From positions 124,001-188,000 of the forward strand of contig NZ_CP077771.1 in the NCBI RefSeq assembly GCF_019134595.1: a stretch of 64,000 bases of DNA, given 5' to 3'. The stretch's first letter is position 1. Each line of letters begins with the position of its first letter. This document shows positions 1-64,000 of this stretch, piece by piece. The position numbers and the translations under genes were made by a program. The DNA comes from Pseudoalteromonas shioyasakiensis (lineage in GTDB: Bacteria > Pseudomonadota > Gammaproteobacteria > Enterobacterales > Alteromonadaceae). The notes under the pieces were generated by a model, which was given only the letters and a program-made list of their open reading frames with translations, was not told where the DNA came from and searched no databases.

Positions 1-313
1 CAAATTCAAGTGGCATCAGTGAGCTTGCTAAATCAGTATCAGCATTGCGATGCAAATGCGGCCATAAATCAACAATATATTGCTTAACTGATGTGGTATC
101 TAATTTAGCTGTTGGGATAGTCTGGTCAGCAAACACAAAGTTCGACATAACAAATTCACGCAGCTCATCACCTCTTAAAGGGCCGACGAGTTGATACAAC
201 TCACAAGCACTTTGCCAAGATAAATTTGGCACTGCATCGGCAAACATTTTTGAATCAGCAAACACTTCTGCAAGCTGTACGTCTTTAAATAATTGGCTAT
301 TAACGAAGTTCAT
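1..313 (-). CDS. treF: Trehalase (GH37), N-terminal part, cut by window start
   Basis: This is the first 104 codons of a gene running off the left edge, read by my own translation from an ATG at 313. The peptide has the GH37 N-terminal pattern: LFKDVQLAEVFADSKMFADAVPN, then LREFVMSNF, then LWPHLHRN, which aligns with the start of the E. coli trehalases (LF.DVQ.A..F.D.K.FADAVP ... LWP.L.R). The family hydrolyses trehalose to two glucoses. No signal peptide precedes the domain, so a cytoplasmic TreF-like enzyme is more likely than periplasmic TreA. The ATG lies 9 bases after the stop of the upstream MFS gene, which implies one operon under the LacI-type operator at 1623-1642. The catalytic residues lie outside the window. 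Confidence 0.8.
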   Translation of the reverse strand, partial: MNFVNSQLFKDVQLAEVFADSKMFADAVPNLSWQSACELYQLVGPLRGDELREFVMSNFVFADQTIPTAKLDTTSVKQYIVDLWPHLHRNADTDLASSLMPLEF

Positions 314-322
314 GATAATCCC

Positions 323-1573
323 TTATTCTGCGCTTGAGGTCACTTGATACTGTGGATTTAGACTGATTTTCTTAAAAATTGAAACAGTGATTAATAGCAA
401 GGCTATTGGCACTAATGTGAGATAAAACGCATGCTGACCGCTAAATTTATCGAATACAAAGCCCGTAATAATTGAGCCTGTTGTTCCACCTAATGCTGAA
501 AAAACCACAATTAAACCTGTCATAGCCGCATGCTTGTGCTTAGCAAGTGAACTCAGCATCACAGAGTTAAGTAACGGGTAAATCGGTGCCATAAAAAAGC
601 CAATCAACGGCAGCATGTATGCTGCAAAAGGCACATCAAACACACTTTTCACTTGGCTACCATCAACATCATGAGTCAAAGGCAGCACCAATAATACGAG
701 CACACCCATGGCGACCAAACAGCCCATTAATAAACTAAACCAACTAATAAATCTAAGTACTTGCCCTGCTACCAAACGACCAAGCGCTAACGCAGCGGCA
801 AACAAACTAGCCAGTTGAATACTGACATCAACAGGTAATTTTAAAACTTGGTTATTAAAGGTCGGTAACCAGGTGCCCACGCCTTGCTCTATAAGTACAT
901 ACATAAATGCACTAACAACAAAAATAAGCACCAGGGGTTGGTAAGTCAGCTTTAACATGTCAATAAAGTCACGTAGCTGAGATTGCTGATTAGTTTTTAG
1001 TTCTGGCGATTTTATAGGTGCCGCAATCACAGAAACAAACGCTACCGCAACAATCGCTGCAAGCAAGTAATAAACATTCAACCAGTGGCTACTTTGCGGG
1101 TTGTCAGCGTCAATAAATAACGCAAAAATCCAGTAACCTGATAACACCCCAAGCATAAACACCCCTTCAATGGTGTTTAATAACGCTGAGTGTTTATTAG
1201 CATTATCAGTCACTTGACCAATAACAGAATAAACAGAGATTTTCATTACAGCAAAGCTGCAACCAATTGCTGCAAAGAGCGCTTTTAATACCCAAAAATC
1301 GGCAATACTCGGAACAACCAAGCACATCACTGTAACCAGTAATAAAGCGCCAAGCATGGCAATTTTATAGCCTAAGCGAGGGATAAATGACGCCACTAAA
1401 AATGACACTATGGCAATACTTAGATCCTTAAATCCTTCAAGAACAGACGCCTGAGTTTTGCTTACATCTAAGCTATTGATTGCTTGTAAAATAACAGTGC
1501 CCACACTATTGAGCATAATAGCAAATACAAAATAGCTGCATGCCAACGCGATAGTTATTCTTATAGGATTCAT
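323..1573 (-). CDS. MFS sugar permease, probably trehalose uptake
   Basis: This 416-residue, very hydrophobic protein has about twelve membrane segments and begins directly with a membrane helix (ITIALACSYFVFAIML). The size and layout fit the major facilitator superfamily, in particular the sugar:H+ symporter type found in LacI/TonB sugar loci of Alteromonadales. A charged loop near residues 185-200 (PIKSPELKTNQQ) separates two six-helix halves. It is the first gene of a two-gene unit with trehalase, 9 bases apart. A promoter with a perfect LacI-type palindrome lies about 50 bases upstream. The substrate (trehalose) is inferred only from the trehalase next door; an alpha-glucoside in general is possible. 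Confidence 0.8.
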   Translation of the reverse strand: MNPIRITIALACSYFVFAIMLNSVGTVILQAINSLDVSKTQASVLEGFKDLSIAIVSFLVASFIPRLGYKIAMLGALLLVTVMCLVVPSIADFWVLKALFAAIGCSFAVMKISVYSVIGQVTDNANKHSALLNTIEGVFMLGVLSGYWIFALFIDADNPQSSHWLNVYYLLAAIVAVAFVSVIAAPIKSPELKTNQQSQLRDFIDMLKLTYQPLVLIFVVSAFMYVLIEQGVGTWLPTFNNQVLKLPVDVSIQLASLFAAALALGRLVAGQVLRFISWFSLLMGCLVAMGVLVLLVLPLTHDVDGSQVKSVFDVPFAAYMLPLIGFFMAPIYPLLNSVMLSSLAKHKHAAMTGLIVVFSALGGTTGSIITGFVFDKFSGQHAFYLTLVPIALLLITVSIFKKISLNPQYQVTSSAE

Positions 1574-1601
1574 TCACTTCAACCTATGATTATTTTTATT
1601 C

Positions 1602-1642
1602 AGTCTAGTTTAGGGCAAAATAAAATGCAAACGTTTGCATTT
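1602..1642 (-). promoter_or_regulatory. LacI-type operator with promoter for MFS-trehalase operon
   Basis: A perfect 20-bp palindrome, AAATGCAAACGTTTGCATTT, occupies 1623-1642. Read on the minus strand, its right half supplies a -35 box TTGCAT (1625-1630). A -10-like TAGACT (1602-1607) follows after exactly 17 bases. The CpG-centred GCAAACGTTTGC core is the classic LacI-family half-site arrangement. A repressor bound here would block RNA polymerase. The palindrome is seen directly; the promoter is a pattern match. Confidence 0.8.
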
Positions 1643-1674
1643 AAAATTACACATATTGCTAACATTCGATAGGC

Positions 1675-2682
1675 TTAGCGCTGACTCGACTGCCTATTTA
1701 CTAGTTCTATTTCAACAACTTGAGACTCTGTAGACTGCCCTGCTAACTGGGCTAACAATTTTTCAACAAGAATAACTGAAGCACGTTGGGTATTTTGTTT
1801 AATACTCGACAAAGACGGATGACTGATATCTGCCATGGCAATATCATCAAAGCCCACAAGGGCAACGTCATTTGGAATACTAATGTAACGTTCTTTCAAG
1901 GCTTTCATCGCACCAAAAGCCACCATATCACTACACGCCATAATGCCATCAAAGCACAGCCCTTTTTCTACCAATAATTGGTTAATTCCTTTGTAAGCTG
2001 CGCTACTAGTAATATCGATAGAAAGCACGTGAGGCGTGACTTTCGCTTCAGAAACAGCATCTAAGTAACCACGGTGGCGTTCACTAATTTCAGCGTGCCC
2101 AGGGTCGCCTAAAAACAATATGTTTTTAGCGCCATTTGCCAATAAGTGCTCAGTTGCAAGCCGACCACCAAAATAATTATCGCTGCCAACAATTGGGTAG
2201 CGACTGGGTGTTTTTGGGTCGCCCCATACAACTAAAGGGACGCCAGCATCCGCTGCTGCTTCAATATTTGCTTGGCTTTTACCTTGACCGACCACAATAA
2301 TGCCATCGGCGCGGCGGCTATTGATAAAGTAATTAGCCCAATCATCACTGGCCATAAATGAGTTAGAAAGTAATAACTCTAAGCCGAATTTATTTAATGC
2401 TAAATTTATTTCACCAACAATTTTAAGTAAGAAAGGATCGTTAATAGACTGTTCTGTATCACCGTCAAGGTTAATAATAACCGCGATAACATTAGTTTTT
2501 TGGGTGCGAAGGCGGCTAGCAGCTGTGTTTAAACTAAAGTTATGTTTTTTTGCCAATTGTTGAAGCTTGTCTCTAGTTTCCTTTTTTATCAAAGGGTTAT
2601 CATTGAGTGCACGGGATGCTGTCGACGTAGAAACACCGGCTAATTTAGCAAGATCGGCTAACTTTAATTTTCTATCGTTCAT
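1675..2682 (-). CDS. LacI-family transcriptional regulator of the sugar locus
   Basis: This 335-residue protein has the standard LacI architecture. A helix-turn-helix lies at residues 8-28 (LADLAKLAGVSTSTASRALN), followed by the hinge helix (LNTAASRLRTQKTNVIAVI) and a periplasmic-binding-protein-like effector domain to the C-terminus. The hinge region 'TAASRLR' resembles the LacI/PurR/CytR type that bends CpG-centred palindromes such as GCAAACGTTTGC. That fits the two operators at 1623-1642 and 2840-2853 that flank this gene. The likely inducer is trehalose or its derivative, by context only. It sits between the permease-trehalase operon (same strand) and the divergent TonB receptor. I see no third operator directly upstream of its own start. 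Confidence 0.9.
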   Translation of the reverse strand: MNDRKLKLADLAKLAGVSTSTASRALNDNPLIKKETRDKLQQLAKKHNFSLNTAASRLRTQKTNVIAVIINLDGDTEQSINDPFLLKIVGEINLALNKFGLELLLSNSFMASDDWANYFINSRRADGIIVVGQGKSQANIEAAADAGVPLVVWGDPKTPSRYPIVGSDNYFGGRLATEHLLANGAKNILFLGDPGHAEISERHRGYLDAVSEAKVTPHVLSIDITSSAAYKGINQLLVEKGLCFDGIMACSDMVAFGAMKALKERYISIPNDVALVGFDDIAMADISHPSLSSIKQNTQRASVILVEKLLAQLAGQSTESQVVEIELVNRQSSQR

Positions 2683-2838
2683 GATACTGAAACACTGCCT
2701 TCCTTTAAAACATATGCTGGCAATATACCATCATTTTGGCTAAATCGCTGCGCCAATGAGCATAATATTTTTTCAGTAAGTAAAAACTGGCCACCTCATC
2801 CTGTGTATAAAAAAAGGACAAAAAGTTCAAAAAACAAA

Positions 2839-2867
2839 TTGCAAACGTTTGCATAAATCTTTATGGT
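2839..2867 (+). promoter_or_regulatory. LacI-type operator and promoter of the TonB receptor gene
   Basis: The 14-bp palindrome TGCAAACGTTTGCA is at 2840-2853. It overlaps a -35 box TTGCAA (2839-2844). A -10-like TATGGT (2862-2867) follows at 17-base spacing, about 80 bases before the receptor ATG. The operator-on--35 geometry is the same as at the permease promoter (1602-1642), so both transcripts should be repressed together. Confidence 0.8.
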
Positions 2868-2946
2868 TTAAAAAAGCAAGGCATTAACAATTGCAAAAAT
2901 CGTTTCAATAACTTGCTTTACACACAAAAGGAAATGGGAACACACA

Positions 2947-5208
2947 ATGATGACAACAACATATACTCGCAGTGCACTAGCCTCTGCAATCCTGCTAGCA
3001 ATCAGCGGCCAAACTGCAATGGCCGAAGAACAGCCGCAAAAATCAGCAAATGAAAAAGTAGAACGAATTGTCGTATCGGGCACACCTGCCGGTATCGGTG
3101 TTCGTAAAATCGACGCTGGTTACGCCGTGACAAACATTGATGCCGATCAAATAGTTAAACTATCGCCAAAAAGTACAGCTGACTTGTTTAAAGCCGTACC
3201 AGGTGTGTGGGTAGAAAGTTCAGGTGGTGAATCTGGCGCAAACGTGTTTGTGCGTGGTTTTCCCGGTGGTGGCGATGCGCCATTTTTAACATTGAGTCTT
3301 GAAGGCTCACCAATTTACCCTGCGCCAACTTTATCATTTTTAGAAAACTCGTCGTTATTCCGTTTAGATGAAACCATTGAAACGATGGAAGCACTGCGCG
3401 GTGGTCCAAACCCTGTTGTATCAAACGGCCAGCCTGGTTTAACAACGAATTTCCGTTTAAAGCGTGGTGGTGAATACACCGAGGGTGTTTTCAAATACAC
3501 GACCTCAGATTATGACTTGCAGCGACTTGATGCTGTGGTAAGTGGTGAGATTTCTGATGATCTATACTTTATGGTGGGTGGTTATGTTAAAAGCTCACCA
3601 GGTATTCGTGATGCGGGTTTCACATCAGAAAAAGGCAGCCAGTTCACAATTAATATCACCAAAGAATTAGAAAACGGCACCATTAATTTATACACCCGTC
3701 AAACAGATGACCACGGTGCTTGGTACTTACCAACACCACTGAATGTTGACGGTATTGATGCTGAATACACGCAACTAGGTACTTTAAATCGCCAAGCAAC
3801 TATTTACACAGGCCCAAATAATGACGAACGACAAATCGACTTAGGTGAAGGCCGTGGTTGGAAAGGTCATGTTTCTGGCGGTAGCATCAAACTTGAATTT
3901 GATAACGGCTGGAGCTTTACAGATCGCTTTAACTTCACCAAAGGTGATGCAAACACGTACGGCTTAGTACCGGCAGGCTCTGCAACAACAGTGGGTGCAG
4001 TGGCTGCTAACGGTGAGACAGCAACAGGTGCTGTAACTGGCACAGAGTACGATGCAGACACTGCGGTTCAACAACTTGGCCGTTGGGTAGTATTAAAAGA
4101 AATTAGCGCATTCACCAATGATTTAGCATTCGCTAAAAAGCTTGATAACTTATCACTGGCCTTTGGTTATTACACAGCCAGCACATCAGCAAATGACTGG
4201 TGGAGCTTAGGTAACACTGCGTACCACGTGCTTGAAGCAGGTGGCGAAATGCTAGACGGCATCGAGTGTAATGCAAGTGTTGATGGTTGTGGCTTTAACT
4301 ACGATATCAATTCAACAGGTGATGCACGCACCAATGCGTTTTACACAACGGCTCAATATAAATTCAACGATGACTTTACACTTGATGCAGGTATTCGTTT
4401 TGAAAACCACGAGGTGGAATACTCAGTTGATGAAGATCTAGATGGTGTGATCACTCAGTCTGTTCAATATGATGAAAGTAAAACATCATGGACAACGGGT
4501 ATTAACTACTCAATTACCGATGATATGGGGGTATTTGCTCGCGTAAACCGCGGTTATAAAATGCCTTACTTCGACGACTTCCGCGATAACTTTAGTGCAT
4601 ATGAAGGTGGCGAAAAGCTAATTAAAGAGGTAACACAAGCCGAGTTTGGTTATAAACTATTAACTGATAGCACCGACTTTTACGCAACACTCTTCACTAA
4701 TGAAGTAAAAGGTGACACCTTTGTTCGTCGCCCTGGTGTACCAGCTGAAATCTTAACCAACGAAGCATACGGTATTGAGCTTGATTATAACTACAACCAC
4801 GAATCTGGTTTCTCCGTTAACTTAAACTCAACACTTCAAGAAACTGAAATCACAGAAAGCCCAGGCAATGAAGGTAACGAAAGCCAACGTCAGCCAAAAT
4901 GGCAAGTACGTGTAACACCAAGCTATGACTTTGAAGTAAGCGACATGTATGCAACCTTATACGGCACAATCTCAGCAGTTGATGATCGTTGGGGTGACAA
5001 CGAAAACACAGTTGTGTTAGAAGGTTACGAAAAAGTAGACATAGGTTTAATTGTTGAGCCTATGGAAGGTATTAAAGTACAGTTAGCGGTTGATAACTTA
5101 ACTGACGAGCAAGGTATCACTGAAGGTGACCCTCGTAATGCTGATGCACCAAATGGTCGTTACATTATGCCTCGTACTACACGCTTAAGCATTAGCTATG
5201 AATTTTAG
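2947..5208 (+). CDS. TonB-dependent outer-membrane receptor (sugar uptake)
   Basis: This 753-residue protein begins with a signal peptide ending near QTAMA|EEQ. A TonB-box-like segment follows (VERIVVSG, about residues 38-45), then a plug domain (STADLFKAVPGVWVES...NVFVRGFPGG) and a long beta-barrel ending in phenylalanine (LSISYEF), the usual outer-membrane signature. It would move a ligand across the outer membrane using TonB energy. Its promoter carries the same LacI-type operator as the permease-trehalase operon, so the substrate is probably trehalose or a trehalose-containing oligosaccharide rather than iron. That assignment is from context. A good terminator follows the stop. Confidence 0.9.
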   Translation: MMTTTYTRSALASAILLAISGQTAMAEEQPQKSANEKVERIVVSGTPAGIGVRKIDAGYAVTNIDADQIVKLSPKSTADLFKAVPGVWVESSGGESGANVFVRGFPGGGDAPFLTLSLEGSPIYPAPTLSFLENSSLFRLDETIETMEALRGGPNPVVSNGQPGLTTNFRLKRGGEYTEGVFKYTTSDYDLQRLDAVVSGEISDDLYFMVGGYVKSSPGIRDAGFTSEKGSQFTINITKELENGTINLYTRQTDDHGAWYLPTPLNVDGIDAEYTQLGTLNRQATIYTGPNNDERQIDLGEGRGWKGHVSGGSIKLEFDNGWSFTDRFNFTKGDANTYGLVPAGSATTVGAVAANGETATGAVTGTEYDADTAVQQLGRWVVLKEISAFTNDLAFAKKLDNLSLAFGYYTASTSANDWWSLGNTAYHVLEAGGEMLDGIECNASVDGCGFNYDINSTGDARTNAFYTTAQYKFNDDFTLDAGIRFENHEVEYSVDEDLDGVITQSVQYDESKTSWTTGINYSITDDMGVFARVNRGYKMPYFDDFRDNFSAYEGGEKLIKEVTQAEFGYKLLTDSTDFYATLFTNEVKGDTFVRRPGVPAEILTNEAYGIELDYNYNHESGFSVNLNSTLQETEITESPGNEGNESQRQPKWQVRVTPSYDFEVSDMYATLYGTISAVDDRWGDNENTVVLEGYEKVDIGLIVEPMEGIKVQLAVDNLTDEQGITEGDPRNADAPNGRYIMPRTTRLSISYEF

Positions 5209-5247
5209 TAATAACTCCCTAATCCCTTGATTGTAAAATCAATACCC

Positions 5248-5282
5248 AAGCCACAGTGTTTTATAACCTGTGGCTTTTTTGT
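5248..5282 (+). terminator. Rho-independent terminator after the TonB receptor
   Basis: AAGCCACAG (5248-5256) pairs perfectly with CTGTGGCTT (5268-5276) across an 11-base loop. Six T residues follow from 5275. It lies 40 bases after the receptor stop. No A-run precedes the stem, so it looks one-directional. Confidence 0.85.
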
Positions 5283-5284
5283 TT

Positions 5285-8200
5285 TTATACTTCCAAAAAA
5301 AGTTTATTAATTAAGCCTTTATCTTGATCATTAAGCTGTTCTTGTAAAGCTCTAATAAAATCCATTGACGTTGCTGGTCGATTAGGAAATGCGTATTTTT
5401 GCCATACTGACTTTAAAGCAGCCACAATCACTGCATCCCCAAGTTCATTCCTAAGCTTTGCAAATACAAGAGTGGCTTTGGAATACTGATCGTAACTTTT
5501 TGATGAATCTACCAACGCTTGCTTTGTCGAAATATCTAGCCTAGAAGCTTGTTGATATCGCTGAGTTTCATATTTGACTAATGCATCGACAGCCTTTTTT
5601 CCATAACGCTTTTCAATCACCACTAGCTCTATATATTTAGCTAATGATTCAATCAAAAAAGCACTATCTTCAGAAACACTATTGCCAATATCATGACCAA
5701 ACCATTGATGAGCCGTTTCATGTACTGCACGGCGGTAACGTTGATCAAAACCTGCGCCCTCAATTGGTTTAGATCTAAAACCGACTTTATTATCAATCAA
5801 AATAATTTCAGGTAATGCGTACCCTGTCCCACCAAAACCTGTTGCGTCAATCAAACTAAGCTTTGAACCTTTGTACGCACTAAGATTATTCTTAAACCAA
5901 TAAAGCGTGTCACTCATAGCTTGTAAGTTTACTTTTACAGCATCTTGATTAGCTTCTGTTGCATTTGATTTAGTATAAACCTGTAACTTCACCCCCTCAT
6001 AAATTAACTCAGTTGCTGCAAATGGAAACGATAACCAAGCAGGTAAGTTGTTAATTGGCACTGTCGTCTTAAACTTAAAAACGGCTCTATGCCCTTCAAC
6101 AATATGCTCTGTATTTTTACCTTGTGAAACGACTTGATAACCTACTGCGGTGGTAACTTTGCTTTTCATGGTAATACGTTCATAACTACCTGGTACTTGA
6201 TATGTAGCATTAAAAAGCTTTGAAGGCGGTGTTTTAACATACAGTGGAAGACCATAATCCATCCTTAACTGCTCATCATTTAGTTCATAGTTTCTTTGAT
6301 ATCCAAGCGTCGGTAATAGCGGTACTGAACGAATATAGCTAAACTCAGGCGTTATGATTTGATGCCCTTGTGTGGGCCATAATTTGGCCTGCTTTACTCC
6401 AAATTGCGTTTTAAGTTGTCTTGTTTCGAATGGCTGAAGTGCGGGTTTAAACTCGTAAATAGCTTGATTCATTGATGGATAAAATGCGACTTGCTCAGCT
6501 CCTTCTATCTTAATATCTGCCCATTGATAAAAGCCTGCGCGACCTATCAACACCTGTTTTATTGGTTTTTTGTGAGGGTTAGTAAAAGAGTAAGTTAAGT
6601 TAAATTGGGCTGTTTGCTTATAAGGATAGAAATCTATTTCTGCATCAATATGACTCACTTTTGGCTGAGCTTTATGTTTCCAATCAGCAAACATTTTTTC
6701 ATAATTTGATTTAAATGTTTCTCGTTTATAAGAGTTACTTAGTGGCTTTTCTGAAATTAAATTAGTATGTAGCTGCCAAAATAAACTGATAGCCAAAACT
6801 GCAGGTGTTAACAGCCAAGCATCTTTATTTTTAAAAGCCCTACTCCCCATTCCTGTGCCACGGTGATTAAAAGCCTGACTAACAAGCATTACACTAAGTA
6901 ATAATACTAGCCACGCGCGGACATAAGGCCAGTAACTACTTAAACTTGCGCGATAGCCCCAAAATTCATTAGCTGGCTGCAATGGTGTCCAAGCTACACT
7001 CCAAAACGTGTGTGTTAGCCCAAAGTAAGTCATTACTGGAGTAAATTTAAGTAACAAAATGGCAAAAACCACTAAAGATGCAATGAGATCTGAACGCATT
7101 AAATTGAAAATACATACAAATATCGAAGCAATAATAGCTAGCGGCAGTCCCATTAAAGCTAAGGTATAAATATGTTGATAAGCGTCAAAGTCACTACCAA
7201 TAAAAAACTCAGCTAATGATGCGCCAACAAAGCCAACAAACGAAAAAACAAACACCAAACTCATTATTGCCAAGAGTTGGCTATGCAAAATCGAAGCTGT
7301 CTTAATAGGCGCTGCCGCAATTATCTCTGCTACATTATAGTGCCTAGCATTACAGCTAAGTTGCCAACTCCATAGAGCCACCAGTAAACACCCTAGCAAT
7401 ATATACATATCAAAGGCATATTGATTAACAGCATCAATGCTGGTTGCTTTTATAGCACTCATTGGTTCTGCATACTGAGAAGAGGATGCAACACTATTAA
7501 ACACCAACCCTAGCCATAAAAGTAACAGAATGAGCGTTATTGGTTGTTTTAAAATATTTAAAATTGCAGCTTTATATAGCTCAAATAGAATAGAGCTTTG
7601 ACGAAATGTAGGCTTTACCGTTTGATATTGAGTGTTAGGCCTAAGGTCAGACTCAAGACACCGTTGTTTAGGTCGCTTTGGCTGTGAATATGCTTGGGGA
7701 TGCGAGCTAACAGCATAAGTAAAAATAACAAATGCCAGAGTAAAACAAATAAATCGATTAGTATAAAAGGGTGTATTTTGTGACTCGCTAAAACTTGCTA
7801 TTACCGTTGTATAAGCAAATGGATCTAACCAGATAAATAGTTGATAGAACGTTTCGTTTAGTACATTACTTCCTGCCAAAATTGGATTACCCGTTATACT
7901 CGCAACGAACAAATAAGCTATCCAAATGCTTGCAAAAACGGCATAGATAATCATTGAGCTTCGAAACCTTTGACAAAGCCAAAATGCCAAAGCAATAAGT
8001 AAAAAACAGTTTATAAGTAGAACAAAGCTACTATAAAAAATTGTATAACCAAGTATTTGCCAACTAAATCCATTATTTTGAAAATCTACGTAACTCATAA
8101 CCAACGTACTGCTTAATGAAACCATCACTAATAGACTTACAAAACCACCTATTCGAACATAGTTTTTTTGTCTTGAACTTACTGATGCAACAGCAATAAT

Positions 8201-8437
8201 TTCGTCCATATGAAAGAGGTGATCACGTAAGAAAATTGCTGGCGATAATGCTCCAACCAATAAAACCAATTGCATCATGTGTAATGACACTAAATGCAAT
8301 TGATACTGCTGTAGCGGGTCAACATTACTTGTTGCAAGCCCTGAAGAAAGTGAAAATGCAAAACTTGGCGCAATAAGCAAGCACACCCAAACTGTTGGTT
8401 GACGAAAAAGATACTTTAACTCATTAATTATTAACAT
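5285..8437 (-). CDS. ABC-2 type permease fused to M1-like metallopeptidase
   Basis: This 1050-residue fusion has two six-helix permease blocks (about residues 10-250 and 290-560). A large C-terminal soluble part follows, with an M1-type gluzincin core at residues 906-910 (HETAH). The third zinc ligand is E930 in FLIESLAKY, giving HEXXH-X19-E. I recall the same spacing in other ABC-permease/M1 fusions; ordinary aminopeptidase N has X18. A GTGYALPEIIL motif stands where M1 enzymes have GAMEN. The start overlaps the ATPase gene by 7 bases, with GAGG six bases upstream of the ATG. The pair should form an exporter or membrane-embedded protease of unknown substrate. The neighbouring LytS/LytTR system is the likely regulator. 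Confidence 0.85.
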   Translation of the reverse strand: MLIINELKYLFRQPTVWVCLLIAPSFAFSLSSGLATSNVDPLQQYQLHLVSLHMMQLVLLVGALSPAIFLRDHLFHMDEIIAVASVSSRQKNYVRIGGFVSLLVMVSLSSTLVMSYVDFQNNGFSWQILGYTIFYSSFVLLINCFLLIALAFWLCQRFRSSMIIYAVFASIWIAYLFVASITGNPILAGSNVLNETFYQLFIWLDPFAYTTVIASFSESQNTPFYTNRFICFTLAFVIFTYAVSSHPQAYSQPKRPKQRCLESDLRPNTQYQTVKPTFRQSSILFELYKAAILNILKQPITLILLLLWLGLVFNSVASSSQYAEPMSAIKATSIDAVNQYAFDMYILLGCLLVALWSWQLSCNARHYNVAEIIAAAPIKTASILHSQLLAIMSLVFVFSFVGFVGASLAEFFIGSDFDAYQHIYTLALMGLPLAIIASIFVCIFNLMRSDLIASLVVFAILLLKFTPVMTYFGLTHTFWSVAWTPLQPANEFWGYRASLSSYWPYVRAWLVLLLSVMLVSQAFNHRGTGMGSRAFKNKDAWLLTPAVLAISLFWQLHTNLISEKPLSNSYKRETFKSNYEKMFADWKHKAQPKVSHIDAEIDFYPYKQTAQFNLTYSFTNPHKKPIKQVLIGRAGFYQWADIKIEGAEQVAFYPSMNQAIYEFKPALQPFETRQLKTQFGVKQAKLWPTQGHQIITPEFSYIRSVPLLPTLGYQRNYELNDEQLRMDYGLPLYVKTPPSKLFNATYQVPGSYERITMKSKVTTAVGYQVVSQGKNTEHIVEGHRAVFKFKTTVPINNLPAWLSFPFAATELIYEGVKLQVYTKSNATEANQDAVKVNLQAMSDTLYWFKNNLSAYKGSKLSLIDATGFGGTGYALPEIILIDNKVGFRSKPIEGAGFDQRYRRAVHETAHQWFGHDIGNSVSEDSAFLIESLAKYIELVVIEKRYGKKAVDALVKYETQRYQQASRLDISTKQALVDSSKSYDQYSKATLVFAKLRNELGDAVIVAALKSVWQKYAFPNRPATSMDFIRALQEQLNDQDKGLINKLFLEV

Positions 8438-9300
8438 AATTCGCCTCTTCGAAATTTTAGTTCAAAGAAGTACTTATCTTGTAATGATTCTGTCGCCAAA
8501 ACAGCTCCTATAGTTGGGCGTTCTGCGGCATAAACTCGAAAGACGGGCTCACCATATCGATAACTTTGGCTCAGTACTAAAGCATCTTTTGGCAGTACGC
8601 TTGGCAAAGTTTTTAATACCCATACTTTACCTTTGAGTTGGCTTACTAAGTTATCAATATGGCCACTTTGGATCAGTTGACCACCTTTAATCATCGCCAC
8701 AAAGTGACATTGGTTTTCTATGTCTTCCACTATGTGTGTAGAGAGCAAGATCAGTCGATTCTTACTCATTGATACTAATAAGTTATTGAGACTCTCTCGC
8801 TCAGCCGGATCAAGCCCTGCTGTAGGCTCATCTAAAATAATTAATCTAGGATCACCCAACAATGCTTGAGCAATACCAAAGCGTTGTTTCATTCCCCCAG
8901 AAAAGTGACTGACTCTTTTATTTGCATGTTGAGTTAAGTTTAACGCAGTAAGCAGCTCATCAATCTGTTGCTTTGTCTTTTTAATTTCAAGCCCTTTTAA
9001 AATGGCTATGTGTTCAAGTAGTGCTCTACACCCCATATGTGGGTAAACACCAAATTGTTGTGGTAGATAGCCAAGTTGCCTACGTAACTTGTCAGGTTCT
9101 TTTAATATATCTAAGCCACTAAACTGTATACGGCCAGAATTAATGGTTTGCAGGCATGCAAGTGTTCTCATCAAACTAGACTTACCAGCGCCATTTGGCC
9201 CCAGCAACCCTACCATGCCACTGGGTAACTCAATGGTTATATCGTTAAGTGCTTGAGTTCCATCAGGGTATGTTTTCGAAATATGCTCAAGTGTTAGCAT
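8431..9300 (-). CDS. ABC transporter ATP-binding protein
   Basis: This 289-residue ATPase has Walker A GPNGAGKS (residues 34-41), Q-loop LGYLPQQFG, the ABC signature SGGMKQRFGIAQALL, Walker B RLIILDEPTAGLD and the switch histidine in LLSTHIVEDIE. It powers the permease-peptidase encoded immediately downstream, whose start codon lies inside its last codons (7-base overlap). The ATG has AAGGAG eight bases upstream. The C-terminal 70 residues, beyond the nucleotide-binding fold, are family-variable. It is the first gene of a minus-strand operon that diverges from the two-component pair. Confidence 0.92.
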   Translation of the reverse strand: MLTLEHISKTYPDGTQALNDITIELPSGMVGLLGPNGAGKSSLMRTLACLQTINSGRIQFSGLDILKEPDKLRRQLGYLPQQFGVYPHMGCRALLEHIAILKGLEIKKTKQQIDELLTALNLTQHANKRVSHFSGGMKQRFGIAQALLGDPRLIILDEPTAGLDPAERESLNNLLVSMSKNRLILLSTHIVEDIENQCHFVAMIKGGQLIQSGHIDNLVSQLKGKVWVLKTLPSVLPKDALVLSQSYRYGEPVFRVYAAERPTIGAVLATESLQDKYFFELKFRRGELC

Positions 9301-9604
9301 TTATTGGCTCCTTAATTAGCACAAATCTAGATTAAGGAATGGCAAAGCTCGCTGCTATGAAGTAATGATCAATGAGCCAAGTTTGATGATGAAAGCAAAA
9401 ATTCTTATTTCGTCATCAAAAAAAGAACTTTCATCAAAATGTGGGTGAAGAAAGAAATAAAAACGTTAAGCTAAATCTATCATAACGCTTAATCAGTCTG
9501 TTAAGCCCTCAGTTTCCACATTATTTAGAAATTAGGGTAATATATAAATATTATAAAAAACAACAGTGTAACGTAGCAAAAATAAAAAATGAACGGAGTA
9601 GATT
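9301..9604. promoter_or_regulatory. Divergent intergenic region with TCATCAAA repeats
   Basis: This 304-base gap between the ABC operon and the sensor kinase gene must hold both promoters. It contains TTTGATGA (9382-9389), its inverse TCATCAAA (9413-9420) and a second direct copy TCATCAAAA (9431-9439), with 18 bases between the two direct copies. Direct repeats are what LytTR regulators bind, so this is a candidate operator. The link to the LytTR protein is inference. The kinase gene has no ATG start. GGAG at 9595-9598 sits six bases before the TTG at 9605. Confidence 0.45.
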
Positions 9605-11116
9605 TTGCTGGCAACTATTAGCTATTTATCATCACCTAAAAACATAAAAAGCATGGTTGCTCTACTACCATTAATCGCTGCGATACTACTTGAAAGCCAT
9701 ATTCGTTATCTTTCGCTGAGAATTGATTCACCAAGTACTTATCTAACTGTAAATTTACAGCTAATTTTTGAGTGTATCCCTTTCTTAATCGCTCACTGGG
9801 TGGCATCTCAGCATTCTTTAAAGCAAGCTTCATTGTGGTGGTTGTCTGGGTTTATTGGTTACCCAATACTCACTTATCTGTTAAGCAACAGCTTGCCAAC
9901 TTATGATAAATGGCATTACTTACAAGAACAATGTTGGTTACTTTGCAGTCTAGCAAGTTTACTTTGGCTTTCATCCCAACGTTTTAAGAAAAACCAAAAC
10001 TCTAAATTAACCAGTTGGATTAGCTCATTATTTACATTAAATAAAGTTGTTTTTGTTATATGTTTTGGCTGGGCATTTGTCATGGCTGGCATACTTAATA
10101 GCCATGAAGCCCCTCTGCTAAATCAGCCATTCGCATTGATATTTGATACGGAAAAACTACTTACAAACTTTTATCAATTCATTTGGTATTTTTCTCAGCT
10201 TTTGGTCTACGCAATTATCGTTCACGGCATTTTTTTATTTAATCGTTACATTTTAATACGTCAACTATTAGCCAGATATGGAGTGCTCATTTTTGTATCT
10301 GCATGCCTAATTAGCATGGTTATTTTCACACCATTATTTGTCGCTATTGTGCTCACATTACCAGTTAATGACTTACCTTCATATGTTGCCAATTTAACTC
10401 CTGGAGGCAACCAAGATATTATCAATAAGTACAATTATCAGTTTATGTTTTTATTTTTAAGTATCTCGACTCCCATTATCTTGGCGTTTGAACGCCAACA
10501 GCACCACCATAAATTAGAAGAAGTTGCCAAACAGCAAATAAGAACAGAACTAAAGCTATTACAGCAGCAAATTAATCCGCACTTTTTATTTAATACATTA
10601 AATAACTTATATGCACTTGCATTAACAAAATCAGAAAAGACACCTGAATTGGTATTACAGTTGGCTGACTTACTGAGATACACTGTATATGAAGGGCAAA
10701 AACCATTCGTTCCACTCGAAAAAGAACTAAATTACATTAAAAACTTTCTTGAACTGCACAAGATAAGACATGCAAATAATTGTAGATTTAACCTAGCATG
10801 GCCTGAAACTAGTCACTCTCTTTCTATAGCACCACTGCTTCTCATCATTTTAATTGAAAACACCATAAAGTACGGTGTTGAACACGCACAAGAAAACGCT
10901 GAAATAACGATAAAACTAACCTTAAACGACAACGTTTTAACTTTATATTGTGAAAATAGCATTCCTCGCAAAAGCGATAACGATAACACAGGCATGGGGC
11001 TAAACAATTTAAAGCGCCGTTTAGAGCTTCTTTATCCAGAAAAACATACTTTATTGGTGCTTAATCAAAATAGACTTTGGCAAACCACCCTCTCTTTGGA
11101 ATTATCAAATGATTAA
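9605..11116 (+). CDS. LytS-type sensor histidine kinase
   Basis: This 503-residue membrane kinase has roughly eight hydrophobic segments in residues 15-295. A His_kinase domain follows (LKLLQQQINPHFLFNTLNNLYAL), with phospho-acceptor H326. The C-terminal ATP-binding part ends with the G-box NTGMGLNNLKRRLELLYP. This is the LytS/YehU class, which signals to LytTR regulators. Translation probably starts at TTG 9605, because CGGAG is six bases upstream and the only nearby upstream ATG (9589) hits a stop after ten codons. An in-frame ATG at 9653 is the fallback. The gene overlaps the response regulator by 8 bases. The signal sensed is unknown. Confidence 0.9.
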   Translation: MLATISYLSSPKNIKSMVALLPLIAAILLESHIRYLSLRIDSPSTYLTVNLQLIFECIPFLIAHWVASQHSLKQASLWWLSGFIGYPILTYLLSNSLPTYDKWHYLQEQCWLLCSLASLLWLSSQRFKKNQNSKLTSWISSLFTLNKVVFVICFGWAFVMAGILNSHEAPLLNQPFALIFDTEKLLTNFYQFIWYFSQLLVYAIIVHGIFLFNRYILIRQLLARYGVLIFVSACLISMVIFTPLFVAIVLTLPVNDLPSYVANLTPGGNQDIINKYNYQFMFLFLSISTPIILAFERQQHHHKLEEVAKQQIRTELKLLQQQINPHFLFNTLNNLYALALTKSEKTPELVLQLADLLRYTVYEGQKPFVPLEKELNYIKNFLELHKIRHANNCRFNLAWPETSHSLSIAPLLLIILIENTIKYGVEHAQENAEITIKLTLNDNVLTLYCENSIPRKSDNDNTGMGLNNLKRRLELLYPEKHTLLVLNQNRLWQTTLSLELSND

Positions 11117-11777
11117 AGCAATTATTGTTGATGATGAACCACTTGCTCATCAAGTAATTCTTCATCATTTAGAGTCTCATTCAGATATCAAAGTAGTTTC
11201 TCAGCATTTCAGCGCTAAAGAGGCTTTGTACCAATTAGCAAAATCAACTATTGATGTCGTATTTTTAGATATAAACATGCCAGAGTTGTCAGGGTTAGAA
11301 CTCATTCAAGCACTCGCTAACCCGCCTCAAATTATCATTGTGAGTGCTTATGAAGAATATGCACTCACAGGCTATGAGCTAAATGTTACTGATTATTTAC
11401 TCAAACCTGTATCTGCAGAACGTTTACAGCAAGCAATAAATAAAGTGTGTGAGCGGATTTCCCAAACTCCGAAATGCAAATCAATTACATTAAAAATAGA
11501 TCGCGAAAAACGCAAGCTTAGCTTAGATAAAATTAAATACATTGAAGCGTATGGTAATTATGTAAAAGTACACCAAGAAGACCAAACGATCCTCGCAACA
11601 ACAACCCTAAAACAGATCTTAGAGCAGCTAATAGGCTCATTCACTCAGGTCCATAAATCATACATAGTGAATAGCAGCAAAGTCATAGCTGTTACAAACG
11701 AACATGTAGAGCTAGATACTGGTGATAAGCTAAAAATTGGTAAATCATTTAAAGAACAATGCAAAGTTTTACTTTAG
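11109..11777 (+). CDS. LytTR-family response regulator
   Basis: This 222-residue regulator has a receiver domain at residues 1-115 (VDDEPLAHQ, phospho-acceptor D54 in VFLDINMPELSG, conserved lysine in YLLKPVS). A LytTR DNA-binding domain covers about residues 120-222 (KIKYIEAYGNYVKVHQ ... FTQVHKSYIVNSSKV). It is translationally coupled to the sensor kinase. The divergent ABC/peptidase operon is the natural target, possibly through the TCATCAAA repeats at 9382-9439. The stop overlaps the convergent SGNH gene by a few bases, so the two transcripts run into each other. Confidence 0.92.
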   Translation: MIKAIIVDDEPLAHQVILHHLESHSDIKVVSQHFSAKEALYQLAKSTIDVVFLDINMPELSGLELIQALANPPQIIIVSAYEEYALTGYELNVTDYLLKPVSAERLQQAINKVCERISQTPKCKSITLKIDREKRKLSLDKIKYIEAYGNYVKVHQEDQTILATTTLKQILEQLIGSFTQVHKSYIVNSSKVIAVTNEHVELDTGDKLKIGKSFKEQCKVLL

Positions 11778-12373
11778 AGAATGCATATCAGATGATCTAC
11801 AAGTGTCTTATGCTGTGAGCTTGGCCAATGAACGCCTTCTGAAGAACATGGCGTTATTAATTCAAAGCAGTTAACGAAACAGCATTTGTTGCTGTCAGCA
11901 ACATTTTTGAACTCTTCCACTAACTGTTTTGCTTTTAGCTCTGCACCCGCATAAATAGATTGATACGCGCCAACCTCATACACCGCTGGCGGGCTTAGTA
12001 TCACTATTTTGGGCAATTCGCGGTGCAGATAGTAGTTTTTTATATCTAAAATAAGTGCTTCGAGGGCATTGGCAATATCAGCAGCCGACATTGCAAAACG
12101 GCGCTTTAAATCATTCGTGCCGAGCTGAATAACAATCATATCTAATTGATAAGCCGCTAAGTAGGGCTCTAAGTATTTAATACCCAGTTTATCGCCACTG
12201 AAAGGCGGGTCGTTCACCAGTGTACGATTAGGCTGACCAGCTTCAATAACTTGGTAGCCGGCACCTAATTTAATACCCAGTAAACTAGGCCAGCGCTCAT
12301 CGGCAGCAAAGCGCTTACCATCGACGGGCGAAATACCATAGGTATTTGAATCTCCAAAACATAAGATATTCAT
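11774..12373 (-). CDS. SGNH/GDSL-type esterase or lipase
   Basis: This 199-residue cytoplasmic hydrolase starts at the ATG at 12373. That start is chosen because the protein then begins directly with block I (MNILCFGDSNTYG, nucleophile serine in GDS). The glycine region and block III GTNDLK (asparagine) follow. The histidine block reads EGVHWPSS rather than the usual DxxH, so the acidic partner may be glutamate. The family cleaves esters, thioesters or acetyl groups. The substrate cannot be told here. Its start codon overlaps the stop of the upstream DsrE-like gene in TAATG, so the two are translationally coupled. An open frame extends upstream but has no fitting start. Confidence 0.82.
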   Translation of the reverse strand: MNILCFGDSNTYGISPVDGKRFAADERWPSLLGIKLGAGYQVIEAGQPNRTLVNDPPFSGDKLGIKYLEPYLAAYQLDMIVIQLGTNDLKRRFAMSAADIANALEALILDIKNYYLHRELPKIVILSPPAVYEVGAYQSIYAGAELKAKQLVEEFKNVADSNKCCFVNCFELITPCSSEGVHWPSSQHKTLVDHLICIL

Positions 12374-12897
12374 TAGAATGGATTCAATGTGTAACCTTGC
12401 TGCTGCAACTGTGCATGCGCGGTCATTGCCGATAACGCCATTTGCACACCAGGAATAAGCTGCTGCTGTTTTACCTTCATGTGCGTTGCAGACTGCCCGC
12501 ACACATATACAACGGTATTATGTGCCAACAATTGTGAGATCAATTGCTGATTTTTATTGTCACTGTCAAAGCGCTGTTTATAAAAACTGTTTTCCAGTAC
12601 ATCAACACTTGCGCCACCATGCACAACTAAAGCAAGTTGAATGTTCTCAGGCTTCACACCATGGGCTATATGCATATTAATGAACCGTGCTAATGAGTTC
12701 ATTTTGTTATTCTGCGCCCCTTTTTCTGCCGCATCAGCTACATCAAATGCCACTTTGAAAACCGTTTGATCAGAGATTGGTGCATGGTTTGGCACATCAT
12801 AATAAAAACCAAAACCTTTAATAGCAGGCTCAGCTTGCTCTGCATGACTAAACGAAGATAATAAGGCTAAAGATAAACCTAACAGTGTTGATTTCAT
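12373..12897 (-). CDS. Secreted DsrE/DsrF-like protein
   Basis: This 174-residue protein begins at the ATG at 12897, where a clean signal peptide starts (MKSTLLGLSLALLSSFSHAEQ). The mature part resembles the DsrE fold (FKVAFDVADAAE ... LARFINMHIAHGVKPENIQLALVVHGGASVDVL). It has one cysteine in VVYVCGQSATH at the position that carries persulfide in related sulfur-relay proteins. Periplasmic members of this family are common in gammaproteobacteria but poorly characterised. The gene is coupled to the SGNH hydrolase downstream. The open frame upstream of 12897 runs into a repeat element and is unlikely to be translated. Confidence 0.75.
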   Translation of the reverse strand: MKSTLLGLSLALLSSFSHAEQAEPAIKGFGFYYDVPNHAPISDQTVFKVAFDVADAAEKGAQNNKMNSLARFINMHIAHGVKPENIQLALVVHGGASVDVLENSFYKQRFDSDNKNQQLISQLLAHNTVVYVCGQSATHMKVKQQQLIPGVQMALSAMTAHAQLQQQGYTLNPF

Positions 12898-12915
12898 ATA
12901 AGTTCCTGTTGTTTT

Positions 12916-13080
12916 TATACCGATTCGCTTAATTAAGTGATCTATTTTGAGGCAATAAAACCTCGTTGATAACAAGGCAAAAATTTCGTCATTTAGTTGT
13001 TCTAAATCAGAAATTTTTAACGCAGATAGCGACAGGTTTAATCCCTCAAAATGATTAAGTATTATTGCGGATTGGTATTA
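12916..13080. repeat. MITE-like long hairpin repeat
   Basis: This is an element of about 165 bp with terminal inverted repeats. The left end TATACCGATTCGCTTAAT is matched by the reverse of the right end (ATTGCGGATTGGTATTA). The whole element folds on itself: ATTTTGAGG near 12945 against CCTCAAAAT near 13045, and AAAATTTCGTCATTTAG against CTAAATCAGAAATTTT around a TTGTT loop near 12999. It contains no gene. I recall similar intergenic elements in Pseudoalteromonas and relatives. It fills most of the gap between the DsrE-like and reductase genes. Confidence 0.7.
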
Positions 13081-13106
13081 CTCTAGCCTACCTTGTTTAA
13101 ACCCGT

Positions 13107-13571
13107 TTAACTAGCATCAATATGCTGGTGCGCTTTAAAGGTCATGCCTAAGTAATTAAAGGTGTTTTTAAACATCTCGATAAACGCGTTAGGTGCGTGT
13201 GCAGATCCTGCATTTGAGAGCAATGAAAACTGCTTTTCACACAGTGTTCTCAGTTTTGGCCTGAGTCTTTCATCATCCATGTAATCAGTGATCCGGTCTA
13301 AAAACGCTTTAAACTGCGGTGTTGTGTTATACCAATATACTGGCGATGCCAGTACCCAGTGTTGATAATTCAACAGCGCTTCAAATACCGCATAAAAATC
13401 ATCGTTTTTATATTTCTTATCGTAGCAATAAGGCGAGATAACATAATCATCTAGACATACAACATCGCCACCATATTGCGCTTTATAATCATTAACTTGT
13501 AAACTCGTGTTACCCTTTTTTCGTGCACTTGAATAAATAATTACCGTATTTGTTATTGGTTTTTGTTGCAT
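13107..13571 (-). CDS. NAD(P)H-dependent FMN reductase-like flavoprotein
   Basis: This 154-residue flavodoxin-fold protein has an FMN phosphate-binding loop near the N-terminus (IIYSSARKKGNTS) and the family motif VLASPVYWYNTTPQFKAFLDRITDY. That matches NADPH-dependent FMN reductase / NAD(P)H oxidoreductase proteins. The ATG at 13571 is preferred because AAGGAG ends eight bases upstream; an in-frame GTG at 13580 overlaps that ribosome site. Its promoter carries a SoxR box with 19-base spacing, and soxR is divergent. It should therefore be induced by redox-cycling compounds, probably to reduce quinones or similar oxidants. The substrate is inferred. Confidence 0.82.
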   Translation of the reverse strand: MQQKPITNTVIIYSSARKKGNTSLQVNDYKAQYGGDVVCLDDYVISPYCYDKKYKNDDFYAVFEALLNYQHWVLASPVYWYNTTPQFKAFLDRITDYMDDERLRPKLRTLCEKQFSLLSNAGSAHAPNAFIEMFKNTFNYLGMTFKAHQHIDAS

Positions 13572-13600
13572 GACTATCACTCCTTTTTTATGATGTGCGC

Positions 13601-13631
13601 AGCGTAAAACCTCAAGCTAACTTTAGGTCAA
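13601..13631 (-). promoter_or_regulatory. SoxR-controlled promoter with SoxR box
   Basis: CCTCAAGCTAACTTTAGG (13610-13627) is almost the canonical SoxR box of E. coli soxS (CCTCAAGTTAACTTGAGG). On the minus strand it sits between TTGACC (-35, 13626-13631) and TACGCT (-10, 13601-13606), a 19-base spacer. This is the over-long spacer typical of MerR-family activated promoters. It points to the flavin reductase gene, with soxR on the other side. Confidence 0.85.
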
Positions 13632-13647
13632 CACCTTGGAGCAAATT

Positions 13648-14103
13648 ATGTCAGATAAGAAACTTATTGATGCAAACCTAGCGGTTGGCTTTGTGGCAAA
13701 ACGCAGTGGCGTAAAAGTTTCAACTTTGCATTTTTATGAGTCTAAAGGGCTTATTCGCAGCTGGCGTAATAACGGTAACCAGCGCCGCTATAAACCCGAT
13801 GTATTACGCCGAATTGCCGTTATAAAAGCTGCACAAACCATGGGGATAACTCTTGAAGACATTAAACAAACGTTAAGCACCCTACCCGAGCAGCGCACAC
13901 CCACTAAACAAGATTGGGCAGCTCTTTCTAAAGCCTGGCAAACGCAATTAGATGAACGAATTCAATACATGCAACGTTTGCGCGAGCGTGTTAACGGTTG
14001 CATTGGCTGCGGCTGTTTATCAATGGCCAAATGCCCTATCTATAACAAAGATGATTATTTAGGTGAAGAGCACAGCGGCGCTGTGCTGTTAGAAAGAGAT
14101 TAA
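13648..14103 (+). CDS. soxR: Redox-sensing MerR-family activator SoxR
   Basis: This 151-residue protein has a MerR helix-turn-helix (FVAKRSGVKVSTLHFYESKGL), a dimerisation helix and a C-terminal [2Fe-2S] cluster motif C118-X2-C121-X-C123-X5-C129 (CIGCGCLSMAKC). This is nearly the same spacing and position as in E. coli SoxR. Oxidation of the cluster by redox-active molecules switches it to an activator. The ATG at 13648 is chosen over an earlier in-frame TTG because GGAG lies seven bases before it. No soxS is beside it, so it probably acts directly on the divergent flavin reductase, as in most non-enteric bacteria. Confidence 0.95.
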   Translation: MSDKKLIDANLAVGFVAKRSGVKVSTLHFYESKGLIRSWRNNGNQRRYKPDVLRRIAVIKAAQTMGITLEDIKQTLSTLPEQRTPTKQDWAALSKAWQTQLDERIQYMQRLRERVNGCIGCGCLSMAKCPIYNKDDYLGEEHSGAVLLERD

Positions 14104-14160
14104 ATATATAAATAAAACAGCTGTGAGATACTAAGTCAAAATAATAAAAGGAATTTAATA

Positions 14161-14763
14161 ATGGATAAAGGAAATACCCCAAAGATTACCACCGCATTTA
14201 AAACCGTTGATAATAAAGAGCTAAAAAGTACTGGTTTTTGGCTAAACCAATTATTCCTCGTTTTTTCAACTATTTTTGGGGTTTATCTTGCAGCTCAAAG
14301 TGGCTTAGAACAAGCTTTAAAATTCGACTCATTCAGTAAAATGGAAGATAATTATTATCTTAGAACATCTCTATATGATGAAGTTAAAGATAATGCTGAA
14401 CATCTCAAAAAATTTGCTATCTTATTAGCAAAAAGCCCACCTAAGTCTGAACTTGAATATAACAAGCCAACCATCGAAAAGTATATTTGGCAGACCATGC
14501 AGTATTCCCCCACAACTTTAGAAACGCCCAGTGAGTTTTTAACTGAAATTCGTCGTTTTTACAGCAAAAGTCAATTTATTATTGATGCAGCAATCAGTAG
14601 AAAAATGTCGGCTAAACATGCTTCAGAGCAGTTAAGTGAAGCAGTTGATATCATAAATAACAAGACGTTACCAAACTTAAAAAGCAGTGCATTAAAGCTA
14701 CAAAGCGAGCTGAGTAAGAATGGAATACAAATAAGCTCATTAAAAGAAAACGAACAACGATAA
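14161..14763 (+). CDS. Hypothetical membrane-anchored protein
   Basis: I do not recognise this 200-residue protein. It has one clear membrane segment (WLNQLFLVFSTIFGVYLAA, about residues 29-47) after a short charged N-terminus. A long, mostly helical, charged soluble part follows (KYIWQTMQYSPTTLETP ... LKSSALKLQSEL), probably coiled-coil in places. AAAGGA stands eight bases before the ATG, so the gene is likely real. It is followed by a strong hairpin shared with the convergent lipase gene. It starts about 60 bases after soxR and may be co-transcribed with it. Confidence 0.6.
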   Translation: MDKGNTPKITTAFKTVDNKELKSTGFWLNQLFLVFSTIFGVYLAAQSGLEQALKFDSFSKMEDNYYLRTSLYDEVKDNAEHLKKFAILLAKSPPKSELEYNKPTIEKYIWQTMQYSPTTLETPSEFLTEIRRFYSKSQFIIDAAISRKMSAKHASEQLSEAVDIINNKTLPNLKSSALKLQSELSKNGIQISSLKENEQR

Positions 14764-14768
14764 GAAAT

Positions 14769-14790
14769 GGGCATGCTAATCAGCATGCCC
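14769..14790. terminator. Hairpin between convergent genes
   Basis: GGGCATGCT (14769-14777) and AGCATGCCC (14782-14790) form a perfect nine-pair stem with a four-base loop. It lies between the stop of the membrane protein gene and the stop of the convergent lipase gene. The flanking T-runs are weak on both sides, so it may act in both directions with modest strength. Confidence 0.65.
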
Positions 14791-14799
14791 AATTTGTTA

Positions 14800-15966
14800 T
14801 TAATCTAAACCATTTAGGCCATCTTTTGCGGCGCGATAAAGAGCACCAAGAGTCGAGTCAAAAGCCCATTTAATAACACTGTATGTTAGTTCAACGGCTT
14901 TGCTAACAACTTTGCCGGCAAACACCAACATATGACCAATGAGACCCAGTGTTTGTGCAGCAAATGAGGCTGATGCTTTCGCAATTTTATCTAAAGTTCG
15001 CGCAAGCATATCGTAAAATGTCAGGCCTGTTCCAATCGCTGCTTGGGCAGCAACAGCACTGTAATAACCAGCGTCTTTTAACAAAGTAACAAGCGCCGCA
15101 CCTAATTTATCTGCCCAATGTGAATTGAATGATGCTTGATTACGATCTTCAAAGTTTAAGCGCACAGGTGTATTCAAATAATGATTTGCACGGATTGTCA
15201 GGTTGCCCCAATCATTACTATTTGCGGTATTGATGTAGCCAGGTGTACCACTGAGTTTGTGGGCAGCACCTTTTAAACCTTGCCCGCTGTCTAAACGAAT
15301 TTCTTGGCCCTGATAAGGAGCATGAGAAAATGGCCATAACGGCACTTTAGTGACAGGATCGGCACCATGAGTACAACGATAAATCTTATCGATTCTGCCT
15401 GTTGCGGCTCTTGAAAAGTTATCTAGACCAACACGAGGAGAGCCAAAAGTATACAGCTTTACAGGTAACGAATATTCAGCTTTGATCCAATCTGCCGCTA
15501 ACGTTGCAAGTGCACCACCTAAGCTATGACCAACTAAATGTACGCACCCTGTTACTTTGTCTCGTATATTTGCTGTAACAAACTCTTGCAGGCCCGGCTT
15601 CATGGTGTAAAACGTTTTATTAAACCCCGCATGAACCATACTACCGTTTGAACCACCACTTAAACCGAAGTTTGCATCTGTTAAACCATCTCTTAAAGAG
15701 GCTGTGCCACGAATGGTGATAACAGAATCACCTTGAAACTCATTTTTTCCGTGTGCAACTAAACCAAAGCCTGTGCTTAAACCAAATAAATGAGAGAAAA
15801 ACCCACCCGACACACCTTGTACAGCACTTGGGTTAATTGAGAAATTAAAATTATTTCGCAAAGATGCATGCAATGAGTGGTTAAGTAAATTAGTTGTTTT
15901 AATACTTTTTGCTTTATAAGCAAGCTCAGCGAGTTGCACCGCTTGAGTAGGCGTCAAGGTATTCAT
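14800..15966 (-). CDS. Class 3 lipase, candidate T6SS effector
   Basis: This 388-residue alpha/beta-hydrolase has the lipase class 3 pattern: FQGDSVITIRGT, then the nucleophile elbow GHSLG (S148) in HLVGHSLGGALATLAADW, then YTFGSPRVGL, and HGADPVTKVP carrying a likely acid residue. The C-terminal third (about residues 290-388) is rich in alanine and hydrophobic helices, which could insert into membranes. It has no signal peptide. It sits at the end of a cluster of effector-like genes beside a T6SS vgrG/Rhs arm. A phospholipase effector of the Tle type is therefore plausible, with the upstream exported protein as immunity. The hydrolase call is firm; the secretion role is inferred. Confidence 0.8.
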   Translation of the reverse strand: MNTLTPTQAVQLAELAYKAKSIKTTNLLNHSLHASLRNNFNFSINPSAVQGVSGGFFSHLFGLSTGFGLVAHGKNEFQGDSVITIRGTASLRDGLTDANFGLSGGSNGSMVHAGFNKTFYTMKPGLQEFVTANIRDKVTGCVHLVGHSLGGALATLAADWIKAEYSLPVKLYTFGSPRVGLDNFSRAATGRIDKIYRCTHGADPVTKVPLWPFSHAPYQGQEIRLDSGQGLKGAAHKLSGTPGYINTANSNDWGNLTIRANHYLNTPVRLNFEDRNQASFNSHWADKLGAALVTLLKDAGYYSAVAAQAAIGTGLTFYDMLARTLDKIAKASASFAAQTLGLIGHMLVFAGKVVSKAVELTYSVIKWAFDSTLGALYRAAKDGLNGLD

Positions 15967-15996
15967 ATAAGTTCCCTTTGTATGAGTCGTGTTAGG

Positions 15997-16512
15997 TTAA
16001 AGTTTACATGATGTATAAATCGCAAAAGTATGGCTTGTATCTTCTTCGATAGGAATATCGTATGTTTCTGGCTCTTTAGAAATATCGCATTCTAAATCAG
16101 CAAGTAATCGTTTGAGGGTTTGACTATTTTCATGAAGTGACACAAGTGTATACCACAATACTATTCCCTCTGGCGTGCCATTCTCTAAATAAATGTGCTG
16201 TACCAATGAGTCATTATCGAACATGTTAGCTGGCTTACTGGTTTTAATTGTTTTTTCTGAAAACGTAAAATAGCCCTGTTCATCAGTTACTGTTTCGTCG
16301 ATATATTCATCACCGTAAGTAAGCGAACGCATCACTTTGGTATTTGCAACAGGCTTCCCACCATCAAATAGCTGCCCTTTAACAGGGGCAGACAAAATAA
16401 AATCACTTTTATTAAAAAAACCAAACATATTCGCAAATACCTGTGTCGTAGTGAATAAAACAAATAATGTAGCAATTAATATAGCTAACTGCCTAACCCT
16501 TGATGAGAACAC
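15997..16512 (-). CDS. Exported carboxypeptidase-regulatory-like protein (DUF6795-like), candidate immunity
   Basis: This 171-residue protein starts at GTG 16512, supported by a full AGGAGG six bases upstream. The N-terminus is a signal peptide or anchor (LAILIATLFVLFTTTQVFA). The mature part reads as a small beta-sandwich of the carboxypeptidase-regulatory type (VKGQLFDGGKPVANTKVMRSLTYGDEYIDETVTDEQGYFTF), which I associate with DUF6795 proteins near T6SS loci. It lies 30 bases upstream of the lipase. Periplasmic location plus adjacency make it a candidate immunity protein for that lipase. The family name is from memory and the immunity role is inference. Confidence 0.6.
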   Translation of the reverse strand: MFSSRVRQLAILIATLFVLFTTTQVFANMFGFFNKSDFILSAPVKGQLFDGGKPVANTKVMRSLTYGDEYIDETVTDEQGYFTFSEKTIKTSKPANMFDNDSLVQHIYLENGTPEGIVLWYTLVSLHENSQTLKRLLADLECDISKEPETYDIPIEEDTSHTFAIYTSCKL

Positions 16513-16652
16513 ACCAAGCCTCCTTGCAATGCAATTTATGGCAACAAAAACCGTATTATGCTGATTTATACATCATTAATTTACGCAGAATAAAAACAAC
16601 AAAACAGGTACAAATAATAACTAAAAAACAACCTCCCTTGCAAGGTTAAAAA

Positions 16653-17411
16653 TCAAACTTCAGCAGTAAAAAATATTACACGTATAATTTTTACGATAAT
16701 AGCCACCCCAACTCCCATTGATAATATATATGCATAGAAAAAAGCAATCGCTCCGCCAGAGGGGTCATTTATTTTATTAATTTCCATATACATAGAGCAA
16801 AAAATAAAAAATATGACAATATTTATAAACAAGCCAAGAATAAAACTGCCATCAACGAGTGGTGATATACCTATTAACGCTGCAGCAAGTATCAAAAAAG
16901 TACCAGATAATGCTGGCTTTAATTGAAAACGAAACTCGAGTACTTTAAGTGAAAATGTAAAAACCATTAAACCTAAATAGTAAAATGAAGGCCAAAATAG
17001 CTGATAAAACGGCTCAACTTGCTGATCAGCATCAGCAATTGTTGGCTGAACTTCTGATGAGCCTGTAAATAATGAAATTAACCAATATATAACACCAAAA
17101 ATAAGCAGCCACGACGTCACAAAACGCAAAGTTAGGATGAGATCCAATGGCCTTTTGCCCTTTGATTCTAATGTTTTAGCAAGTGTTAAACCTAATAGTG
17201 TGACGCCACTTAACATCCCAACAGCGAACCAAAACTGCTCCATGTAAAAATAAGCAACACTAGGCGTGATACCCAAAAGACCAAAGTTAAATAGCATGAC
17301 TGTCGAATCTTGCGAGTCTTCATTAAGATCAACTTCTTTTGCAAATAACGCAAAGTAAACAAACAATGGCTGTAACAGCAGCATTAAAATGCACGCATTC
17401 ATTAATGACAT
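16653..17411 (-). CDS. Hypothetical integral membrane protein
   Basis: This 252-residue protein has about seven hydrophobic helices (e.g. MNACILMLLLQPLFVYFALF, WLLIFGVIYWLISLF, FILGLFINIVIFFIFCSMY). I recognise no family. AAGGA lies six bases before the ATG. It stands inside the effector cluster, downstream of a small soluble gene, on the same strand. A membrane protein here could be the immunity partner of a membrane-acting toxin, but nothing in the sequence proves it. The 140-base gap to the next gene downstream shows no clear signal to me. Confidence 0.55.
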   Translation of the reverse strand: MSLMNACILMLLLQPLFVYFALFAKEVDLNEDSQDSTVMLFNFGLLGITPSVAYFYMEQFWFAVGMLSGVTLLGLTLAKTLESKGKRPLDLILTLRFVTSWLLIFGVIYWLISLFTGSSEVQPTIADADQQVEPFYQLFWPSFYYLGLMVFTFSLKVLEFRFQLKPALSGTFLILAAALIGISPLVDGSFILGLFINIVIFFIFCSMYMEINKINDPSGGAIAFFYAYILSMGVGVAIIVKIIRVIFFTAEV

Positions 17412-17455
17412 AAACCATCCTTATACTTTGTTTACCTAAACTAAGATTTTGTAGC

Positions 17456-17740
17456 TTACTGATTAATTCGTTGAAAATAAGGCTTAAGCTTTAAAAGCCC
17501 TGACTCAAGTTCAAACTTTTGAATATTTGGATTGGTAGATTTAAGTCCATTGACAAAATGGCTGTGGATCATCGTAGCCATACCCTCAAAACCCGCTGGC
17601 GCACAGGCCACCAAGTCTTTTAATAAGGGTTGAATAAGAACCTGATGCTCTTCGATTAAGTCCGGTTTGTTATAAACATCGTTGACTAGTTGAGTGAGTG
17701 TTTGTTGATGTTGTCGTTCCATATTGTTTCTATAGCGCAT
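17456..17740 (-). CDS. Small hypothetical cytosolic protein
   Basis: This 94-residue protein is charged and mostly helical (MERQHQQTLTQLVNDVYNKPDLIEEHQVLIQPLLKDLV), with no signal peptide or membrane segment. I know no family for it. The exact start is unclear: GGAG lies about 16 bases before the first ATG (17740), and a second in-frame ATG is at 17722. It sits between the Sel1-like exported protein and the membrane protein, on the same strand, so it is probably part of the same transcript. Confidence 0.5.
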   Translation of the reverse strand: MRYRNNMERQHQQTLTQLVNDVYNKPDLIEEHQVLIQPLLKDLVACAPAGFEGMATMIHSHFVNGLKSTNPNIQKFELESGLLKLKPYFQRINQ

Positions 17741-17804
17741 TTAACTGCGTTTATAGCTCCTTTTAGTTCTAAAACCTTGATTAGATAAACCTAAATAATT
17801 ACAT

Positions 17805-18404
17805 TCATTGACTACATTGTGTTTTTGCATAGTCTCTCAACTCTCTCGCCAGAGCCTCTGAACCATTCCCTTCACTGTGTTCTAGCACATATTCCGCATG
17901 ATTAATTACGCTCGGCCAATCTTCAAGTTTTGTATAAATTTTTGCCAGGTCGTAATGGATCCGTCTTAACAAACGAGGCGAAGCATCTGTAGCTTTTTTG
18001 AGGAATAGTTCGTATAAGCGAGCCGCTTCAGTTGGGTTATTTTCAATGAATAAGCCACCATCATATAGCCATGCTAACTTACGAATAGCCTTGATTTCAT
18101 CATTAGCTGCACGTTGTTTTACTTCATGAACGTAACGCGAGCCATCTCCTGTATGATACCCAATATAAAGCAACGCTTCCCAAGCTCCGAGTTGGTAGGC
18201 TTTCTCACACCAGCTTTCAAGTTCGTTAACTGCATATTTCAAACTCTTTTCGCATTGACGCATTGCAGCCCCCTTAGATAAAGCAGGGTCATTAATATCA
18301 AGTTCGGTCCATAAAGAGCCCGTTACCGATTTACTCTCGGCATAGGGAGTAACTGTGCTCAAAACTAAAAGTGCTAAAAGTGCTAAAAGTAGATGTTTTA
18401 CCAT
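17805..18404 (-). CDS. Exported Sel1-like repeat protein, candidate immunity
   Basis: This 199-residue protein has a leucine-rich signal peptide (LLLALLALLVLSTVTPYAES). Helical-hairpin repeats of the Sel1 type follow, clearest at IKAIRKLAWLYDGGLFIENNPTEAARLYELFL. Four scattered cysteines could form disulfides in the periplasm. Its start overlaps the end of the upstream Tiki/EreA-like gene by 7 bases, so the two are translationally coupled. Exported Sel1 proteins serve as immunity proteins for some T6SS lipases (Tli type). By that analogy this is a likely antitoxin for its coupled partner. The repeat call is reasonable; the role is inferred. Confidence 0.65.
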   Translation of the reverse strand: MVKHLLLALLALLVLSTVTPYAESKSVTGSLWTELDINDPALSKGAAMRQCEKSLKYAVNELESWCEKAYQLGAWEALLYIGYHTGDGSRYVHEVKQRAANDEIKAIRKLAWLYDGGLFIENNPTEAARLYELFLKKATDASPRLLRRIHYDLAKIYTKLEDWPSVINHAEYVLEHSEGNGSEALARELRDYAKTQCSQ

Positions 18405-19171
18405 TTTAAAGTGCCATCTAGGTTAACTCTTTTTTCTGGAATATGAACCTGAAATGCTTTTACAGCATGCTTATAAGGGAAGCCTTCACGCGAAAAGTAT
18501 TGTTGTTTAAGTGAATTAATTTCTGCAGAACTACCTTCACATTGCCTTTGAGATAAGCAAGTTATTCCACCTATAAAATCAATAAACCTTATACTATTCA
18601 TGCCCTTTTCTTGCACAATAGTGTCAAGACCAGGCTCATAGTCTGTAGCTTGTACGGCATGCCAGCGATGCATAAAGGCAACTACACGATGTTGTTTTGA
18701 GGCATTTAAAACCCCTATTATATTTTCAGCCCATATTTTATTTCGACGAGTGTGGGTACTGAAACAGTCTCCCTTTTTATATTGGTCATATTCACATTCC
18801 TTATCCATTTGCTCCATCAATTCATAAGAAATATCTAGTGCAATTACTTTCAAACCAATGCCTCTAGCAGCCTTAACCAGCTCGCCATAGGCTTTAGGTA
18901 CTAAGTAGCCCCACGTCCAATTCTCATTTAAATATTGCTGAATTACCTTAAAGCCCATTCCTGTACGTTGATAAAAATCTATTTTTTCTTGCATAGAGCG
19001 AGGTAGCATTTCCATTGCAAAGTGAGTAAATCCTGCTGCTTTTAATTGTTTAAGAGCCTTAATTGCCTCATATTTAAAACCAGCCGTATTATGGCTCGAT
19101 TCACCCAGCATTAGTAAACGGGCATTTCCCGCCATTGTTTTATAGTTAACATCCGTGTTTATTTCACTCAT
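18398..19171 (-). CDS. Tiki/ChaN/EreA-superfamily protein, candidate T6SS effector
   Basis: This 257-residue protein has the signature of the ChaN / erythromycin-esterase / Tiki superfamily: LLMLGESSHNTAGFKYEAIKAL with GESSH at residues 23-27, then FTHFAMEMLPRSMQEKIDFY, then LKVIALDISYE, then RNKIWAENI...VVAFMHRWHA. In the known families these positions bind metal and hydrolyse esters, peptides or membrane-linked substrates. It lacks a signal peptide, while its coupled downstream partner is exported. That arrangement is typical of a T6SS effector with a periplasmic immunity protein. The superfamily call is moderately firm; the toxin role is inference. Confidence 0.6.
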   Translation of the reverse strand: MSEINTDVNYKTMAGNARLLMLGESSHNTAGFKYEAIKALKQLKAAGFTHFAMEMLPRSMQEKIDFYQRTGMGFKVIQQYLNENWTWGYLVPKAYGELVKAARGIGLKVIALDISYELMEQMDKECEYDQYKKGDCFSTHTRRNKIWAENIIGVLNASKQHRVVAFMHRWHAVQATDYEPGLDTIVQEKGMNSIRFIDFIGGITCLSQRQCEGSSAEINSLKQQYFSREGFPYKHAVKAFQVHIPEKRVNLDGTLKW

Positions 19172-19298
19172 AGTATTTCCCTATCCATTAATTAAAGCTC
19201 TTCAGTGAGCTCTTTGTTATCAAACAATAAATTTGTTCCATCACTCCTTTTGAGTGATTAATTATGTTTATTACAGCTAGCGTCGATTCGGCCGCAAA

Positions 19299-19748
19299 CT
19301 ATTCCTCCACCTCTAAACGGTGACACTCAAGTGGAGAAAAATCTGTATTCTCAATATTAATTGAACAATTCATATTAACTACATTCTGGCTCAACAAAGA
19401 GAGTTCTAAGTCAAATGTCAAAGTTTGTGAATTAACATTTAAATTGTAGATATCTAAAAATGTTAACTTTTTAAAATCATGTGTCACTTTTAACGCTTCA
19501 TCATACACGTTACAAATATTCTTTCGTTTGATAAGCGCATTACTACCCGCTTCTAAAATCTCAAGTCTTAAACAAGGGAACTCGCTATCAGGATGAAATT
19601 TAAGCCAACGAAACAAATTGTCATTGACTCTTAATACATTCATCTCAATAACATCAAGGCTGACATACGTTTTGTCATCATTACTTAAAGCGTCGGTACA
19701 AAAAAAAGTAAAAATCAAACAAACGCTAATAATCAATTGTTTCATCAT
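19299..19748 (-). CDS. Exported hypothetical protein, candidate immunity to the peptidoglycan hydrolase
   Basis: This 149-residue protein has a signal peptide (QLIISVCLIFTFFCTDALSN). The mature part is small and beta-rich with four cysteines (FPCLRLEI, KNICNVYD, NMNCSIN, PLECHRL), probably two disulfides. No known family comes to mind. It begins four bases after the stop of a lysozyme-like gene on the same strand. A periplasmic inhibitor directly after a peptidoglycan hydrolase is the standard effector/immunity order in T6SS loci. The two ATG codons at its start are adjacent and I cannot separate them. Confidence 0.6.
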   Translation of the reverse strand: MMKQLIISVCLIFTFFCTDALSNDDKTYVSLDVIEMNVLRVNDNLFRWLKFHPDSEFPCLRLEILEAGSNALIKRKNICNVYDEALKVTHDFKKLTFLDIYNLNVNSQTLTFDLELSLLSQNVVNMNCSINIENTDFSPLECHRLEVEE

Positions 19749-19752
19749 ACAC

Positions 19753-20625
19753 CTAAGAATTTATGTATTTTATGCGTGCCTGCTGTCTAGCAAGCGGTAC
19801 ACCACTCCAGTTAGCACTTTTATTAATTTCTGCTTTGAAGGAGGTTAAGTCATTATTCGCAACATGTTTTTGTAAAACTTTACGGCTAGCTGGGTGGTAA
19901 TCTCCTCTAAACCTTAAATCTATCAGGACATTTTTTATCTTCGGGTTTAAATTTAACCAATCTGTTTTTCCATATGTTTGACGAGTAATCGTTTTATTAC
20001 AAATTCGCTGTATATCAACTTCCATTTCTTTATAAACAATTTCAAATAGCTTTAATTGCACCTGTGCTGATACTTCAAAATCTAGTAAATCATTTTCTAT
20101 AACAAATTGCTGAGCAGCATTACCCATTTTTCCTGCCGCGAGCGCTATGATATTAGCAACTTTGTTATCAACACCCGATTGAATAAGGTGACCACTAACT
20201 TTGGAAGATGTTTTATCACGCATATCGTAACCCCGACCGATGGTTAGCCCAGATCTATTGGATGGAACATGGAAACAGCGGCTATGATATACCCCGCCCT
20301 CAGTACCCTCAGCCTCCCACGTCAAAATACCGAAGTTAGGATTTGTTATTGAAACTTTGGTGTAAGTGCTAGACAAAAATTCAACTAACTTTCTAAAAGT
20401 TCCTCGATTGGCAGAAACAATACCGTCTGGCTTACCCATTTTAATAACTTTTTTCTGGAAATGCTCAATAAGGTCAATATAGTGATGGTCAACCTTATTA
20501 TTCGTAATCGGAGATAACCCCATTTTGCGTGCGTAAGCATTCAAAAGTGAACGTATCAGTTGTACGTCAGCTAATTTATTTGCTGATTTTAATCCAACAC
20601 TTGCAGTCATATTTAAGTTAAACAT
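19753..20625 (-). CDS. Peptidoglycan-binding, pesticin/T4-lysozyme-like hydrolase, candidate T6SS effector
   Basis: This 290-residue protein has two parts. Residues 14-85 look like a peptidoglycan-binding domain (LADVQLIRSLLNAYARKMG ... LIEHFQKKV ... PDGIVSANRGTFRKL). Residues 95-290 look like a lysozyme fold of the pesticin/T4 type. Candidate catalytic residues are E104 or E106 in TWEAEGTEGG, and T128 and D134 in GLTIGRGYDM. It has no signal peptide, so it needs an export machine; the T6SS here is the obvious one. ATG 20625 is chosen because AAGGA is five bases upstream; an ATG five codons earlier overlaps that site. The exported protein just downstream is its likely immunity partner. Confidence 0.7.
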   Translation of the reverse strand: MFNLNMTASVGLKSANKLADVQLIRSLLNAYARKMGLSPITNNKVDHHYIDLIEHFQKKVIKMGKPDGIVSANRGTFRKLVEFLSSTYTKVSITNPNFGILTWEAEGTEGGVYHSRCFHVPSNRSGLTIGRGYDMRDKTSSKVSGHLIQSGVDNKVANIIALAAGKMGNAAQQFVIENDLLDFEVSAQVQLKLFEIVYKEMEVDIQRICNKTITRQTYGKTDWLNLNPKIKNVLIDLRFRGDYHPASRKVLQKHVANNDLTSFKAEINKSANWSGVPLARQQARIKYINS

Positions 20626-20719
20626 GAAGTTCCTTTTCATTATTGTTATGCCGTATAAACTTACGGTTAAATGTAGTCAAGCATTCATCATATGAAATGC
20701 GTGCGTGCTTGCTTGTTTG

Positions 20720-20743
20720 TTTTTATGTTTTTATGTTTTTATG
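20720..20743. repeat. Three tandem 8-bp units (TTTTTATG)
   Basis: TTTTTATG is repeated three times without change at 20720-20743, about 95 bases upstream of the lysozyme-like gene (read on the other strand as CATAAAAA). It lies in a 147-base gap between that gene and the Imm49-like gene. Short tandem units in a promoter region can vary in number, but three copies is a low number. Confidence 0.6.
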
Positions 20744-20772
20744 TAGCTACTTTTAAAGCTTATAAGTGAATA

Positions 20773-21621
20773 TTAAAAATAGGTTCCTTCGATTAAAAAG
20801 CGAGGTAGTGAATCACTTTCAACCGTTACAGCATTACCCTTATCTCGCCACATACATGCCATGCCCAACAGTTGAAGAGGTAAAAATGATTCAACCGGGA
20901 CAGTGTCTGGGCCACTTGCATTTATCCAATATTTTTCTTGCAGCTGAATATTTTTTGCAAGCGTTTCATTGAAGTCAAACCCAATATCGGTAGTAAGTGC
21001 TGCAAACGTTTCTAAATACCCCATTGCTATGCCCAGTGCCCAATCGTTACCTTGATCTAATGCCATTTTCATACACTGGTTGAGTAACGATGGATAATTA
21101 TCTTGCCTGTGATGGAAAGCTTGAAATACTTCGACTAACTTATATGAAACAGGCCCTGCTTTTGTGGCACTTTGTTTCATAATTTCAACGGGGAAGTTCG
21201 CTAAGCTATCCATACTTTCGGAATCGCGCGTGATCACAGCTAAAAAATAGGCATCAAGCCACTCTCCGGGGTTTGCATAACCCGCTTCGAGCATACCTTT
21301 ACCGTTCCAAGTCACTGCAGGTAAATCGAATATCTTAAACATTATGTCTTGCTCGGGATGCTCTGCGAGCTTCAAAAAAGCTGCGTACATTTTAGATGCA
21401 TAGCGTAAACCTGATGCAGACTCTTTTTCTATTTCATTGGTTTGGACTTCCCAAGTGAGCCAGCGAGAAAAACCAATATATAAATTTGAAAAGCTTAACA
21501 AATTATCTCTTCGCTTTATTATATTTGTAGGAATTTTCTTCATTCTTCTCTTTGGAGATTCTAGCCATTCATCAAGAGGTATACTTTCAAAACTAGGTTT
21601 GTAAATTCTTTCTATTTTCAT
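20773..21621 (-). CDS. Imm49-like immunity protein for the Rhs toxin
   Basis: This 282-residue, soluble, helical protein has no signal peptide, so its target acts in the cytoplasm. The pattern of helical segments (RRDNLLSFSNLYIGFSRWLTWEV ... ASKMYAAFLKLAEHPEQD ... GEWLDAYFLAVITRDSESMDSLANFP ... FVEVFQAF-like ... LPLQLLGMACMWRDKG) resembles the Imm49 family of polymorphic-toxin immunity proteins. The name is from memory and not certain. It begins 21 bases after the Rhs stop on the same strand, exactly where an Rhs immunity gene belongs. A nuclease-like Rhs tip and a cytoplasmic partner are mutually consistent. Confidence 0.65.
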   Translation of the reverse strand: MKIERIYKPSFESIPLDEWLESPKRRMKKIPTNIIKRRDNLLSFSNLYIGFSRWLTWEVQTNEIEKESASGLRYASKMYAAFLKLAEHPEQDIMFKIFDLPAVTWNGKGMLEAGYANPGEWLDAYFLAVITRDSESMDSLANFPVEIMKQSATKAGPVSYKLVEVFQAFHHRQDNYPSLLNQCMKMALDQGNDWALGIAMGYLETFAALTTDIGFDFNETLAKNIQLQEKYWINASGPDTVPVESFLPLQLLGMACMWRDKGNAVTVESDSLPRFLIEGTYF

Positions 21622-21642
21622 TTGTTAGCCTGTAAATTCTTT

Positions 21643-24600
21643 TTAGCCAATATCAAATTCTGAAATTTTAACTTCACTAACAGTAGAGTTATCATTTGTT
21701 TTTGTTATAGGGGTCTCAATGTGTAAATATTTAATATCATTACCATCTTCCTCCGCCTCAATTATTGCCGATGCTGCCGTCCTATCAGTATTGCCATTAG
21801 CCGTACTATTTTTATCCATATTCTCAGTAATTGCTTGCGCATACTTTGCAGTGCCTTGCTGATAATCCTGATCACCAATTTGCTTCTTACCCAATGGGCT
21901 TTTGCCGCCTTTAGCCTCAACGATTATTACATCACCTTCTGCATTTTGGTAAACCATATCAAAGTTTCCAGAAACCGATGTAGAATCATCTAAACTATCT
22001 GGGTGAATTCTCTCATAACCTGGGTAATTAGCTTTTACGGCCATGTCGGCTGCCTTTTCACCAATTTTGGCTGATTGCTCATTCACTTTCGGGATTTGCT
22101 TGTTGTATCCGTCGGTTTGACGCGCGAACTTATAACGCTCTTTTATTGCTTCATCTCGTGCATCGCAATGCTGTTGTAATTCTTCTTTTTCTTCTGGCTT
22201 CAATATATAGGTTTTATCTGAGTTTTCTTTCTTTTTAGCCGTCACCAACGTTCTTGCTGTATTTTCTTTAATGCGCCCTTTCGTTGCCCATTCTTCATTA
22301 ACGGCCTTACCATCAAACTCATGCATACCTGCAAATTCTTCGATAGTAAGTTCCATTTCTTTAGTTTCTCCGGCTATATTACGGTGAATAGTAATGGTAT
22401 TGTCGACTTCATTCATTGCCTCTACGGTGTAAGCATAATTAAGCTTGTTCACACCATCTGGTTTCTGAACTTTTAACTTACCCTCTGGATCTGTAATTGC
22501 AGCACTATCTATCGCACTTTTTAGAATTTTATCCTTCGCTGTTTGATCAATCCCATTCCCGACTAATGTATCTAACATTGCAGATAACTTTTCTTGCCCT
22601 TCTTTACATAACAACCCAAACGGATCCACCCAATTAACCGGATTCGGCGCGTATTGATAGTGGTTTATGCCACCCACTAAGCCAATGGGGTCTTGGTTTA
22701 TAAAACGTTGTTGCTTTGGGCTGTAATAACGGTAGCAGTTGTAGTGTAGGCCGCTTTCTTCATCAAAATATTGCCCTTGAAAACGTATTGGCTGAGTGAA
22801 GCTGTTTTCTTTATTAAAGTCAGCATCGGCTTCTGGTTCTTCATAGCCATACACATCGGCGTGGTTTTGCCATACAACCTCTGCGTTTTTATTAGTTACA
22901 AAACGTGGGGTATTTAGTTGGTCTAGGTGGTAGTAATACAATTCACCTTGTTTAATCAGTGCGACTGGGTGAAATTGATTGGGTAAGTTGATGTACCAGG
23001 TATACTCGCCGTGCTGGTATTCACCTATTAGCTGGTCGTTATCCCAAATATAATCAATCTTGCCATGCTCAGTCTGCTTAGCAATGCGACGACCCAGTGG
23101 GTCGTAGTCGTAATGTGTTAGCGTACCGTTGTTGTTAAAGCTGCTTAATTGGTTGAACGCATTGTATTCACGGTGCGTTTTTATGCCTTTACCCGTTTCA
23201 CGAACTTGGTTACCACAGTCATCGTATTCAAAATCGCTATCGCCAAAATGGGTTAACCTGTCAGCATCGACTTGGCTATGTGTAACAGCATCATTAGCTT
23301 CTTGTTTATTGACTGCTTCATCATGCTGTACTTGGGTTTGGCTAATCGGGTTACCAAAGCTGTCCCACTGAAATTGCTTGGCGGTTTCTGGCGCTTGTGT
23401 ACCTGACTTTGCATCAGCTAGATTTTGCTGAATTAACTGGCCAAGGCTATTGTATTCAAACTGTGTATTTTGGCAGCTAATGCCTTGTTCTTCACGCGCA
23501 ATGAGTTGATTAACCGCATCATATTGATAATCACAGCTATCAAATAATGTGTGCTCTGGATGCGATAGTTGCTGCTGCGTTAAACGCCCAAAAACATCAA
23601 ACGCCTGATTAAGGGTAACCTGATTACCGAAACGTTGAGTTTTGATATTATTTTGGCTGTCGTAGCCAAGCTCGACGAGTTTTGCTAACTCACCATCCGC
23701 TCGCTTTACCTGTATAGCACTTAACTGACCAAAACTATTGTAGTTGTAATAAAGGGTTGTTGAGTCTGGCAAGGTAAGAGACTGTCGTCTGCCATAGTCA
23801 TCGTAGCTGTATACAAGTTTATGAGTCTGAGACTGGTTGTGAATTTGCTCAACACTGAGTAGTCGTCCGCCTTTATCAAACGACTGTTTAATCGTTGATT
23901 GCTCATTATGAGCACGCGCTATTTTACCCTCTGGCGTATAACTGTAATGGTTAGCGTTATTAACTATGTGTTTATTTGTGGCTAGACTTGCGTGCTGCGA
24001 AATAACGCGGCCTAGCTTATCACGCTTAATATTTACATGGCGTTTGTCGCTTTGCGTGACAGCCACTAAGCGATTACATGCGTCGTACTTAAATTGCTGC
24101 TCAGTACCATCAAAACCCGTGATTTGTGTTGGGTTTTCGTTTGCATCGTAATTAATGCGATAAATATGGCCGTCACTACGCTCGATTGCGGTTAAATTTC
24201 GCTCTTTATCATACGTTAAATGCAGTGCGCTGCCATCTGGCTGGATCACGCAGTGAGGTTGGCTTAGTCCCTCAAAGTGCTGCTCTGTGGTATCACCATT
24301 ACCGTTTTTCGAACTAACTAATCTACCAGCATCATCATAAGAAAAAAGCTGTTGTTGTTTGTTATCAGGGTTACTTTGCTCGAACGCGGTTGTTTCAACT
24401 AGTTGCCCTTGCTCATTATATTTATATTGAGTAAGCAGACCGGCTTGGTTAATGGTTGCGTTTACACGACCGAGGTTATCGTAGCTGTAACGAATGAGCT
24501 CATCATTGTGCTGCTTTGCGAGTAGCTCACCTTGTTCATTCCATGTGTATTTTAATACATGACCGTTTGGCGTGACATACTGGGTCAAATTACCTTGTTT

Positions 24601-26253
24601 GTCGTAACTGTAAAGTGCTATTCGCCCATCTGCTTGGGTTTCACTTTGTAGTAACCCTGAGGCACTGTATTGACGTTTAATCTTCTCGCCATTTGGCAAA
24701 ATAACAACGACTTGTTGACCAAGTTGGTTATAGCCAAATTGAGTGCGGTTACCATCAGCTTGGGTGACTGATTCAAGTTGGCCGTATTCAGTATAGGTAT
24801 AAAGCGTTTGATAACCTAAGGCGTCTGTTTGCGCTACTTTTTGTCCAAGCGAATTGTAATCATAGCGTGTGATATTACCATTGGCATCAGTGTGCTCAAT
24901 CAGCTTACCTTGCTCATTGTGTTCAAAGTGCTCTTGGTTGCCGCGTGAATCTATACTGGTTGTTTTATTGCCTTGATACTCGAACTGATAGCAATAGGTG
25001 TTGTCATCACCCCACTGTTTAATACATTTGGCATCATAACCATATGAGTCCCACTCAAAGTGATGACTAAAACCGCTTGCTCTAGTTCGCTTTATTAGTA
25101 AATTTGCAGCGTTATACTCATAACGCTCTTGTTCAGCAAATTGGTTTGTTGCCGCCACTAAGTTTGACTGTTCATCATACTCATAACTGGCTAACGGCTG
25201 TTCTAAAAGAACTAATTTTCCTTGTTCATTAGTACGATAAGCGTGCACCGTTTTGAGCAAACCGTGCTTATTATATTTCAGTACACAGCCGCGTACTTTG
25301 TTTACTTCAATACGTTGTAAACGCTCCATCGAATCATAATAAAAACGGGTGCTTTGACCTTTTTCATTGATGATTTTTTCGAGCAACCATGCTGATCCAC
25401 CCGGCATAAACGTCAGGTGTTTATCATCTGGTGTTACTAATACTTGCTTGCCATTCTCTTTATAATGAAGCACCAAGTTACTACTTAACTGATAACTCGA
25501 TTGCCCCGGCTTCACTTTTTCAAACTTATGAGTCGCACCATGTTCGTCGTGATACTCAAGCCAGTAGGTGCCCTTTTTCTTTGGGCCCACTTTCGGCGGT
25601 GGTAGGTAATGCTCGGTTAATTGCACTAAATAATCGTGACGCCAGCCATTACCCAGTATTGTTTTTTGATTACAGTGAGACGAACGATATAACCGACGCC
25701 ACGTTAAAGGCCTATTTGCGGCTAATGAGAAGTCAGTTAAAGAAAGAATTTCTTCGCCTGTTAGCATCGAAACCGGGTCTGAACGGCATTCTTGTTCTGT
25801 TATAGGCGTTTCACTTGCGGTTGTGTTACTGGCACTGCCCTTATTGCTAGCAGGAGCTTGTGTTGCTTTTTTGGCATTACTTGGCACAGCCGAAGACGCT
25901 GAACTTCTACTTTGCGATGAACGAGTATTATCACTGACTTGAATGGTGCTTTTTACTTGCTGCTGGTAGCACGTAATGGCACCTGAGGTTAAAGCTTTTA
26001 TCAAAGCCGATGCAGTTTCGCGCGCTGTTGCTTGCCTTGGACAATTAATACCAGCAACATTTAACAATTGAATAAGATCTAATCGTTTAGCAGCATCGCC
26101 ACTTAATACCGCGCCAACCTCAGCTACAAATTTGTAGGCACTATCCGGCGTATTCGTTGCGACAGCAATAAAACCACTGGGGGCTTGCTGTTTAGCTAAC
26201 ACGAGGCAGATGGGATAACGTGTTCCCTGTAACACAACTGCTTTACTATCCAT
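21643..26253 (-). CDS. Rhs/YD-repeat protein with C-terminal PD-(D/E)XK-like nuclease tip
   Basis: This 1536-residue protein has three parts. Residues 1-150 are an N-terminal region with no PAAR and a low-complexity Ser/Ala/Thr linker. A DUF6531-like start (DPVSMLTGEEILSLTDF) and a long array of YD repeats follow. The core ends with the Rhs cleavage region DPIGLVGGINHYQYAPNPVNWVDPFGLLC (to residue 1216). The last 320 residues are the variable toxin. Within it, FDMVY (D1432) and VIIVEAKGG (E1446, K1448) form a restriction-nuclease-like D...EXK site. ATG 26253 is preferred: it overlaps the upstream stop as TAATG, whereas the GTG at 26262 is only two bases from AAGGAA. It is a T6SS cargo, delivered through the separate PAAR/VgrG upstream. 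Confidence 0.92.
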   Translation of the reverse strand: MDSKAVVLQGTRYPICLVLAKQQAPSGFIAVATNTPDSAYKFVAEVGAVLSGDAAKRLDLIQLLNVAGINCPRQATARETASALIKALTSGAITCYQQQVKSTIQVSDNTRSSQSRSSASSAVPSNAKKATQAPASNKGSASNTTASETPITEQECRSDPVSMLTGEEILSLTDFSLAANRPLTWRRLYRSSHCNQKTILGNGWRHDYLVQLTEHYLPPPKVGPKKKGTYWLEYHDEHGATHKFEKVKPGQSSYQLSSNLVLHYKENGKQVLVTPDDKHLTFMPGGSAWLLEKIINEKGQSTRFYYDSMERLQRIEVNKVRGCVLKYNKHGLLKTVHAYRTNEQGKLVLLEQPLASYEYDEQSNLVAATNQFAEQERYEYNAANLLIKRTRASGFSHHFEWDSYGYDAKCIKQWGDDNTYCYQFEYQGNKTTSIDSRGNQEHFEHNEQGKLIEHTDANGNITRYDYNSLGQKVAQTDALGYQTLYTYTEYGQLESVTQADGNRTQFGYNQLGQQVVVILPNGEKIKRQYSASGLLQSETQADGRIALYSYDKQGNLTQYVTPNGHVLKYTWNEQGELLAKQHNDELIRYSYDNLGRVNATINQAGLLTQYKYNEQGQLVETTAFEQSNPDNKQQQLFSYDDAGRLVSSKNGNGDTTEQHFEGLSQPHCVIQPDGSALHLTYDKERNLTAIERSDGHIYRINYDANENPTQITGFDGTEQQFKYDACNRLVAVTQSDKRHVNIKRDKLGRVISQHASLATNKHIVNNANHYSYTPEGKIARAHNEQSTIKQSFDKGGRLLSVEQIHNQSQTHKLVYSYDDYGRRQSLTLPDSTTLYYNYNSFGQLSAIQVKRADGELAKLVELGYDSQNNIKTQRFGNQVTLNQAFDVFGRLTQQQLSHPEHTLFDSCDYQYDAVNQLIAREEQGISCQNTQFEYNSLGQLIQQNLADAKSGTQAPETAKQFQWDSFGNPISQTQVQHDEAVNKQEANDAVTHSQVDADRLTHFGDSDFEYDDCGNQVRETGKGIKTHREYNAFNQLSSFNNNGTLTHYDYDPLGRRIAKQTEHGKIDYIWDNDQLIGEYQHGEYTWYINLPNQFHPVALIKQGELYYYHLDQLNTPRFVTNKNAEVVWQNHADVYGYEEPEADADFNKENSFTQPIRFQGQYFDEESGLHYNCYRYYSPKQQRFINQDPIGLVGGINHYQYAPNPVNWVDPFGLLCKEGQEKLSAMLDTLVGNGIDQTAKDKILKSAIDSAAITDPEGKLKVQKPDGVNKLNYAYTVEAMNEVDNTITIHRNIAGETKEMELTIEEFAGMHEFDGKAVNEEWATKGRIKENTARTLVTAKKKENSDKTYILKPEEKEELQQHCDARDEAIKERYKFARQTDGYNKQIPKVNEQSAKIGEKAADMAVKANYPGYERIHPDSLDDSTSVSGNFDMVYQNAEGDVIIVEAKGGKSPLGKKQIGDQDYQQGTAKYAQAITENMDKNSTANGNTDRTAASAIIEAEEDGNDIKYLHIETPITKTNDNSTVSEVKISEFDIG

Positions 26254-27095
26254 TAGTTGCACATTTCCTTACTTATCCATAAGTATGACGCGACGGCTTG
26301 GTACTTGTTGTACTCTTGCGAAATTATTAACGCCTGCCCAAAACGCTCAGCATAAAGGGCGCTATTTGTCAGGCTTCCGAGGTTTACAACCCCTTCTATT
26401 GCTCCCATTTTGCCTAATTTATAATTAGGAAGTTGGAACATCGTTTGTTCATTAATTTTTTTACTTAAAACAGGTAAATAACTTACCCAATCGTCACTTT
26501 CTAGGCCATTACCTGGAGCAAATACTAAATCTATTTTTTGTTCATTTAGTGATAAAATACGTTCAAGCTCTGCATGTATAGGCTGATGCTTTGCTATATC
26601 CACAGAAGAACACATGCTCGTAGATTGCAACGCCCAGCCTACCTGAGTAAATTCAACATATGCCTTACAAGCCGCTATCCCTAAATATTCAAAGCCGTTA
26701 TGCTTTGAGGCTTTAAACACACCATCAATTGCAATCACATTAAAAGCACTAAAATTTAACTCTTTAGCTAATGCAATCGCACTGTGTATAGCGTTTGCGC
26801 CTTCAAAAATCATCTGTTCGACAGCAATGCCATAACGCTGTTGAAGGCTGTTTATAAATAGTGTTTTATGATCAGTTTGAAAAGGCAGTGCCGGTAATAA
26901 CCAAATTAACGGTTGCTGCACGTCTGACTCTTTCAATACTGACTTTGCTTTTACAATACAGTCATAAATAAAGGCATCAAATGAATGCCAGATTTGCACT
27001 TGCTCATGACCCGAGCTCCCCTCTAGTACTAATACTTCTGGGGCTACTTCATAAGGTGTATCAAACTGCTGTATTGAAATTTTAAATGCACTCAA
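26253..27095 (-). CDS. Thiolase/ketoacyl-synthase-like protein of the Rhs module
   Basis: This 280-residue soluble protein shows a degenerate ketoacyl-synthase (thiolase-fold) rhythm: PLIWLLPALPF, then VEQMIFEGANAIHSAIALAKELNFSAFNVIAIDGVF, then GIAACKAYVEF. The usual active-site cysteine (the ACSS block) is replaced by EGANA, so catalysis is unlikely. Similar thiolase-like proteins occur in some T6SS PAAR/effector operons. Here it is coupled to Rhs (TAATG overlap) and follows the unknown helical gene by two bases. It may act as a loading or folding adaptor for Rhs. The fold call is tentative and the role is inferred from position only. Confidence 0.5.
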   Translation of the reverse strand: MSAFKISIQQFDTPYEVAPEVLVLEGSSGHEQVQIWHSFDAFIYDCIVKAKSVLKESDVQQPLIWLLPALPFQTDHKTLFINSLQQRYGIAVEQMIFEGANAIHSAIALAKELNFSAFNVIAIDGVFKASKHNGFEYLGIAACKAYVEFTQVGWALQSTSMCSSVDIAKHQPIHAELERILSLNEQKIDLVFAPGNGLESDDWVSYLPVLSKKINEQTMFQLPNYKLGKMGAIEGVVNLGSLTNSALYAERFGQALIISQEYNKYQAVASYLWISKEMCN

Positions 27096-27097
27096 TG

Positions 27098-28099
27098 CTA
27101 ACTCGCTTGACTATTTCGACAGTCATATTTAAGCGCATTTAAAATTGTAATCACCTGCCAACTAAAAAAATCAACACCTTGCAGGCTTGCTACACTGACA
27201 GGCCTATTCATCGCAAAGCTATAAACCAGGGTTTGATCATTAAAGTTGATCTTTTGCTCTGGCCAACTCAATGCAAATTGGCGCTGAAAATCAACAGCGG
27301 CTTGCTTACAATCGCCAGCCTGAATTTGAGTATCAAATGCAACTAATTCATCGAGCTGACTACCTAAGCAGCGTTTAATACCAGCAACAAGATTCTTGGC
27401 CGACCTCACTTCAGTCAACAGCGCAACAGCCATGGGGACATATTTTGTTGCCCCAGTTTGCAATAGCACCACAATAGCTTGCTCTCGAGTAAACTGTTGG
27501 CTCACATAGTTGCAAACAAAATTCATTCTCTGTGGGTCTAGCAATAATAGGTACACAGACATTAACGGTGAATTAATCATCGCAGCCTTTTCAAATGCGT
27601 TTACTGTTTCTTGCATTTCAGGCATGTCTGGGAGCTGTTTTACAGCACGTTTTATTGCTTTATAAATAATCGCCTGTGTATCTGAATTACCGTACACATT
27701 TGCCCAATTCAAAAAGTCGCTATTGGCTGGCCCACTTATTGTTAAGCTTTTCTCCAAAAGCTTATGTTTTAAAAGCGTAAACTCATGTCGGTTTAATAAC
27801 CCCAAAAACCTCTGCTTTTGAGAGTTCGACATTAATAGCAGCACAACCAAGCACGCTTCTGCAATGTCATCTAATGACGTTTCTTGCTGTTTTAACGTCT
27901 CAATTTCTTCAATAATGCGTTGCACCATTTCAAACTGTACATTGCTAGCACCCTGATATGCTTGTACTTTTAAAGCTAACTGCTGACGAACTTGGTCAAT
28001 AAACCCAATGCTATAAAAAGCACTTTGCTGCATCACATTTAAATTTGAAAGAGCTGCTTTATGCTCATTTAAAATGAGTGATAACACCTTATCCACCAA
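27098..28099 (-). CDS. Unknown helical protein between PAAR and Rhs, candidate adaptor
   Basis: I do not recognise this 333-residue protein. It is almost all alpha-helical, with repeated hairpins (ETLKQQ.., QKQRFLGLLNRHEFTLLKHKLLEKSL, QAIVVLLQTGATKYVPMAVALLTEV), suggesting a HEAT-like or armadillo-like scaffold. It has no signal peptide or membrane span. It probably starts at GTG 28099, inside the last codons of PAAR (11-base overlap). It ends two bases before the thiolase-like gene. Known adaptor families (EagR, DUF4123, DUF2169, DUF3540) are not evident in the operon, so this gene and its neighbour are the natural adaptor candidates. Confidence 0.6.
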   Translation of the reverse strand: MVDKVLSLILNEHKAALSNLNVMQQSAFYSIGFIDQVRQQLALKVQAYQGASNVQFEMVQRIIEEIETLKQQETSLDDIAEACLVVLLLMSNSQKQRFLGLLNRHEFTLLKHKLLEKSLTISGPANSDFLNWANVYGNSDTQAIIYKAIKRAVKQLPDMPEMQETVNAFEKAAMINSPLMSVYLLLLDPQRMNFVCNYVSQQFTREQAIVVLLQTGATKYVPMAVALLTEVRSAKNLVAGIKRCLGSQLDELVAFDTQIQAGDCKQAAVDFQRQFALSWPEQKINFNDQTLVYSFAMNRPVSVASLQGVDFFSWQVITILNALKYDCRNSQAS

Positions 28100-28379
28100 T
28101 TAAAACTGTTGGGTTACCTAAAACTATTTTACCGCCATGAGAAGTACTGTCTCCCATTCTAGCCGCAGGTTTCCCATTTATTTTAACTGTGCCAGAACCG
28201 CTATTAATGCTATCTGGTGGGCCAACACATACAAGCATGTCGCCTTTTCTTGCGGCAGGCATATTGCCTATTAATACATTGGCAGAACCAGCCACAATGG
28301 GTCCACCTACGTGAGGTACCTGTGCCGTGACTTTTGGACAAACATGCATATGCCCTAACGTTGAAGCGGGTTTTCCCAT
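28089..28379 (-). CDS. PAAR-repeat spike-tip protein
   Basis: This 96-residue protein is typical of a single PAAR domain: short Gly/Pro-rich beta turns (HVGGPIVAGSANVLIGNMPAARKGDMLVCVGPPDSI, KINGKPAARMGDSTSHGGKIVLG). Histidine and cysteine residues (H10, H12, C14, C51, H80) could bind the zinc at the tip. PAAR caps the VgrG trimer and carries effectors. It is a free-standing domain here, not fused to Rhs. It sits 20 bases downstream of a small unknown gene that follows vgrG, and overlaps the next gene by 11 bases. Confidence 0.9.
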   Translation of the reverse strand: MGKPASTLGHMHVCPKVTAQVPHVGGPIVAGSANVLIGNMPAARKGDMLVCVGPPDSINSGSGTVKINGKPAARMGDSTSHGGKIVLGNPTVLIGG

Positions 28380-28399
28380 AATGCCTTCCTTGTTTTAGG

Positions 28400-28756
28400 C
28401 TATTCGTTTAAAGGAATAACTTGTAACTTATTTGTGCACACGAGTTTTGCTAACTCCTGCGCTATTTCGTCGTACGAAAGATCATTTATTATTGAACTTG
28501 TTTGTGTAGCGTATTGATAAATATGCGACAACACATTGCTACTATTGAGTACAGGGTGAAGGTTTATAAAAAATTGCTCAGCAAAATAACCATCAAGGCT
28601 CTTAAAATAATCTATTGGCAAGTTCAAAAACGGATCATCAGGGCGATTTACACAAAGACACACCAAATGAGGAAGCCCATAACGGCAATAAACGGTAAAG
28701 CCATTACTTGCTGCGCCATGCACGACACCTGGTTGAAACGTATTATGTAATTCCAT
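28400..28756 (-). CDS. Small unknown protein between VgrG and PAAR
   Basis: I cannot assign this 118-residue soluble protein to a family. It has an aromatic/cysteine-rich first half (VYCRYGLPHLVCLCVNRPDDPFLNLPIDYFKSLDGYFAEQFFINLH) and a helical second half (SYDEIAQELAKLVCTNKL). The ATG follows the vgrG stop by one base, so the two are translationally coupled. The tight position between VgrG and PAAR suggests a role in spike assembly or chaperoning. Confidence 0.65.
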   Translation of the reverse strand: MELHNTFQPGVVHGAASNGFTVYCRYGLPHLVCLCVNRPDDPFLNLPIDYFKSLDGYFAEQFFINLHPVLNSSNVLSHIYQYATQTSSIINDLSYDEIAQELAKLVCTNKLQVIPLNE

Positions 28757-28757
28757 G

Positions 28758-30611
28758 CTAGTTCAACTTGATCATGCCAGCAGAAAGGGTAATTGCACTC
28801 CCATCAACCTTTACGTTACTGCCTTTAATATTGATATTTGTGCCTTCGATAGAAATATTCCCGCTACTACTCATAGTAATTTTTGCCGATCCGGTCTTAA
28901 TAACGATTTCTTTCCCCGCTTCGATATTGAGTGATTTACCCACTTTCAGCGTGTCATTTTCACCAATATCGACGGTGCGATTCACTTTTACTTTGGCATC
29001 ATCGTTGTTGCCCACTTCAAGAAAACGATCATTATCAATTTTTTCTTTTTGATCATTTTTTACATACAGCTGCTTATCTTTTTCTGCTTGCATGTAAACA
29101 AGTTCATTGCCTTTTTTATCTTCAAAACGCAGTTCATTAAAATTATCTGCACCACCCTCTTTTGTTGAGCGTGTCTTGATACCGCTTTGTGTTTTATCTG
29201 CAGGTAATGCATAAGGAGGCATTAAGTCAGCGTTGTATACTGCACCACTAATAATTGGCTGATCAGGGTCACCATTAATAAAGTCGACTAACACTTCTTG
29301 CCCTACACGAGGAAAGAAAAATGCGCCCCACTTTTTACCGGCCCAGTTTTGTGCAACCCTGATCCAGCATGAACTTTGCGAGTCTTTTTTACCTTCTCGG
29401 TCCCAATCGAACTGCACTTTCACACGTCCGTATTGATCAACCATAATTTCATCTGCGCTGTCGCCCGTCACTATGGCTGTTTGCACACCATGAATAACAG
29501 GCTTGCGCATGCTGTGCGCTGCACGATATGGCACATCTTTTGGTACACATTCAAAGTGATTGGTAAATACTTCTTGCGCGCCAGATTGCTGAGCACCCGA
29601 TTGATTTGGCACCGTAATAGACGTTAGTAAAGATGTGATAGCAAATGTTTTACCTTCTAGGCGCGGGTCTTCATGTTTTTTAAAGCTAAATAATTTACCC
29701 ACCGAGAATGAACGGCAATCACTTCTACCGCTACTTAACTTCATATTACGCTGTAATGATTCAAGTTGAACGGCTGCCAAACCTGCAGCTCTTGGATGGG
29801 TTTCGGCTTCAGCGGTATATTCAAAAATTTCAGCAACTGACTGGGTCGGTAAATTTGCTTTTTTGTGATCGCCATCTGGGTATCTTGGTGGTTGTTTAAA
29901 ATCATAGCCAATACGCTTGTAGCTGCCAGGCGCTATGCTTAAACCACCTTGCCATTTATTAATGTGGGACTCACTGAGGTGACCAGAAGTAAACTCAACT
30001 TTTGCTTCTGCGCACTCTTCGTAAGCTGTTATATCATCAGCGAGTACAAGCGTATGGGCACTGTTACTATGCTCGAAAAAATAAAAAATACCTTCTTGCT
30101 GAAATAAGCGTTGAATAAAGTCAAAATCTGACTCTTGGTACTGAACACAATACTCGTACTTGGGATACGTTTTAGTTGTATTATCTTTAAAAGCGACACT
30201 GTGTTGACCAAACAAATCGGCAAAAATATCTTTTATTGTTTTCTTTTGGAAGATCCGACTGTTTTTGCGGTTTCGCATTGATGCTGCGAAAGGAACAATA
30301 GTGGCGTGGTAATCTATATAATTTTTTTGCTCATCAATATCAGCAGTGCGGCTACCATTAGAGACTAATTGGCTAACTATGCCATGAAAATAACGCTCAC
30401 CAGCGCTATCGGCATTCTTTACTTTAATAGAAACAGGTTTTCCCACCAGATCTTCATGCGCTATTTGTGTGCCTATAGTGAACATATTCACTGACATCAC
30501 AAACAAATCAGACATAGACTCTTGCACCACCAGCCGAGTTAAGTAAAGCGTATCTTTACCTGCTGGGGTGTTAATCTGAATTACATTGTTATCTTGTGTT
30601 GCTTTTTGCAT
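28758..30611 (-). CDS. vgrG: T6SS spike protein VgrG (TssI)
   Basis: This 617-residue protein has the full VgrG plan: gp27-like N-terminal domain (DTLYLTRLVVQESMSDLFVMSVNMF), the hub and OB region, then the gp5-like segment (DQYGRVKVQFDWDREGKKDSQSSCWIRVAQNWAGKKWGAFFFPRVGQEVLVDFINGDPDQPIISG). A beta-helix of repeated VxV/IxI turns runs to the C-terminus. It has no C-terminal effector extension, so cargo must ride on PAAR. ATG 30611 is chosen because AGGAAG lies six bases before it; the longer frame overlaps the terminator upstream. It is separated from hcp by that terminator. Confidence 0.95.
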   Translation of the reverse strand: MQKATQDNNVIQINTPAGKDTLYLTRLVVQESMSDLFVMSVNMFTIGTQIAHEDLVGKPVSIKVKNADSAGERYFHGIVSQLVSNGSRTADIDEQKNYIDYHATIVPFAASMRNRKNSRIFQKKTIKDIFADLFGQHSVAFKDNTTKTYPKYEYCVQYQESDFDFIQRLFQQEGIFYFFEHSNSAHTLVLADDITAYEECAEAKVEFTSGHLSESHINKWQGGLSIAPGSYKRIGYDFKQPPRYPDGDHKKANLPTQSVAEIFEYTAEAETHPRAAGLAAVQLESLQRNMKLSSGRSDCRSFSVGKLFSFKKHEDPRLEGKTFAITSLLTSITVPNQSGAQQSGAQEVFTNHFECVPKDVPYRAAHSMRKPVIHGVQTAIVTGDSADEIMVDQYGRVKVQFDWDREGKKDSQSSCWIRVAQNWAGKKWGAFFFPRVGQEVLVDFINGDPDQPIISGAVYNADLMPPYALPADKTQSGIKTRSTKEGGADNFNELRFEDKKGNELVYMQAEKDKQLYVKNDQKEKIDNDRFLEVGNNDDAKVKVNRTVDIGENDTLKVGKSLNIEAGKEIVIKTGSAKITMSSSGNISIEGTNINIKGSNVKVDGSAITLSAGMIKLN

Positions 30612-30635
30612 TCCATGCTTCCTATTCCTAAAGAT

Positions 30636-30664
30636 CAAAAAAGCTCTGAGCAAAACTCAGAGCT
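30636..30664 (-). terminator. Terminator between hcp and vgrG
   Basis: AGCTCTGAG (30642-30650) and CTCAGAGCT (30656-30664) form a perfect nine-pair stem with a five-base loop. Read on the minus strand, T residues follow immediately. It lies just after the hcp stop and just before vgrG. It should reduce read-through, so Hcp is made in large excess over VgrG. Confidence 0.85.
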
Positions 30665-30682
30665 ATTAGGTACTGCAAAAAA

Positions 30683-31162
30683 TTACATTTGCTGACCTTT
30701 AACACCGCTGTAACCATAAACAAGTGGTGCAGTGATGTTATTTTTGTCGTCAGTAGGAGTAACAGTCATCATCATTTCTGTGTAGCTGATAGTGATTGTT
30801 TCAACTGGACGGTCATTTTGAACAGATACCGAGTAGCTAGAAATCATTGCATCTGTAAGTTCGATTTTCATGATTTCTTCAACTTTATCACCTTGCTTAG
30901 TGATGTGGAAAACAGCCGGTAGGCCTTTACCAATTGTCGCTTCTTTGAAAAGGTCTGGAGACGCTTTATCTTGAAGTTTAGTGATAGTTACATCACCTAA
31001 GCGAGTTGAGCTAGATTCACGGTCCATTGCTGTACCAGTGTGTGCTGAAATTTCACGACTAACGTTCCAATCTAATGATAAAACTGTGATTAAATCTTTA
31101 AAAGACTCAGCAGTAGTTTCGCCTTTAATTGAACCGTATTTTAAATATGTATTTGATTGCAT
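30683..31162 (-). CDS. hcp: T6SS inner-tube protein Hcp (TssD)
   Basis: This 159-residue protein has the Hcp fold pattern: YLKYGSIKGETTAESFKDLITVLSLDWNVSREI, then VTITKLQDKASPDLFKEATIGKGLPAVFHI, then MKIELTDAMISSYSVSVQNDRPVETITISYTEM. Hcp hexamers stack to form the expelled tube and can chaperone small effectors. GGAG lies nine bases before the ATG. It heads the vgrG/PAAR/Rhs arm but has its own strong promoter at 31340-31368 and a terminator behind it. Confidence 0.96.
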   Translation of the reverse strand: MQSNTYLKYGSIKGETTAESFKDLITVLSLDWNVSREISAHTGTAMDRESSSTRLGDVTITKLQDKASPDLFKEATIGKGLPAVFHITKQGDKVEEIMKIELTDAMISSYSVSVQNDRPVETITISYTEMMMTVTPTDDKNNITAPLVYGYSGVKGQQM

Positions 31163-31339
31163 TTGATAATGCTCCTTTTAATTTATAAATAATATCCATT
31201 ACATTGGATCATTTACTTTTGGTTTCCCAAAATTCCTTTGAAATCATTATCTCTAACTGCGCAACGAAAAGGTCTTCAATATCCTTTCCCTAGACGAAGA
31301 CAATGTCTCAATGTTCCATCAACTAATGAAGACGGACAA

Positions 31340-31368
31340 ATTATAATCCGACTCCAAAAAAGAAACAA
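31340..31368 (-). promoter_or_regulatory. Promoter of hcp with a long leader
   Basis: On the minus strand, TTGTTT (31363-31368) and a perfect TATAAT (31340-31345) are 17 bases apart. They lie in the gap after clpV. Transcription would start near 31333, giving a leader of about 170 bases before the hcp ATG at 31162. The leader contains GTCTTC/GAAGAC arms around 31263-31302 that could pair. Confidence 0.55.
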
Positions 31369-31386
31369 GAAACTAATTTAAATATA

Positions 31387-33990
31387 TTAATTTATATTAA
31401 CAACAAATAAATCATCATTTAAATCTAATGATATACTATTGATTTTACTACCACTAATAAGACTATCAAGTAAAGATTCAGATAATAATGGCAAGACATT
31501 ATTTTGCAATAATGCGTGAATATTTCTTGCACCCGAACCAGAGTCATTACAATTGTTAACTATATAATCTACAACAAGATCTGAATATAAAAAATAAGAT
31601 TTGTAATTTTTGTTAACTCTATTTTTTATTTTACTTAATTGCAGTTTTGTAATTTCTGCAAGAGTTTCTTTATTTAGTGGCAAATATGGTATGACATTGA
31701 TGCGGCCGAGGAATGCAGCTTTAAATACTTCAAGTAAATCACTTTGAATAGCCTTTTGCAGACCCTGAACGCTTGGCGCTGTTTCTTCGTCTTCAAATAA
31801 GCTCATTGTTGTTTCAGTACCCACATTCGAGGTCATAATGATAATCGTGTTTTTGAAGTCGATATCTCTACCTTCTCCATCTTTAATTGTGCCTTTGTCA
31901 AACACTTGGTAAAAGATGTCATGTACACCTGGGTGCGCTTTTTCAATTTCATCTAGCAAAATAACACTGTATGGCTTACGTCTGATCGCCTCTGTTAATA
32001 CGCCACCCTCGCCGTAGCCTACATAACCAGGAGGTGATCCAAGTAGTAACGATACTTTATGCTCTTCTTTGTATTCTGACATGTTGATGATTGTGATGTT
32101 TTCTTCACTGCCATACACTTCATTCGCTAATGCAAGTGCCGTCTCTGTTTTACCAACACCACTTGGACCCGCTAGCATAAAAATTCCATTCGGGCGGCTT
32201 TCGTCAGCTAATTGCGCTTTAGATGTCTGTACAACTTTTGCAATTAACTCCAACGCATGATCTTGGCCAACAACACGCTCTTTCATTGTGCTTGCTAAAT
32301 TAAGAACACTCTTCACATCATCTTCATGCATCTTGCCAACAGGGATACCAGTCCAGTCAGAAATAACTTGCGCAATTAACTCATCATCAACCTGCCAATG
32401 CACCATGTTCGAATCATATTTGGCTAAGCTTTCTTTGCATTGTTGAAGCTTTTCAATTTCTGCACTTGGCTGTTCTGTTTCATCATTCAAGCCAGTGATG
32501 ACTTCCTTTACATCTTTAATAAGTGACATTTCATTTTCGAATTGCGACTTCAATGGTGCAAGCTGCTCAGTAATTTGCTGACACTTATTTGTTAAACTCT
32601 CAAGCACCTCACTGTGATTTAATCCTGTGCGTTGTTCACGAGTTAACATATTAATTTGCGACTCTATTTCTGAGCGTTCATTTTCAAGCGTTTCGATTGA
32701 ATTAGGTGTTGATGCTTGGCTCATTGCAACCCGAGCGCAGGCTGTATCAAGTAAACCAACAGCTTTATCAGGAAGTTGTCTGCCTGTAATGTAGCGGTGT
32801 GATAAATGCACTGCGCTTTCTAGCGCTTGCTCGGAAATGAACACATTATGGTGTTTTTCCATAACAGGCACTAAACCACGTAACATCGCAATTGCTTTTT
32901 CTGGTGTAGGCTCTTCCACTTTAACGACTTGGAATCGGCGAGCCAATGCTGCGTCTTTTTCAAAGAACTTTTTATATTCAGCCCATGTTGTGGCTGCAAT
33001 TGTTCTGAGTTCGCCGCGAGCTAGCGCCGGTTTTAAAAGATTTGCAGCATCATTTTGACCAGCTTGGCCACCACTACCGATCATTGTGTGCGCTTCATCG
33101 ATAAATAAAATAACAGGATTTGGGGTGTTTTTAATTTCCGATATTAAAGACTTTAGCCTATTTTCGAATTCACCTTTCATACCCGCGCCGGCCTGTAATA
33201 AAGCGAGATCTAGGGTGTGAATTTTTACATTTTTTAAAACATCTGGAACACTGCCTTGAGCAATTCTTAGCGCTAACCCTTCAACAACTGCGGTCTTACC
33301 TACCCCAGCTTCACCAGTTAGAATGGGGTTATTTTGTCTACGTCGAGTAAGAATATCGACCATTTGTCTAATTTCAAAATCACGCCCCAAAATTGGATCT
33401 ATTTTTCCTGCTTTTGCCTGAGCTGTTAGATCAACTGTAAATTGATCTAAACTCGGCGTTTTAGAACTTGTAGATACCGATTTTTCAGCCTGACTATTTG
33501 CCACAGGGCTTTGTTCTTGTGACTTTGCGACCATTTCAGGCCAAGCATGCAATAATTGCCCTGCTTCTATCTTATTAAACTCTTTACTACAACGACTCAC
33601 TAAACTTGCTAAAGTGTCATCTTTTACCAGCGTGTAAATTAAGTAAGCACTACGAATTTGTGTATCTGTAAAATCAATGCTCGTACTAAGCCACGTTTGC
33701 TTGAGCAAACTGGTCACATGCATCGATAAACTCGGTGATGAGTTACAACCCGTTTTGTGCATTTCTAAAGACTTATTCAAATCATTTTTTAACGAGTCTC
33801 TATCAATATCGTAAGCGCTCAAAATAATTCGAAAATCATCAAGTTGTTGCTCAAGCATCGCTAGTAACCAATGCTCTAATTCAACAGTGAAGTGACTTCG
33901 GCTATTACAAATTGCAACAGCCTGTTCAAGACTCTTTTTGCACTCTGGGCTTAGTTTTTCTACGAGTGTATTTAGCGTCATTGTAGACAT
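31387..33990 (-). CDS. tssH: T6SS sheath-recycling ATPase ClpV (TssH)
   Basis: This 867-residue AAA+ unfoldase has a Clp N-domain (about residues 1-150). The first ATPase has Walker A GEAGVGKT (226-233) and Walker B VILFIDEAHTMIG. A middle coiled-coil with EIESQINMLTREQRTG follows. The second ATPase (GPSGVGKTETALALANEVYG, then VILLDEIEKAHPGVHDIFYQVFDKG) completes it. It disassembles contracted TssB/TssC sheaths. Last gene of the tssA operon, 19 bases after tssG. Full family length, no lesions seen. Confidence 0.97.
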   Translation of the reverse strand: MSTMTLNTLVEKLSPECKKSLEQAVAICNSRSHFTVELEHWLLAMLEQQLDDFRIILSAYDIDRDSLKNDLNKSLEMHKTGCNSSPSLSMHVTSLLKQTWLSTSIDFTDTQIRSAYLIYTLVKDDTLASLVSRCSKEFNKIEAGQLLHAWPEMVAKSQEQSPVANSQAEKSVSTSSKTPSLDQFTVDLTAQAKAGKIDPILGRDFEIRQMVDILTRRRQNNPILTGEAGVGKTAVVEGLALRIAQGSVPDVLKNVKIHTLDLALLQAGAGMKGEFENRLKSLISEIKNTPNPVILFIDEAHTMIGSGGQAGQNDAANLLKPALARGELRTIAATTWAEYKKFFEKDAALARRFQVVKVEEPTPEKAIAMLRGLVPVMEKHHNVFISEQALESAVHLSHRYITGRQLPDKAVGLLDTACARVAMSQASTPNSIETLENERSEIESQINMLTREQRTGLNHSEVLESLTNKCQQITEQLAPLKSQFENEMSLIKDVKEVITGLNDETEQPSAEIEKLQQCKESLAKYDSNMVHWQVDDELIAQVISDWTGIPVGKMHEDDVKSVLNLASTMKERVVGQDHALELIAKVVQTSKAQLADESRPNGIFMLAGPSGVGKTETALALANEVYGSEENITIINMSEYKEEHKVSLLLGSPPGYVGYGEGGVLTEAIRRKPYSVILLDEIEKAHPGVHDIFYQVFDKGTIKDGEGRDIDFKNTIIIMTSNVGTETTMSLFEDEETAPSVQGLQKAIQSDLLEVFKAAFLGRINVIPYLPLNKETLAEITKLQLSKIKNRVNKNYKSYFLYSDLVVDYIVNNCNDSGSGARNIHALLQNNVLPLLSESLLDSLISGSKINSISLDLNDDLFVVNIN

Positions 33991-34009
33991 AATATTTCCT
34001 TGTATTTAT

Positions 34010-34990
34010 TTATCCTTTGAACGAAAGTTCAGAGACTTTGCCATTTTGAGCAGCGTTTTCGGGTAACAGAAAACTATTACAGCCTAATTGACATCGTTCT
34101 TTTAATAGTTGCTTTGCACCAAGCTTATAAAAGTTTGCTTTTACTATCAGTGCATGCTGAATTTGATTACCAACAAAATCACCCACAATTTGATGGGCTA
34201 AATTCCAGAGTTCTTGCTGTGGTAGCAGACGGGCTGTTTGGTGCTCATTTTTGGGCTCGATAATAACTTCGATCTTTGTTGATATATCCCAAACTTGCTT
34301 GCCTGCAATCGCATCAATACCAAGCCTTGCATGTTGACCTGCAAAGCCCCCACTATTAATGCGCGTTTGCTCAGATTGCTTTAACGGCTGCCATTGGCCT
34401 ACAAATTGGTTTATGCTGACATCACAGTCTAAATAGAAAGTTAAAATATTTCGCAGATCAGCAATATTTCGTGTTTTTCGACTGAAAAGACCACTGAAAT
34501 AAAGCTGATGAGGGGCATTGCCCCCACTCAAAAGTGCCAAAATTTTTGTGTGGTTATCTTGATGGCTATTAGCAAAATTAAGTGCGGGTTTATACTTTTT
34601 CCAAGCTCGGTAGTACAACGAAATCAAACGATGATTAAACATATCGTAGAAATCTCTCATTGTACTGTCTTTATAACGCAATCGCTGCATCACCAGTTCA
34701 CTATAAAAATGTGGCAAAGCACCAGAGCAACCGGTCATCCCCATAAATGATATTTCCATATCAAACTGAGTGATCCCTGCAACGTTTTTAGCAGGTTTTA
34801 ATTTAGTTATCGCATTACCCGCAAAGCCAAATTTTTGTGTTGAACTAAACTTGATCAGCTCTAGTTTTGGCTGACAATCATAACCAACTTTTCGGTATTG
34901 CTGGGCCGCACTCGACAACTGAGACTCGATCACAAACACGGCTTTGTAAAAATCTATTTCTGTCGCATTCTCGAGCAATTGTGCAATCAT
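34010..34990 (-). CDS. tssG: T6SS baseplate protein TssG
   Basis: This 326-residue protein shows the TssG pattern: FYKAVFVIESQLSSAAQQYRKVGYDCQPKLELIKFSS near the start, then MTGCSGALPHFYSELVMQR, then DFYDMFNHRLISLYYRAWKKYKP, then LYFSGLFSRKTRNIADLRNILTFYL. TssG joins TssF, TssE and TssK in the wedge of the baseplate. The start overlaps the tssF stop by four bases (ATGA). Confidence 0.95.
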   Translation of the reverse strand: MIAQLLENATEIDFYKAVFVIESQLSSAAQQYRKVGYDCQPKLELIKFSSTQKFGFAGNAITKLKPAKNVAGITQFDMEISFMGMTGCSGALPHFYSELVMQRLRYKDSTMRDFYDMFNHRLISLYYRAWKKYKPALNFANSHQDNHTKILALLSGGNAPHQLYFSGLFSRKTRNIADLRNILTFYLDCDVSINQFVGQWQPLKQSEQTRINSGGFAGQHARLGIDAIAGKQVWDISTKIEVIIEPKNEHQTARLLPQQELWNLAHQIVGDFVGNQIQHALIVKANFYKLGAKQLLKERCQLGCNSFLLPENAAQNGKVSELSFKG

Positions 34991-36813
34991 AGTAGCACTC
35001 CGGAACCTACTCTAGCTGGCCACTGATGATAAACTCGATCTTGTTCTTTTAACTTGAGACTTAAGCGTGTAAAGCTATTAATTGATGCAAATTGCGAGAA
35101 AAAACAATCAAGAACTGAAGCAAAAAAGAACACCCCACTACCAGCGTAATCATCATTTGCAAACGTAATTTCAATGTCAGTTCCTGCTGCAAAAGCAACT
35201 CGACCGTTTTGCACGACACGTGCAGTTGCAGGTTCAATTTTGACGCTATAGATGTTATCAATCATCCCTTTTGATTGGGGTGTTGCTTTAAAATCATATA
35301 GCCTCAATGTTTCTTTTAATTTCTCTGCACTTTGCTCACCACTAAATGAATCAAGAGTCAGGTGATTGATCAATTGCCAGCGAGTATTACTGCCAAGCAC
35401 AGGTCTTACCGCATGAGTTGGTGCAACTAAACACCTAATTTTTTTTATTACATCGCCACGCTTTGGCAATGTAAAACCAAGTTCATCATCACCAAATGGT
35501 AAACTAGCTGGTAGATTACGATTACTGCATTGAGCCCGCGCTGTTACCACCGTATTTCCCTCACTGAGAGTTTGCGCACTATTTTCGAAGCCACCATTTA
35601 CTAATGATAAATAGGTTTCGGTTCCCGCCTCAGCATAGCCACCAGCCCAAAGTGCAGTTTCTCGTCGAGTATGCCAATAGAGATCTTTATGCTCTTGATA
35701 TTTAGGGTGTGTTTGCGCATAAAAAGGCGTCACTATCTGTTTATTCCCCTTATGGTCAAATGCAACCACCTCTTCAAGGCTAATAACTTCAGATATTTCA
35801 GAGTCGATATAACGTGGTGCGAGTTTATACTCATATTCGCTTAGCTCTGGGCGGATCGGTTCAAGTTCTTGTTCATATAAATTTATGATTGGCGTGCAAC
35901 CCAGCAAGAACATGTCTTTATCTACTTGCTTCTCCAACTCGCTAGACTCAACATCTAAATAAAAATAAAGTGTTGTTGCACTAGCATTGCGAGGAAGTAC
36001 CGAGCGGATATTTTGTAACTCAAAGAACTTAAACTTTTCAGGGAAAATAAAGTTTTCGACTAATAGCCTATATGCTGATGATGAGCGCATTGAGTAAGGA
36101 ACAACAGCTTCATGCTCCTCAAATCCAACTGATTTTAAATGAGTTTTCGAGAGGTAATGCACTCCCTCATCACCATTGTCTACTGCTATTCCGATGCAAT
36201 GTTTAAACAAGAGTTCATATACTTTGAGCGCATAATGCCATTGTCCATGAATATAAACTTTTAGATCATTTAGCTCTGTTTCATGCAATGAAACGCCATC
36301 ATACTCACCTGTCAGTTGTAACTTAAATATCGCTTTAGCAGGTTCATTAAACTTTGGTTTAGGCGCAATAAAAGGACTGTTATCAAACTGGGCAGCTGTT
36401 ATCTCTACGGGCCACAAATTGGTATCAAAACAGCTTTGAAATTTACACTGTTTCATTCCTTCTACATTGGTTTCAAGCTCACTCCCGCGAGGAATAATGA
36501 CCCCTGTCGTTGATAGGTTTTCTGATTCTAGCTTTACAATTGATAATGAAGGGATAGGCGCTTGGTAGTCTGGATAGAGTTGACCTAAAAGGGCATCCGT
36601 TAACTCAGGAAAGCTATCATCAAGTTTTTGCCTAATGTTGGCAGTTAAAAATGCAAATGATTCGACTAACCTTGAAACATGGGGATCTTCTATTACTTCG
36701 TCTGTAAGTTTTAACCTGCCTGCTACTTTTGGGTATTTTTCTGCAAAGTCTTTCCCAAGGTGGCGCACATACGCTAATTCACGATTGTAATATTTTAATA
36801 ATTCATCATTCAT
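34987..36813 (-). CDS. tssF: T6SS baseplate protein TssF
   Basis: This 608-residue protein has the characteristic TssF opening (LLKYYNRELAYVRHLGKDFAEKYPKVAGRLKLTDEVIEDPHVSRLVESFAFLTANIRQKLDD) and the inner FPELTDALLGQLYPDYQAPIPS motif. It forms the baseplate wedge with TssE, TssG and TssK. It overlaps tssE by four bases (ATGA) upstream and tssG by four downstream. The length is normal for the family. Confidence 0.96.
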   Translation of the reverse strand: MNDELLKYYNRELAYVRHLGKDFAEKYPKVAGRLKLTDEVIEDPHVSRLVESFAFLTANIRQKLDDSFPELTDALLGQLYPDYQAPIPSLSIVKLESENLSTTGVIIPRGSELETNVEGMKQCKFQSCFDTNLWPVEITAAQFDNSPFIAPKPKFNEPAKAIFKLQLTGEYDGVSLHETELNDLKVYIHGQWHYALKVYELLFKHCIGIAVDNGDEGVHYLSKTHLKSVGFEEHEAVVPYSMRSSSAYRLLVENFIFPEKFKFFELQNIRSVLPRNASATTLYFYLDVESSELEKQVDKDMFLLGCTPIINLYEQELEPIRPELSEYEYKLAPRYIDSEISEVISLEEVVAFDHKGNKQIVTPFYAQTHPKYQEHKDLYWHTRRETALWAGGYAEAGTETYLSLVNGGFENSAQTLSEGNTVVTARAQCSNRNLPASLPFGDDELGFTLPKRGDVIKKIRCLVAPTHAVRPVLGSNTRWQLINHLTLDSFSGEQSAEKLKETLRLYDFKATPQSKGMIDNIYSVKIEPATARVVQNGRVAFAAGTDIEITFANDDYAGSGVFFFASVLDCFFSQFASINSFTRLSLKLKEQDRVYHQWPARVGSGVLL

Positions 36814-37295
36814 AGTGAAGACTCATAGATTTTCATACCTAAACTAACTGGCTCAACTTCAGAGTTAAAACTAATGTATTCTGGCTCTGGATCGGCATAC
36901 AACAAGGCATTAATTCTTAGGTTTAATACTCGGTTAAGGGGTAGTTCTTCATCAACTAATACTTCAACTTCAATAAACCTAGGCTCAAATCGTAAAATCG
37001 CATCTCTAACTTTTTCACACAATGCTGCTCGCCCTTCATGCGAACTTACAACCATGCTCGAAAAATCAGGCAATCCATATGATAAACAGGATGTTGCAAG
37101 CTCACTGTATTGACTTGGCCATGTATGCCACTGGATCCGAGCATTTAGCAACGCCTCGATATCTCGTCTTACGTAACTTTTTAAAAGTGATAAGCTGATA
37201 CCATCCGTTCGCTGTGGCGAATCCTGTACTTCTGGCTCATCATCTATCAAACGATCTAAAATCGATGCTTTGAGCGGCTGTTTGCTTGCAATCAT
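36810..37295 (-). CDS. tssE: T6SS baseplate protein TssE (gp25-like)
   Basis: This 161-residue gp25-like protein shows ASILDRLIDDEPE near the start, then SYVRRDIEALLNARI, SCLSYGLPDFSSM, and FEPRFIEVEVLVDEE. It connects the baseplate to the sheath start. The ATG at 37295 is chosen so that the family start (KASILDRL) follows at once and the gene begins 13 bases after the tagJ stop. A longer frame from 37355 would overlap tagJ by 47 bases and add residues that family members lack. It overlaps tssF by four bases. Confidence 0.9.
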   Translation of the reverse strand: MIASKQPLKASILDRLIDDEPEVQDSPQRTDGISLSLLKSYVRRDIEALLNARIQWHTWPSQYSELATSCLSYGLPDFSSMVVSSHEGRAALCEKVRDAILRFEPRFIEVEVLVDEELPLNRVLNLRINALLYADPEPEYISFNSEVEPVSLGMKIYESSL

Positions 37296-37308
37296 GAAAA
37301 TTTCACAC

Positions 37309-38076
37309 TCAATTGGTGAAAGAGCCAAGTTCAGACAATAAGACTGCTTCATCATTTATAAACAGCATTTTCATTCCGCGTCCTAAGTACATTTCTTCAC
37401 TTAATTCTTGCCATTCAGTCACTTGGCCTAGTTTTTCTATTTCACTCTTTGAGTGTGGATAAACAACTGGGATATGAGCTGTACCGACAGGTCCATCTTT
37501 GATAGTGACCTCAACACGAAGCCAAATTTGCTCAACGATTGACTCTATTGGTTGAACTTCAAATTTTTCAATTTCATCAAAGCGCGCTAAATAAAACTCA
37601 CCGTTGGTCCCCAAAATTTCCAAAAATGGGTTTAGTGAATCATCGATATCTCTGATTGCAGTAAGTTGCTCATTTGCTGAATTGGTTCTGAAAGACTCAA
37701 CTTTGGCTGCTTTTTCAGTTGTCTCTTTTAAATCTTCTTCACGTAAAGCAATATGCATCTGTAGAAATATCTCATCGAGTTCATCTGCTTCATGAAATAG
37801 CTTAGGAGCCGCTTTACCTTCATAAAAATCTTGTCGTGCTTGCTCGGCCCTGATTAAGTGTCTTAAATTAACAGCACCTACCGCAAGTTCTGGTGATTTA
37901 GTCACCATAAAATCTAATTGTTTATCCGCTTTTTCAAGTTCACCATTAACACACAACAATTCCGTATAAGCGCTGCGAATATCAAAATTAAGAGGATCAT
38001 CTTTTAGTTTTTGTGCGCAGTACTCTAATGCATCAGCTAATTTTCCATTGCGAATACACTCATGGATCTTTTTCAT
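37309..38076 (-). CDS. tagJ: T6SS accessory protein TagJ (ImpE/SciE)
   Basis: This 255-residue protein has a TPR-like N-terminal half (IRNGKLADALEYCAQKLKDDPLNFDIRSAYTELLCVNGELEKADKQLDFM) and the ImpE C-terminal half (DSLNPFLEILGTNGEFYLARFDEIEKFEVQP ... WLRVEVTIKDGPVGTAHIPVVYP). TagJ binds TssB and is thought to help position or recycle the sheath with ClpV. It lies two bases after the second tssC gene and just before tssE, the usual place. Confidence 0.93.
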   Translation of the reverse strand: MKKIHECIRNGKLADALEYCAQKLKDDPLNFDIRSAYTELLCVNGELEKADKQLDFMVTKSPELAVGAVNLRHLIRAEQARQDFYEGKAAPKLFHEADELDEIFLQMHIALREEDLKETTEKAAKVESFRTNSANEQLTAIRDIDDSLNPFLEILGTNGEFYLARFDEIEKFEVQPIESIVEQIWLRVEVTIKDGPVGTAHIPVVYPHSKSEIEKLGQVTEWQELSEEMYLGRGMKMLFINDEAVLLSELGSFTN

Positions 38077-38078
38077 TT

Positions 38079-39605
38079 TTATTCCTTTATTTGATGATGA
38101 GGACTTAGTTCAGTCACTAATTTGATACTTGATACCATTTGATCAAGCTGAAAATGAGGTTGTAGTTGTAAGACAGAAAAGTAGTGGCCTGGCTTCGATT
38201 TATTTTCAGTCACTTTCACTTTCGCATTTGCCAAAGGATACTTACTTCTTATTTGCTCTGAGGCAGAATCCGATGCTGTTGTGTAGTTATTAACCCATGC
38301 TTGCAAGCCTTGTTCACAAGCTTGAGCTGTACTGTAAGAACCAACCCGATCACGTGCTAGGAGTTTTAAATAGTGAGCAAAACGTGACACACATAAAATA
38401 TATTGCAGCATAGACGATAAGCGGGCATTTACTGTCGATGCTTCATTATCGTAGTGCTTGGCTTGCTGAGCCGAAGCATTACTATAAAAAACCAGATGCT
38501 CAGTATTAGTCACGGATGATGCTGGTATAAACCCAAGTTCAGAAAATTGCTTTTCTAATTTACTGGTCACAATCAAATCTATTGGTGGCTTGGCTTCTTT
38601 TCTGTATACATCAGTTGAAAAGTAATTTTTCGTCAACCCGGTAACGATACCTTTAGATATTTTACCTGGTTCAATGCCTCTTATTTGACCAAACCAACCA
38701 CTTTCAGCATAAGCACGCACTAAAGTCGACACAAATTGGTACGCGGCGTTTCCCCATAACATGTCTGTTTCTGGTGTTGTTATTTTTTCTGTATATAAAA
38801 AGTCTAAGTGACGGGTACCGTCGTTTTTATAGGGAGCTCTGACTAAAACATGCGGCAATACAAGACCAACAAAACGCGCATCTTCCATGGCTCTAAAGCT
38901 ACGCCACTTTGTATATTCGACCTGTTCAAATTGATTATATAAATCGAATTGGTAACCTAGATCAGTAAAGCTGTTTGTACCAAATAAGCTTGCTGACACA
39001 GCAGTAATAAATGGCGAAAAGGAGGCTGCGGCTACTTTCGAAATTTCTTTTAAGGTGTCTATATCGTTGTAAATTGTACCCGGTGCATTCCCGTTGGTAA
39101 TTTCGTAATCACCAATCAATACACCAAAGGGCTCTCCGCCAGGGCGGTCGAACTCATTTTGATAAATTAATTGAAAGAAGCTACTTTGATCAAAATCGAT
39201 TGCCTTATTAACATCTCTCGATAATGTATTCCAATCACAATCTAACAGGCGTAACTTTACTTTTTTTTCTTTATCGCTAAGTTCTGTTTGTAAAGTTAAC
39301 CACCATAAATTGCGCCAGCTGGCTTCTAATTGTTGAAATGTTGAGTGATGTAAAATCTGATCTAATTGCTCAGATATAAGCGAGTCTATTTTAACAATGG
39401 TCAGTTGCAAATATGAAATGATTGACTCTTTATCCCACTGCAATGGTGAATCAGAAGAGCCTTCAAGCCATAATAACAGAGCTTTAAATGTCTCTTTTTC
39501 ATTTAGAAAGCGTTCCAATAAAGCGCTATTTTCGAAGATATTTGACGCTGTATTATGAGAAAATACAGCGTCAGCTCCTATGAATGAAAACTCTTCACAA
39601 TTCAT
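38079..39605 (-). CDS. Second, divergent sheath subunit TssC (TssC2)
   Basis: This 508-residue protein is a clear TssC paralog: [87 protein letters not shown], and FAHYLKLLARDRVGSYSTAQACEQGLQAWVNNY, in the same order as in TssC. It differs strongly from its neighbour. It has a longer, unrelated N-terminal 60 residues and a shortened catalytic-like mid part. Gap to tssC is 27 bases; gap to tagJ is two. It may cap the sheath, mix into it or regulate assembly. Which is unknown. Confidence 0.9.
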   Translation of the reverse strand: MNCEEFSFIGADAVFSHNTASNIFENSALLERFLNEKETFKALLLWLEGSSDSPLQWDKESIISYLQLTIVKIDSLISEQLDQILHHSTFQQLEASWRNLWWLTLQTELSDKEKKVKLRLLDCDWNTLSRDVNKAIDFDQSSFFQLIYQNEFDRPGGEPFGVLIGDYEITNGNAPGTIYNDIDTLKEISKVAAASFSPFITAVSASLFGTNSFTDLGYQFDLYNQFEQVEYTKWRSFRAMEDARFVGLVLPHVLVRAPYKNDGTRHLDFLYTEKITTPETDMLWGNAAYQFVSTLVRAYAESGWFGQIRGIEPGKISKGIVTGLTKNYFSTDVYRKEAKPPIDLIVTSKLEKQFSELGFIPASSVTNTEHLVFYSNASAQQAKHYDNEASTVNARLSSMLQYILCVSRFAHYLKLLARDRVGSYSTAQACEQGLQAWVNNYTTASDSASEQIRSKYPLANAKVKVTENKSKPGHYFSVLQLQPHFQLDQMVSSIKLVTELSPHHQIKE

Positions 39606-39632
39606 TTTGCATCATCCTTAATGCAGAAAGGG

Positions 39633-41126
39633 TTAACCAATCTCAGGGATTTTGGCAACCAATCTAAGTGATGACGTTAACTCTTCCATTTGTAACCATG
39701 GTCTTAACCACGCAACAGCATTATAGGCACCAGGTTGACCAGGAATTTCTTTAACTGAAACTTTTGCATCTGCTAAAGGATAACGTGCTCTGATATCTTG
39801 ACCACCACCCTCTGTTGCATTTACGTAAGATAGAATCCAACGATTTAACCAAGATTCAACGTCTTCTGCTTCCATGAAGCTACCGATTTTATCGCGTGCC
39901 ATTACTTTTAAATAATGAGCAAAGCGAGAAGTAGCCATGAGGTAAGGCAAGCGAGCTGAAATAGCAGCATTCGCAGTTGCATCAGGCGTTGAGTAAACTT
40001 GCGGTTTTTGACAAGATTGTCCACCAAAGAACACAGCGTAATCTGTATTTTTATAATGACACAGTGGTAAGAAACCAAGCTTACTTAACTCTGCTTCACG
40101 TCGATCAGTAATACCAATCTCTGTTGGGCATTTAAGATCAGGATCACCATCATCACTCGTGAATATATGGGTAGGTAAACCTTCTACTTTACCGCCGCCC
40201 TCTGCGCCACGAATAGCAGTACAAAAACCATATTGAGAGAATGCTTTTGTCATATTCGTCGCCATCGCATAGGCAGCATTACTCCAGCAATAATCACCGT
40301 TATCAGTACTTACAGAGCGACCGGCAAGTTCATCAACTTCAAATTCTTCATAGTTGAATTCTTCAACAGGTTTAGATGCTACACCGTAAGGTAAACGAGA
40401 TAAAAATCTTGGCATTGTGAGGGAAACAAAGCGAGAATCATCGCTGTCTCTAAATGAGCGCCATTTAGTGTATTCAAGAGATTCAAATACTTTTTCAAGA
40501 TCTCTTGGTTTAGTGAGTTCTTCCCAACTATCAAAACCAAAGAGTGAAGGTGATGATGCCGAAATGAACGGACAGAAACCAGCAGCAGCAACGTTTGACA
40601 TTAAACCAAGAGTTTCAACGTCTTCAGGGTGATTAGTAAACTCAAAATCACCAACAATAGTACCGTAAGGTTCACCACCTGGTGTACCAAACTCTGACTC
40701 GTAGATTTTTTTAAATGTTTGGCTTTGATCAAACTCAACCGCTTTACTTAAATCTTTATGAAGCTCTTTCTTCTTCATATTAAGCACACGAATTTTTAAA
40801 GTTGAACCAGTATCTGAATTCATTACCAAGTGATTCAAACCACGCCATGAACCTTCTAATTTTTGAAAGTCTTCATGGTGCATAATGACGCTGAGTTGTT
40901 TCGATATTTTTTGGTCGATCAACTGAATCGCTTCATTGAAAGTCACTGTCATGTTTTTATTCCACTGAACAGTGCCCTTTAAAGCTTCTTCAGTTAAAGT
41001 GCGTAACAGCTCTTCTGCTCGGCTTGCGTCTGTTTGTTTAGTTGCGCCAATCGCTTGAGTTAATAACGACGTTGACTCTGTCGTTGTTGCTGTGTCTAAT
41101 TCTTGTGCTAGTGTTTCGGTGCTCAT
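39633..41126 (-). CDS. tssC: T6SS sheath large subunit TssC (VipB)
   Basis: This 497-residue protein is canonical Tss[101 protein letters not shown], and [37 protein letters not shown]. With TssB it builds the contractile sheath. It overlaps tssB by four bases (ATGA), so the two partners are made in step. Followed by a divergent second copy. Confidence 0.97.
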
Positions 41127-41626
41127 TTTTCAGACTCCTCTAACTTTAGCTCTTTGGCAATTGAATCAAGACTCGCCGTGTTGCTTAACACTTCTTCTAA
41201 GACATTTTCTAGCTCTTCTGAGCGGTCAATCTTAGTCATTAGGTCTCGAAGTTTATTACGTGTTTCCATTAGGTTACGTAATGGTTCAACTTGATTTACG
41301 ACAGCTGCAGGCTCAAAGTCATCGATACTTTTAAAGTTGAGGTCAACACTAAATTGTGTGCCGTCATCTGTTAAAGTATTATCAACATCTAACTTTAGAG
41401 AAGGGCTCATTTTCTTTAAAACATCATTAAAGTTTTCTCTATCGATTTGAATAAAACGACGGTCTTTTAAAGGTTTTAATACTTCTTGATTATGACCTGA
41501 AAAATCGCCCATTACCCCAACCACAAAAGGCAGCTCTTTTTTTACAATTGCACCTTCAGTTTCAACGTCATAGGTAATATGTACTCTCGGTTTACGTACA
41601 CGTTTTAATTTGTCATGGATACTCAT
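41123..41626 (-). CDS. tssB: T6SS sheath small subunit TssB (VipA)
   Basis: This 167-residue protein has the TssB pattern: [32 protein letters not shown], then [29 protein letters not shown], ending with a charged helix ([23 protein letters not shown]). That helix interacts with ClpV and TssC in known systems. It is 12 bases downstream of tssA and overlaps tssC by four bases. Confidence 0.97.
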
Positions 41627-41638
41627 TCAAAACTCCTT

Positions 41639-42745
41639 TTACTCGGTTTCTGTTTCGCTAACTTTGATGCCAGACAGCTTAAAGTATCCGGTCCTAGCAT
41701 CACTATCGGTTATTAATTCATTTAATAATTCTGGTAGCGATAATTCGCTCCATCGAATAACTTGCTCAATGGTATAAGACATAGGTGAATGTGGCTCTGT
41801 CTTTCTAAAAAACTGTGCAATTTCTTGCAACTTGTTTATCGCATTTTCTCGGCTATTGATTTGACTATCATTTCGAGAGGGATTCTCACCTACAGATATT
41901 TCGCCTTCAACCTGCTCAATTTCATGCAGTTCTTGTATCGACTTCGCTTCAAGGGACTTAAGTTTGTCTTCACCTAAATGTAAAACTGCATTTAAGCATT
42001 CCTCGAGTGCTTGCTTAATATTTGAAGTAGGCTGCGATTGCTCTGTAGCATTATCAAGTGAACTACTCAAAGCACTAAATTCTGCAAGCGCCTCTTCAAT
42101 GCCATTTTTTATATCGAGGAAAAACTCTGCTGGCGTTTCTTGGGCACTTTTCTCTATCAACTCAAAATCAATAGCCCCTTGCGCTATTTTCTTCTCTCTT
42201 TTCTCTTCATTGAGTCGAGATATATCGTAAGCTTGCTGATATTCCCAATAAGTAAATGGTTCGTAGTTTTGGCTATCGGTTAATGCAATACTTTTGATAG
42301 GGATGATCAAAGCCCCATCCCCCGCTACACCATTTAATCCAACAAGGGCAGAGACTTTGTCAGATATCTCATCACCTTCATCAAGTGATGGGTAGAGCGC
42401 CTCAAAGTGATGACTTATTAGTTCATGTGCAACGCGAAAGCCAAATGCCAAGCCCTTAAAGCCATGTACACGGCATAACGCCTCTATAAACCAAGCTAAA
42501 TATTCAATGTCTTTACTTTCTGATTTTAATGCGGCACTACATTGATCCAACAAGGGCTGCCAATCACGCGCAAGAGAAGCGATGCCTTCGTCATCGACGA
42601 GTGCAAGTCGTTCAGCTGCACGTAACTGATTGCGCATATCTTTTAAGGAATAATACGTTGAGGTAGGAGACACATCAGATCTGGGCTCAATGCCCGCGAA
42701 TGCACCTTCACTAATAGGAGCTATATATTCATCAAATATAAACAT
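41639..42745 (-). CDS. tssA: T6SS assembly cap protein TssA
   Basis: This 368-residue protein carries an ImpA N-terminal domain (YYSLKDMRNQLRAAERL, then LAWFIEALCRVHGFKGLAFGFRVAHELISHHFEALYPSLDEGDEISDKVSALVGLNG). A variable middle region and a C-terminal part (EKAQFFRKTEPHSPMSYTIEQVIRWSELSLPELLNELI-like) follow. TssA starts sheath/tube polymerisation at the baseplate. It is the first gene of the tssA-B-C-C2-tagJ-E-F-G-H operon, about 45 bases after a predicted promoter. Confidence 0.94.
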   Translation of the reverse strand: MFIFDEYIAPISEGAFAGIEPRSDVSPTSTYYSLKDMRNQLRAAERLALVDDEGIASLARDWQPLLDQCSAALKSESKDIEYLAWFIEALCRVHGFKGLAFGFRVAHELISHHFEALYPSLDEGDEISDKVSALVGLNGVAGDGALIIPIKSIALTDSQNYEPFTYWEYQQAYDISRLNEEKREKKIAQGAIDFELIEKSAQETPAEFFLDIKNGIEEALAEFSALSSSLDNATEQSQPTSNIKQALEECLNAVLHLGEDKLKSLEAKSIQELHEIEQVEGEISVGENPSRNDSQINSRENAINKLQEIAQFFRKTEPHSPMSYTIEQVIRWSELSLPELLNELITDSDARTGYFKLSGIKVSETETE

Positions 42746-42794
42746 TCCATTGCCTTAAAAATTCCTTTTACACCTAAAATAGAGACGACGTAAA

Positions 42795-42822
42795 ATAATA
42801 CATCCCTTATTTATAATTTCAA
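42795..42822 (-). promoter_or_regulatory. Promoter of the tssA-H operon
   Basis: On the minus strand, TTGAAA (42817-42822) and TATTAT (42795-42800) are 16 bases apart. They lie in the AT-rich 159-base gap between pppA and tssA. Transcription would start near 42788, about 43 bases before the tssA ATG. I see no sigma-54 (GG-N10-GC) motif in this gap. Confidence 0.5.
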
Positions 42823-42904
42823 GCTACAAAACCATTAATTAAAATTAAATTACAAAAAATAAAACAATAAAACAAACCACCATCCACATTTATTAAATAA
42901 TAAG

Positions 42905-43702
42905 CTATTTACCCAATAACAAGGGCACAGTTAAATCATTATTAATTAATGTTTTACTATTATAATTTTCCAACTTTTCATTTTTCACCAAAATAAAAGT
43001 AACATTATCTCTTGCACCACGCACAAGAGTGGAATGAATTAAAGCCATACCTGAGTCAATGATATTTTTAGGTTCCAAAGCAATACTAATTTCCGAGTCA
43101 TTTAATTCGCCGGTTAATCCATCAGAACAAAGTAAGAAGATATCATCAGTTAATAAGTCGCCTTCTACAAAGTCGACAGACAACTCATTTTGCACCCCTA
43201 CCGCACGTGTAATAACATTTGCTAAAGGGTGATTTATTGCTTCTTGCTCTGTGAGTAACCCCTCATCAATTAAATCATTAATTTGGCTGTGGTCTCGAGA
43301 TAACTGTAACAACCCATTCGCTCTGTAAAGGTATATTCTGCTATCACCTACCCAAATTGCTGAATACTTATTATCTTTAAAAAACAGTACTGTAACTGTT
43401 GTACCGGCCGTCTTGTTAGCCAAAAAGTCACTGCTATATTGGAGCAATTTTGTGTTGGCACTTTTTATCGCCTTGATCAACACCTCGGTCGAAATTGATG
43501 ACGCAGGCAATTCTTCGACTTCAGCCTTAATAACGTCTACCACTAGCTGGCTTGCAAAATCGCCTGCTTCATGGCCTCCCATACCGTCCGCAACAACCCA
43601 AATGTTATACTTATTAAGCTCTATATAAGCATCTTCGTTTAGCTCTCGAACGACTCCGCGATGAGACACGGCATAACTAATAAAATTTTTATTCACACTC
43701 AC
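42905..43702 (-). CDS. pppA: T6SS-associated PP2C phosphatase PppA
   Basis: This 265-residue PP2C-type Ser/Thr phosphatase has the metal-binding motifs VADGMGGHEAGDFAS, then IWVGDSRIYLYR, LLCSDGLTGEL, and RGARDNVTFILV. It reverses phosphorylation of the FHA protein by PpkA and so switches the T6SS off. It begins inside the last codons of tagF (14-base overlap), and is the last gene of the tagH operon. Full length, no missing motif. Confidence 0.95.
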   Translation of the reverse strand: MSVNKNFISYAVSHRGVVRELNEDAYIELNKYNIWVVADGMGGHEAGDFASQLVVDVIKAEVEELPASSISTEVLIKAIKSANTKLLQYSSDFLANKTAGTTVTVLFFKDNKYSAIWVGDSRIYLYRANGLLQLSRDHSQINDLIDEGLLTEQEAINHPLANVITRAVGVQNELSVDFVEGDLLTDDIFLLCSDGLTGELNDSEISIALEPKNIIDSGMALIHSTLVRGARDNVTFILVKNEKLENYNSKTLINNDLTVPLLLGK

Positions 43703-44417
43703 TTACCTGGGTATAATTCCATTCCCAATGCTGCCAACGTCCATCTAGCATTGCAGCCACCTGATTTACAGGTGGTAGGCCTGCTGTCACAAATACAACA
43801 GGTTTAATATTGATAGAGCCGTGAGTCCACCATACGCTGTACTCTCCATATTTATTGAGTAATAGCGAATGCAATACATCATTTAGTGTCTCAGCACCCA
43901 ATTCATCTCCTTGAAACTCAAATACAGCAGCAGATTTATTTTCATCTGGAGAAAGACTTTTACTGAACTTTTTAACTGGTGAATGACTCGTTTTAAGCGT
44001 ATTCAACACCTTTTTCTGCCAAACACTCAAGTCAACACTGTCATCAAGTACAGATAACACTGCATCTTCATAATCAAGCGAAAGCTGGTTCGAGTTTAAC
44101 GTAGCGATAGGTGTGCTATCGCGCTCAACAAGAACTGTAAAGGGATAATGACGACCTACAGCATCGACACTTGGCAAAAGTGTTCCCGCTTTTGCACTTT
44201 CTGTAATTAAGTTTTCAGATAATGCAAAGTGCCATACAGGACTTGTTAAATAACGCTCTTGCCACTGAGCACCCAGCTGTTCTTTACTTACTGCTATTGC
44301 AGCCTGTAACCAATGCTCCCAATTTTCTGAAAACTGTTGGCAGATCCCTTCTTGCACAAAGTCACCCAAAAATGGAACCTTGCCCAAATAGCCAATACCT
44401 ATAGCCTTGTCGGACAT
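43689..44417 (-). CDS. tagF: T6SS regulator TagF
   Basis: This 242-residue protein starts IGYLGKVPFLGDFVQEGICQQFSENWEHWLQAAI and contains LTSPVWHFALSENLI and GRHYPFTVLVE, the TagF (ImpM/SciT) pattern. TagF represses the T6SS after translation by holding the FHA protein. ATG 44417 is chosen because the family start follows and GAGAG lies upstream; it overlaps the tssM end by 19 bases. Overlaps pppA, its usual functional partner. Confidence 0.92.
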   Translation of the reverse strand: MSDKAIGIGYLGKVPFLGDFVQEGICQQFSENWEHWLQAAIAVSKEQLGAQWQERYLTSPVWHFALSENLITESAKAGTLLPSVDAVGRHYPFTVLVERDSTPIATLNSNQLSLDYEDAVLSVLDDSVDLSVWQKKVLNTLKTSHSPVKKFSKSLSPDENKSAAVFEFQGDELGAETLNDVLHSLLLNKYGEYSVWWTHGSINIKPVVFVTAGLPPVNQVAAMLDGRWQHWEWNYTQVSECE

Positions 44418-47400
44418 GAAAAACTCTCTATACTTGCGTTCCAAAATGGATGTCTAATTGAGTTTGGTAATAATTCAACGGATGCATTATTACCTTGCAG
44501 TGAAAAATGCAGCTCTAAGTCACTCTGAGTTTCTGCCCGTTGAGCCTTTAAATCATCTAACATTCGATAGAAAGACCATTCGCCACTGTAGCTAGTATTG
44601 ATAGTCCTGCCACCATAAGGTGGTGTAAACACAATTCTGGTTTTACTTTGGGCAACGTCTCCTGGCCAAACAATACTTTTTACTTTCGGTGGACCATGAC
44701 GGTAAACCATTGACTGGCCATCAACTTCGATCATGAAGCTAGAAATTGTTTGGTCGAGTTTTATCGGCTTTAAACCAAACTCTATGCGTGGTGTATTACT
44801 GTTGCCATCGAAGAATACCTCACGAATTCTGGCTGCTTGCTCAAACATTTTAAGTGCGGATTCGCTTACACCTATGTTCTTTTCAAATCGCCAAGGGCTC
44901 TTACTGGTATCGACACTGGGTGCAATATAGGTAGTAAAGAAGTTATCAATTGTGCCCTTAGGACCAAAAAAGTCAGAGAAATCTTTAAGGTTAATTTCTT
45001 TATCTGAGTGAGGCACCAACGGGTAACGCCCTACGATTGCTGCATTGTACTCACGTAAAACACTGCTTCTCCAGATTTCGTTTAAGTGCTGATTGGCACT
45101 TTTTCTTGTGATGTTTGACGTATCTTGGCTTATATTCAACAACCAATTACTGGCTGGATAAGGCAGCCCTTTACTTTGAAACTCAAGCTCGCTCAGAAAC
45201 TCTGGTTTATTTTTACCACTTAATTGGTTCTTTACAGAAGACTTAAGTAACCCACCACGGTCAAGTTGGTTTAAGTAAATATTTAGCTCTCTTAAACTTG
45301 CTTGAATTGTCTCAAGTTGCTGTGGTTCAATTTCTAAAATATCACTAAATGCTTCTTCTACTTGATAGCCTGGAAGCTTCACCTCAAATTTCGGTGTTTC
45401 ATTGGGTAAGTAACGCTTAAGTCTATTAGCCTTAGTATGCATAGCGACTTCTGCTGCATTTGCAGCCACTTTGCCGGCAGCCTTTTGATTTTCCGAAATA
45501 GGCAACTTAGTCAACTGAACATTTTTTTGAACAGTTGTAATAATATTTTTTATTGGCGCTTCTGGTCCCGCTAAAACATTAGTAACGCGAACACCTTCTG
45601 TTGGTGAATTGAACTCATTTAAAGTCAGCTCATCAACAAACGAACGCCAGTAATAGATATAATCTTGAAAATACTTTTGCTCTAATTTCTTTTCGATTTC
45701 AGCTTTTGAGATATCGTATGTGTTTGCAGCTTCTTCACCGTAAACCCAACTACTTGCCATCAAGTTACCCAACATCTTGCTTTTCTCGACATTAAAAATG
45801 CCATGATAACCATTGTAGGTATATAGACCTGGGATACCTTTCATCGCGACTTCAGGGTTTTGAAAACTAAATTCTCTAGCACTTTCGTAACTTATAATGT
45901 CTGTTAATTTTATTGGTGGAATGCTGCTTTCCATAAAATCAGCTTGCAGTCTTTGATAAGCTCTTTCTGCAATTGGCAGTTTTGTTAATTCAGCTCGCGC
46001 AAGGCGAACAGCTTGATGATCAATTTCTTGCCCAGAGAAACCATGATCCAGTAATGCTCGCGTATGAGCCATAAGATCACTGCGATTAGTTACGTTTACA
46101 TCCCCCGGAAGAGCCCTTTCGTAATAGGCACTAAACCAGGCAAGTAAATCATCTTGATTATAATGCTCAGGCTTAAATAACATCAGATAGCTGCGTAATG
46201 TCTCGTATAAATAACTCAAATAATCAGCTTGTTGCTCCATCTCAGATGTTAGCGCATTGAGTAAAAATGGCTCTAAGTATGTTTTTAGTGAACGCAAGTA
46301 GGCACTTTTTGAAGCCTCTGTTAGCTCTTCTACCTTACTAAAACCATAAGCCTCAAAGTCTTCAGCATTAATTTCGTTAACAGGGAAATTCTTTAGCTTG
46401 TTAAAGCGCTGATTCAAAACAAGCAAATTACTTTTATCTACCGTATTTTGGTCTAATACTTGATATTCAGCTAGCGCTTGATTTGTTTCATCTATCAAAT
46501 CACTATTCCATGAAAAGCTAACAAACCAAGAAATACTTAATGCTATCAGTGTAATGCATGTCACAGCTAAGCATGACAAGCGTAGCCACTTGCTTTGCTT
46601 TTCATGATGTTTGTTGGTACTTGCTAAGTTTTGCTCAGGAAAAATAACGCTTTCTAATAAACGCTTTATAAAGAAGCTTCTCGTTTGATTGATATAGTCT
46701 TTTTTCGTTGAATTTTGTTCAGTCAGCAAATTAGAAGGTGTTCCTTCTTGCGTTGCACTGGTAAGGTATACACCACGAAATATTGGCAGACTTTCATAGG
46801 CATTTGGTGTAAATATTTCTTTTAAAAAAGAGTAGCCTACACTTTGAAGCGCACGAAGTTGCTTTGGAAACTCAAACACTTTTGAACGGTTCGTTAGATC
46901 ATGTTCATTAATCAAACGTCGATTTAATAACGAGGTTAAATTTGAAATTAACCCATGAAATTCTTTGTTAAACACTTCTATTTGATTGTCAGAATCTGCA
47001 TCAAGTTCAAAAGTAACCCCCCAAACTTGCTCCGTTTCTTCATCACTAAGCTCACTAAAAAATTCTCTAAAGCCTTCAACTAAGTCGACTTTTGAAAAAA
47101 TAACATAAACGGGAAAAGTCATGCCTAGCTGCCCTTGAAGCTCCTGCAGGCGTTGTTTTATCGCACGGGCATGCAAGTTACGCTCTGTTTTAGTTTGGTT
47201 CATCAGTTCGGATATACCCATACTGATGATCACCCCATTTACAGGTCGTTTGGGGCGGTATTTTCTAAGTAGTCCTAAAAACCCTTGCCATGCTTTGGAG
47301 TCATGTAAAGCATGGCTATTTTGTGTAGTGTAACGCCCTGCGGTATCAATAATCACAGCTTTGTTGGTAAACCACCAATCACAATTACGCGTACCACCAA

Positions 47401-47899
47401 CACCGTGAATTAAGTCAGTACCTAGCTTCTCCTTTAAAGGGAAATCAAGACCTGAGTTATTAATGAAGTTTGTTTTACCTGACCCCGGTGGGCCAATCAT
47501 GATATACCAAGGAAGCTGATAGATATTACGACCATTAAAAAGCTTAGCATCCTTCAATAACTCAATCGCCTCAACCATACGAGTTTTTAAGGTTTTAATC
47601 TCTTCTTGGACCTCATCTGCTGAATTAGCATCAACTTCAATCAGCTCTTCAGTCATGCTAGTATTTCGCTTGTTTTGATTTCTAAACTCAACTAGTTTAA
47701 CAACCGTATATACTAGTAAAATTGCTAAAACAGTGATGGCACGAGCGGCGACACTTTCAAATGGTTTATAATCGGCAATTGCAATCAGTGGACCACCAAA
47801 CCAAATAAGTAAGAAAAGAGCTAGAAAGCCAACTACAATCATTACCTTACGAGAAGTAGCAGCGTACATAGCGCGCTTGCACTTTTGAATAAAACTCAT
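44399..47899 (-). CDS. tssM: T6SS inner-membrane protein TssM (IcmF)
   Basis: This 1166-residue protein has two N-terminal membrane helices (VMIVVGFLALFLLIWFGGPLIAI and AITVLAILLVYTVVKLV), a cytoplasmic GTPase-like domain with Walker A GPPGSGKT (136-143), and a third helix (CLAVTCITLIALSISWFVSF). A long periplasmic part ending in a beta-rich TssJ-binding region follows. It forms the trans-envelope channel with TssL and TssJ. ATG 47899 is chosen because GGAG lies five bases upstream; the longer frame overlaps tssL. Confidence 0.96.
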   Translation of the reverse strand: MSFIQKCKRAMYAATSRKVMIVVGFLALFLLIWFGGPLIAIADYKPFESVAARAITVLAILLVYTVVKLVEFRNQNKRNTSMTEELIEVDANSADEVQEEIKTLKTRMVEAIELLKDAKLFNGRNIYQLPWYIMIGPPGSGKTNFINNSGLDFPLKEKLGTDLIHGVGGTRNCDWWFTNKAVIIDTAGRYTTQNSHALHDSKAWQGFLGLLRKYRPKRPVNGVIISMGISELMNQTKTERNLHARAIKQRLQELQGQLGMTFPVYVIFSKVDLVEGFREFFSELSDEETEQVWGVTFELDADSDNQIEVFNKEFHGLISNLTSLLNRRLINEHDLTNRSKVFEFPKQLRALQSVGYSFLKEIFTPNAYESLPIFRGVYLTSATQEGTPSNLLTEQNSTKKDYINQTRSFFIKRLLESVIFPEQNLASTNKHHEKQSKWLRLSCLAVTCITLIALSISWFVSFSWNSDLIDETNQALAEYQVLDQNTVDKSNLLVLNQRFNKLKNFPVNEINAEDFEAYGFSKVEELTEASKSAYLRSLKTYLEPFLLNALTSEMEQQADYLSYLYETLRSYLMLFKPEHYNQDDLLAWFSAYYERALPGDVNVTNRSDLMAHTRALLDHGFSGQEIDHQAVRLARAELTKLPIAERAYQRLQADFMESSIPPIKLTDIISYESAREFSFQNPEVAMKGIPGLYTYNGYHGIFNVEKSKMLGNLMASSWVYGEEAANTYDISKAEIEKKLEQKYFQDYIYYWRSFVDELTLNEFNSPTEGVRVTNVLAGPEAPIKNIITTVQKNVQLTKLPISENQKAAGKVAANAAEVAMHTKANRLKRYLPNETPKFEVKLPGYQVEEAFSDILEIEPQQLETIQASLRELNIYLNQLDRGGLLKSSVKNQLSGKNKPEFLSELEFQSKGLPYPASNWLLNISQDTSNITRKSANQHLNEIWRSSVLREYNAAIVGRYPLVPHSDKEINLKDFSDFFGPKGTIDNFFTTYIAPSVDTSKSPWRFEKNIGVSESALKMFEQAARIREVFFDGNSNTPRIEFGLKPIKLDQTISSFMIEVDGQSMVYRHGPPKVKSIVWPGDVAQSKTRIVFTPPYGGRTINTSYSGEWSFYRMLDDLKAQRAETQSDLELHFSLQGNNASVELLPNSIRHPFWNASIESFSCPTRL

Positions 47900-47909
47900 C
47901 ACAACTCCA

Positions 47910-49187
47910 TTAAAACAGTAAGTCGATTTCAATTCGGCGGTTTAATGCCTTATCTGAATTCGTATTGCTCACTAAAGGCTCTGCAGAACCTTTTCCTTCT
48001 GGCCATAACCTTCCCATTAAGCCTGTATTCTTAGCCATTGAATTTGCTACTTGTGTAGCTCTAGCTAAGGATAAATGCCAATTAGAAGGATACCGATTGG
48101 TACTTATTGGACTATCGTCGGTATGACCTGTGATTAAGATTTTGCCTTTTGTCCCTTCAAGGCTAAGTGCTAACTTCTCTAAAATTGGTTGGAAAGATGG
48201 CAAAAGTGTTGCTTCACCAGAGTTAAACAAACTTTCGTTATTTATTGTTATTCTGATTCTGTCTGTTTGTTGCTCAACGCTGACTATGCCGCGTTGTATT
48301 TCTGTGTGTAATAACTGAGTTAACAAGTCGAGTTGCTTACTTTTATTACCTTCAACTTGTGAAGATGACAAAGGATGAACTAACTTCAAATTTTCAGCCG
48401 TTGCGTCAACTTGCTCATTAAGACGCATGTTAAAAAACAAATATACCGCAAGTGCAATTAAAGCAAGAACCGATATCACAACCCAGAGCGGAATTTGGTT
48501 TCTGAGTTCTACACCTGCTGCAACACGGCTTTTCCAGCTAGGTGTTAAAAATTGACTATGCGGCCCGTCCAACTGATTGAGGATGTGATAAATTCTATTG
48601 CGGTAATCTTCTAGCTTACTTTCACCGCTTGCCGCTACTCGAAACTTCCCCTTAAAACCTAAATTTAAACAGTGGTATTGTAACTCTAGAAAGTTTCGAT
48701 TCGTTTCTGGGTGTGCTAACGCTTCATCAAGCAAAGTAAAAAAGTATTCACCACCAAACGTTTCTTTATGAAAAGTGGATAATAAGCTCTCTTCAGCCCA
48801 CTCCAATGAACTCCACTTTGCATTTAATACTGCTTCATCAATTGCAGCGCACAAACAATAACGCGCATTACTGATAATCGTCAGCTCAATTGATTTTGCA
48901 CGTAGATTCGTTTCAAAGCGCTTTATCGATTCAATAGCACGATGCTTTAGAGCCGCTAAACTGTCAATTTGCGACGACTGATTAATAAAAATGATCAATG
49001 ATAAGCTATCATTAGCAGCATCGAGTAACTCATTTTTAAAAATTGAAACAGAACTGACATTCGCCTTTTCAGGTGAAGAGTGACTAAAGGAGACAACGGT
49101 TTTGTCACTCGTAGCCTTAGATACTTCTGAATTTGACGTGTCTCGGCTCAAACGTCCTGGACGTGGTTTAATTATTGTTTCATCCAT
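47910..49187 (-). CDS. tssL: T6SS membrane protein TssL with OmpA-like C-terminus
   Basis: This 425-residue protein has a DotU-type cytoplasmic domain (LLDAANDSLSLIIFI ... ISNARYCLCAAIDEAVL ... FGGEYFFTLLDEALAHPETNRNFLELQYHCLNLGFKGKFR). One membrane helix follows (LWVVISVLALIALAVYLFF), then a periplasmic OmpA/MotB-like domain (ILITGHTDDSPISTNRYPSNWHLSLARATQVANSM). The latter can grip peptidoglycan directly, so no separate TagL is needed. It is 16 bases downstream of tssK and 10 bases upstream of tssM. Confidence 0.96.
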   Translation of the reverse strand: MDETIIKPRPGRLSRDTSNSEVSKATSDKTVVSFSHSSPEKANVSSVSIFKNELLDAANDSLSLIIFINQSSQIDSLAALKHRAIESIKRFETNLRAKSIELTIISNARYCLCAAIDEAVLNAKWSSLEWAEESLLSTFHKETFGGEYFFTLLDEALAHPETNRNFLELQYHCLNLGFKGKFRVAASGESKLEDYRNRIYHILNQLDGPHSQFLTPSWKSRVAAGVELRNQIPLWVVISVLALIALAVYLFFNMRLNEQVDATAENLKLVHPLSSSQVEGNKSKQLDLLTQLLHTEIQRGIVSVEQQTDRIRITINNESLFNSGEATLLPSFQPILEKLALSLEGTKGKILITGHTDDSPISTNRYPSNWHLSLARATQVANSMAKNTGLMGRLWPEGKGSAEPLVSNTNSDKALNRRIEIDLLF

Positions 49188-49203
49188 TGAAACGCTTCCT
49201 TTA

Positions 49204-50531
49204 TTAGCTTCTAATTGCCCAAAGAATTAAGTTTAAATCAGGGTAATTACCCGATAAATGAATAGCGATACCCCCACTGGTTGTTAGTTTGCTCCAGTGT
49301 TCACTGTTTTTATTAAGCTCAAAATAATGATATCCAGCATGGTAAGGTACTTGACGAGGCGCTGTAGGTAATCCATTTATTGAGATCCCTGGCAGCTGGT
49401 TATTTACTAGGTCTCGAATCGACTCTACGCTACCAATTTTAATTTGCGAAGGTAGCAACTTTCGTAATTCTTCATGGGGAATACTCGCTTTGACAGCTAG
49501 TACGAATTGAGCTGAGTCAAGAATCGACTTATCTCTTAATGCACCGAATGAGATACCAAACTTGCTTTGTTCTAACTTAATTTCAGTAGCTGTTTGTTCA
49601 ATCACTTGGCTTAGTGATTGGTAAAGGAAGTTTACAACTTCTGCAAAAACAAACTGTAAATTTGCATGGTCATATTTTGGAAGTTGCGGCACCCGTTTAT
49701 TCACAGCACTAAATGTTGCAAGTTCTCCAGCTAACTCAATTAGTCGCGCATAAAGCTCTCTCGGGTGAACACGAGAATGCGTTAGTAGGCTTTGAAAAAT
49801 AGCATCATACTTATTAAGTGTTTGTAGCATCAAAAAATCAGCCACGGATGTGCTACCTGCATACCCTTGGCAAAGTCTCACCGCGATACTTTCAGCACGT
49901 TGCTTTATTAAACCAGAAACTTCTCTGACAAGCGCTGTCAGAGGCTTATTACTGGTAACAAACAAACTAGGAGGAATATACTTAGAATCAAGTTTTATTG
50001 CTCCCTCATTGGATACTTCTGTATTTTTGCGAGCGGTAGCAATACATAACCCGATGTATCATCAGACATTAACATCAATCGGCTGTGAAGCTTTGCTACT
50101 TGGATTACTTCTTGAGCCTGGGAGCCTAAACTGTCATCACTAACGGATAAGTCTGCAATCCTATAACGCGTCACTAATTCATCTTCATTAGAAGAGATGT
50201 TGATTCCACTTCCTTTCAAGGCTGGGATTGCAAGGCATATAATTTCATCATAGGCACTTTTAGCTACCACTAAGGGGTCAGGAAGAAACTCATCACTTGG
50301 CATCTGAATTGGGCATAAATCTGGCGAAATAGCTGACAATTTATCAATAGCAAATTGACCGGTTACAAGTAATTCACTATCAATCTCAAGCTCAATGACT
50401 CCCCATGAGTCAGGAACAGTACCCTCTACTACCCTTCTAATTACACTAGAAACATGCTTATCTGCTTGTTGAAAGTGCTGGGGCCTTAAGAACATTCCTT
50501 CTGTCCATGCGACCCGCGTGTAATCACTCAT
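49204..50531 (-). pseudogene. tssK: T6SS baseplate protein TssK, interrupted by a one-base frameshift
   Basis: The gene reads as two pieces: residues 1-178 from 50531 (MSDYTRVAWTEGMFLRPQHFQQADKH ... YVLLPLAKIQ), stopping at 49995, and a second frame to 49204 (LFVTSNKPLTALVREVSGLI ... YHYFELNKNSEHWSKL). The second frame is shifted by -1. Read as if one base were missing near 50019-50020, the joined peptide runs KIQEVSNEGAIKLDSKYIPPSLF, which is the normal TssK joint. Together they make about 440 residues, the normal length. TssK is essential for baseplate docking to TssM/TssL. Either the T6SS is inactive, or this is a sequence error, or the frame slips at a nearby AAAAA run (about 50023-50027). 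Confidence 0.9.
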
Positions 50532-50540
50532 GTTTATTCC

Positions 50541-50999
50541 TTAATCTTTCATATATACAGCTAACGACTCAACATTTACGTCAATGTCATCATAGCCAGT
50601 TGGGTCAACCTCTATCACAGCTCGCCAACGGGCCTTCTCAATATCTCTGTAAGCGACTACAACACCAACAAAACGAGTGTTTCTGTTTAAGTTCATTTTG
50701 TATTCAATGTTTGCAGAAGGTTGTAATTCGAGTTCATCTTTTTTAAGAAGATCAGGTCCAAGTACTGCTTCAGGGTTTTCATATAAGCTAAAAAAATCTT
50801 GTGTATCAAAAATGGTGCGAGAGCTCAGTTCAAACACTTTATAAACAACAGGTGAAGGACGACCAGAGATATCTGGGTTCACATCTGAGGCCACTGAAAT
50901 GTTTAAATCAGTAGATGGGGGCACAAACTTGTTTACCGTTGTACAGGCTGTTAAAAATACCCATAAAGCACCTACAAAAGTAAGCTTGAACTTCAACAT
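50541..50999 (-). CDS. tssJ: T6SS outer-membrane lipoprotein TssJ
   Basis: This 152-residue lipoprotein has a lipobox LTAC with cysteine 19, and a mature beta-sandwich typical of TssJ (DLNISVASDVNPDISGRPSPVVYKVFELSSRTIFDTQDFFSLYE ... LGPDLLKKDELELQPS). It anchors TssM to the outer membrane. It lies 9 bases before tssK and 26 bases after tagH. Confidence 0.95.
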   Translation of the reverse strand: MLKFKLTFVGALWVFLTACTTVNKFVPPSTDLNISVASDVNPDISGRPSPVVYKVFELSSRTIFDTQDFFSLYENPEAVLGPDLLKKDELELQPSANIEYKMNLNRNTRFVGVVVAYRDIEKARWRAVIEVDPTGYDDIDVNVESLAVYMKD

Positions 51000-51025
51000 T
51001 GCATTATTCCTTTTTTGTAATACAA

Positions 51026-52336
51026 CTAATTTCCAACATTGTATGCCTTCAGAAAATCATCAGAAAATGCTAAAACACCTTTAGCTTTAACATCATCTGC
51101 AATGTCAGCATACAATTCGTTATATATACGCCAGCTAGAAGCTCCACCATAAGTTGGCAATGAGCTAAGAAAACCACCATTACTGCTTTGCGCTTTTATG
51201 CCATGAGGTGATAATTGCTCTAAAAGGCCATTAAGCGCACCAGTTGTTCCGGCTAATAATCCTTGTTCATGAAGCTTTATATCTACAAAACTTTCTTTAA
51301 CTGCTTCATTCGCTGGCAAAAAACTTGCACTGTTACGAACAAAAAGATTCTGCATAACATCATCAATGGTTGCTGAAAATTTAAGCGGGTTATTCTGTTC
51401 AACTTTAAACGTTGTGTGATTCAATTTAAGTTGGTTCTTAATATTTGTCCGTTGGCGAATCAAATCCATCGAGCCTTCAAGGAACAACTTAAAGCACTCG
51501 CCCATATGCTGCCATGTATCTTCACTTTGCAGCTCTGCTGAAAGCTTTTCATTTATACTTAAGCCATTTAAAAATGAAGAGATTAACTTCGATGAGTTAG
51601 GATTTTGATTATCTTCTATTGGCACACTAACTGAGGCGTTATTTGCAGCCATTGCTCTATTGCCACTATTAAACGACTTACTATCATTAACGGCTGTAGT
51701 GCTACTTACAGGCTCTTTTGCCGGCGGTACAGGCATGCTATTTTCTTTTTCTTCTACCGTAGCTGATAGTTGTGCTAGATCATCCCAGTCTTCTGGAATC
51801 GGTTGAGTAAGGCTTTGTTGTGAAAAGGTGTCAATATTATCACTCGGCGTTTTCTGAAAAGTTGGCGCGACCATTGCCTCTTCAAGTTCATTTGCACTGC
51901 CATAAGTCATTTGCTGTTCAACAAAACCATTAATATCATCGCTTGAGTTTTTTGGCATTTCCGATGGCAAGGAATTGAAAGAATTGATTTGTGGCTCAAA
52001 ATCTTGAACTTGGTTAGCTTGCTGTAGAGTTGATTCTATTTGAAAATCACCAATAGTGAGAATGTCACCATCATTTAGACGATGTTTATTTTCTTTTCCT
52101 AACGGTGAAACTGAAAAGTTTATAAACAATCCATTGGTAGAGTAGTCATACACGTAGAATCCATCGGTCTCTTTGACTATTTTACCATGACGCCCTGATA
52201 TTACTTTTTCAGGATCAGGTAAATACCAATCGCACTCTTCTGAACGACCAAAAATTAATTCATTTTTTACTACTTTTTTCGCATCTATCTCAGGAGAGAG
52301 CCTGTGATAACTGGTAACATTTAGAATCACTTCCAT
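51026..52336 (-). CDS. tagH: T6SS FHA-domain protein TagH
   Basis: This 436-residue protein has an FHA domain at about residues 24-80 (FGRSEECDWYLPDPEKVISGRHGKIVKETDGFYVYDYSTNGLFINF), with the arginine/serine/asparagine residues that bind phosphothreonine. A low-complexity linker and a C-terminal TagH/TssA-FHA-type helical domain follow (FLEGSMDLIRQRTNIKNQLKLNHTTFKVEQNNPLKFS ... SAIDDVMQNLF). It receives the signal from PpkA, is dephosphorylated by PppA and inhibited by TagF. First gene of the tagH-tssJKLM-tagF-pppA operon. Confidence 0.93.
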   Translation of the reverse strand: MEVILNVTSYHRLSPEIDAKKVVKNELIFGRSEECDWYLPDPEKVISGRHGKIVKETDGFYVYDYSTNGLFINFSVSPLGKENKHRLNDGDILTIGDFQIESTLQQANQVQDFEPQINSFNSLPSEMPKNSSDDINGFVEQQMTYGSANELEEAMVAPTFQKTPSDNIDTFSQQSLTQPIPEDWDDLAQLSATVEEKENSMPVPPAKEPVSSTTAVNDSKSFNSGNRAMAANNASVSVPIEDNQNPNSSKLISSFLNGLSINEKLSAELQSEDTWQHMGECFKLFLEGSMDLIRQRTNIKNQLKLNHTTFKVEQNNPLKFSATIDDVMQNLFVRNSASFLPANEAVKESFVDIKLHEQGLLAGTTGALNGLLEQLSPHGIKAQSSNGGFLSSLPTYGGASSWRIYNELYADIADDVKAKGVLAFSDDFLKAYNVGN

Positions 52337-52372
52337 TTGATTGTTAGTCCCATAAATACAAACATTCTATTA

Positions 52373-52401
52373 GGATAAAATACTTCACCGAATAAAGTCA
52401 A
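52373..52401 (-). promoter_or_regulatory. Promoter of the tagH operon
   Basis: On the minus strand, TTGACT (52396-52401) and TATCCT (52373-52378) are 17 bases apart, about 37 bases before the tagH ATG at 52336. It faces away from the ppkA promoter in the same 261-base divergent gap. Confidence 0.45.
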
Positions 52402-52524
52402 CGCGGAAAAATACCCAAAAATAAAATTTAAAATAGTTTTAAAAAACAGAATAAAAAGGATAAAACAAATAACCAATTCTGAAACTAAACCTTAAGTACC
52501 AGTTCATTAATATAAACTGAATGA

Positions 52525-52552
52525 TTGCTTATTGGTGTATTTTTTGTAAAAT
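52525..52552 (+). promoter_or_regulatory. Promoter of ppkA
   Basis: TTGCTT (52525-52530) and TAAAAT (52547-52552) are 16 bases apart. The expected transcript start near 52559 lies between an ATG at 52553 and the chosen start at 52598. This supports 52598 as the real ppkA start. Confidence 0.45.
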
Positions 52553-52597
52553 ATGACACCAGTCAAAAGGATATTGATTTTTATAAAAGGAATTATA

Positions 52598-54556
52598 ATG
52601 ACTGCTGAAAATGATAAAACACGTATTGCTTCCATAAAAAATAAAAATGCAGTACCGAAAGAAAGTAAGCTTCACTTAATTGGTAAATATCTAGCTAAGC
52701 GCTATTTGATTGAAGAATTGATTGGCGAAGGCGGAATGGGTTATATTTATCGAGCACGAGATACATATCTAAATACTAATTCTAATCAAGACGATATCGT
52801 CGCTATCAAAGTATTGCACCCAGAGTTAGCAGATTCTGAAGATGCGCTATTGTTGTTGAAAGATGAAACAATAAAAACGCGCTCTCTTTCTCACCCTAAC
52901 ATTGTCAAAGTGTTTTCAGCATCTTCAAGTGACAACTATCATTTCGTTGTAATGGAATGGATTGAAGGTGAAACTCTTGAACAGTTGATCAAAAGAAACA
53001 AGCCTAGTGGATTATCTCAAAAAAGAGCTAAACCAATTTTAAATCAACTGATTGATGCCCTTACTTATGCGCACTCAAAAGGAATCGTTCATAGCGACCT
53101 AAAGCCTTCAAACATTATTCTTGATTCGCAAGGAAACTTAAAAATTTTGGATTTTGGGATTGCAAAAACCAATCTTCAAGAAGATATATACGCAGCCCCT
53201 GCAAACAATGAGCAACCAAACAGCAATGGTTACACCCCTACATATGCAAGCCCCGAACAGTTAAATGGAGACAAATCTTCAGCTAAAGACGATATATTTG
53301 CATTTGGTTGTATTGCATTTGAGCTATTAACGAGCAAGCACCCATACAACAGAGTCGCTGCAAATCAAGTAGCAAAAGAAACAAGTGTAAAAAAACCTAG
53401 GAACTGTTCACTAAGTGTTTGGCTTAAAATCAAAAAATGCCTCTCACTTGATGCCGCAAAACGCCCTAAATCATTGATCGAAGTTAGGTCTGAACTAAAC
53501 AACAATAGTACATCTTTATTAATCCATGCCGCTTGCTACACATTACTCCTTGGAGCTGCTGGGTATCAGTTTTTATCTCAAAGCGATAAACAGCAATTGA
53601 TTGAAGCAAACTATCAAAACTCGCTTGCAAAAGTAGAACAACTTGAAACATGGATGAATTGGCCTAGTGATGACTTACCGCAACGTTTAAATGAGATTCC
53701 TCCACAATACAAAGTATTAAAAGAAGGTCTTTTAGCTGTTCATCAAAGTAAAGTCGTGGAAAAATTTACTAAGCAAGTTGATAACTTACCAAAAACAGCC
53801 ATAAATACAAGGGCCTACGATGATGCTATTGATATTTATGACGAAGCAAAAAAAATCTATCCCGATTCAGAAACATTAAATAACAAGCTCGAAAGTTTAC
53901 TTACTGAAAGGCAGTCGATCCTATCTGATCTTAGTTATCGTTTAGATGTACTGTTATCGCAATCTAGATATGATGAAAGTGGAGAAAACAATATTCACAG
54001 CCTTGTATCTCAATTAAAAATTATCGACGCTAGTTATAGTTATGTACCTAACCAAGAACATATAAATAATTTCAAAATGGCCGTTTTAACGTCTATTGAA
54101 AATGAAGATTTCGTCGCGCAAAAAACGTTACTTGATGTCGGTGAATTAGTTTTTTCAAATACTTCAGAACTTGAACCACTCGTTACGGCATTGCAAAAAA
54201 AAGAGTCAGCCATGGTTGCATTAGCTGAGTATAAGAGAAAAACAAATGAAGGGATGACTGTCAGTTATCCTGACGATGATGCCAAAATATTTTATCAAGA
54301 AAAGTTAGAAAAGTTTAATACTCAACTTGCCGATGTTTCTGACTATAAACAACTTATGGAATTTGATGAATCATTTAGTAAGGAAGCTGAAATTTTCCCC
54401 GAATCTTTTGAGCCCATTTTACTAATCAAAGATCAAATAGCGACGACTTATATTTCTATGGCGAGTAGCTTAATGAAACGAAAAATGTACAGAACAGCCG
54501 AAAGACTTGTCGAGCGTAGCGAAGAAATTAGAAAGAGCCTAGAAAATAAAATCTAG
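52598..54556 (+). CDS. ppkA: T6SS Ser/Thr protein kinase PpkA-like
   Basis: This 652-residue kinase has a glycine loop GEGGMG (43-48), catalytic lysine K71 (VAIKVLHPE), the loop HSDLKPSN with D167, DFG (D185) and a P-type segment YASPEQL. The HRD arginine is replaced by serine (HSD), a sign of a kinase that does not need activation-loop phosphorylation. A membrane helix (HAACYTLLLGAAGYQFL, near residues 310-327) and a periplasmic helical/TPR-like part follow. This matches PpkA, which phosphorylates TagH. ATG 52598 is chosen because AAAGG precedes it by seven bases. Confidence 0.92.
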   Translation: MTAENDKTRIASIKNKNAVPKESKLHLIGKYLAKRYLIEELIGEGGMGYIYRARDTYLNTNSNQDDIVAIKVLHPELADSEDALLLLKDETIKTRSLSHPNIVKVFSASSSDNYHFVVMEWIEGETLEQLIKRNKPSGLSQKRAKPILNQLIDALTYAHSKGIVHSDLKPSNIILDSQGNLKILDFGIAKTNLQEDIYAAPANNEQPNSNGYTPTYASPEQLNGDKSSAKDDIFAFGCIAFELLTSKHPYNRVAANQVAKETSVKKPRNCSLSVWLKIKKCLSLDAAKRPKSLIEVRSELNNNSTSLLIHAACYTLLLGAAGYQFLSQSDKQQLIEANYQNSLAKVEQLETWMNWPSDDLPQRLNEIPPQYKVLKEGLLAVHQSKVVEKFTKQVDNLPKTAINTRAYDDAIDIYDEAKKIYPDSETLNNKLESLLTERQSILSDLSYRLDVLLSQSRYDESGENNIHSLVSQLKIIDASYSYVPNQEHINNFKMAVLTSIENEDFVAQKTLLDVGELVFSNTSELEPLVTALQKKESAMVALAEYKRKTNEGMTVSYPDDDAKIFYQEKLEKFNTQLADVSDYKQLMEFDESFSKEAEIFPESFEPILLIKDQIATTYISMASSLMKRKMYRTAERLVERSEEIRKSLENKI

Positions 54557-54670
54557 TTCAGAATGTTAAATAATCAAACGTCAGGGAAGAGTGAATTTGC
54601 ACAGTTATATTTTTGAACGCCATTCTTTTTCTTTAACGTTTAATAAATAGTGTAATTTAATGGAGTAATT

Positions 54671-55015
54671 ATGAAAAAATTAAGTCTTGCCTGTGCATTA
54701 ATGATACTTGCTGGCTGTTCATCAACCACTGAAGTTTCGCCAGAACCGGAGCCTATTGTAGAGCCTGTAGCTGAAGTGATAGAAGAAATGCCTGTAACTT
54801 CATTAACCGTCGTTACTACACCTAACGATGCCCGTGTTCGTATTATGAATATTAAACCCGTATACGAAGATGGTATCGAACTTGATGATGGTAAATACGA
54901 TATTGAAGTTACAAAACCTGGCTATTTAACCTATCGCAAGTGGATTGTTGTAGATAAGAAAACAATATTGACTGTAGACCTTGCCAGCATAGAGTCTAAT
55001 CAAGTGACTCAATAA
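54671..55015 (+). CDS. Lipoprotein with PEGA domain
   Basis: This 114-residue lipoprotein has lipobox LAGC (C16), a Pro/Glu-rich linker (VSPEPEPIVEPVAEVIEEMP) and a PEGA domain (SLTVVTTPNDARVRIMNIKPVYEDGIELDDGKYDIEVTKPGYLTYRKWIVV). PEGA domains bind in the cell envelope and often accompany Ser/Thr kinases. It is 114 bases downstream of ppkA on the same strand and is followed by a terminator, so it closes the T6SS region. It might serve as an envelope sensor partner for PpkA; that is inference. Confidence 0.8.
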   Translation: MKKLSLACALMILAGCSSTTEVSPEPEPIVEPVAEVIEEMPVTSLTVVTTPNDARVRIMNIKPVYEDGIELDDGKYDIEVTKPGYLTYRKWIVVDKKTILTVDLASIESNQVTQ

Positions 55016-55035
55016 TGTAAAAATTACTTCCCACC

Positions 55036-55063
55036 AAAGGAAAGCAACTGCTTTCCTTTTTTT
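55036..55063 (+). terminator. Terminator after the PEGA lipoprotein
   Basis: AAAGGAAAGC (55036-55045) and GCTTTCCTTT (55050-55059) pair across a four-base loop, followed by a T-run to 55063. It closes the ppkA-lipoprotein unit. The A-rich left arm means it could also work for the convergent DUF1294 gene. Confidence 0.85.
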
Positions 55064-55071
55064 ATCTACTT

Positions 55072-55431
55072 TTAAATTAACTGCAAATAATACAGTGACG
55101 ACAGTACACTGCCATTAACAATAATTGTTAACCAAAGTACGGCAATAAAACTGCGTTTTTTAGATTTGTGTCTTAACCATTGCTGTGCAATTAATGAACC
55201 TGGCCAGCCACCGATTAACCCTAAAATATGCAGTGTACGCTCAGGTACTCTTATCACATTCTCGCCATGTTGCATCGCTAAACGTTTATCCCAGCCATAT
55301 ACCAAAAAGCTTATTAAGCTCGCTACGCTGTAAGTGCTTGCAATAAAGAAGGTAATATTAAGTTGCCACGATACCAACCATAGCAGCGCTAAGAACAACA
55401 ATGAAAATGTAATTAATGTTTTCTTAATCAA
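55072..55431 (-). CDS. DUF1294 membrane protein
   Basis: This protein of about 119 residues has membrane helices at both ends and the DUF1294 core motif (YGWDKRLAMQHGENVIRVPERTLHILGLIGGWPGSLIAQQWLRHKSKKRSFIAVLW). The function is unknown. No ATG is available. The TTG at 55431 (start SLIKKTLITF) is preferred because AGGTGA lies seven bases before it. A TTG eight codons earlier (55455) is possible. It converges on the PEGA lipoprotein gene. Confidence 0.85.
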   Translation of the reverse strand: MIKKTLITFSLLFLALLWLVSWQLNITFFIASTYSVASLISFLVYGWDKRLAMQHGENVIRVPERTLHILGLIGGWPGSLIAQQWLRHKSKKRSFIAVLWLTIIVNGSVLSSLYYLQLI

Positions 55432-55483
55432 TGAACTATCACCTATACTCTGCAAAACAAATTAATTTTATCGGGGCGCTATT

Positions 55484-56008
55484 ATGGCATACCTAAAATC
55501 ACTTTTACTATCAATCTGCCTATGTTCGCTTTCTGTTATGGCAGCAGAGCAACAACTTGATGATAAGCTAAAAGTGTTTGAGCCTTACTTAGGCACGTGG
55601 CAGTCAGACTTTAATGTCGCAGCAGGTAAACCTGCGGTGCAAGATGTGAGTACCTGGCAACGCGCGCTAAATGGCACGGCGATTAAAACCATTCACTCTA
55701 TCAATGAAGGTGAATATGGTGGTGAGTCGATGATTTTTTGGGACAATAAAAAGCAGTCTTTGGTGTTTTATTACTTTACTACGGCAGGGTTTTATACTCA
55801 AGGTACTATGAATGTACTTAGCCCTACTCAGTTTGTTGCTTATGAGAATGTAACGGGTAATAAAGAAGGGATCACTAAGGTCAAATCGACAAGCGAGTTT
55901 AAAGACAACAGCTTTGTGGTGTCGACCTCTTACCTTAAAAAAGGCCAGTGGACAAAACCCGATACCCGAACTTACACCCGCAGCGAAAAAACAGTTAAAT
56001 TTAAATAA
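55484..56008 (+). CDS. Secreted DUF1579-like protein
   Basis: This 174-residue protein has a signal peptide (LKSLLLSICLCSLSVMAAEQ). The mature domain has a lipocalin-like pattern (LKVFEPYLGTWQSDFN ... YGGESMIFWDNKKQSLVFYYFTTAGFYTQGTM ... KSTSEFKDNSFVVSTSYLKKGQWTKPDTRTY), which resembles DUF1579-type proteins. No function is known. It is a single gene with its own terminator. Confidence 0.7.
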   Translation: MAYLKSLLLSICLCSLSVMAAEQQLDDKLKVFEPYLGTWQSDFNVAAGKPAVQDVSTWQRALNGTAIKTIHSINEGEYGGESMIFWDNKKQSLVFYYFTTAGFYTQGTMNVLSPTQFVAYENVTGNKEGITKVKSTSEFKDNSFVVSTSYLKKGQWTKPDTRTYTRSEKTVKFK

Positions 56009-56017
56009 AAGCTTTGA

Positions 56018-56052
56018 AAAAGGGTAAGGCGTTTATCACCTTACCCTTTTTT
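56018..56052. terminator. Bidirectional terminator
   Basis: AAAAGGGTAAGG (56018-56029) and CCTTACCCTTTT (56039-56050) form a perfect 12-pair stem with a nine-base loop. An A-run precedes and a T-run follows, so it should stop both the secreted protein gene and the convergent DUF3360 gene. Confidence 0.9.
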
Positions 56053-56053
56053 A

Positions 56054-57571
56054 TCAATGCCTAAAGTCAGCCATTAATGCCGGAATACCTGGCAGCATCC
56101 CCACTATTGCCATCACAGTTGTTAAGATAACAAACATCACTAATGGAATGATCCAACGGCTCATTGGAGACAGCTCAGAGCTTCGCTCTTTACAACCAAT
56201 TAAGCCCAGATTGTCGAGCAACATAGTTAATGACCAGCCAAATGCAGGATTCACTAAAGTAGATGAAAACACCACAATAGCAGCCGATTGCGTAGTTTTA
56301 CCTTCGCGGGTCATTTCCATACCCGCTTCTAGAAGTGGGATAAACACACCAACTATTAGCGCGACGCATAACACAGGTTGCCAAATTGCTAAATCCATTG
56401 GGTAGCCCCAAATACTGGCAATGATACAAAATAATGCCGTTAATACCGCACCCGCAGGAATTGGGCGTTTAGCGATAGCTGCTGGCACGATGTAGGTGCC
56501 CCATGAAGAGGTAAAGTTAGAGCCGCCTAACAATGAACCAAACGTTTGGCGAATTGAAGCACTAAACATGGTATCGTCAATGTTCATTTGTACTTTTTCA
56601 GTGCGTTCTGGGTAACTAATTTTTTGGAATACTTGATGCCCTAAAAAGTCAGGTGACCACATTGCAACCGCAAGCACCGCGAATGGCAATACCACAACAA
56701 AGCTCTCTAGGGTTGGTAAACCCAACATCCAACCAGTGTTTTCACCCCACCAATACATTGGGTTCATATTTGGTAAGCCCGGTGCTGTTTTAAACTCAAA
56801 CGGCGCACCCAGTAAAAATGCGATTAAACCGCCAAGTAAACAGCTTAATGGTACGGCTAACCAACGCTTTTTGTAGTGCTCAAGTAAGGCATACAACACG
56901 ATAGTCGACAAGATCACAATGAAAGCGATATGGGTCATATCAATGCCTTCAGCCCATGCAAACAGCTTTTTAACCTGCGAAATCGTGCCGATAAAACCAA
57001 GGTAGAGCAGTAAACCGCCACACACACCTCGGCTAGTTAAGCCCGCCAGTAAACTCCCGCCTTTACTAAGCGCGAGTAATAGACCAAACGCCCCTATCAG
57101 TAAACCAAAGGCCATTGGGTGACCACCCGCTGCAACCACTATCGGGATCAATGGAATAAGCGGCCCATGCGTACCCGCTAAGTTTGCTGTTGGTAAAAAG
57201 AAGCCTGAAAATAATAAAATGAAGATCGATACAATTAACAGTTCATAACGCACGTTTTCTAGAATAAAGCCTTCACCTAAGCCTAGTGGCGCTGCAAACG
57301 TTGCAGCAATTGCCCCCACCATGACCACCTTGCCTATGGTCCCTGCCATAGCAGGGATAGAGTCTTCTAATTCAAACCGATAATCACGAAATGGTAAGTT
57401 AGGTCGCCAGCGCTTAGGCTGCATAATTTGTAATTCGTGTTCAAGGTATTCGTCACGACTCGAAAATTCACTGCTGGGTTTATGAAGTGCTTGATAGCTT
57501 TGCTGGTCGGTATGAGTATCCGATCCTTGTTCAGCAGGCGTTATTGACGCTGATTGCTGCCTCGTATTCAT
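56054..57571 (-). CDS. DUF3360 family membrane transporter
   Basis: This 505-residue protein has a soluble N-terminal 75 residues and 11-13 membrane helices. The layout (LPFRDYRFELEDSIPAMAGTIGKVVMVGAIAATFA, then PLIPLIPIVVAAGGHPMAFGLLIGAFGLLLAL) resembles the DUF3360 proteins of Vibrio and Shewanella, distantly like SulP/uracil permeases. The substrate is unknown. The stop lies only a few bases from the bidirectional terminator. The upstream 348-base gap to the GGDEF gene holds no other gene. Confidence 0.8.
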   Translation of the reverse strand: MNTRQQSASITPAEQGSDTHTDQQSYQALHKPSSEFSSRDEYLEHELQIMQPKRWRPNLPFRDYRFELEDSIPAMAGTIGKVVMVGAIAATFAAPLGLGEGFILENVRYELLIVSIFILLFSGFFLPTANLAGTHGPLIPLIPIVVAAGGHPMAFGLLIGAFGLLLALSKGGSLLAGLTSRGVCGGLLLYLGFIGTISQVKKLFAWAEGIDMTHIAFIVILSTIVLYALLEHYKKRWLAVPLSCLLGGLIAFLLGAPFEFKTAPGLPNMNPMYWWGENTGWMLGLPTLESFVVVLPFAVLAVAMWSPDFLGHQVFQKISYPERTEKVQMNIDDTMFSASIRQTFGSLLGGSNFTSSWGTYIVPAAIAKRPIPAGAVLTALFCIIASIWGYPMDLAIWQPVLCVALIVGVFIPLLEAGMEMTREGKTTQSAAIVVFSSTLVNPAFGWSLTMLLDNLGLIGCKERSSELSPMSRWIIPLVMFVILTTVMAIVGMLPGIPALMADFRH

Positions 57572-57870
57572 GAGTTCTCCTACTGCCTATCTTGAAAAAT
57601 TGTGTGAGTTTTTATTATGCAGTTAGGGTAAAGCAGACAGATACAAAACACGATTAGGCAAAAGGTCGGGTATGAATTTATAAAAAGGGGCTTTTAATAA
57701 GTTGAGAGTGTCAGAAAATAAATTTAACACATTGATATTTATAAACTTAATGATAAAAACGCTTTTAAAGAGTGAGATAAAGGTTATTTTTCAAGCACAT
57801 TAACTATTAGTCTAATAAATTGTATGAATAGCAAACAACTATAGAAAAACCACTTTTAGATTAATCGAAT

Positions 57871-57910
57871 TTGCCTATTCTCTAACTGCTAATATACTAA
57901 TTTATTAGTA
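57871..57910 (+). promoter_or_regulatory. Promoter of the GGDEF gene with a palindrome on its -10
   Basis: TTGCCT (57871-57876) and TATACT (57893-57898) are 16 bases apart. The 16-bp palindrome TACTAATTTATTAGTA (57895-57910) overlaps the -10 and the start site. That is the place where a repressor dimer would bind. The rest of the 57572-57870 gap shows nothing I can name. Confidence 0.45.
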
Positions 57911-57970
57911 GTTTGATTAATGCTAACTCGCCAGTCGGTGGCTTTCTTACATAAGCACATAAAGGGATGT

Positions 57971-59443
57971 ATGAACACACAGCTCAAGCCTTGGCAATTT
58001 AATATCATTGTTTGCTCTGTTTATCTGCTGTTTGGCTTGTTTACTATGCAAGTGTTAAAAACACTGGCGGTATGGCCACCAGCAGGAGTCGCATTAGCAG
58101 GCTTGATGTTATTTGGTCGTAAAGCCTGGTTGGGCGTTGCATCAGGCACCTGTTTAGTTGTGCTTTGTTACTTTTATCTTAGCGACTTAAATCCATTCAC
58201 GTTTAAACACATAGCAATAAATGCCGCAACAACCACAGGTAATACTCTCGCTGCTTTAACTGCATTTTGGCTAATTAACCGAAAACTTAAACAACACACA
58301 CTGCTGACAAGCGTCACCAGTTTAGCCAGAGTGTTTATTGTTGCTTGCATTGCGATTGGCGTGATTTCTGCGCTTTTCGGTGTGGGCATATACTCGCTAG
58401 TTAGTATCGAGTGGTTTAATGGCTTCTATGTTGGCATATTAAATTGGAGCATTAGCAATGCCTTAGCGGCGATTGTATTCACCCCTGCCCTTTACTTTTT
58501 ATGGCGAAATTGGCCGCATCCGGTCACGCCTAGTGAGCTTTCTAAACTTTTGTTGCTTACTTTGACCGTGGTTTTGTTGTGTTATTTTATTTTTGGCCCC
58601 GCATACACAACCATGACATTACCATTTTTGCAACCTGCATTACTGTTGTTTCCGCTGCTTTATGCTGCCACGCGGTTATCACCAACCGCCACCAGCTGCA
58701 TGAATATGTTGGTGTTTTTTGCAGCTTGGATCGGAAGTAATCAAGGCTGGGGGTATTTTTATTATCACCATCCTAAAACAGCAGAAGTGACCATGCAGTT
58801 TTTCTTTTTATTTACTCTTTCAGCGGTATTACTCATTCAAGCCGTTTTTATTCAACGAAAGAAAGAACAACAAAAACTGACCACCATGCTCGAACAAAAA
58901 GTAGAAGAACGAACCTATGAACTAGAACGTGCTAAGCATGAGGCATTAGCCTTGTCAGTGACAGATCATTTAACACAACTTTATAATCGCCGCGGCTTTT
59001 TCGAAAAGGTTAATCAACAGTTTGCAAAATATCATGACGCGCAAAATACCTGCTCCTTGTTACTGTTAGATTTAGACCAATTTAAAGCTATAAACGACAC
59101 ATTTGGCCACGCTACTGGCGATGAAGTAATACGAACCACAGCGCATAAACTCATCCAACATAGCAGAGCATCAGGTATTGCGGGGCGCATTGGTGGAGAA
59201 GAGTTTGTCTTATTTTTACCTATGGCAAATAACCACACAGCATTTGCTATCGCAGAAAAGATCAGAGCCGATATAGAACAGCAAGACATCATCGCCGACA
59301 ACAAACACGTTAAATTCACCGTGAGTATTGGCGTAAGCACCTTACAAGCAAGCGATCAGCATATAGAATCGATGTTAAAACGCGCCGATAAAGCGTTGTA
59401 TCAAGCCAAAAATCGAGGCCGTAATCAAGCGCAGTGTAGTTAG
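57971..59443 (+). CDS. MASE1-GGDEF diguanylate cyclase
   Basis: This 490-residue protein has a MASE1 membrane sensor (about residues 8-300, eight helices, with LAVWPPAGVALAGLMLFGRKAW), a short linker (LEQKVEERTYELERAK) and a GGDEF domain. The active site is GGEEF (in RIGGEEFVLFLP), so it should make cyclic di-GMP. The inhibitory RxxD site five residues upstream reads RASG, so product inhibition is probably lost. ATG 57971 is chosen because AAAGGG lies four bases before it; an ATG 17 codons earlier has no such site. Confidence 0.92.
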   Translation: MNTQLKPWQFNIIVCSVYLLFGLFTMQVLKTLAVWPPAGVALAGLMLFGRKAWLGVASGTCLVVLCYFYLSDLNPFTFKHIAINAATTTGNTLAALTAFWLINRKLKQHTLLTSVTSLARVFIVACIAIGVISALFGVGIYSLVSIEWFNGFYVGILNWSISNALAAIVFTPALYFLWRNWPHPVTPSELSKLLLLTLTVVLLCYFIFGPAYTTMTLPFLQPALLLFPLLYAATRLSPTATSCMNMLVFFAAWIGSNQGWGYFYYHHPKTAEVTMQFFFLFTLSAVLLIQAVFIQRKKEQQKLTTMLEQKVEERTYELERAKHEALALSVTDHLTQLYNRRGFFEKVNQQFAKYHDAQNTCSLLLLDLDQFKAINDTFGHATGDEVIRTTAHKLIQHSRASGIAGRIGGEEFVLFLPMANNHTAFAIAEKIRADIEQQDIIADNKHVKFTVSIGVSTLQASDQHIESMLKRADKALYQAKNRGRNQAQCS

Positions 59444-59494
59444 AATGAGTTACGAGAGTATAGTTACAAGGGGAAAGTTGCGATAGTAAAGAAC

Positions 59495-59943
59495 GAGCAT
59501 GTATGCAGCGATTTCACATCACGTGTTATTACTTATCTCCCTTACCCCAACAATGACGCGGCATAAAGCCGCTGCTACCTTGTAAGCGTCACGCTTGCTT
59601 GGCGCGCGAAACAAGTTTCACGCCTACGGCCAAGGTTTTACTTTTGTGTGGTGGTTAATTATTCATGACTAAAGTCATTCCTACGAAAGATAGAGACGAG
59701 ATGCGAGCATGTAGCAGCGGTTTCACATCGCGTGTTTATCACGTATCTCCATTACCCCAACAATGGCGTGGCATAAAGCCGCTGCTACCTTGTAGGCGTC
59801 ACGCTTGCTTGGCGCGCAAAACAAGTTTCACGCCTACGGCCAAGGTTCCACTTTTGAGTAGTGATTAATTTTTCATGACTAAAGTCATTCCTACGAGAGA
59901 TAGAAACGAGATGCGAGCATGTAGCAGAGATTTCACATCGCGT
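59495..59943. repeat. Tandem 210-bp repeats
   Basis: A unit starting GAGCATGTA recurs at 59495, 59705 and 59915, i.e. at exactly 210 bases each. The first two copies are complete; the third is cut after about 29 bases. Each unit holds an inverted repeat (TGTAGGCGT ... ACGCCTACGGCCAAGG) and a small hairpin ATGACTaaAGTCAT. No gene is apparent. It fills the 525-base gap between the GGDEF gene and the chemoreceptor. Confidence 0.85.
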
Positions 59944-59968
59944 TTTTCTCAAACCTAGCACCTTAAAA

Positions 59969-62098
59969 CTACTTCGTCTTTAACTTATTCAACTCATCAT
60001 CTTGTTGTGCAACGAGTGCATTGAGGGTTTGGCTACCATCTCCGGCTTGGGTAGATAGCTCAGCTAATTGCGATGCGGCATCTGAAATTAACGTCAGGTT
60101 GCGGTTTATTTCTTCTGTGACTGAGCTTTGCTCTTCTGCGGCCGTTGCAATGTGGGTAATTTGCTGCGTGATTTCGTCTACTTTGACGACAACTTCGTGT
60201 AATGCATCAAAGGCAACGGAGGTTTCATCTACCGCGGTTTGTGCACGCACAACTCCTTGTTCAATTACTTTAGAAGCGTTACCTACTTCTAGCTGTAAGC
60301 TGTCGATTAGACCGCTGATGTCATCGGTTGATGAACGTGTTTTTGAAGCAAGTGCCCTTACTTCATCAGCCACCACCGCAAAGCCACGGCCTTGCTCACC
60401 GGCCCTTGCCGCTTCAATTGCCGCATTGAGAGCAAGCAAGTTAGTTTGCTCTGCAATTGTTCTGATCACATCTAAAATTTGGGTGATGTCGTTACTGCGT
60501 GCCGCAACTTTTTCAACTGCTTGATTGGCCTCTTTGATTTCATCTGACATGGTTTTAACTTGCGTAACCGCAGACGACAGGCTCGATTCACTGCTCACTA
60601 CAAGGCTGTTTATTTCATCGGCTTGCTGTGCTGACTGCTCTGAGGCTCTTGCCACTTCAAGGGCTGTTGCGCTCATTTCGTTCATGGCGGTTACTACACT
60701 CTCAATTTCTTGGAATTGAGCTTGAACGTTGTGCTTAGTATCAACAGCAACACTGGTCGCTAAGTGGGCCTGCTCTTTGGTTTGCGTTGATACATTCTTA
60801 AGCTCACCAATTAAATCGCGTAATTTAGCAAGAAATGCATTAAAGCCTGTAGCCAATGCGATTAGCTCAGCGTGGGTATCAACATGCAAGGTTTGGGTTA
60901 GGTCACCTTCAGCACTGGCAAGGTTATCAACACGCTGTTGAATTTGTTGTAATGGAGCCACAATGGTTCGGATCACTAAGGTCATGATCACAAAGGAGGC
61001 ACCAGCAATAATAATACCCGTCACCAAGATTAAGCCACCTAGTGTATTGGCATTTTCGCTCATGCTATTTGCCAGTGCATGAGGCCCTTCAAGGGCAAGC
61101 TCAGCGGGTACTTCAATCAATAAGTTCCACTGTGTTTTCGCAAGCTTTATGCTAATTGGATAGTTGACTAAATACTCATCACCGACTTTAAATACACCAC
61201 TTTGTTTTTTCGCTTTTACGTAATTGTCTAAAGTGCTTTTAGTCACCGCCTCTTTTAGTGGTCTGCCTAGCTTATCTTTGTAATGGCTACTACCAACCAC
61301 TAAATCGAGTGAGCTTAATAATGTAACGCGGGCTTTTCCGTTATACAGCTCTTTTGAGAGCTTTTCAGTCATGCTTTGAAATACAGGCAATGTTAAATCA
61401 ACCCCGGAAACACCAATAAATTCGTTATCACGAAGAATGGGCACAGTTAGAGAGGTCATCATTTCAGAGTAACCTGGGGTGATTTCGTATAAGTAGGGTT
61501 CCATAATACAAGGTACTTTGGTGTCTTTTACACACAAGTACCACTCAGCTTCCCGCTGGCCAAATTCATTGAGGGTATCGACATATTTCTCAGCTACATC
61601 GTCAACCACTTGTTGTTCAATTGCGCCGTCTCGGTTGCGCGTAAAATAAATTTCTAGTGTGCCAACACCTGCTACAGAATGATCATACCCACTGATAAAA
61701 TTAGCATCACGGCCATCAAACGCATTTGCTTCAAATTGCGAGTAGATAGATGAAAGAATATCATTTTTTTGTAATAGAGAGCGATTCAACTCAACAACTG
61801 CATCGCGAGTTAAGGTAGCTGCCGCATCATGATCACCTAAGATTGCGGCAAATGAATAAGGCACTCGGTACGCTTCATTAATAAACCCAGCAACTTGTTC
61901 ACCATATGCGGCGGCATTTGAGGCGAGTTTGTCTTCAACTTCAGCAACAATCAGCTTTTCTGATTGCGCAGCTAATTGCTGGTTGCTGCTTGACAGCTGC
62001 CACCATAAAACACTTGATAAAACAAACACAGTAATAAAAATACTGCCTACCGTAAGCCATAATAACTTTTTCGCTAATGCTAACTGCCGCATCGACAT
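59969..62098 (-). CDS. Methyl-accepting chemotaxis protein with dCache sensor
   Basis: This 709-residue receptor has an N-terminal membrane helix ([22 protein letters not shown]). A periplasmic dCache-type sensor follows ([56 protein letters not shown]), then a second helix, HAMP, and a signalling coiled-coil (hairpin tip [32 protein letters not shown]). It lacks a C-terminal CheR pentapeptide. The ligand is unknown; the dCache motif is only partly like the amino-acid type. A single gene. Confidence 0.94.
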
Positions 62099-62208
62099 TT
62101 CCTGTTTTTATTGTAGGTTTGCTAATAGTTTAGACCATTTGCATGACTTCACAGGGACAATTAGAAAAAAAGTATGGAATTTTACTGTGATTAAGCCGCT
62201 TGGTTAAG

Positions 62209-63213
62209 TTAGCGCAAATTTTGCTGCCATTGGGTGGGTGACACACCAAACCATAACTTAAAGCGACGACTAAAAATCGACAGCTCCGCATAGCCTAAAC
62301 GCAGTGCTAAGTCGGTCATATTGATATGCTTTTGTTGTAATAGCCGCATTGCCTCTGACTTTCTAACTTCGTCCAACAATTGCCGATAACTGGTGTTATG
62401 CTCGGTTAATATGCGTTGCAGCTTTTTGGGGTGTAGCCCTACACTTTTGGCGGTATTTTCTTTGTTGCACTCTCCTGTTGCTAACAACATTTTCATCGCA
62501 CCTTCTATTTGCAGCATTTCATCGGGGAGCTTGTTAAGGCATTGCAGCTTAAGTTGATCAGCTATTAGAGTGTCTAAAATGGCATCATTGAGCTGGGGTT
62601 TATAGGATAAAAATGCGCTTGAAAAGTAAATTGCATCAACGTCACTGTTAAACTCAACCTCGCAATTAAGCACTTTATTAAATAAGGGCTGCTGTTTCAC
62701 CGCGACAGATTGCCGTAAACACACTTTATCGGCGCGCCATTTCGGGCCAACTAATTCTTTTAATATTTTATTGACCAAACACACTGCCAACTGAGACTTT
62801 TGCTCAAATTCCTGTTTTTCGTCAGACAGTCGGACAAAACGTACCTCACAGCTTGTTTGCCCAAGCAAGGCAAGGTTTAGCACAATACCTTCGGCATGTA
62901 AGTATATGTATTTTTGGGCAACATTGAGGGCATCAAGAATCGTAGGCTGGCGCGACATGTAAGCACCAATCAAGCCTACCGTACTCATACTTTGTGATGC
63001 ACCAAGCTTTAAGCCAAAGCACGGCTCGTCACAGGCATGAGCAGCAAGCTCAAGTAATTCAAGGTAATGAGCGTAAACAACAAAGCTGTCTGGGTCGCGT
63101 AATTGTTCGGGTAAAATACCCGCCTTCTCCAACAAAGCAATTGGATTTACACCATATTGCCTCACTAAATTCTCAAACCCAGCTAAACTAGAAGAGCGAA
63201 TTAAACTTTCCAC
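62209..63213 (-). CDS. AraC-family regulator with Arabinose_bd-type N-domain
   Basis: This 334-residue protein has an Arabinose_bd-like N-terminal domain (LVRQYGVNPIALLEKAGILPEQLRDPDSFVVYAHYLELLELAAHACDEPCFGLKLGASQSMSTVGLIGAYMSRQPTILDAL). A C-terminal AraC helix-turn-helix pair follows (ENTAKSVGLHPKKLQRILTEHNTSYRQLLDEVRKSEAMRLL ... NMTDLALRLGYAELSIFSRRFKLWFGVSPTQW). It is divergent from the aldehyde dehydrogenase gene and probably activates it through the direct repeats at 63227-63267. Inducer unknown, perhaps an aromatic or long-chain aldehyde/alcohol. Confidence 0.9.
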   Translation of the reverse strand: MESLIRSSSLAGFENLVRQYGVNPIALLEKAGILPEQLRDPDSFVVYAHYLELLELAAHACDEPCFGLKLGASQSMSTVGLIGAYMSRQPTILDALNVAQKYIYLHAEGIVLNLALLGQTSCEVRFVRLSDEKQEFEQKSQLAVCLVNKILKELVGPKWRADKVCLRQSVAVKQQPLFNKVLNCEVEFNSDVDAIYFSSAFLSYKPQLNDAILDTLIADQLKLQCLNKLPDEMLQIEGAMKMLLATGECNKENTAKSVGLHPKKLQRILTEHNTSYRQLLDEVRKSEAMRLLQQKHINMTDLALRLGYAELSIFSRRFKLWFGVSPTQWQQNLR

Positions 63214-63226
63214 GCAGTGTGCCTTT

Positions 63227-63267
63227 TGTCCTAAAGAGTCATTTCAGTGTCCTAAAAAGTCAAATCA
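63227..63267 (+). promoter_or_regulatory. Direct-repeat operator for the AraC regulator
   Basis: TGTCCTAAAGAGTCATTTCA (63227-63246) and TGTCCTAAAAAGTCAAATCA (63248-63267) match at 17 of 20 positions and start 21 bases apart, two turns of the helix. The second copy ends on the expected -35 (63262-63267) of a -10-like TATGCT (63285-63290). That is the usual layout for AraC-type activators. Confidence 0.65.
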
Positions 63268-63319
63268 ACTGCAAGCGATTTATTTATGCTAGAACAAACA
63301 CTGACAACAGAACATACAG

Positions 63320-64000
63320 ATGAACATTGCAGCACAACCGATAAGCATCGACAACATTTTAATGGCCGACTTAGACGCGCAGCGCAGCCACGCTAAAGCA
63401 GAAGGTATTGAAAGCTACCAGCAAAGACGTGAACACTTACTTGCGCTAAAAGCTATGATTACTGAGAACCAAGCACGTATTATTAGTGCTATTAACCAAG
63501 ACTATGGTAATCGCTCTCGCCATGAAACCTTGCTGGCCGAAATCATTAATGCGTGTGCAGATATCAATAGCACTTTAAAGCACCTTAAAAAGTGGATGAA
63601 AGTGCAAAAGCGACATGTTGATCACCGAATGTATTTAGGGGCAAAAAACCGAGTTATTCCCCAGCCACTTGGTGTAGTAGGGTTAATTGTGCCATGGAAT
63701 TTCCCGATAAATTTAGCATTCAGTCAATTAGCTGCTGCATTTGCAGCAGGTAATAAGGCGATGGTTAAAATGTCTGAAAACTCTCGGCATTTAAGTGCAC
63801 TTTTAGGCGAGCTAGTGGGCCACTATTTCAAACCAGAAAAGCTGCAATTTTACTGTGAGACAGGTGAAGTAGGCATCGCCTTTTCAAAGCTTACCTTTGA
63901 CCATTTAATGTTCACTGGTTCAGGTGAAACCGGTAAAAAAGTGATGGCTGCAGCGGCGCAAAACCTAACGCCTGTAACCCTTGAGTTAGGTGGTAAATCT
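63320..64000 (+). CDS. Coniferyl-aldehyde-dehydrogenase-like enzyme, cut by window end
   Basis: This is the first 227 codons of an aldehyde dehydrogenase, translated by me from ATG 63320. The pattern is that of the coniferyl aldehyde dehydrogenase group: RREHLLALKAMI near residues 37-48, then QPLGVVGLIVPWNFPINLAFSQLAAAFAAGNKAMVKMSE (the NAD-binding and N-anchor region), then FTGSGETGKKV and LTPVTLELGGKS. The active-site cysteine lies beyond the window. It oxidises an aromatic or fatty aldehyde with NAD(P). Controlled by the divergent AraC regulator. Substrate is inferred. Confidence 0.88.
   Translation, partial: MNIAAQPISIDNILMADLDAQRSHAKAEGIESYQQRREHLLALKAMITENQARIISAINQDYGNRSRHETLLAEIINACADINSTLKHLKKWMKVQKRHVDHRMYLGAKNRVIPQPLGVVGLIVPWNFPINLAFSQLAAAFAAGNKAMVKMSENSRHLSALLGELVGHYFKPEKLQFYCETGEVGIAFSKLTFDHLMFTGSGETGKKVMAAAAQNLTPVTLELGGKS

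What the first reader, a model, noticed from the sequence alone, without database searches (positions are those of the whole stretch)
49990..50030. One-base frameshift splits tssK in an otherwise intact T6SS
The two halves of TssK are in frames offset by -1. Adding back one base near 50019-50020 restores a normal family joint (KIQEVSNEGAIKLDSKYIPP). All other core genes are full length, so the loss is recent, a sequence error, or compensated by slippage at the AAAAA run at 50023-50027. The last would be a new kind of control of a baseplate protein.
Basis: partly seen in the sequence, partly recalled or inferred. Interest (0 to 1): 0.75.

Follow-up and report, generated by a model that had tools for sequence, protein, structure and literature searches.

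The report
Frameshift-broken tssK in one Pseudoalteromonas
In this marine bacterium's only type VI secretion gene cluster found, the baseplate gene tssK is cut in two by a one-base frame change that none of the relatives examined shares, which looks like an ordinary recent mutation or a sequencing slip rather than a new form of gene control.

Summary
In detail: tssK lies in two pieces in frames offset by one (N piece 49998-50531, C piece open from about 50052 to 49207, minus strand); both match TssK models. The other core genes look full length. No other TssK match exists in the genome. In 41 of 43 other loci checked, tssK is in one open frame of 442-464 codons (24 distinct sequences aligned), including nearest relative G024 at 93% DNA identity; the other two are 25-32-base matches taken as chance. 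Both pieces are as conserved as intact neighbours (dN/dS 0.024 and 0.035), so the break is very recent or not real. Slippage finds no support: the A5 run is in 1 of 24 relatives, where the gene is intact; A_AAA_A occurs 32 times in 7704 codons of the cluster; the following fold is unremarkable (z -1.13). Best reading: a recent private frameshift that should disable the system, with a one-base sequence error close behind; raw reads would decide. Paper searches failed, so nothing is claimed about print. Ordinary.

The parts
49998..50531 (-). tssK N-terminal piece (178 codons; stop at 49995-49997)
   Evidence: PF05936 E 5.4e-35, profile 1-159; TIGR03353; aligns to residues 5-170 of PDB chain 5m30_A
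49207..50052 (-). tssK C-terminal piece: open frame; its first ATG/GTG/TTG is a TTG at 49965
   Evidence: PF05936 E 3.7e-91, profile 167-424; no stop in 282 codons; start codons; aligns to residues 181-424 of 5m30_A
50024..50028 (-). A5 run (T5 on the + strand) beside the frame break
   Evidence: in 1 of 24 aligned relatives
49998..50052 (-). interval in which both frames are open, within which the break lies
50544..50999 (-). tssJ
   Evidence: TIGR03352
47913..49187 (-). tssL, long form
   Evidence: TIGR03349 and TIGR03350
44402..47932 (-). tssM
   Evidence: TIGR03348
41642..42745 (-). tssA
   Evidence: TIGR03363
41126..41626 (-). tssB
   Evidence: TIGR03358
39636..41126 (-). tssC
   Evidence: TIGR03355
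38082..39605 (-). second tssC-like gene
   Evidence: TIGR03355
36813..37355 (-). tssE
   Evidence: TIGR03357
34990..36813 (-). tssF
   Evidence: TIGR03359
34013..34990 (-). tssG
   Evidence: TIGR03347
31390..33990 (-). tssH (ClpV)
   Evidence: TIGR03345
30686..31162 (-). hcp (tssD)
   Evidence: TIGR03344, 46.9 bits against a cut-off of 58.9
28761..30653 (-). vgrG (tssI)
   Evidence: TIGR03361
51029..52336 (-). tagH (FHA protein)
   Evidence: TIGR03354

Best explanation
A real, very recent one-base frameshift in the only tssK found in this Pseudoalteromonas genome. Shown: the frame break, its absence from the relatives examined, no second TssK match in the genome, and continued conservation of both pieces. 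Inferred: translation of tssK ends after 178 codons, the C piece is hardly made because it lacks a good start, the baseplate cannot be assembled, and the otherwise complete type VI system of this isolate is silent.
For: One open frame of 442-464 codons in 41 of 43 other loci, the other two being 25-32-base matches; these loci include repeats of the same gene, 24 distinct sequences being aligned. G024 intact at 93% DNA identity. Only two TssK matches in the genome, the two pieces. Only frame break among window ORFs of 80 codons or more compared with G024. dN/dS 0.024 (C piece) and 0.035 (N piece) against 0.018-0.063 for tssA, B, C (two), E, F, G, H, J, L, M. Polarised changes 6 nonsynonymous to 32 synonymous on this branch, 3 to 20 on the G024 branch (Fisher p 1.0), bounding the break to about the last 12-15% of the branch under an assumed neutral ratio of 2.5-3. 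The assembly is not full of indels: 3 of 521 compared chromid genes and 0 of 126 compared chromosome genes look frameshifted.
Against: A one-base indel beside a five-base run is also what a consensus error looks like, and no reads are available. This genome has 3 frame breaks where G024 has 0 (521 and 522 chromid genes; Fisher p 0.12), a slight hint of lower accuracy. Near-perfect conservation fits an error as well as a recent mutation.
Confidence: 0.56

Rival explanations
1. Sequencing or assembly error: the gene is intact in the organism and one base was lost in the consensus.
For: One-base indel beside an A5 run; both pieces conserved; no other break seen in the cluster; 3 of 521 frame-broken chromid genes here against 0 of 522 in G024 (p 0.12).
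Against: 26% of random 51-base stretches of this chromid hold a run of five or more, and the other two breaks have no such run within 10 bases of their interval. 0 of 126 compared chromosome genes are broken, so accuracy is generally good.
Confidence: 0.38
2. Slippage: ribosomes or RNA polymerase change frame at the A5 run often enough to supply full-length TssK, so that baseplate supply is a controlled step.
For: The run lies in the interval where both frames are open, with an A_AAA_A register; the C piece stays conserved.
Against: Run in 1 of 24 aligned relatives, whose gene is intact; A_AAA_AAR absent at the site; A_AAA_A 32 times in 7704 codons of the cluster. The fold of 79 bases starting five bases after the run has z -1.13, 24 of 200 shuffles as good. 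No Shine-Dalgarno word in the 30 bases before it. The layout is in none of the 41 other loci with tssK.
Confidence: 0.04
3. Split TssK: the two pieces are made separately and work together.
For: The break falls near residues 170-181 of solved TssK chains, toward the end of the N-terminal beta part and before the helices that begin near residue 198 in a model of an intact relative (mean pLDDT 40.9, so weak).
Against: First ATG/GTG/TTG start of the C piece is a TTG at 49965 without any of the Shine-Dalgarno words searched for; the only such words precede an ATA. The same weak model places the break inside a strand rather than between domains.
Confidence: 0.02

Closest known systems
TssK (VasE/ImpJ; PF05936, TIGR03353), type VI secretion baseplate subunit
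   Same: Both pieces score above cut-off and together cover most of the profile; both align to solved TssK chains 5y0e, 5m30, 6giy
   Different: Two frames here; one frame in the 41 other loci that hold the gene
Programmed -1 ribosomal frameshift sites of bacteria (dnaX and insertion-sequence type; recalled)
   Same: An A run in the overlap of two frames
   Different: No A_AAA_AAR at the site, unremarkable 3' fold, no upstream Shine-Dalgarno word, not conserved

Membership tests
TssK (PF05936 / TIGR03353) | match to the family profile above the curated cut-off | tested here: met
   Each piece alone scores above cut-off
TssK (PF05936 / TIGR03353) | one continuous protein of about 440 residues | tested here: not met
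   Two frames in this genome; one frame in 41 other loci
TssK (PF05936 / TIGR03353) | lies in a cluster with the other core tss genes | tested here: met
Programmed ribosomal frameshifting | slippery heptamer in the right register | tested here: inconclusive
   A_AAA_A present, A_AAA_AAR not; A_AAA_A is common in the cluster
Programmed ribosomal frameshifting | stimulating 3' structure | tested here: not met
   79 bases after the run fold with z -1.13, 24 of 200 shuffles as good
Programmed ribosomal frameshifting | Shine-Dalgarno-like element upstream | tested here: not met
   None of seven words in the 30 bases before the run
Programmed ribosomal frameshifting | two-frame layout conserved in relatives | tested here: not met
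   0 of 41 other loci with tssK
Programmed ribosomal frameshifting | full-length product made | not testable with these tools
   needs mass spectrometry

The most novel reading that the evidence does not exclude
The break is real in this strain, and unaided -1 slippage at the A5 run yields a little full-length TssK, enough to keep a slow or rare type VI assembly alive, so that baseplate supply becomes the limiting step.
Probability: 0.04. Interest if true: 0.5.

Novelty: already known. Interest (0 to 1): 0.12.

Why it matters
It matters little beyond annotation: this genome should not be counted as having a working type VI system until the base is checked. If real, it is one more recent loss of the system in a single isolate whose cluster is otherwise kept. 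If slippage did supply TssK, it would be a new way to limit assembly, but nothing here points to that.

Tried and rejected
A second tssK in the genome to cover the loss: none found. A decaying cluster: rejected, no other frame break and low dN/dS. A badly polished assembly: rejected as a general state, still possible for one base. Same-frame internal stops (5 of 521 and 10 of 522 chromid genes, 4 of 126 and 1 of 125 chromosome genes, in G000 and G024 respectively; not inspected one by one) did not separate error from decay and were not used. A base rate of broken tssK in the order: one search found the family in 174 of 394 genomes and the places listed each span nearly the whole profile in one frame, but the list ends at about E 3e-117, where broken copies would fall below, so it is no rate. 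Structure prediction of an intact relative gave a poor model (mean pLDDT 40.9) and carries little weight. One search aligned a wrong stretch of L002 and was not used. Rows dropped: one search lists no hits under 60% identity (10 of 53 query ORFs with a hit in one direction, 4 of 50 in the other) and no ORFs under 80 codons. Searches count only ORFs of 120 codons or more with a match of 80% identity or more (521 of 633 and 522 of 694 on the chromid; 126 of 249 and 125 of 472 in the chromosome sample); among those counted, 5, 3, 2 and 1 were partial matches without an adjacent piece in another frame and were not counted as frameshifts. One search left out L001 and seven loci (L009-L013, L042, L043) and merged 12 repeats.

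Full report
Where it is. The window lies on the 899 kb second contig (C2, here called the chromid) of a 4.72 Mb, two-contig genome. The genus is Pseudoalteromonas: the best named matches are of that genus, and one genome labelled same genus (G025) has a contig of the same length and an identical tssK as a named Pseudoalteromonas arctica record. The species was not established.

Observation. On the minus strand the first 178 codons of tssK (50531-49998) end at a stop at 49995-49997, while the rest of the gene is open from about 50052 to 49207 in another frame. Both pieces are TssK by Pfam and NCBIfam and align with solved TssK chains, residues 5-170 and 181-424 of 5m30_A. The five-base run is at 50024-50028. 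The neighbours tssJ, tssL, tssM, tssA, tssB, two tssC-like genes, tssE, tssF, tssG, tssH, vgrG and tagH match their families over most of their length; hcp matches below the curated cut-off. Against G024, tssK is the only frame break among the ORFs of 80 codons or more compared in the window.

Relatives. DNA searches of 60 and of 108 genomes (the window's own included in each) and a scan of named genomes gave 43 loci besides the window's own. In 41 of them there is one TssK-like open frame of 442-464 codons; the other two are matches of 25 and 32 bases without such a frame in the stretch fetched, taken as chance. Many of these loci are the same gene fetched from two collections, and two lie on one gene; 24 distinct relatives were aligned. 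A named chromid, Pseudoalteromonas sp. CF6-2, fetched later, is annotated with one tssK between tssJ and tssL. The genome searches score only a few candidates per genome, so a genome without a match is no proof of absence. In the window's own genome the family search finds only the two pieces.

Age. Against G024 the N piece has dN/dS 0.035 and the C piece 0.024; tssA, tssB, both tssC, tssE, tssF, tssG, tssH, tssJ, tssL and tssM have 0.018-0.063. With three 74%-identical outgroups the branch of this genome has 6 nonsynonymous and 32 synonymous changes, the G024 branch 3 and 20, with 27 unassigned (Fisher p 1.0). If the gene had been free of constraint since the break, this bounds the break to about the last 12-15% of the branch (the neutral ratio of 2.5-3 is assumed). 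So the break is very recent, or not real.

Error or mutation. Of 521 compared chromid genes, 3 look frameshifted in this genome (tssK; one at the very start of the contig; one at C2 24089-28610), and of 522 none in G024 (Fisher p 0.12). In a chromosome sample 0 of 126 and 0 of 125 do. The other two breaks have no run of five or more within 10 bases of their interval, and 26% of random 51-base stretches of the chromid hold such a run. The assembly is thus generally sound, and the run is weak evidence for an error. Without reads the choice between a real mutation and a one-base error cannot be made; I put the mutation somewhat ahead.

Slippage. The A5 run is in 1 of 24 aligned relatives, and that gene is intact. 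The site is of the A_AAA_A type, found 32 times in 7704 codons of the cluster (this one included); A_AAA_AAR, found 3 times elsewhere in the cluster, is not there. The 79 bases that begin five bases after the run fold no better than many shuffles (z -1.13, 24 of 200), and the 30 bases before it hold none of seven Shine-Dalgarno words. The C piece has no good start of its own. Nothing marks the place as a control site. Weak unaided slippage stays possible.

Effect. TssK is held to be needed for baseplate assembly (recalled; the paper library could not be reached). If the break is real, the type VI system of this isolate should be off.

Verdict. A confirmed but ordinary observation: a private one-base frame break in tssK, probably a recent mutation, possibly a sequence error, with no sign of a new control.

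Noticed in passing
21646-26262 (minus strand): A 1539-residue RHS-repeat protein (PF05593, PF20148) downstream of vgrG; 95% identical to its G024 counterpart up to residue 1262, with no match listed after it, as in polymorphic RHS proteins with exchanged ends (the comparison is recalled).
   Followed up: partly
38082-39605 and 39636-41126 (minus strand): Two neighbouring genes both match the sheath large subunit TssC (TIGR03355), with an ImpE-family protein at 37312-38076.
   Followed up: no
G000:C2:2-2055 (L070) and G000:C2:24089-28610 (L071): Two further genes on the same contig look frameshifted against G024; the first lies at the very start of the contig, so its gene also runs off the end.
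   Followed up: partly
42908-43702 (minus) and 52553-54553 (plus): A PP2C-type phosphatase (best model NF033484, 220 bits against a cut-off of 230) and a serine/threonine kinase (PF00069) lie in and beside the cluster with an FHA protein at 51029-52336, like known phosphorylation control of type VI secretion (the comparison is recalled).
   Followed up: no
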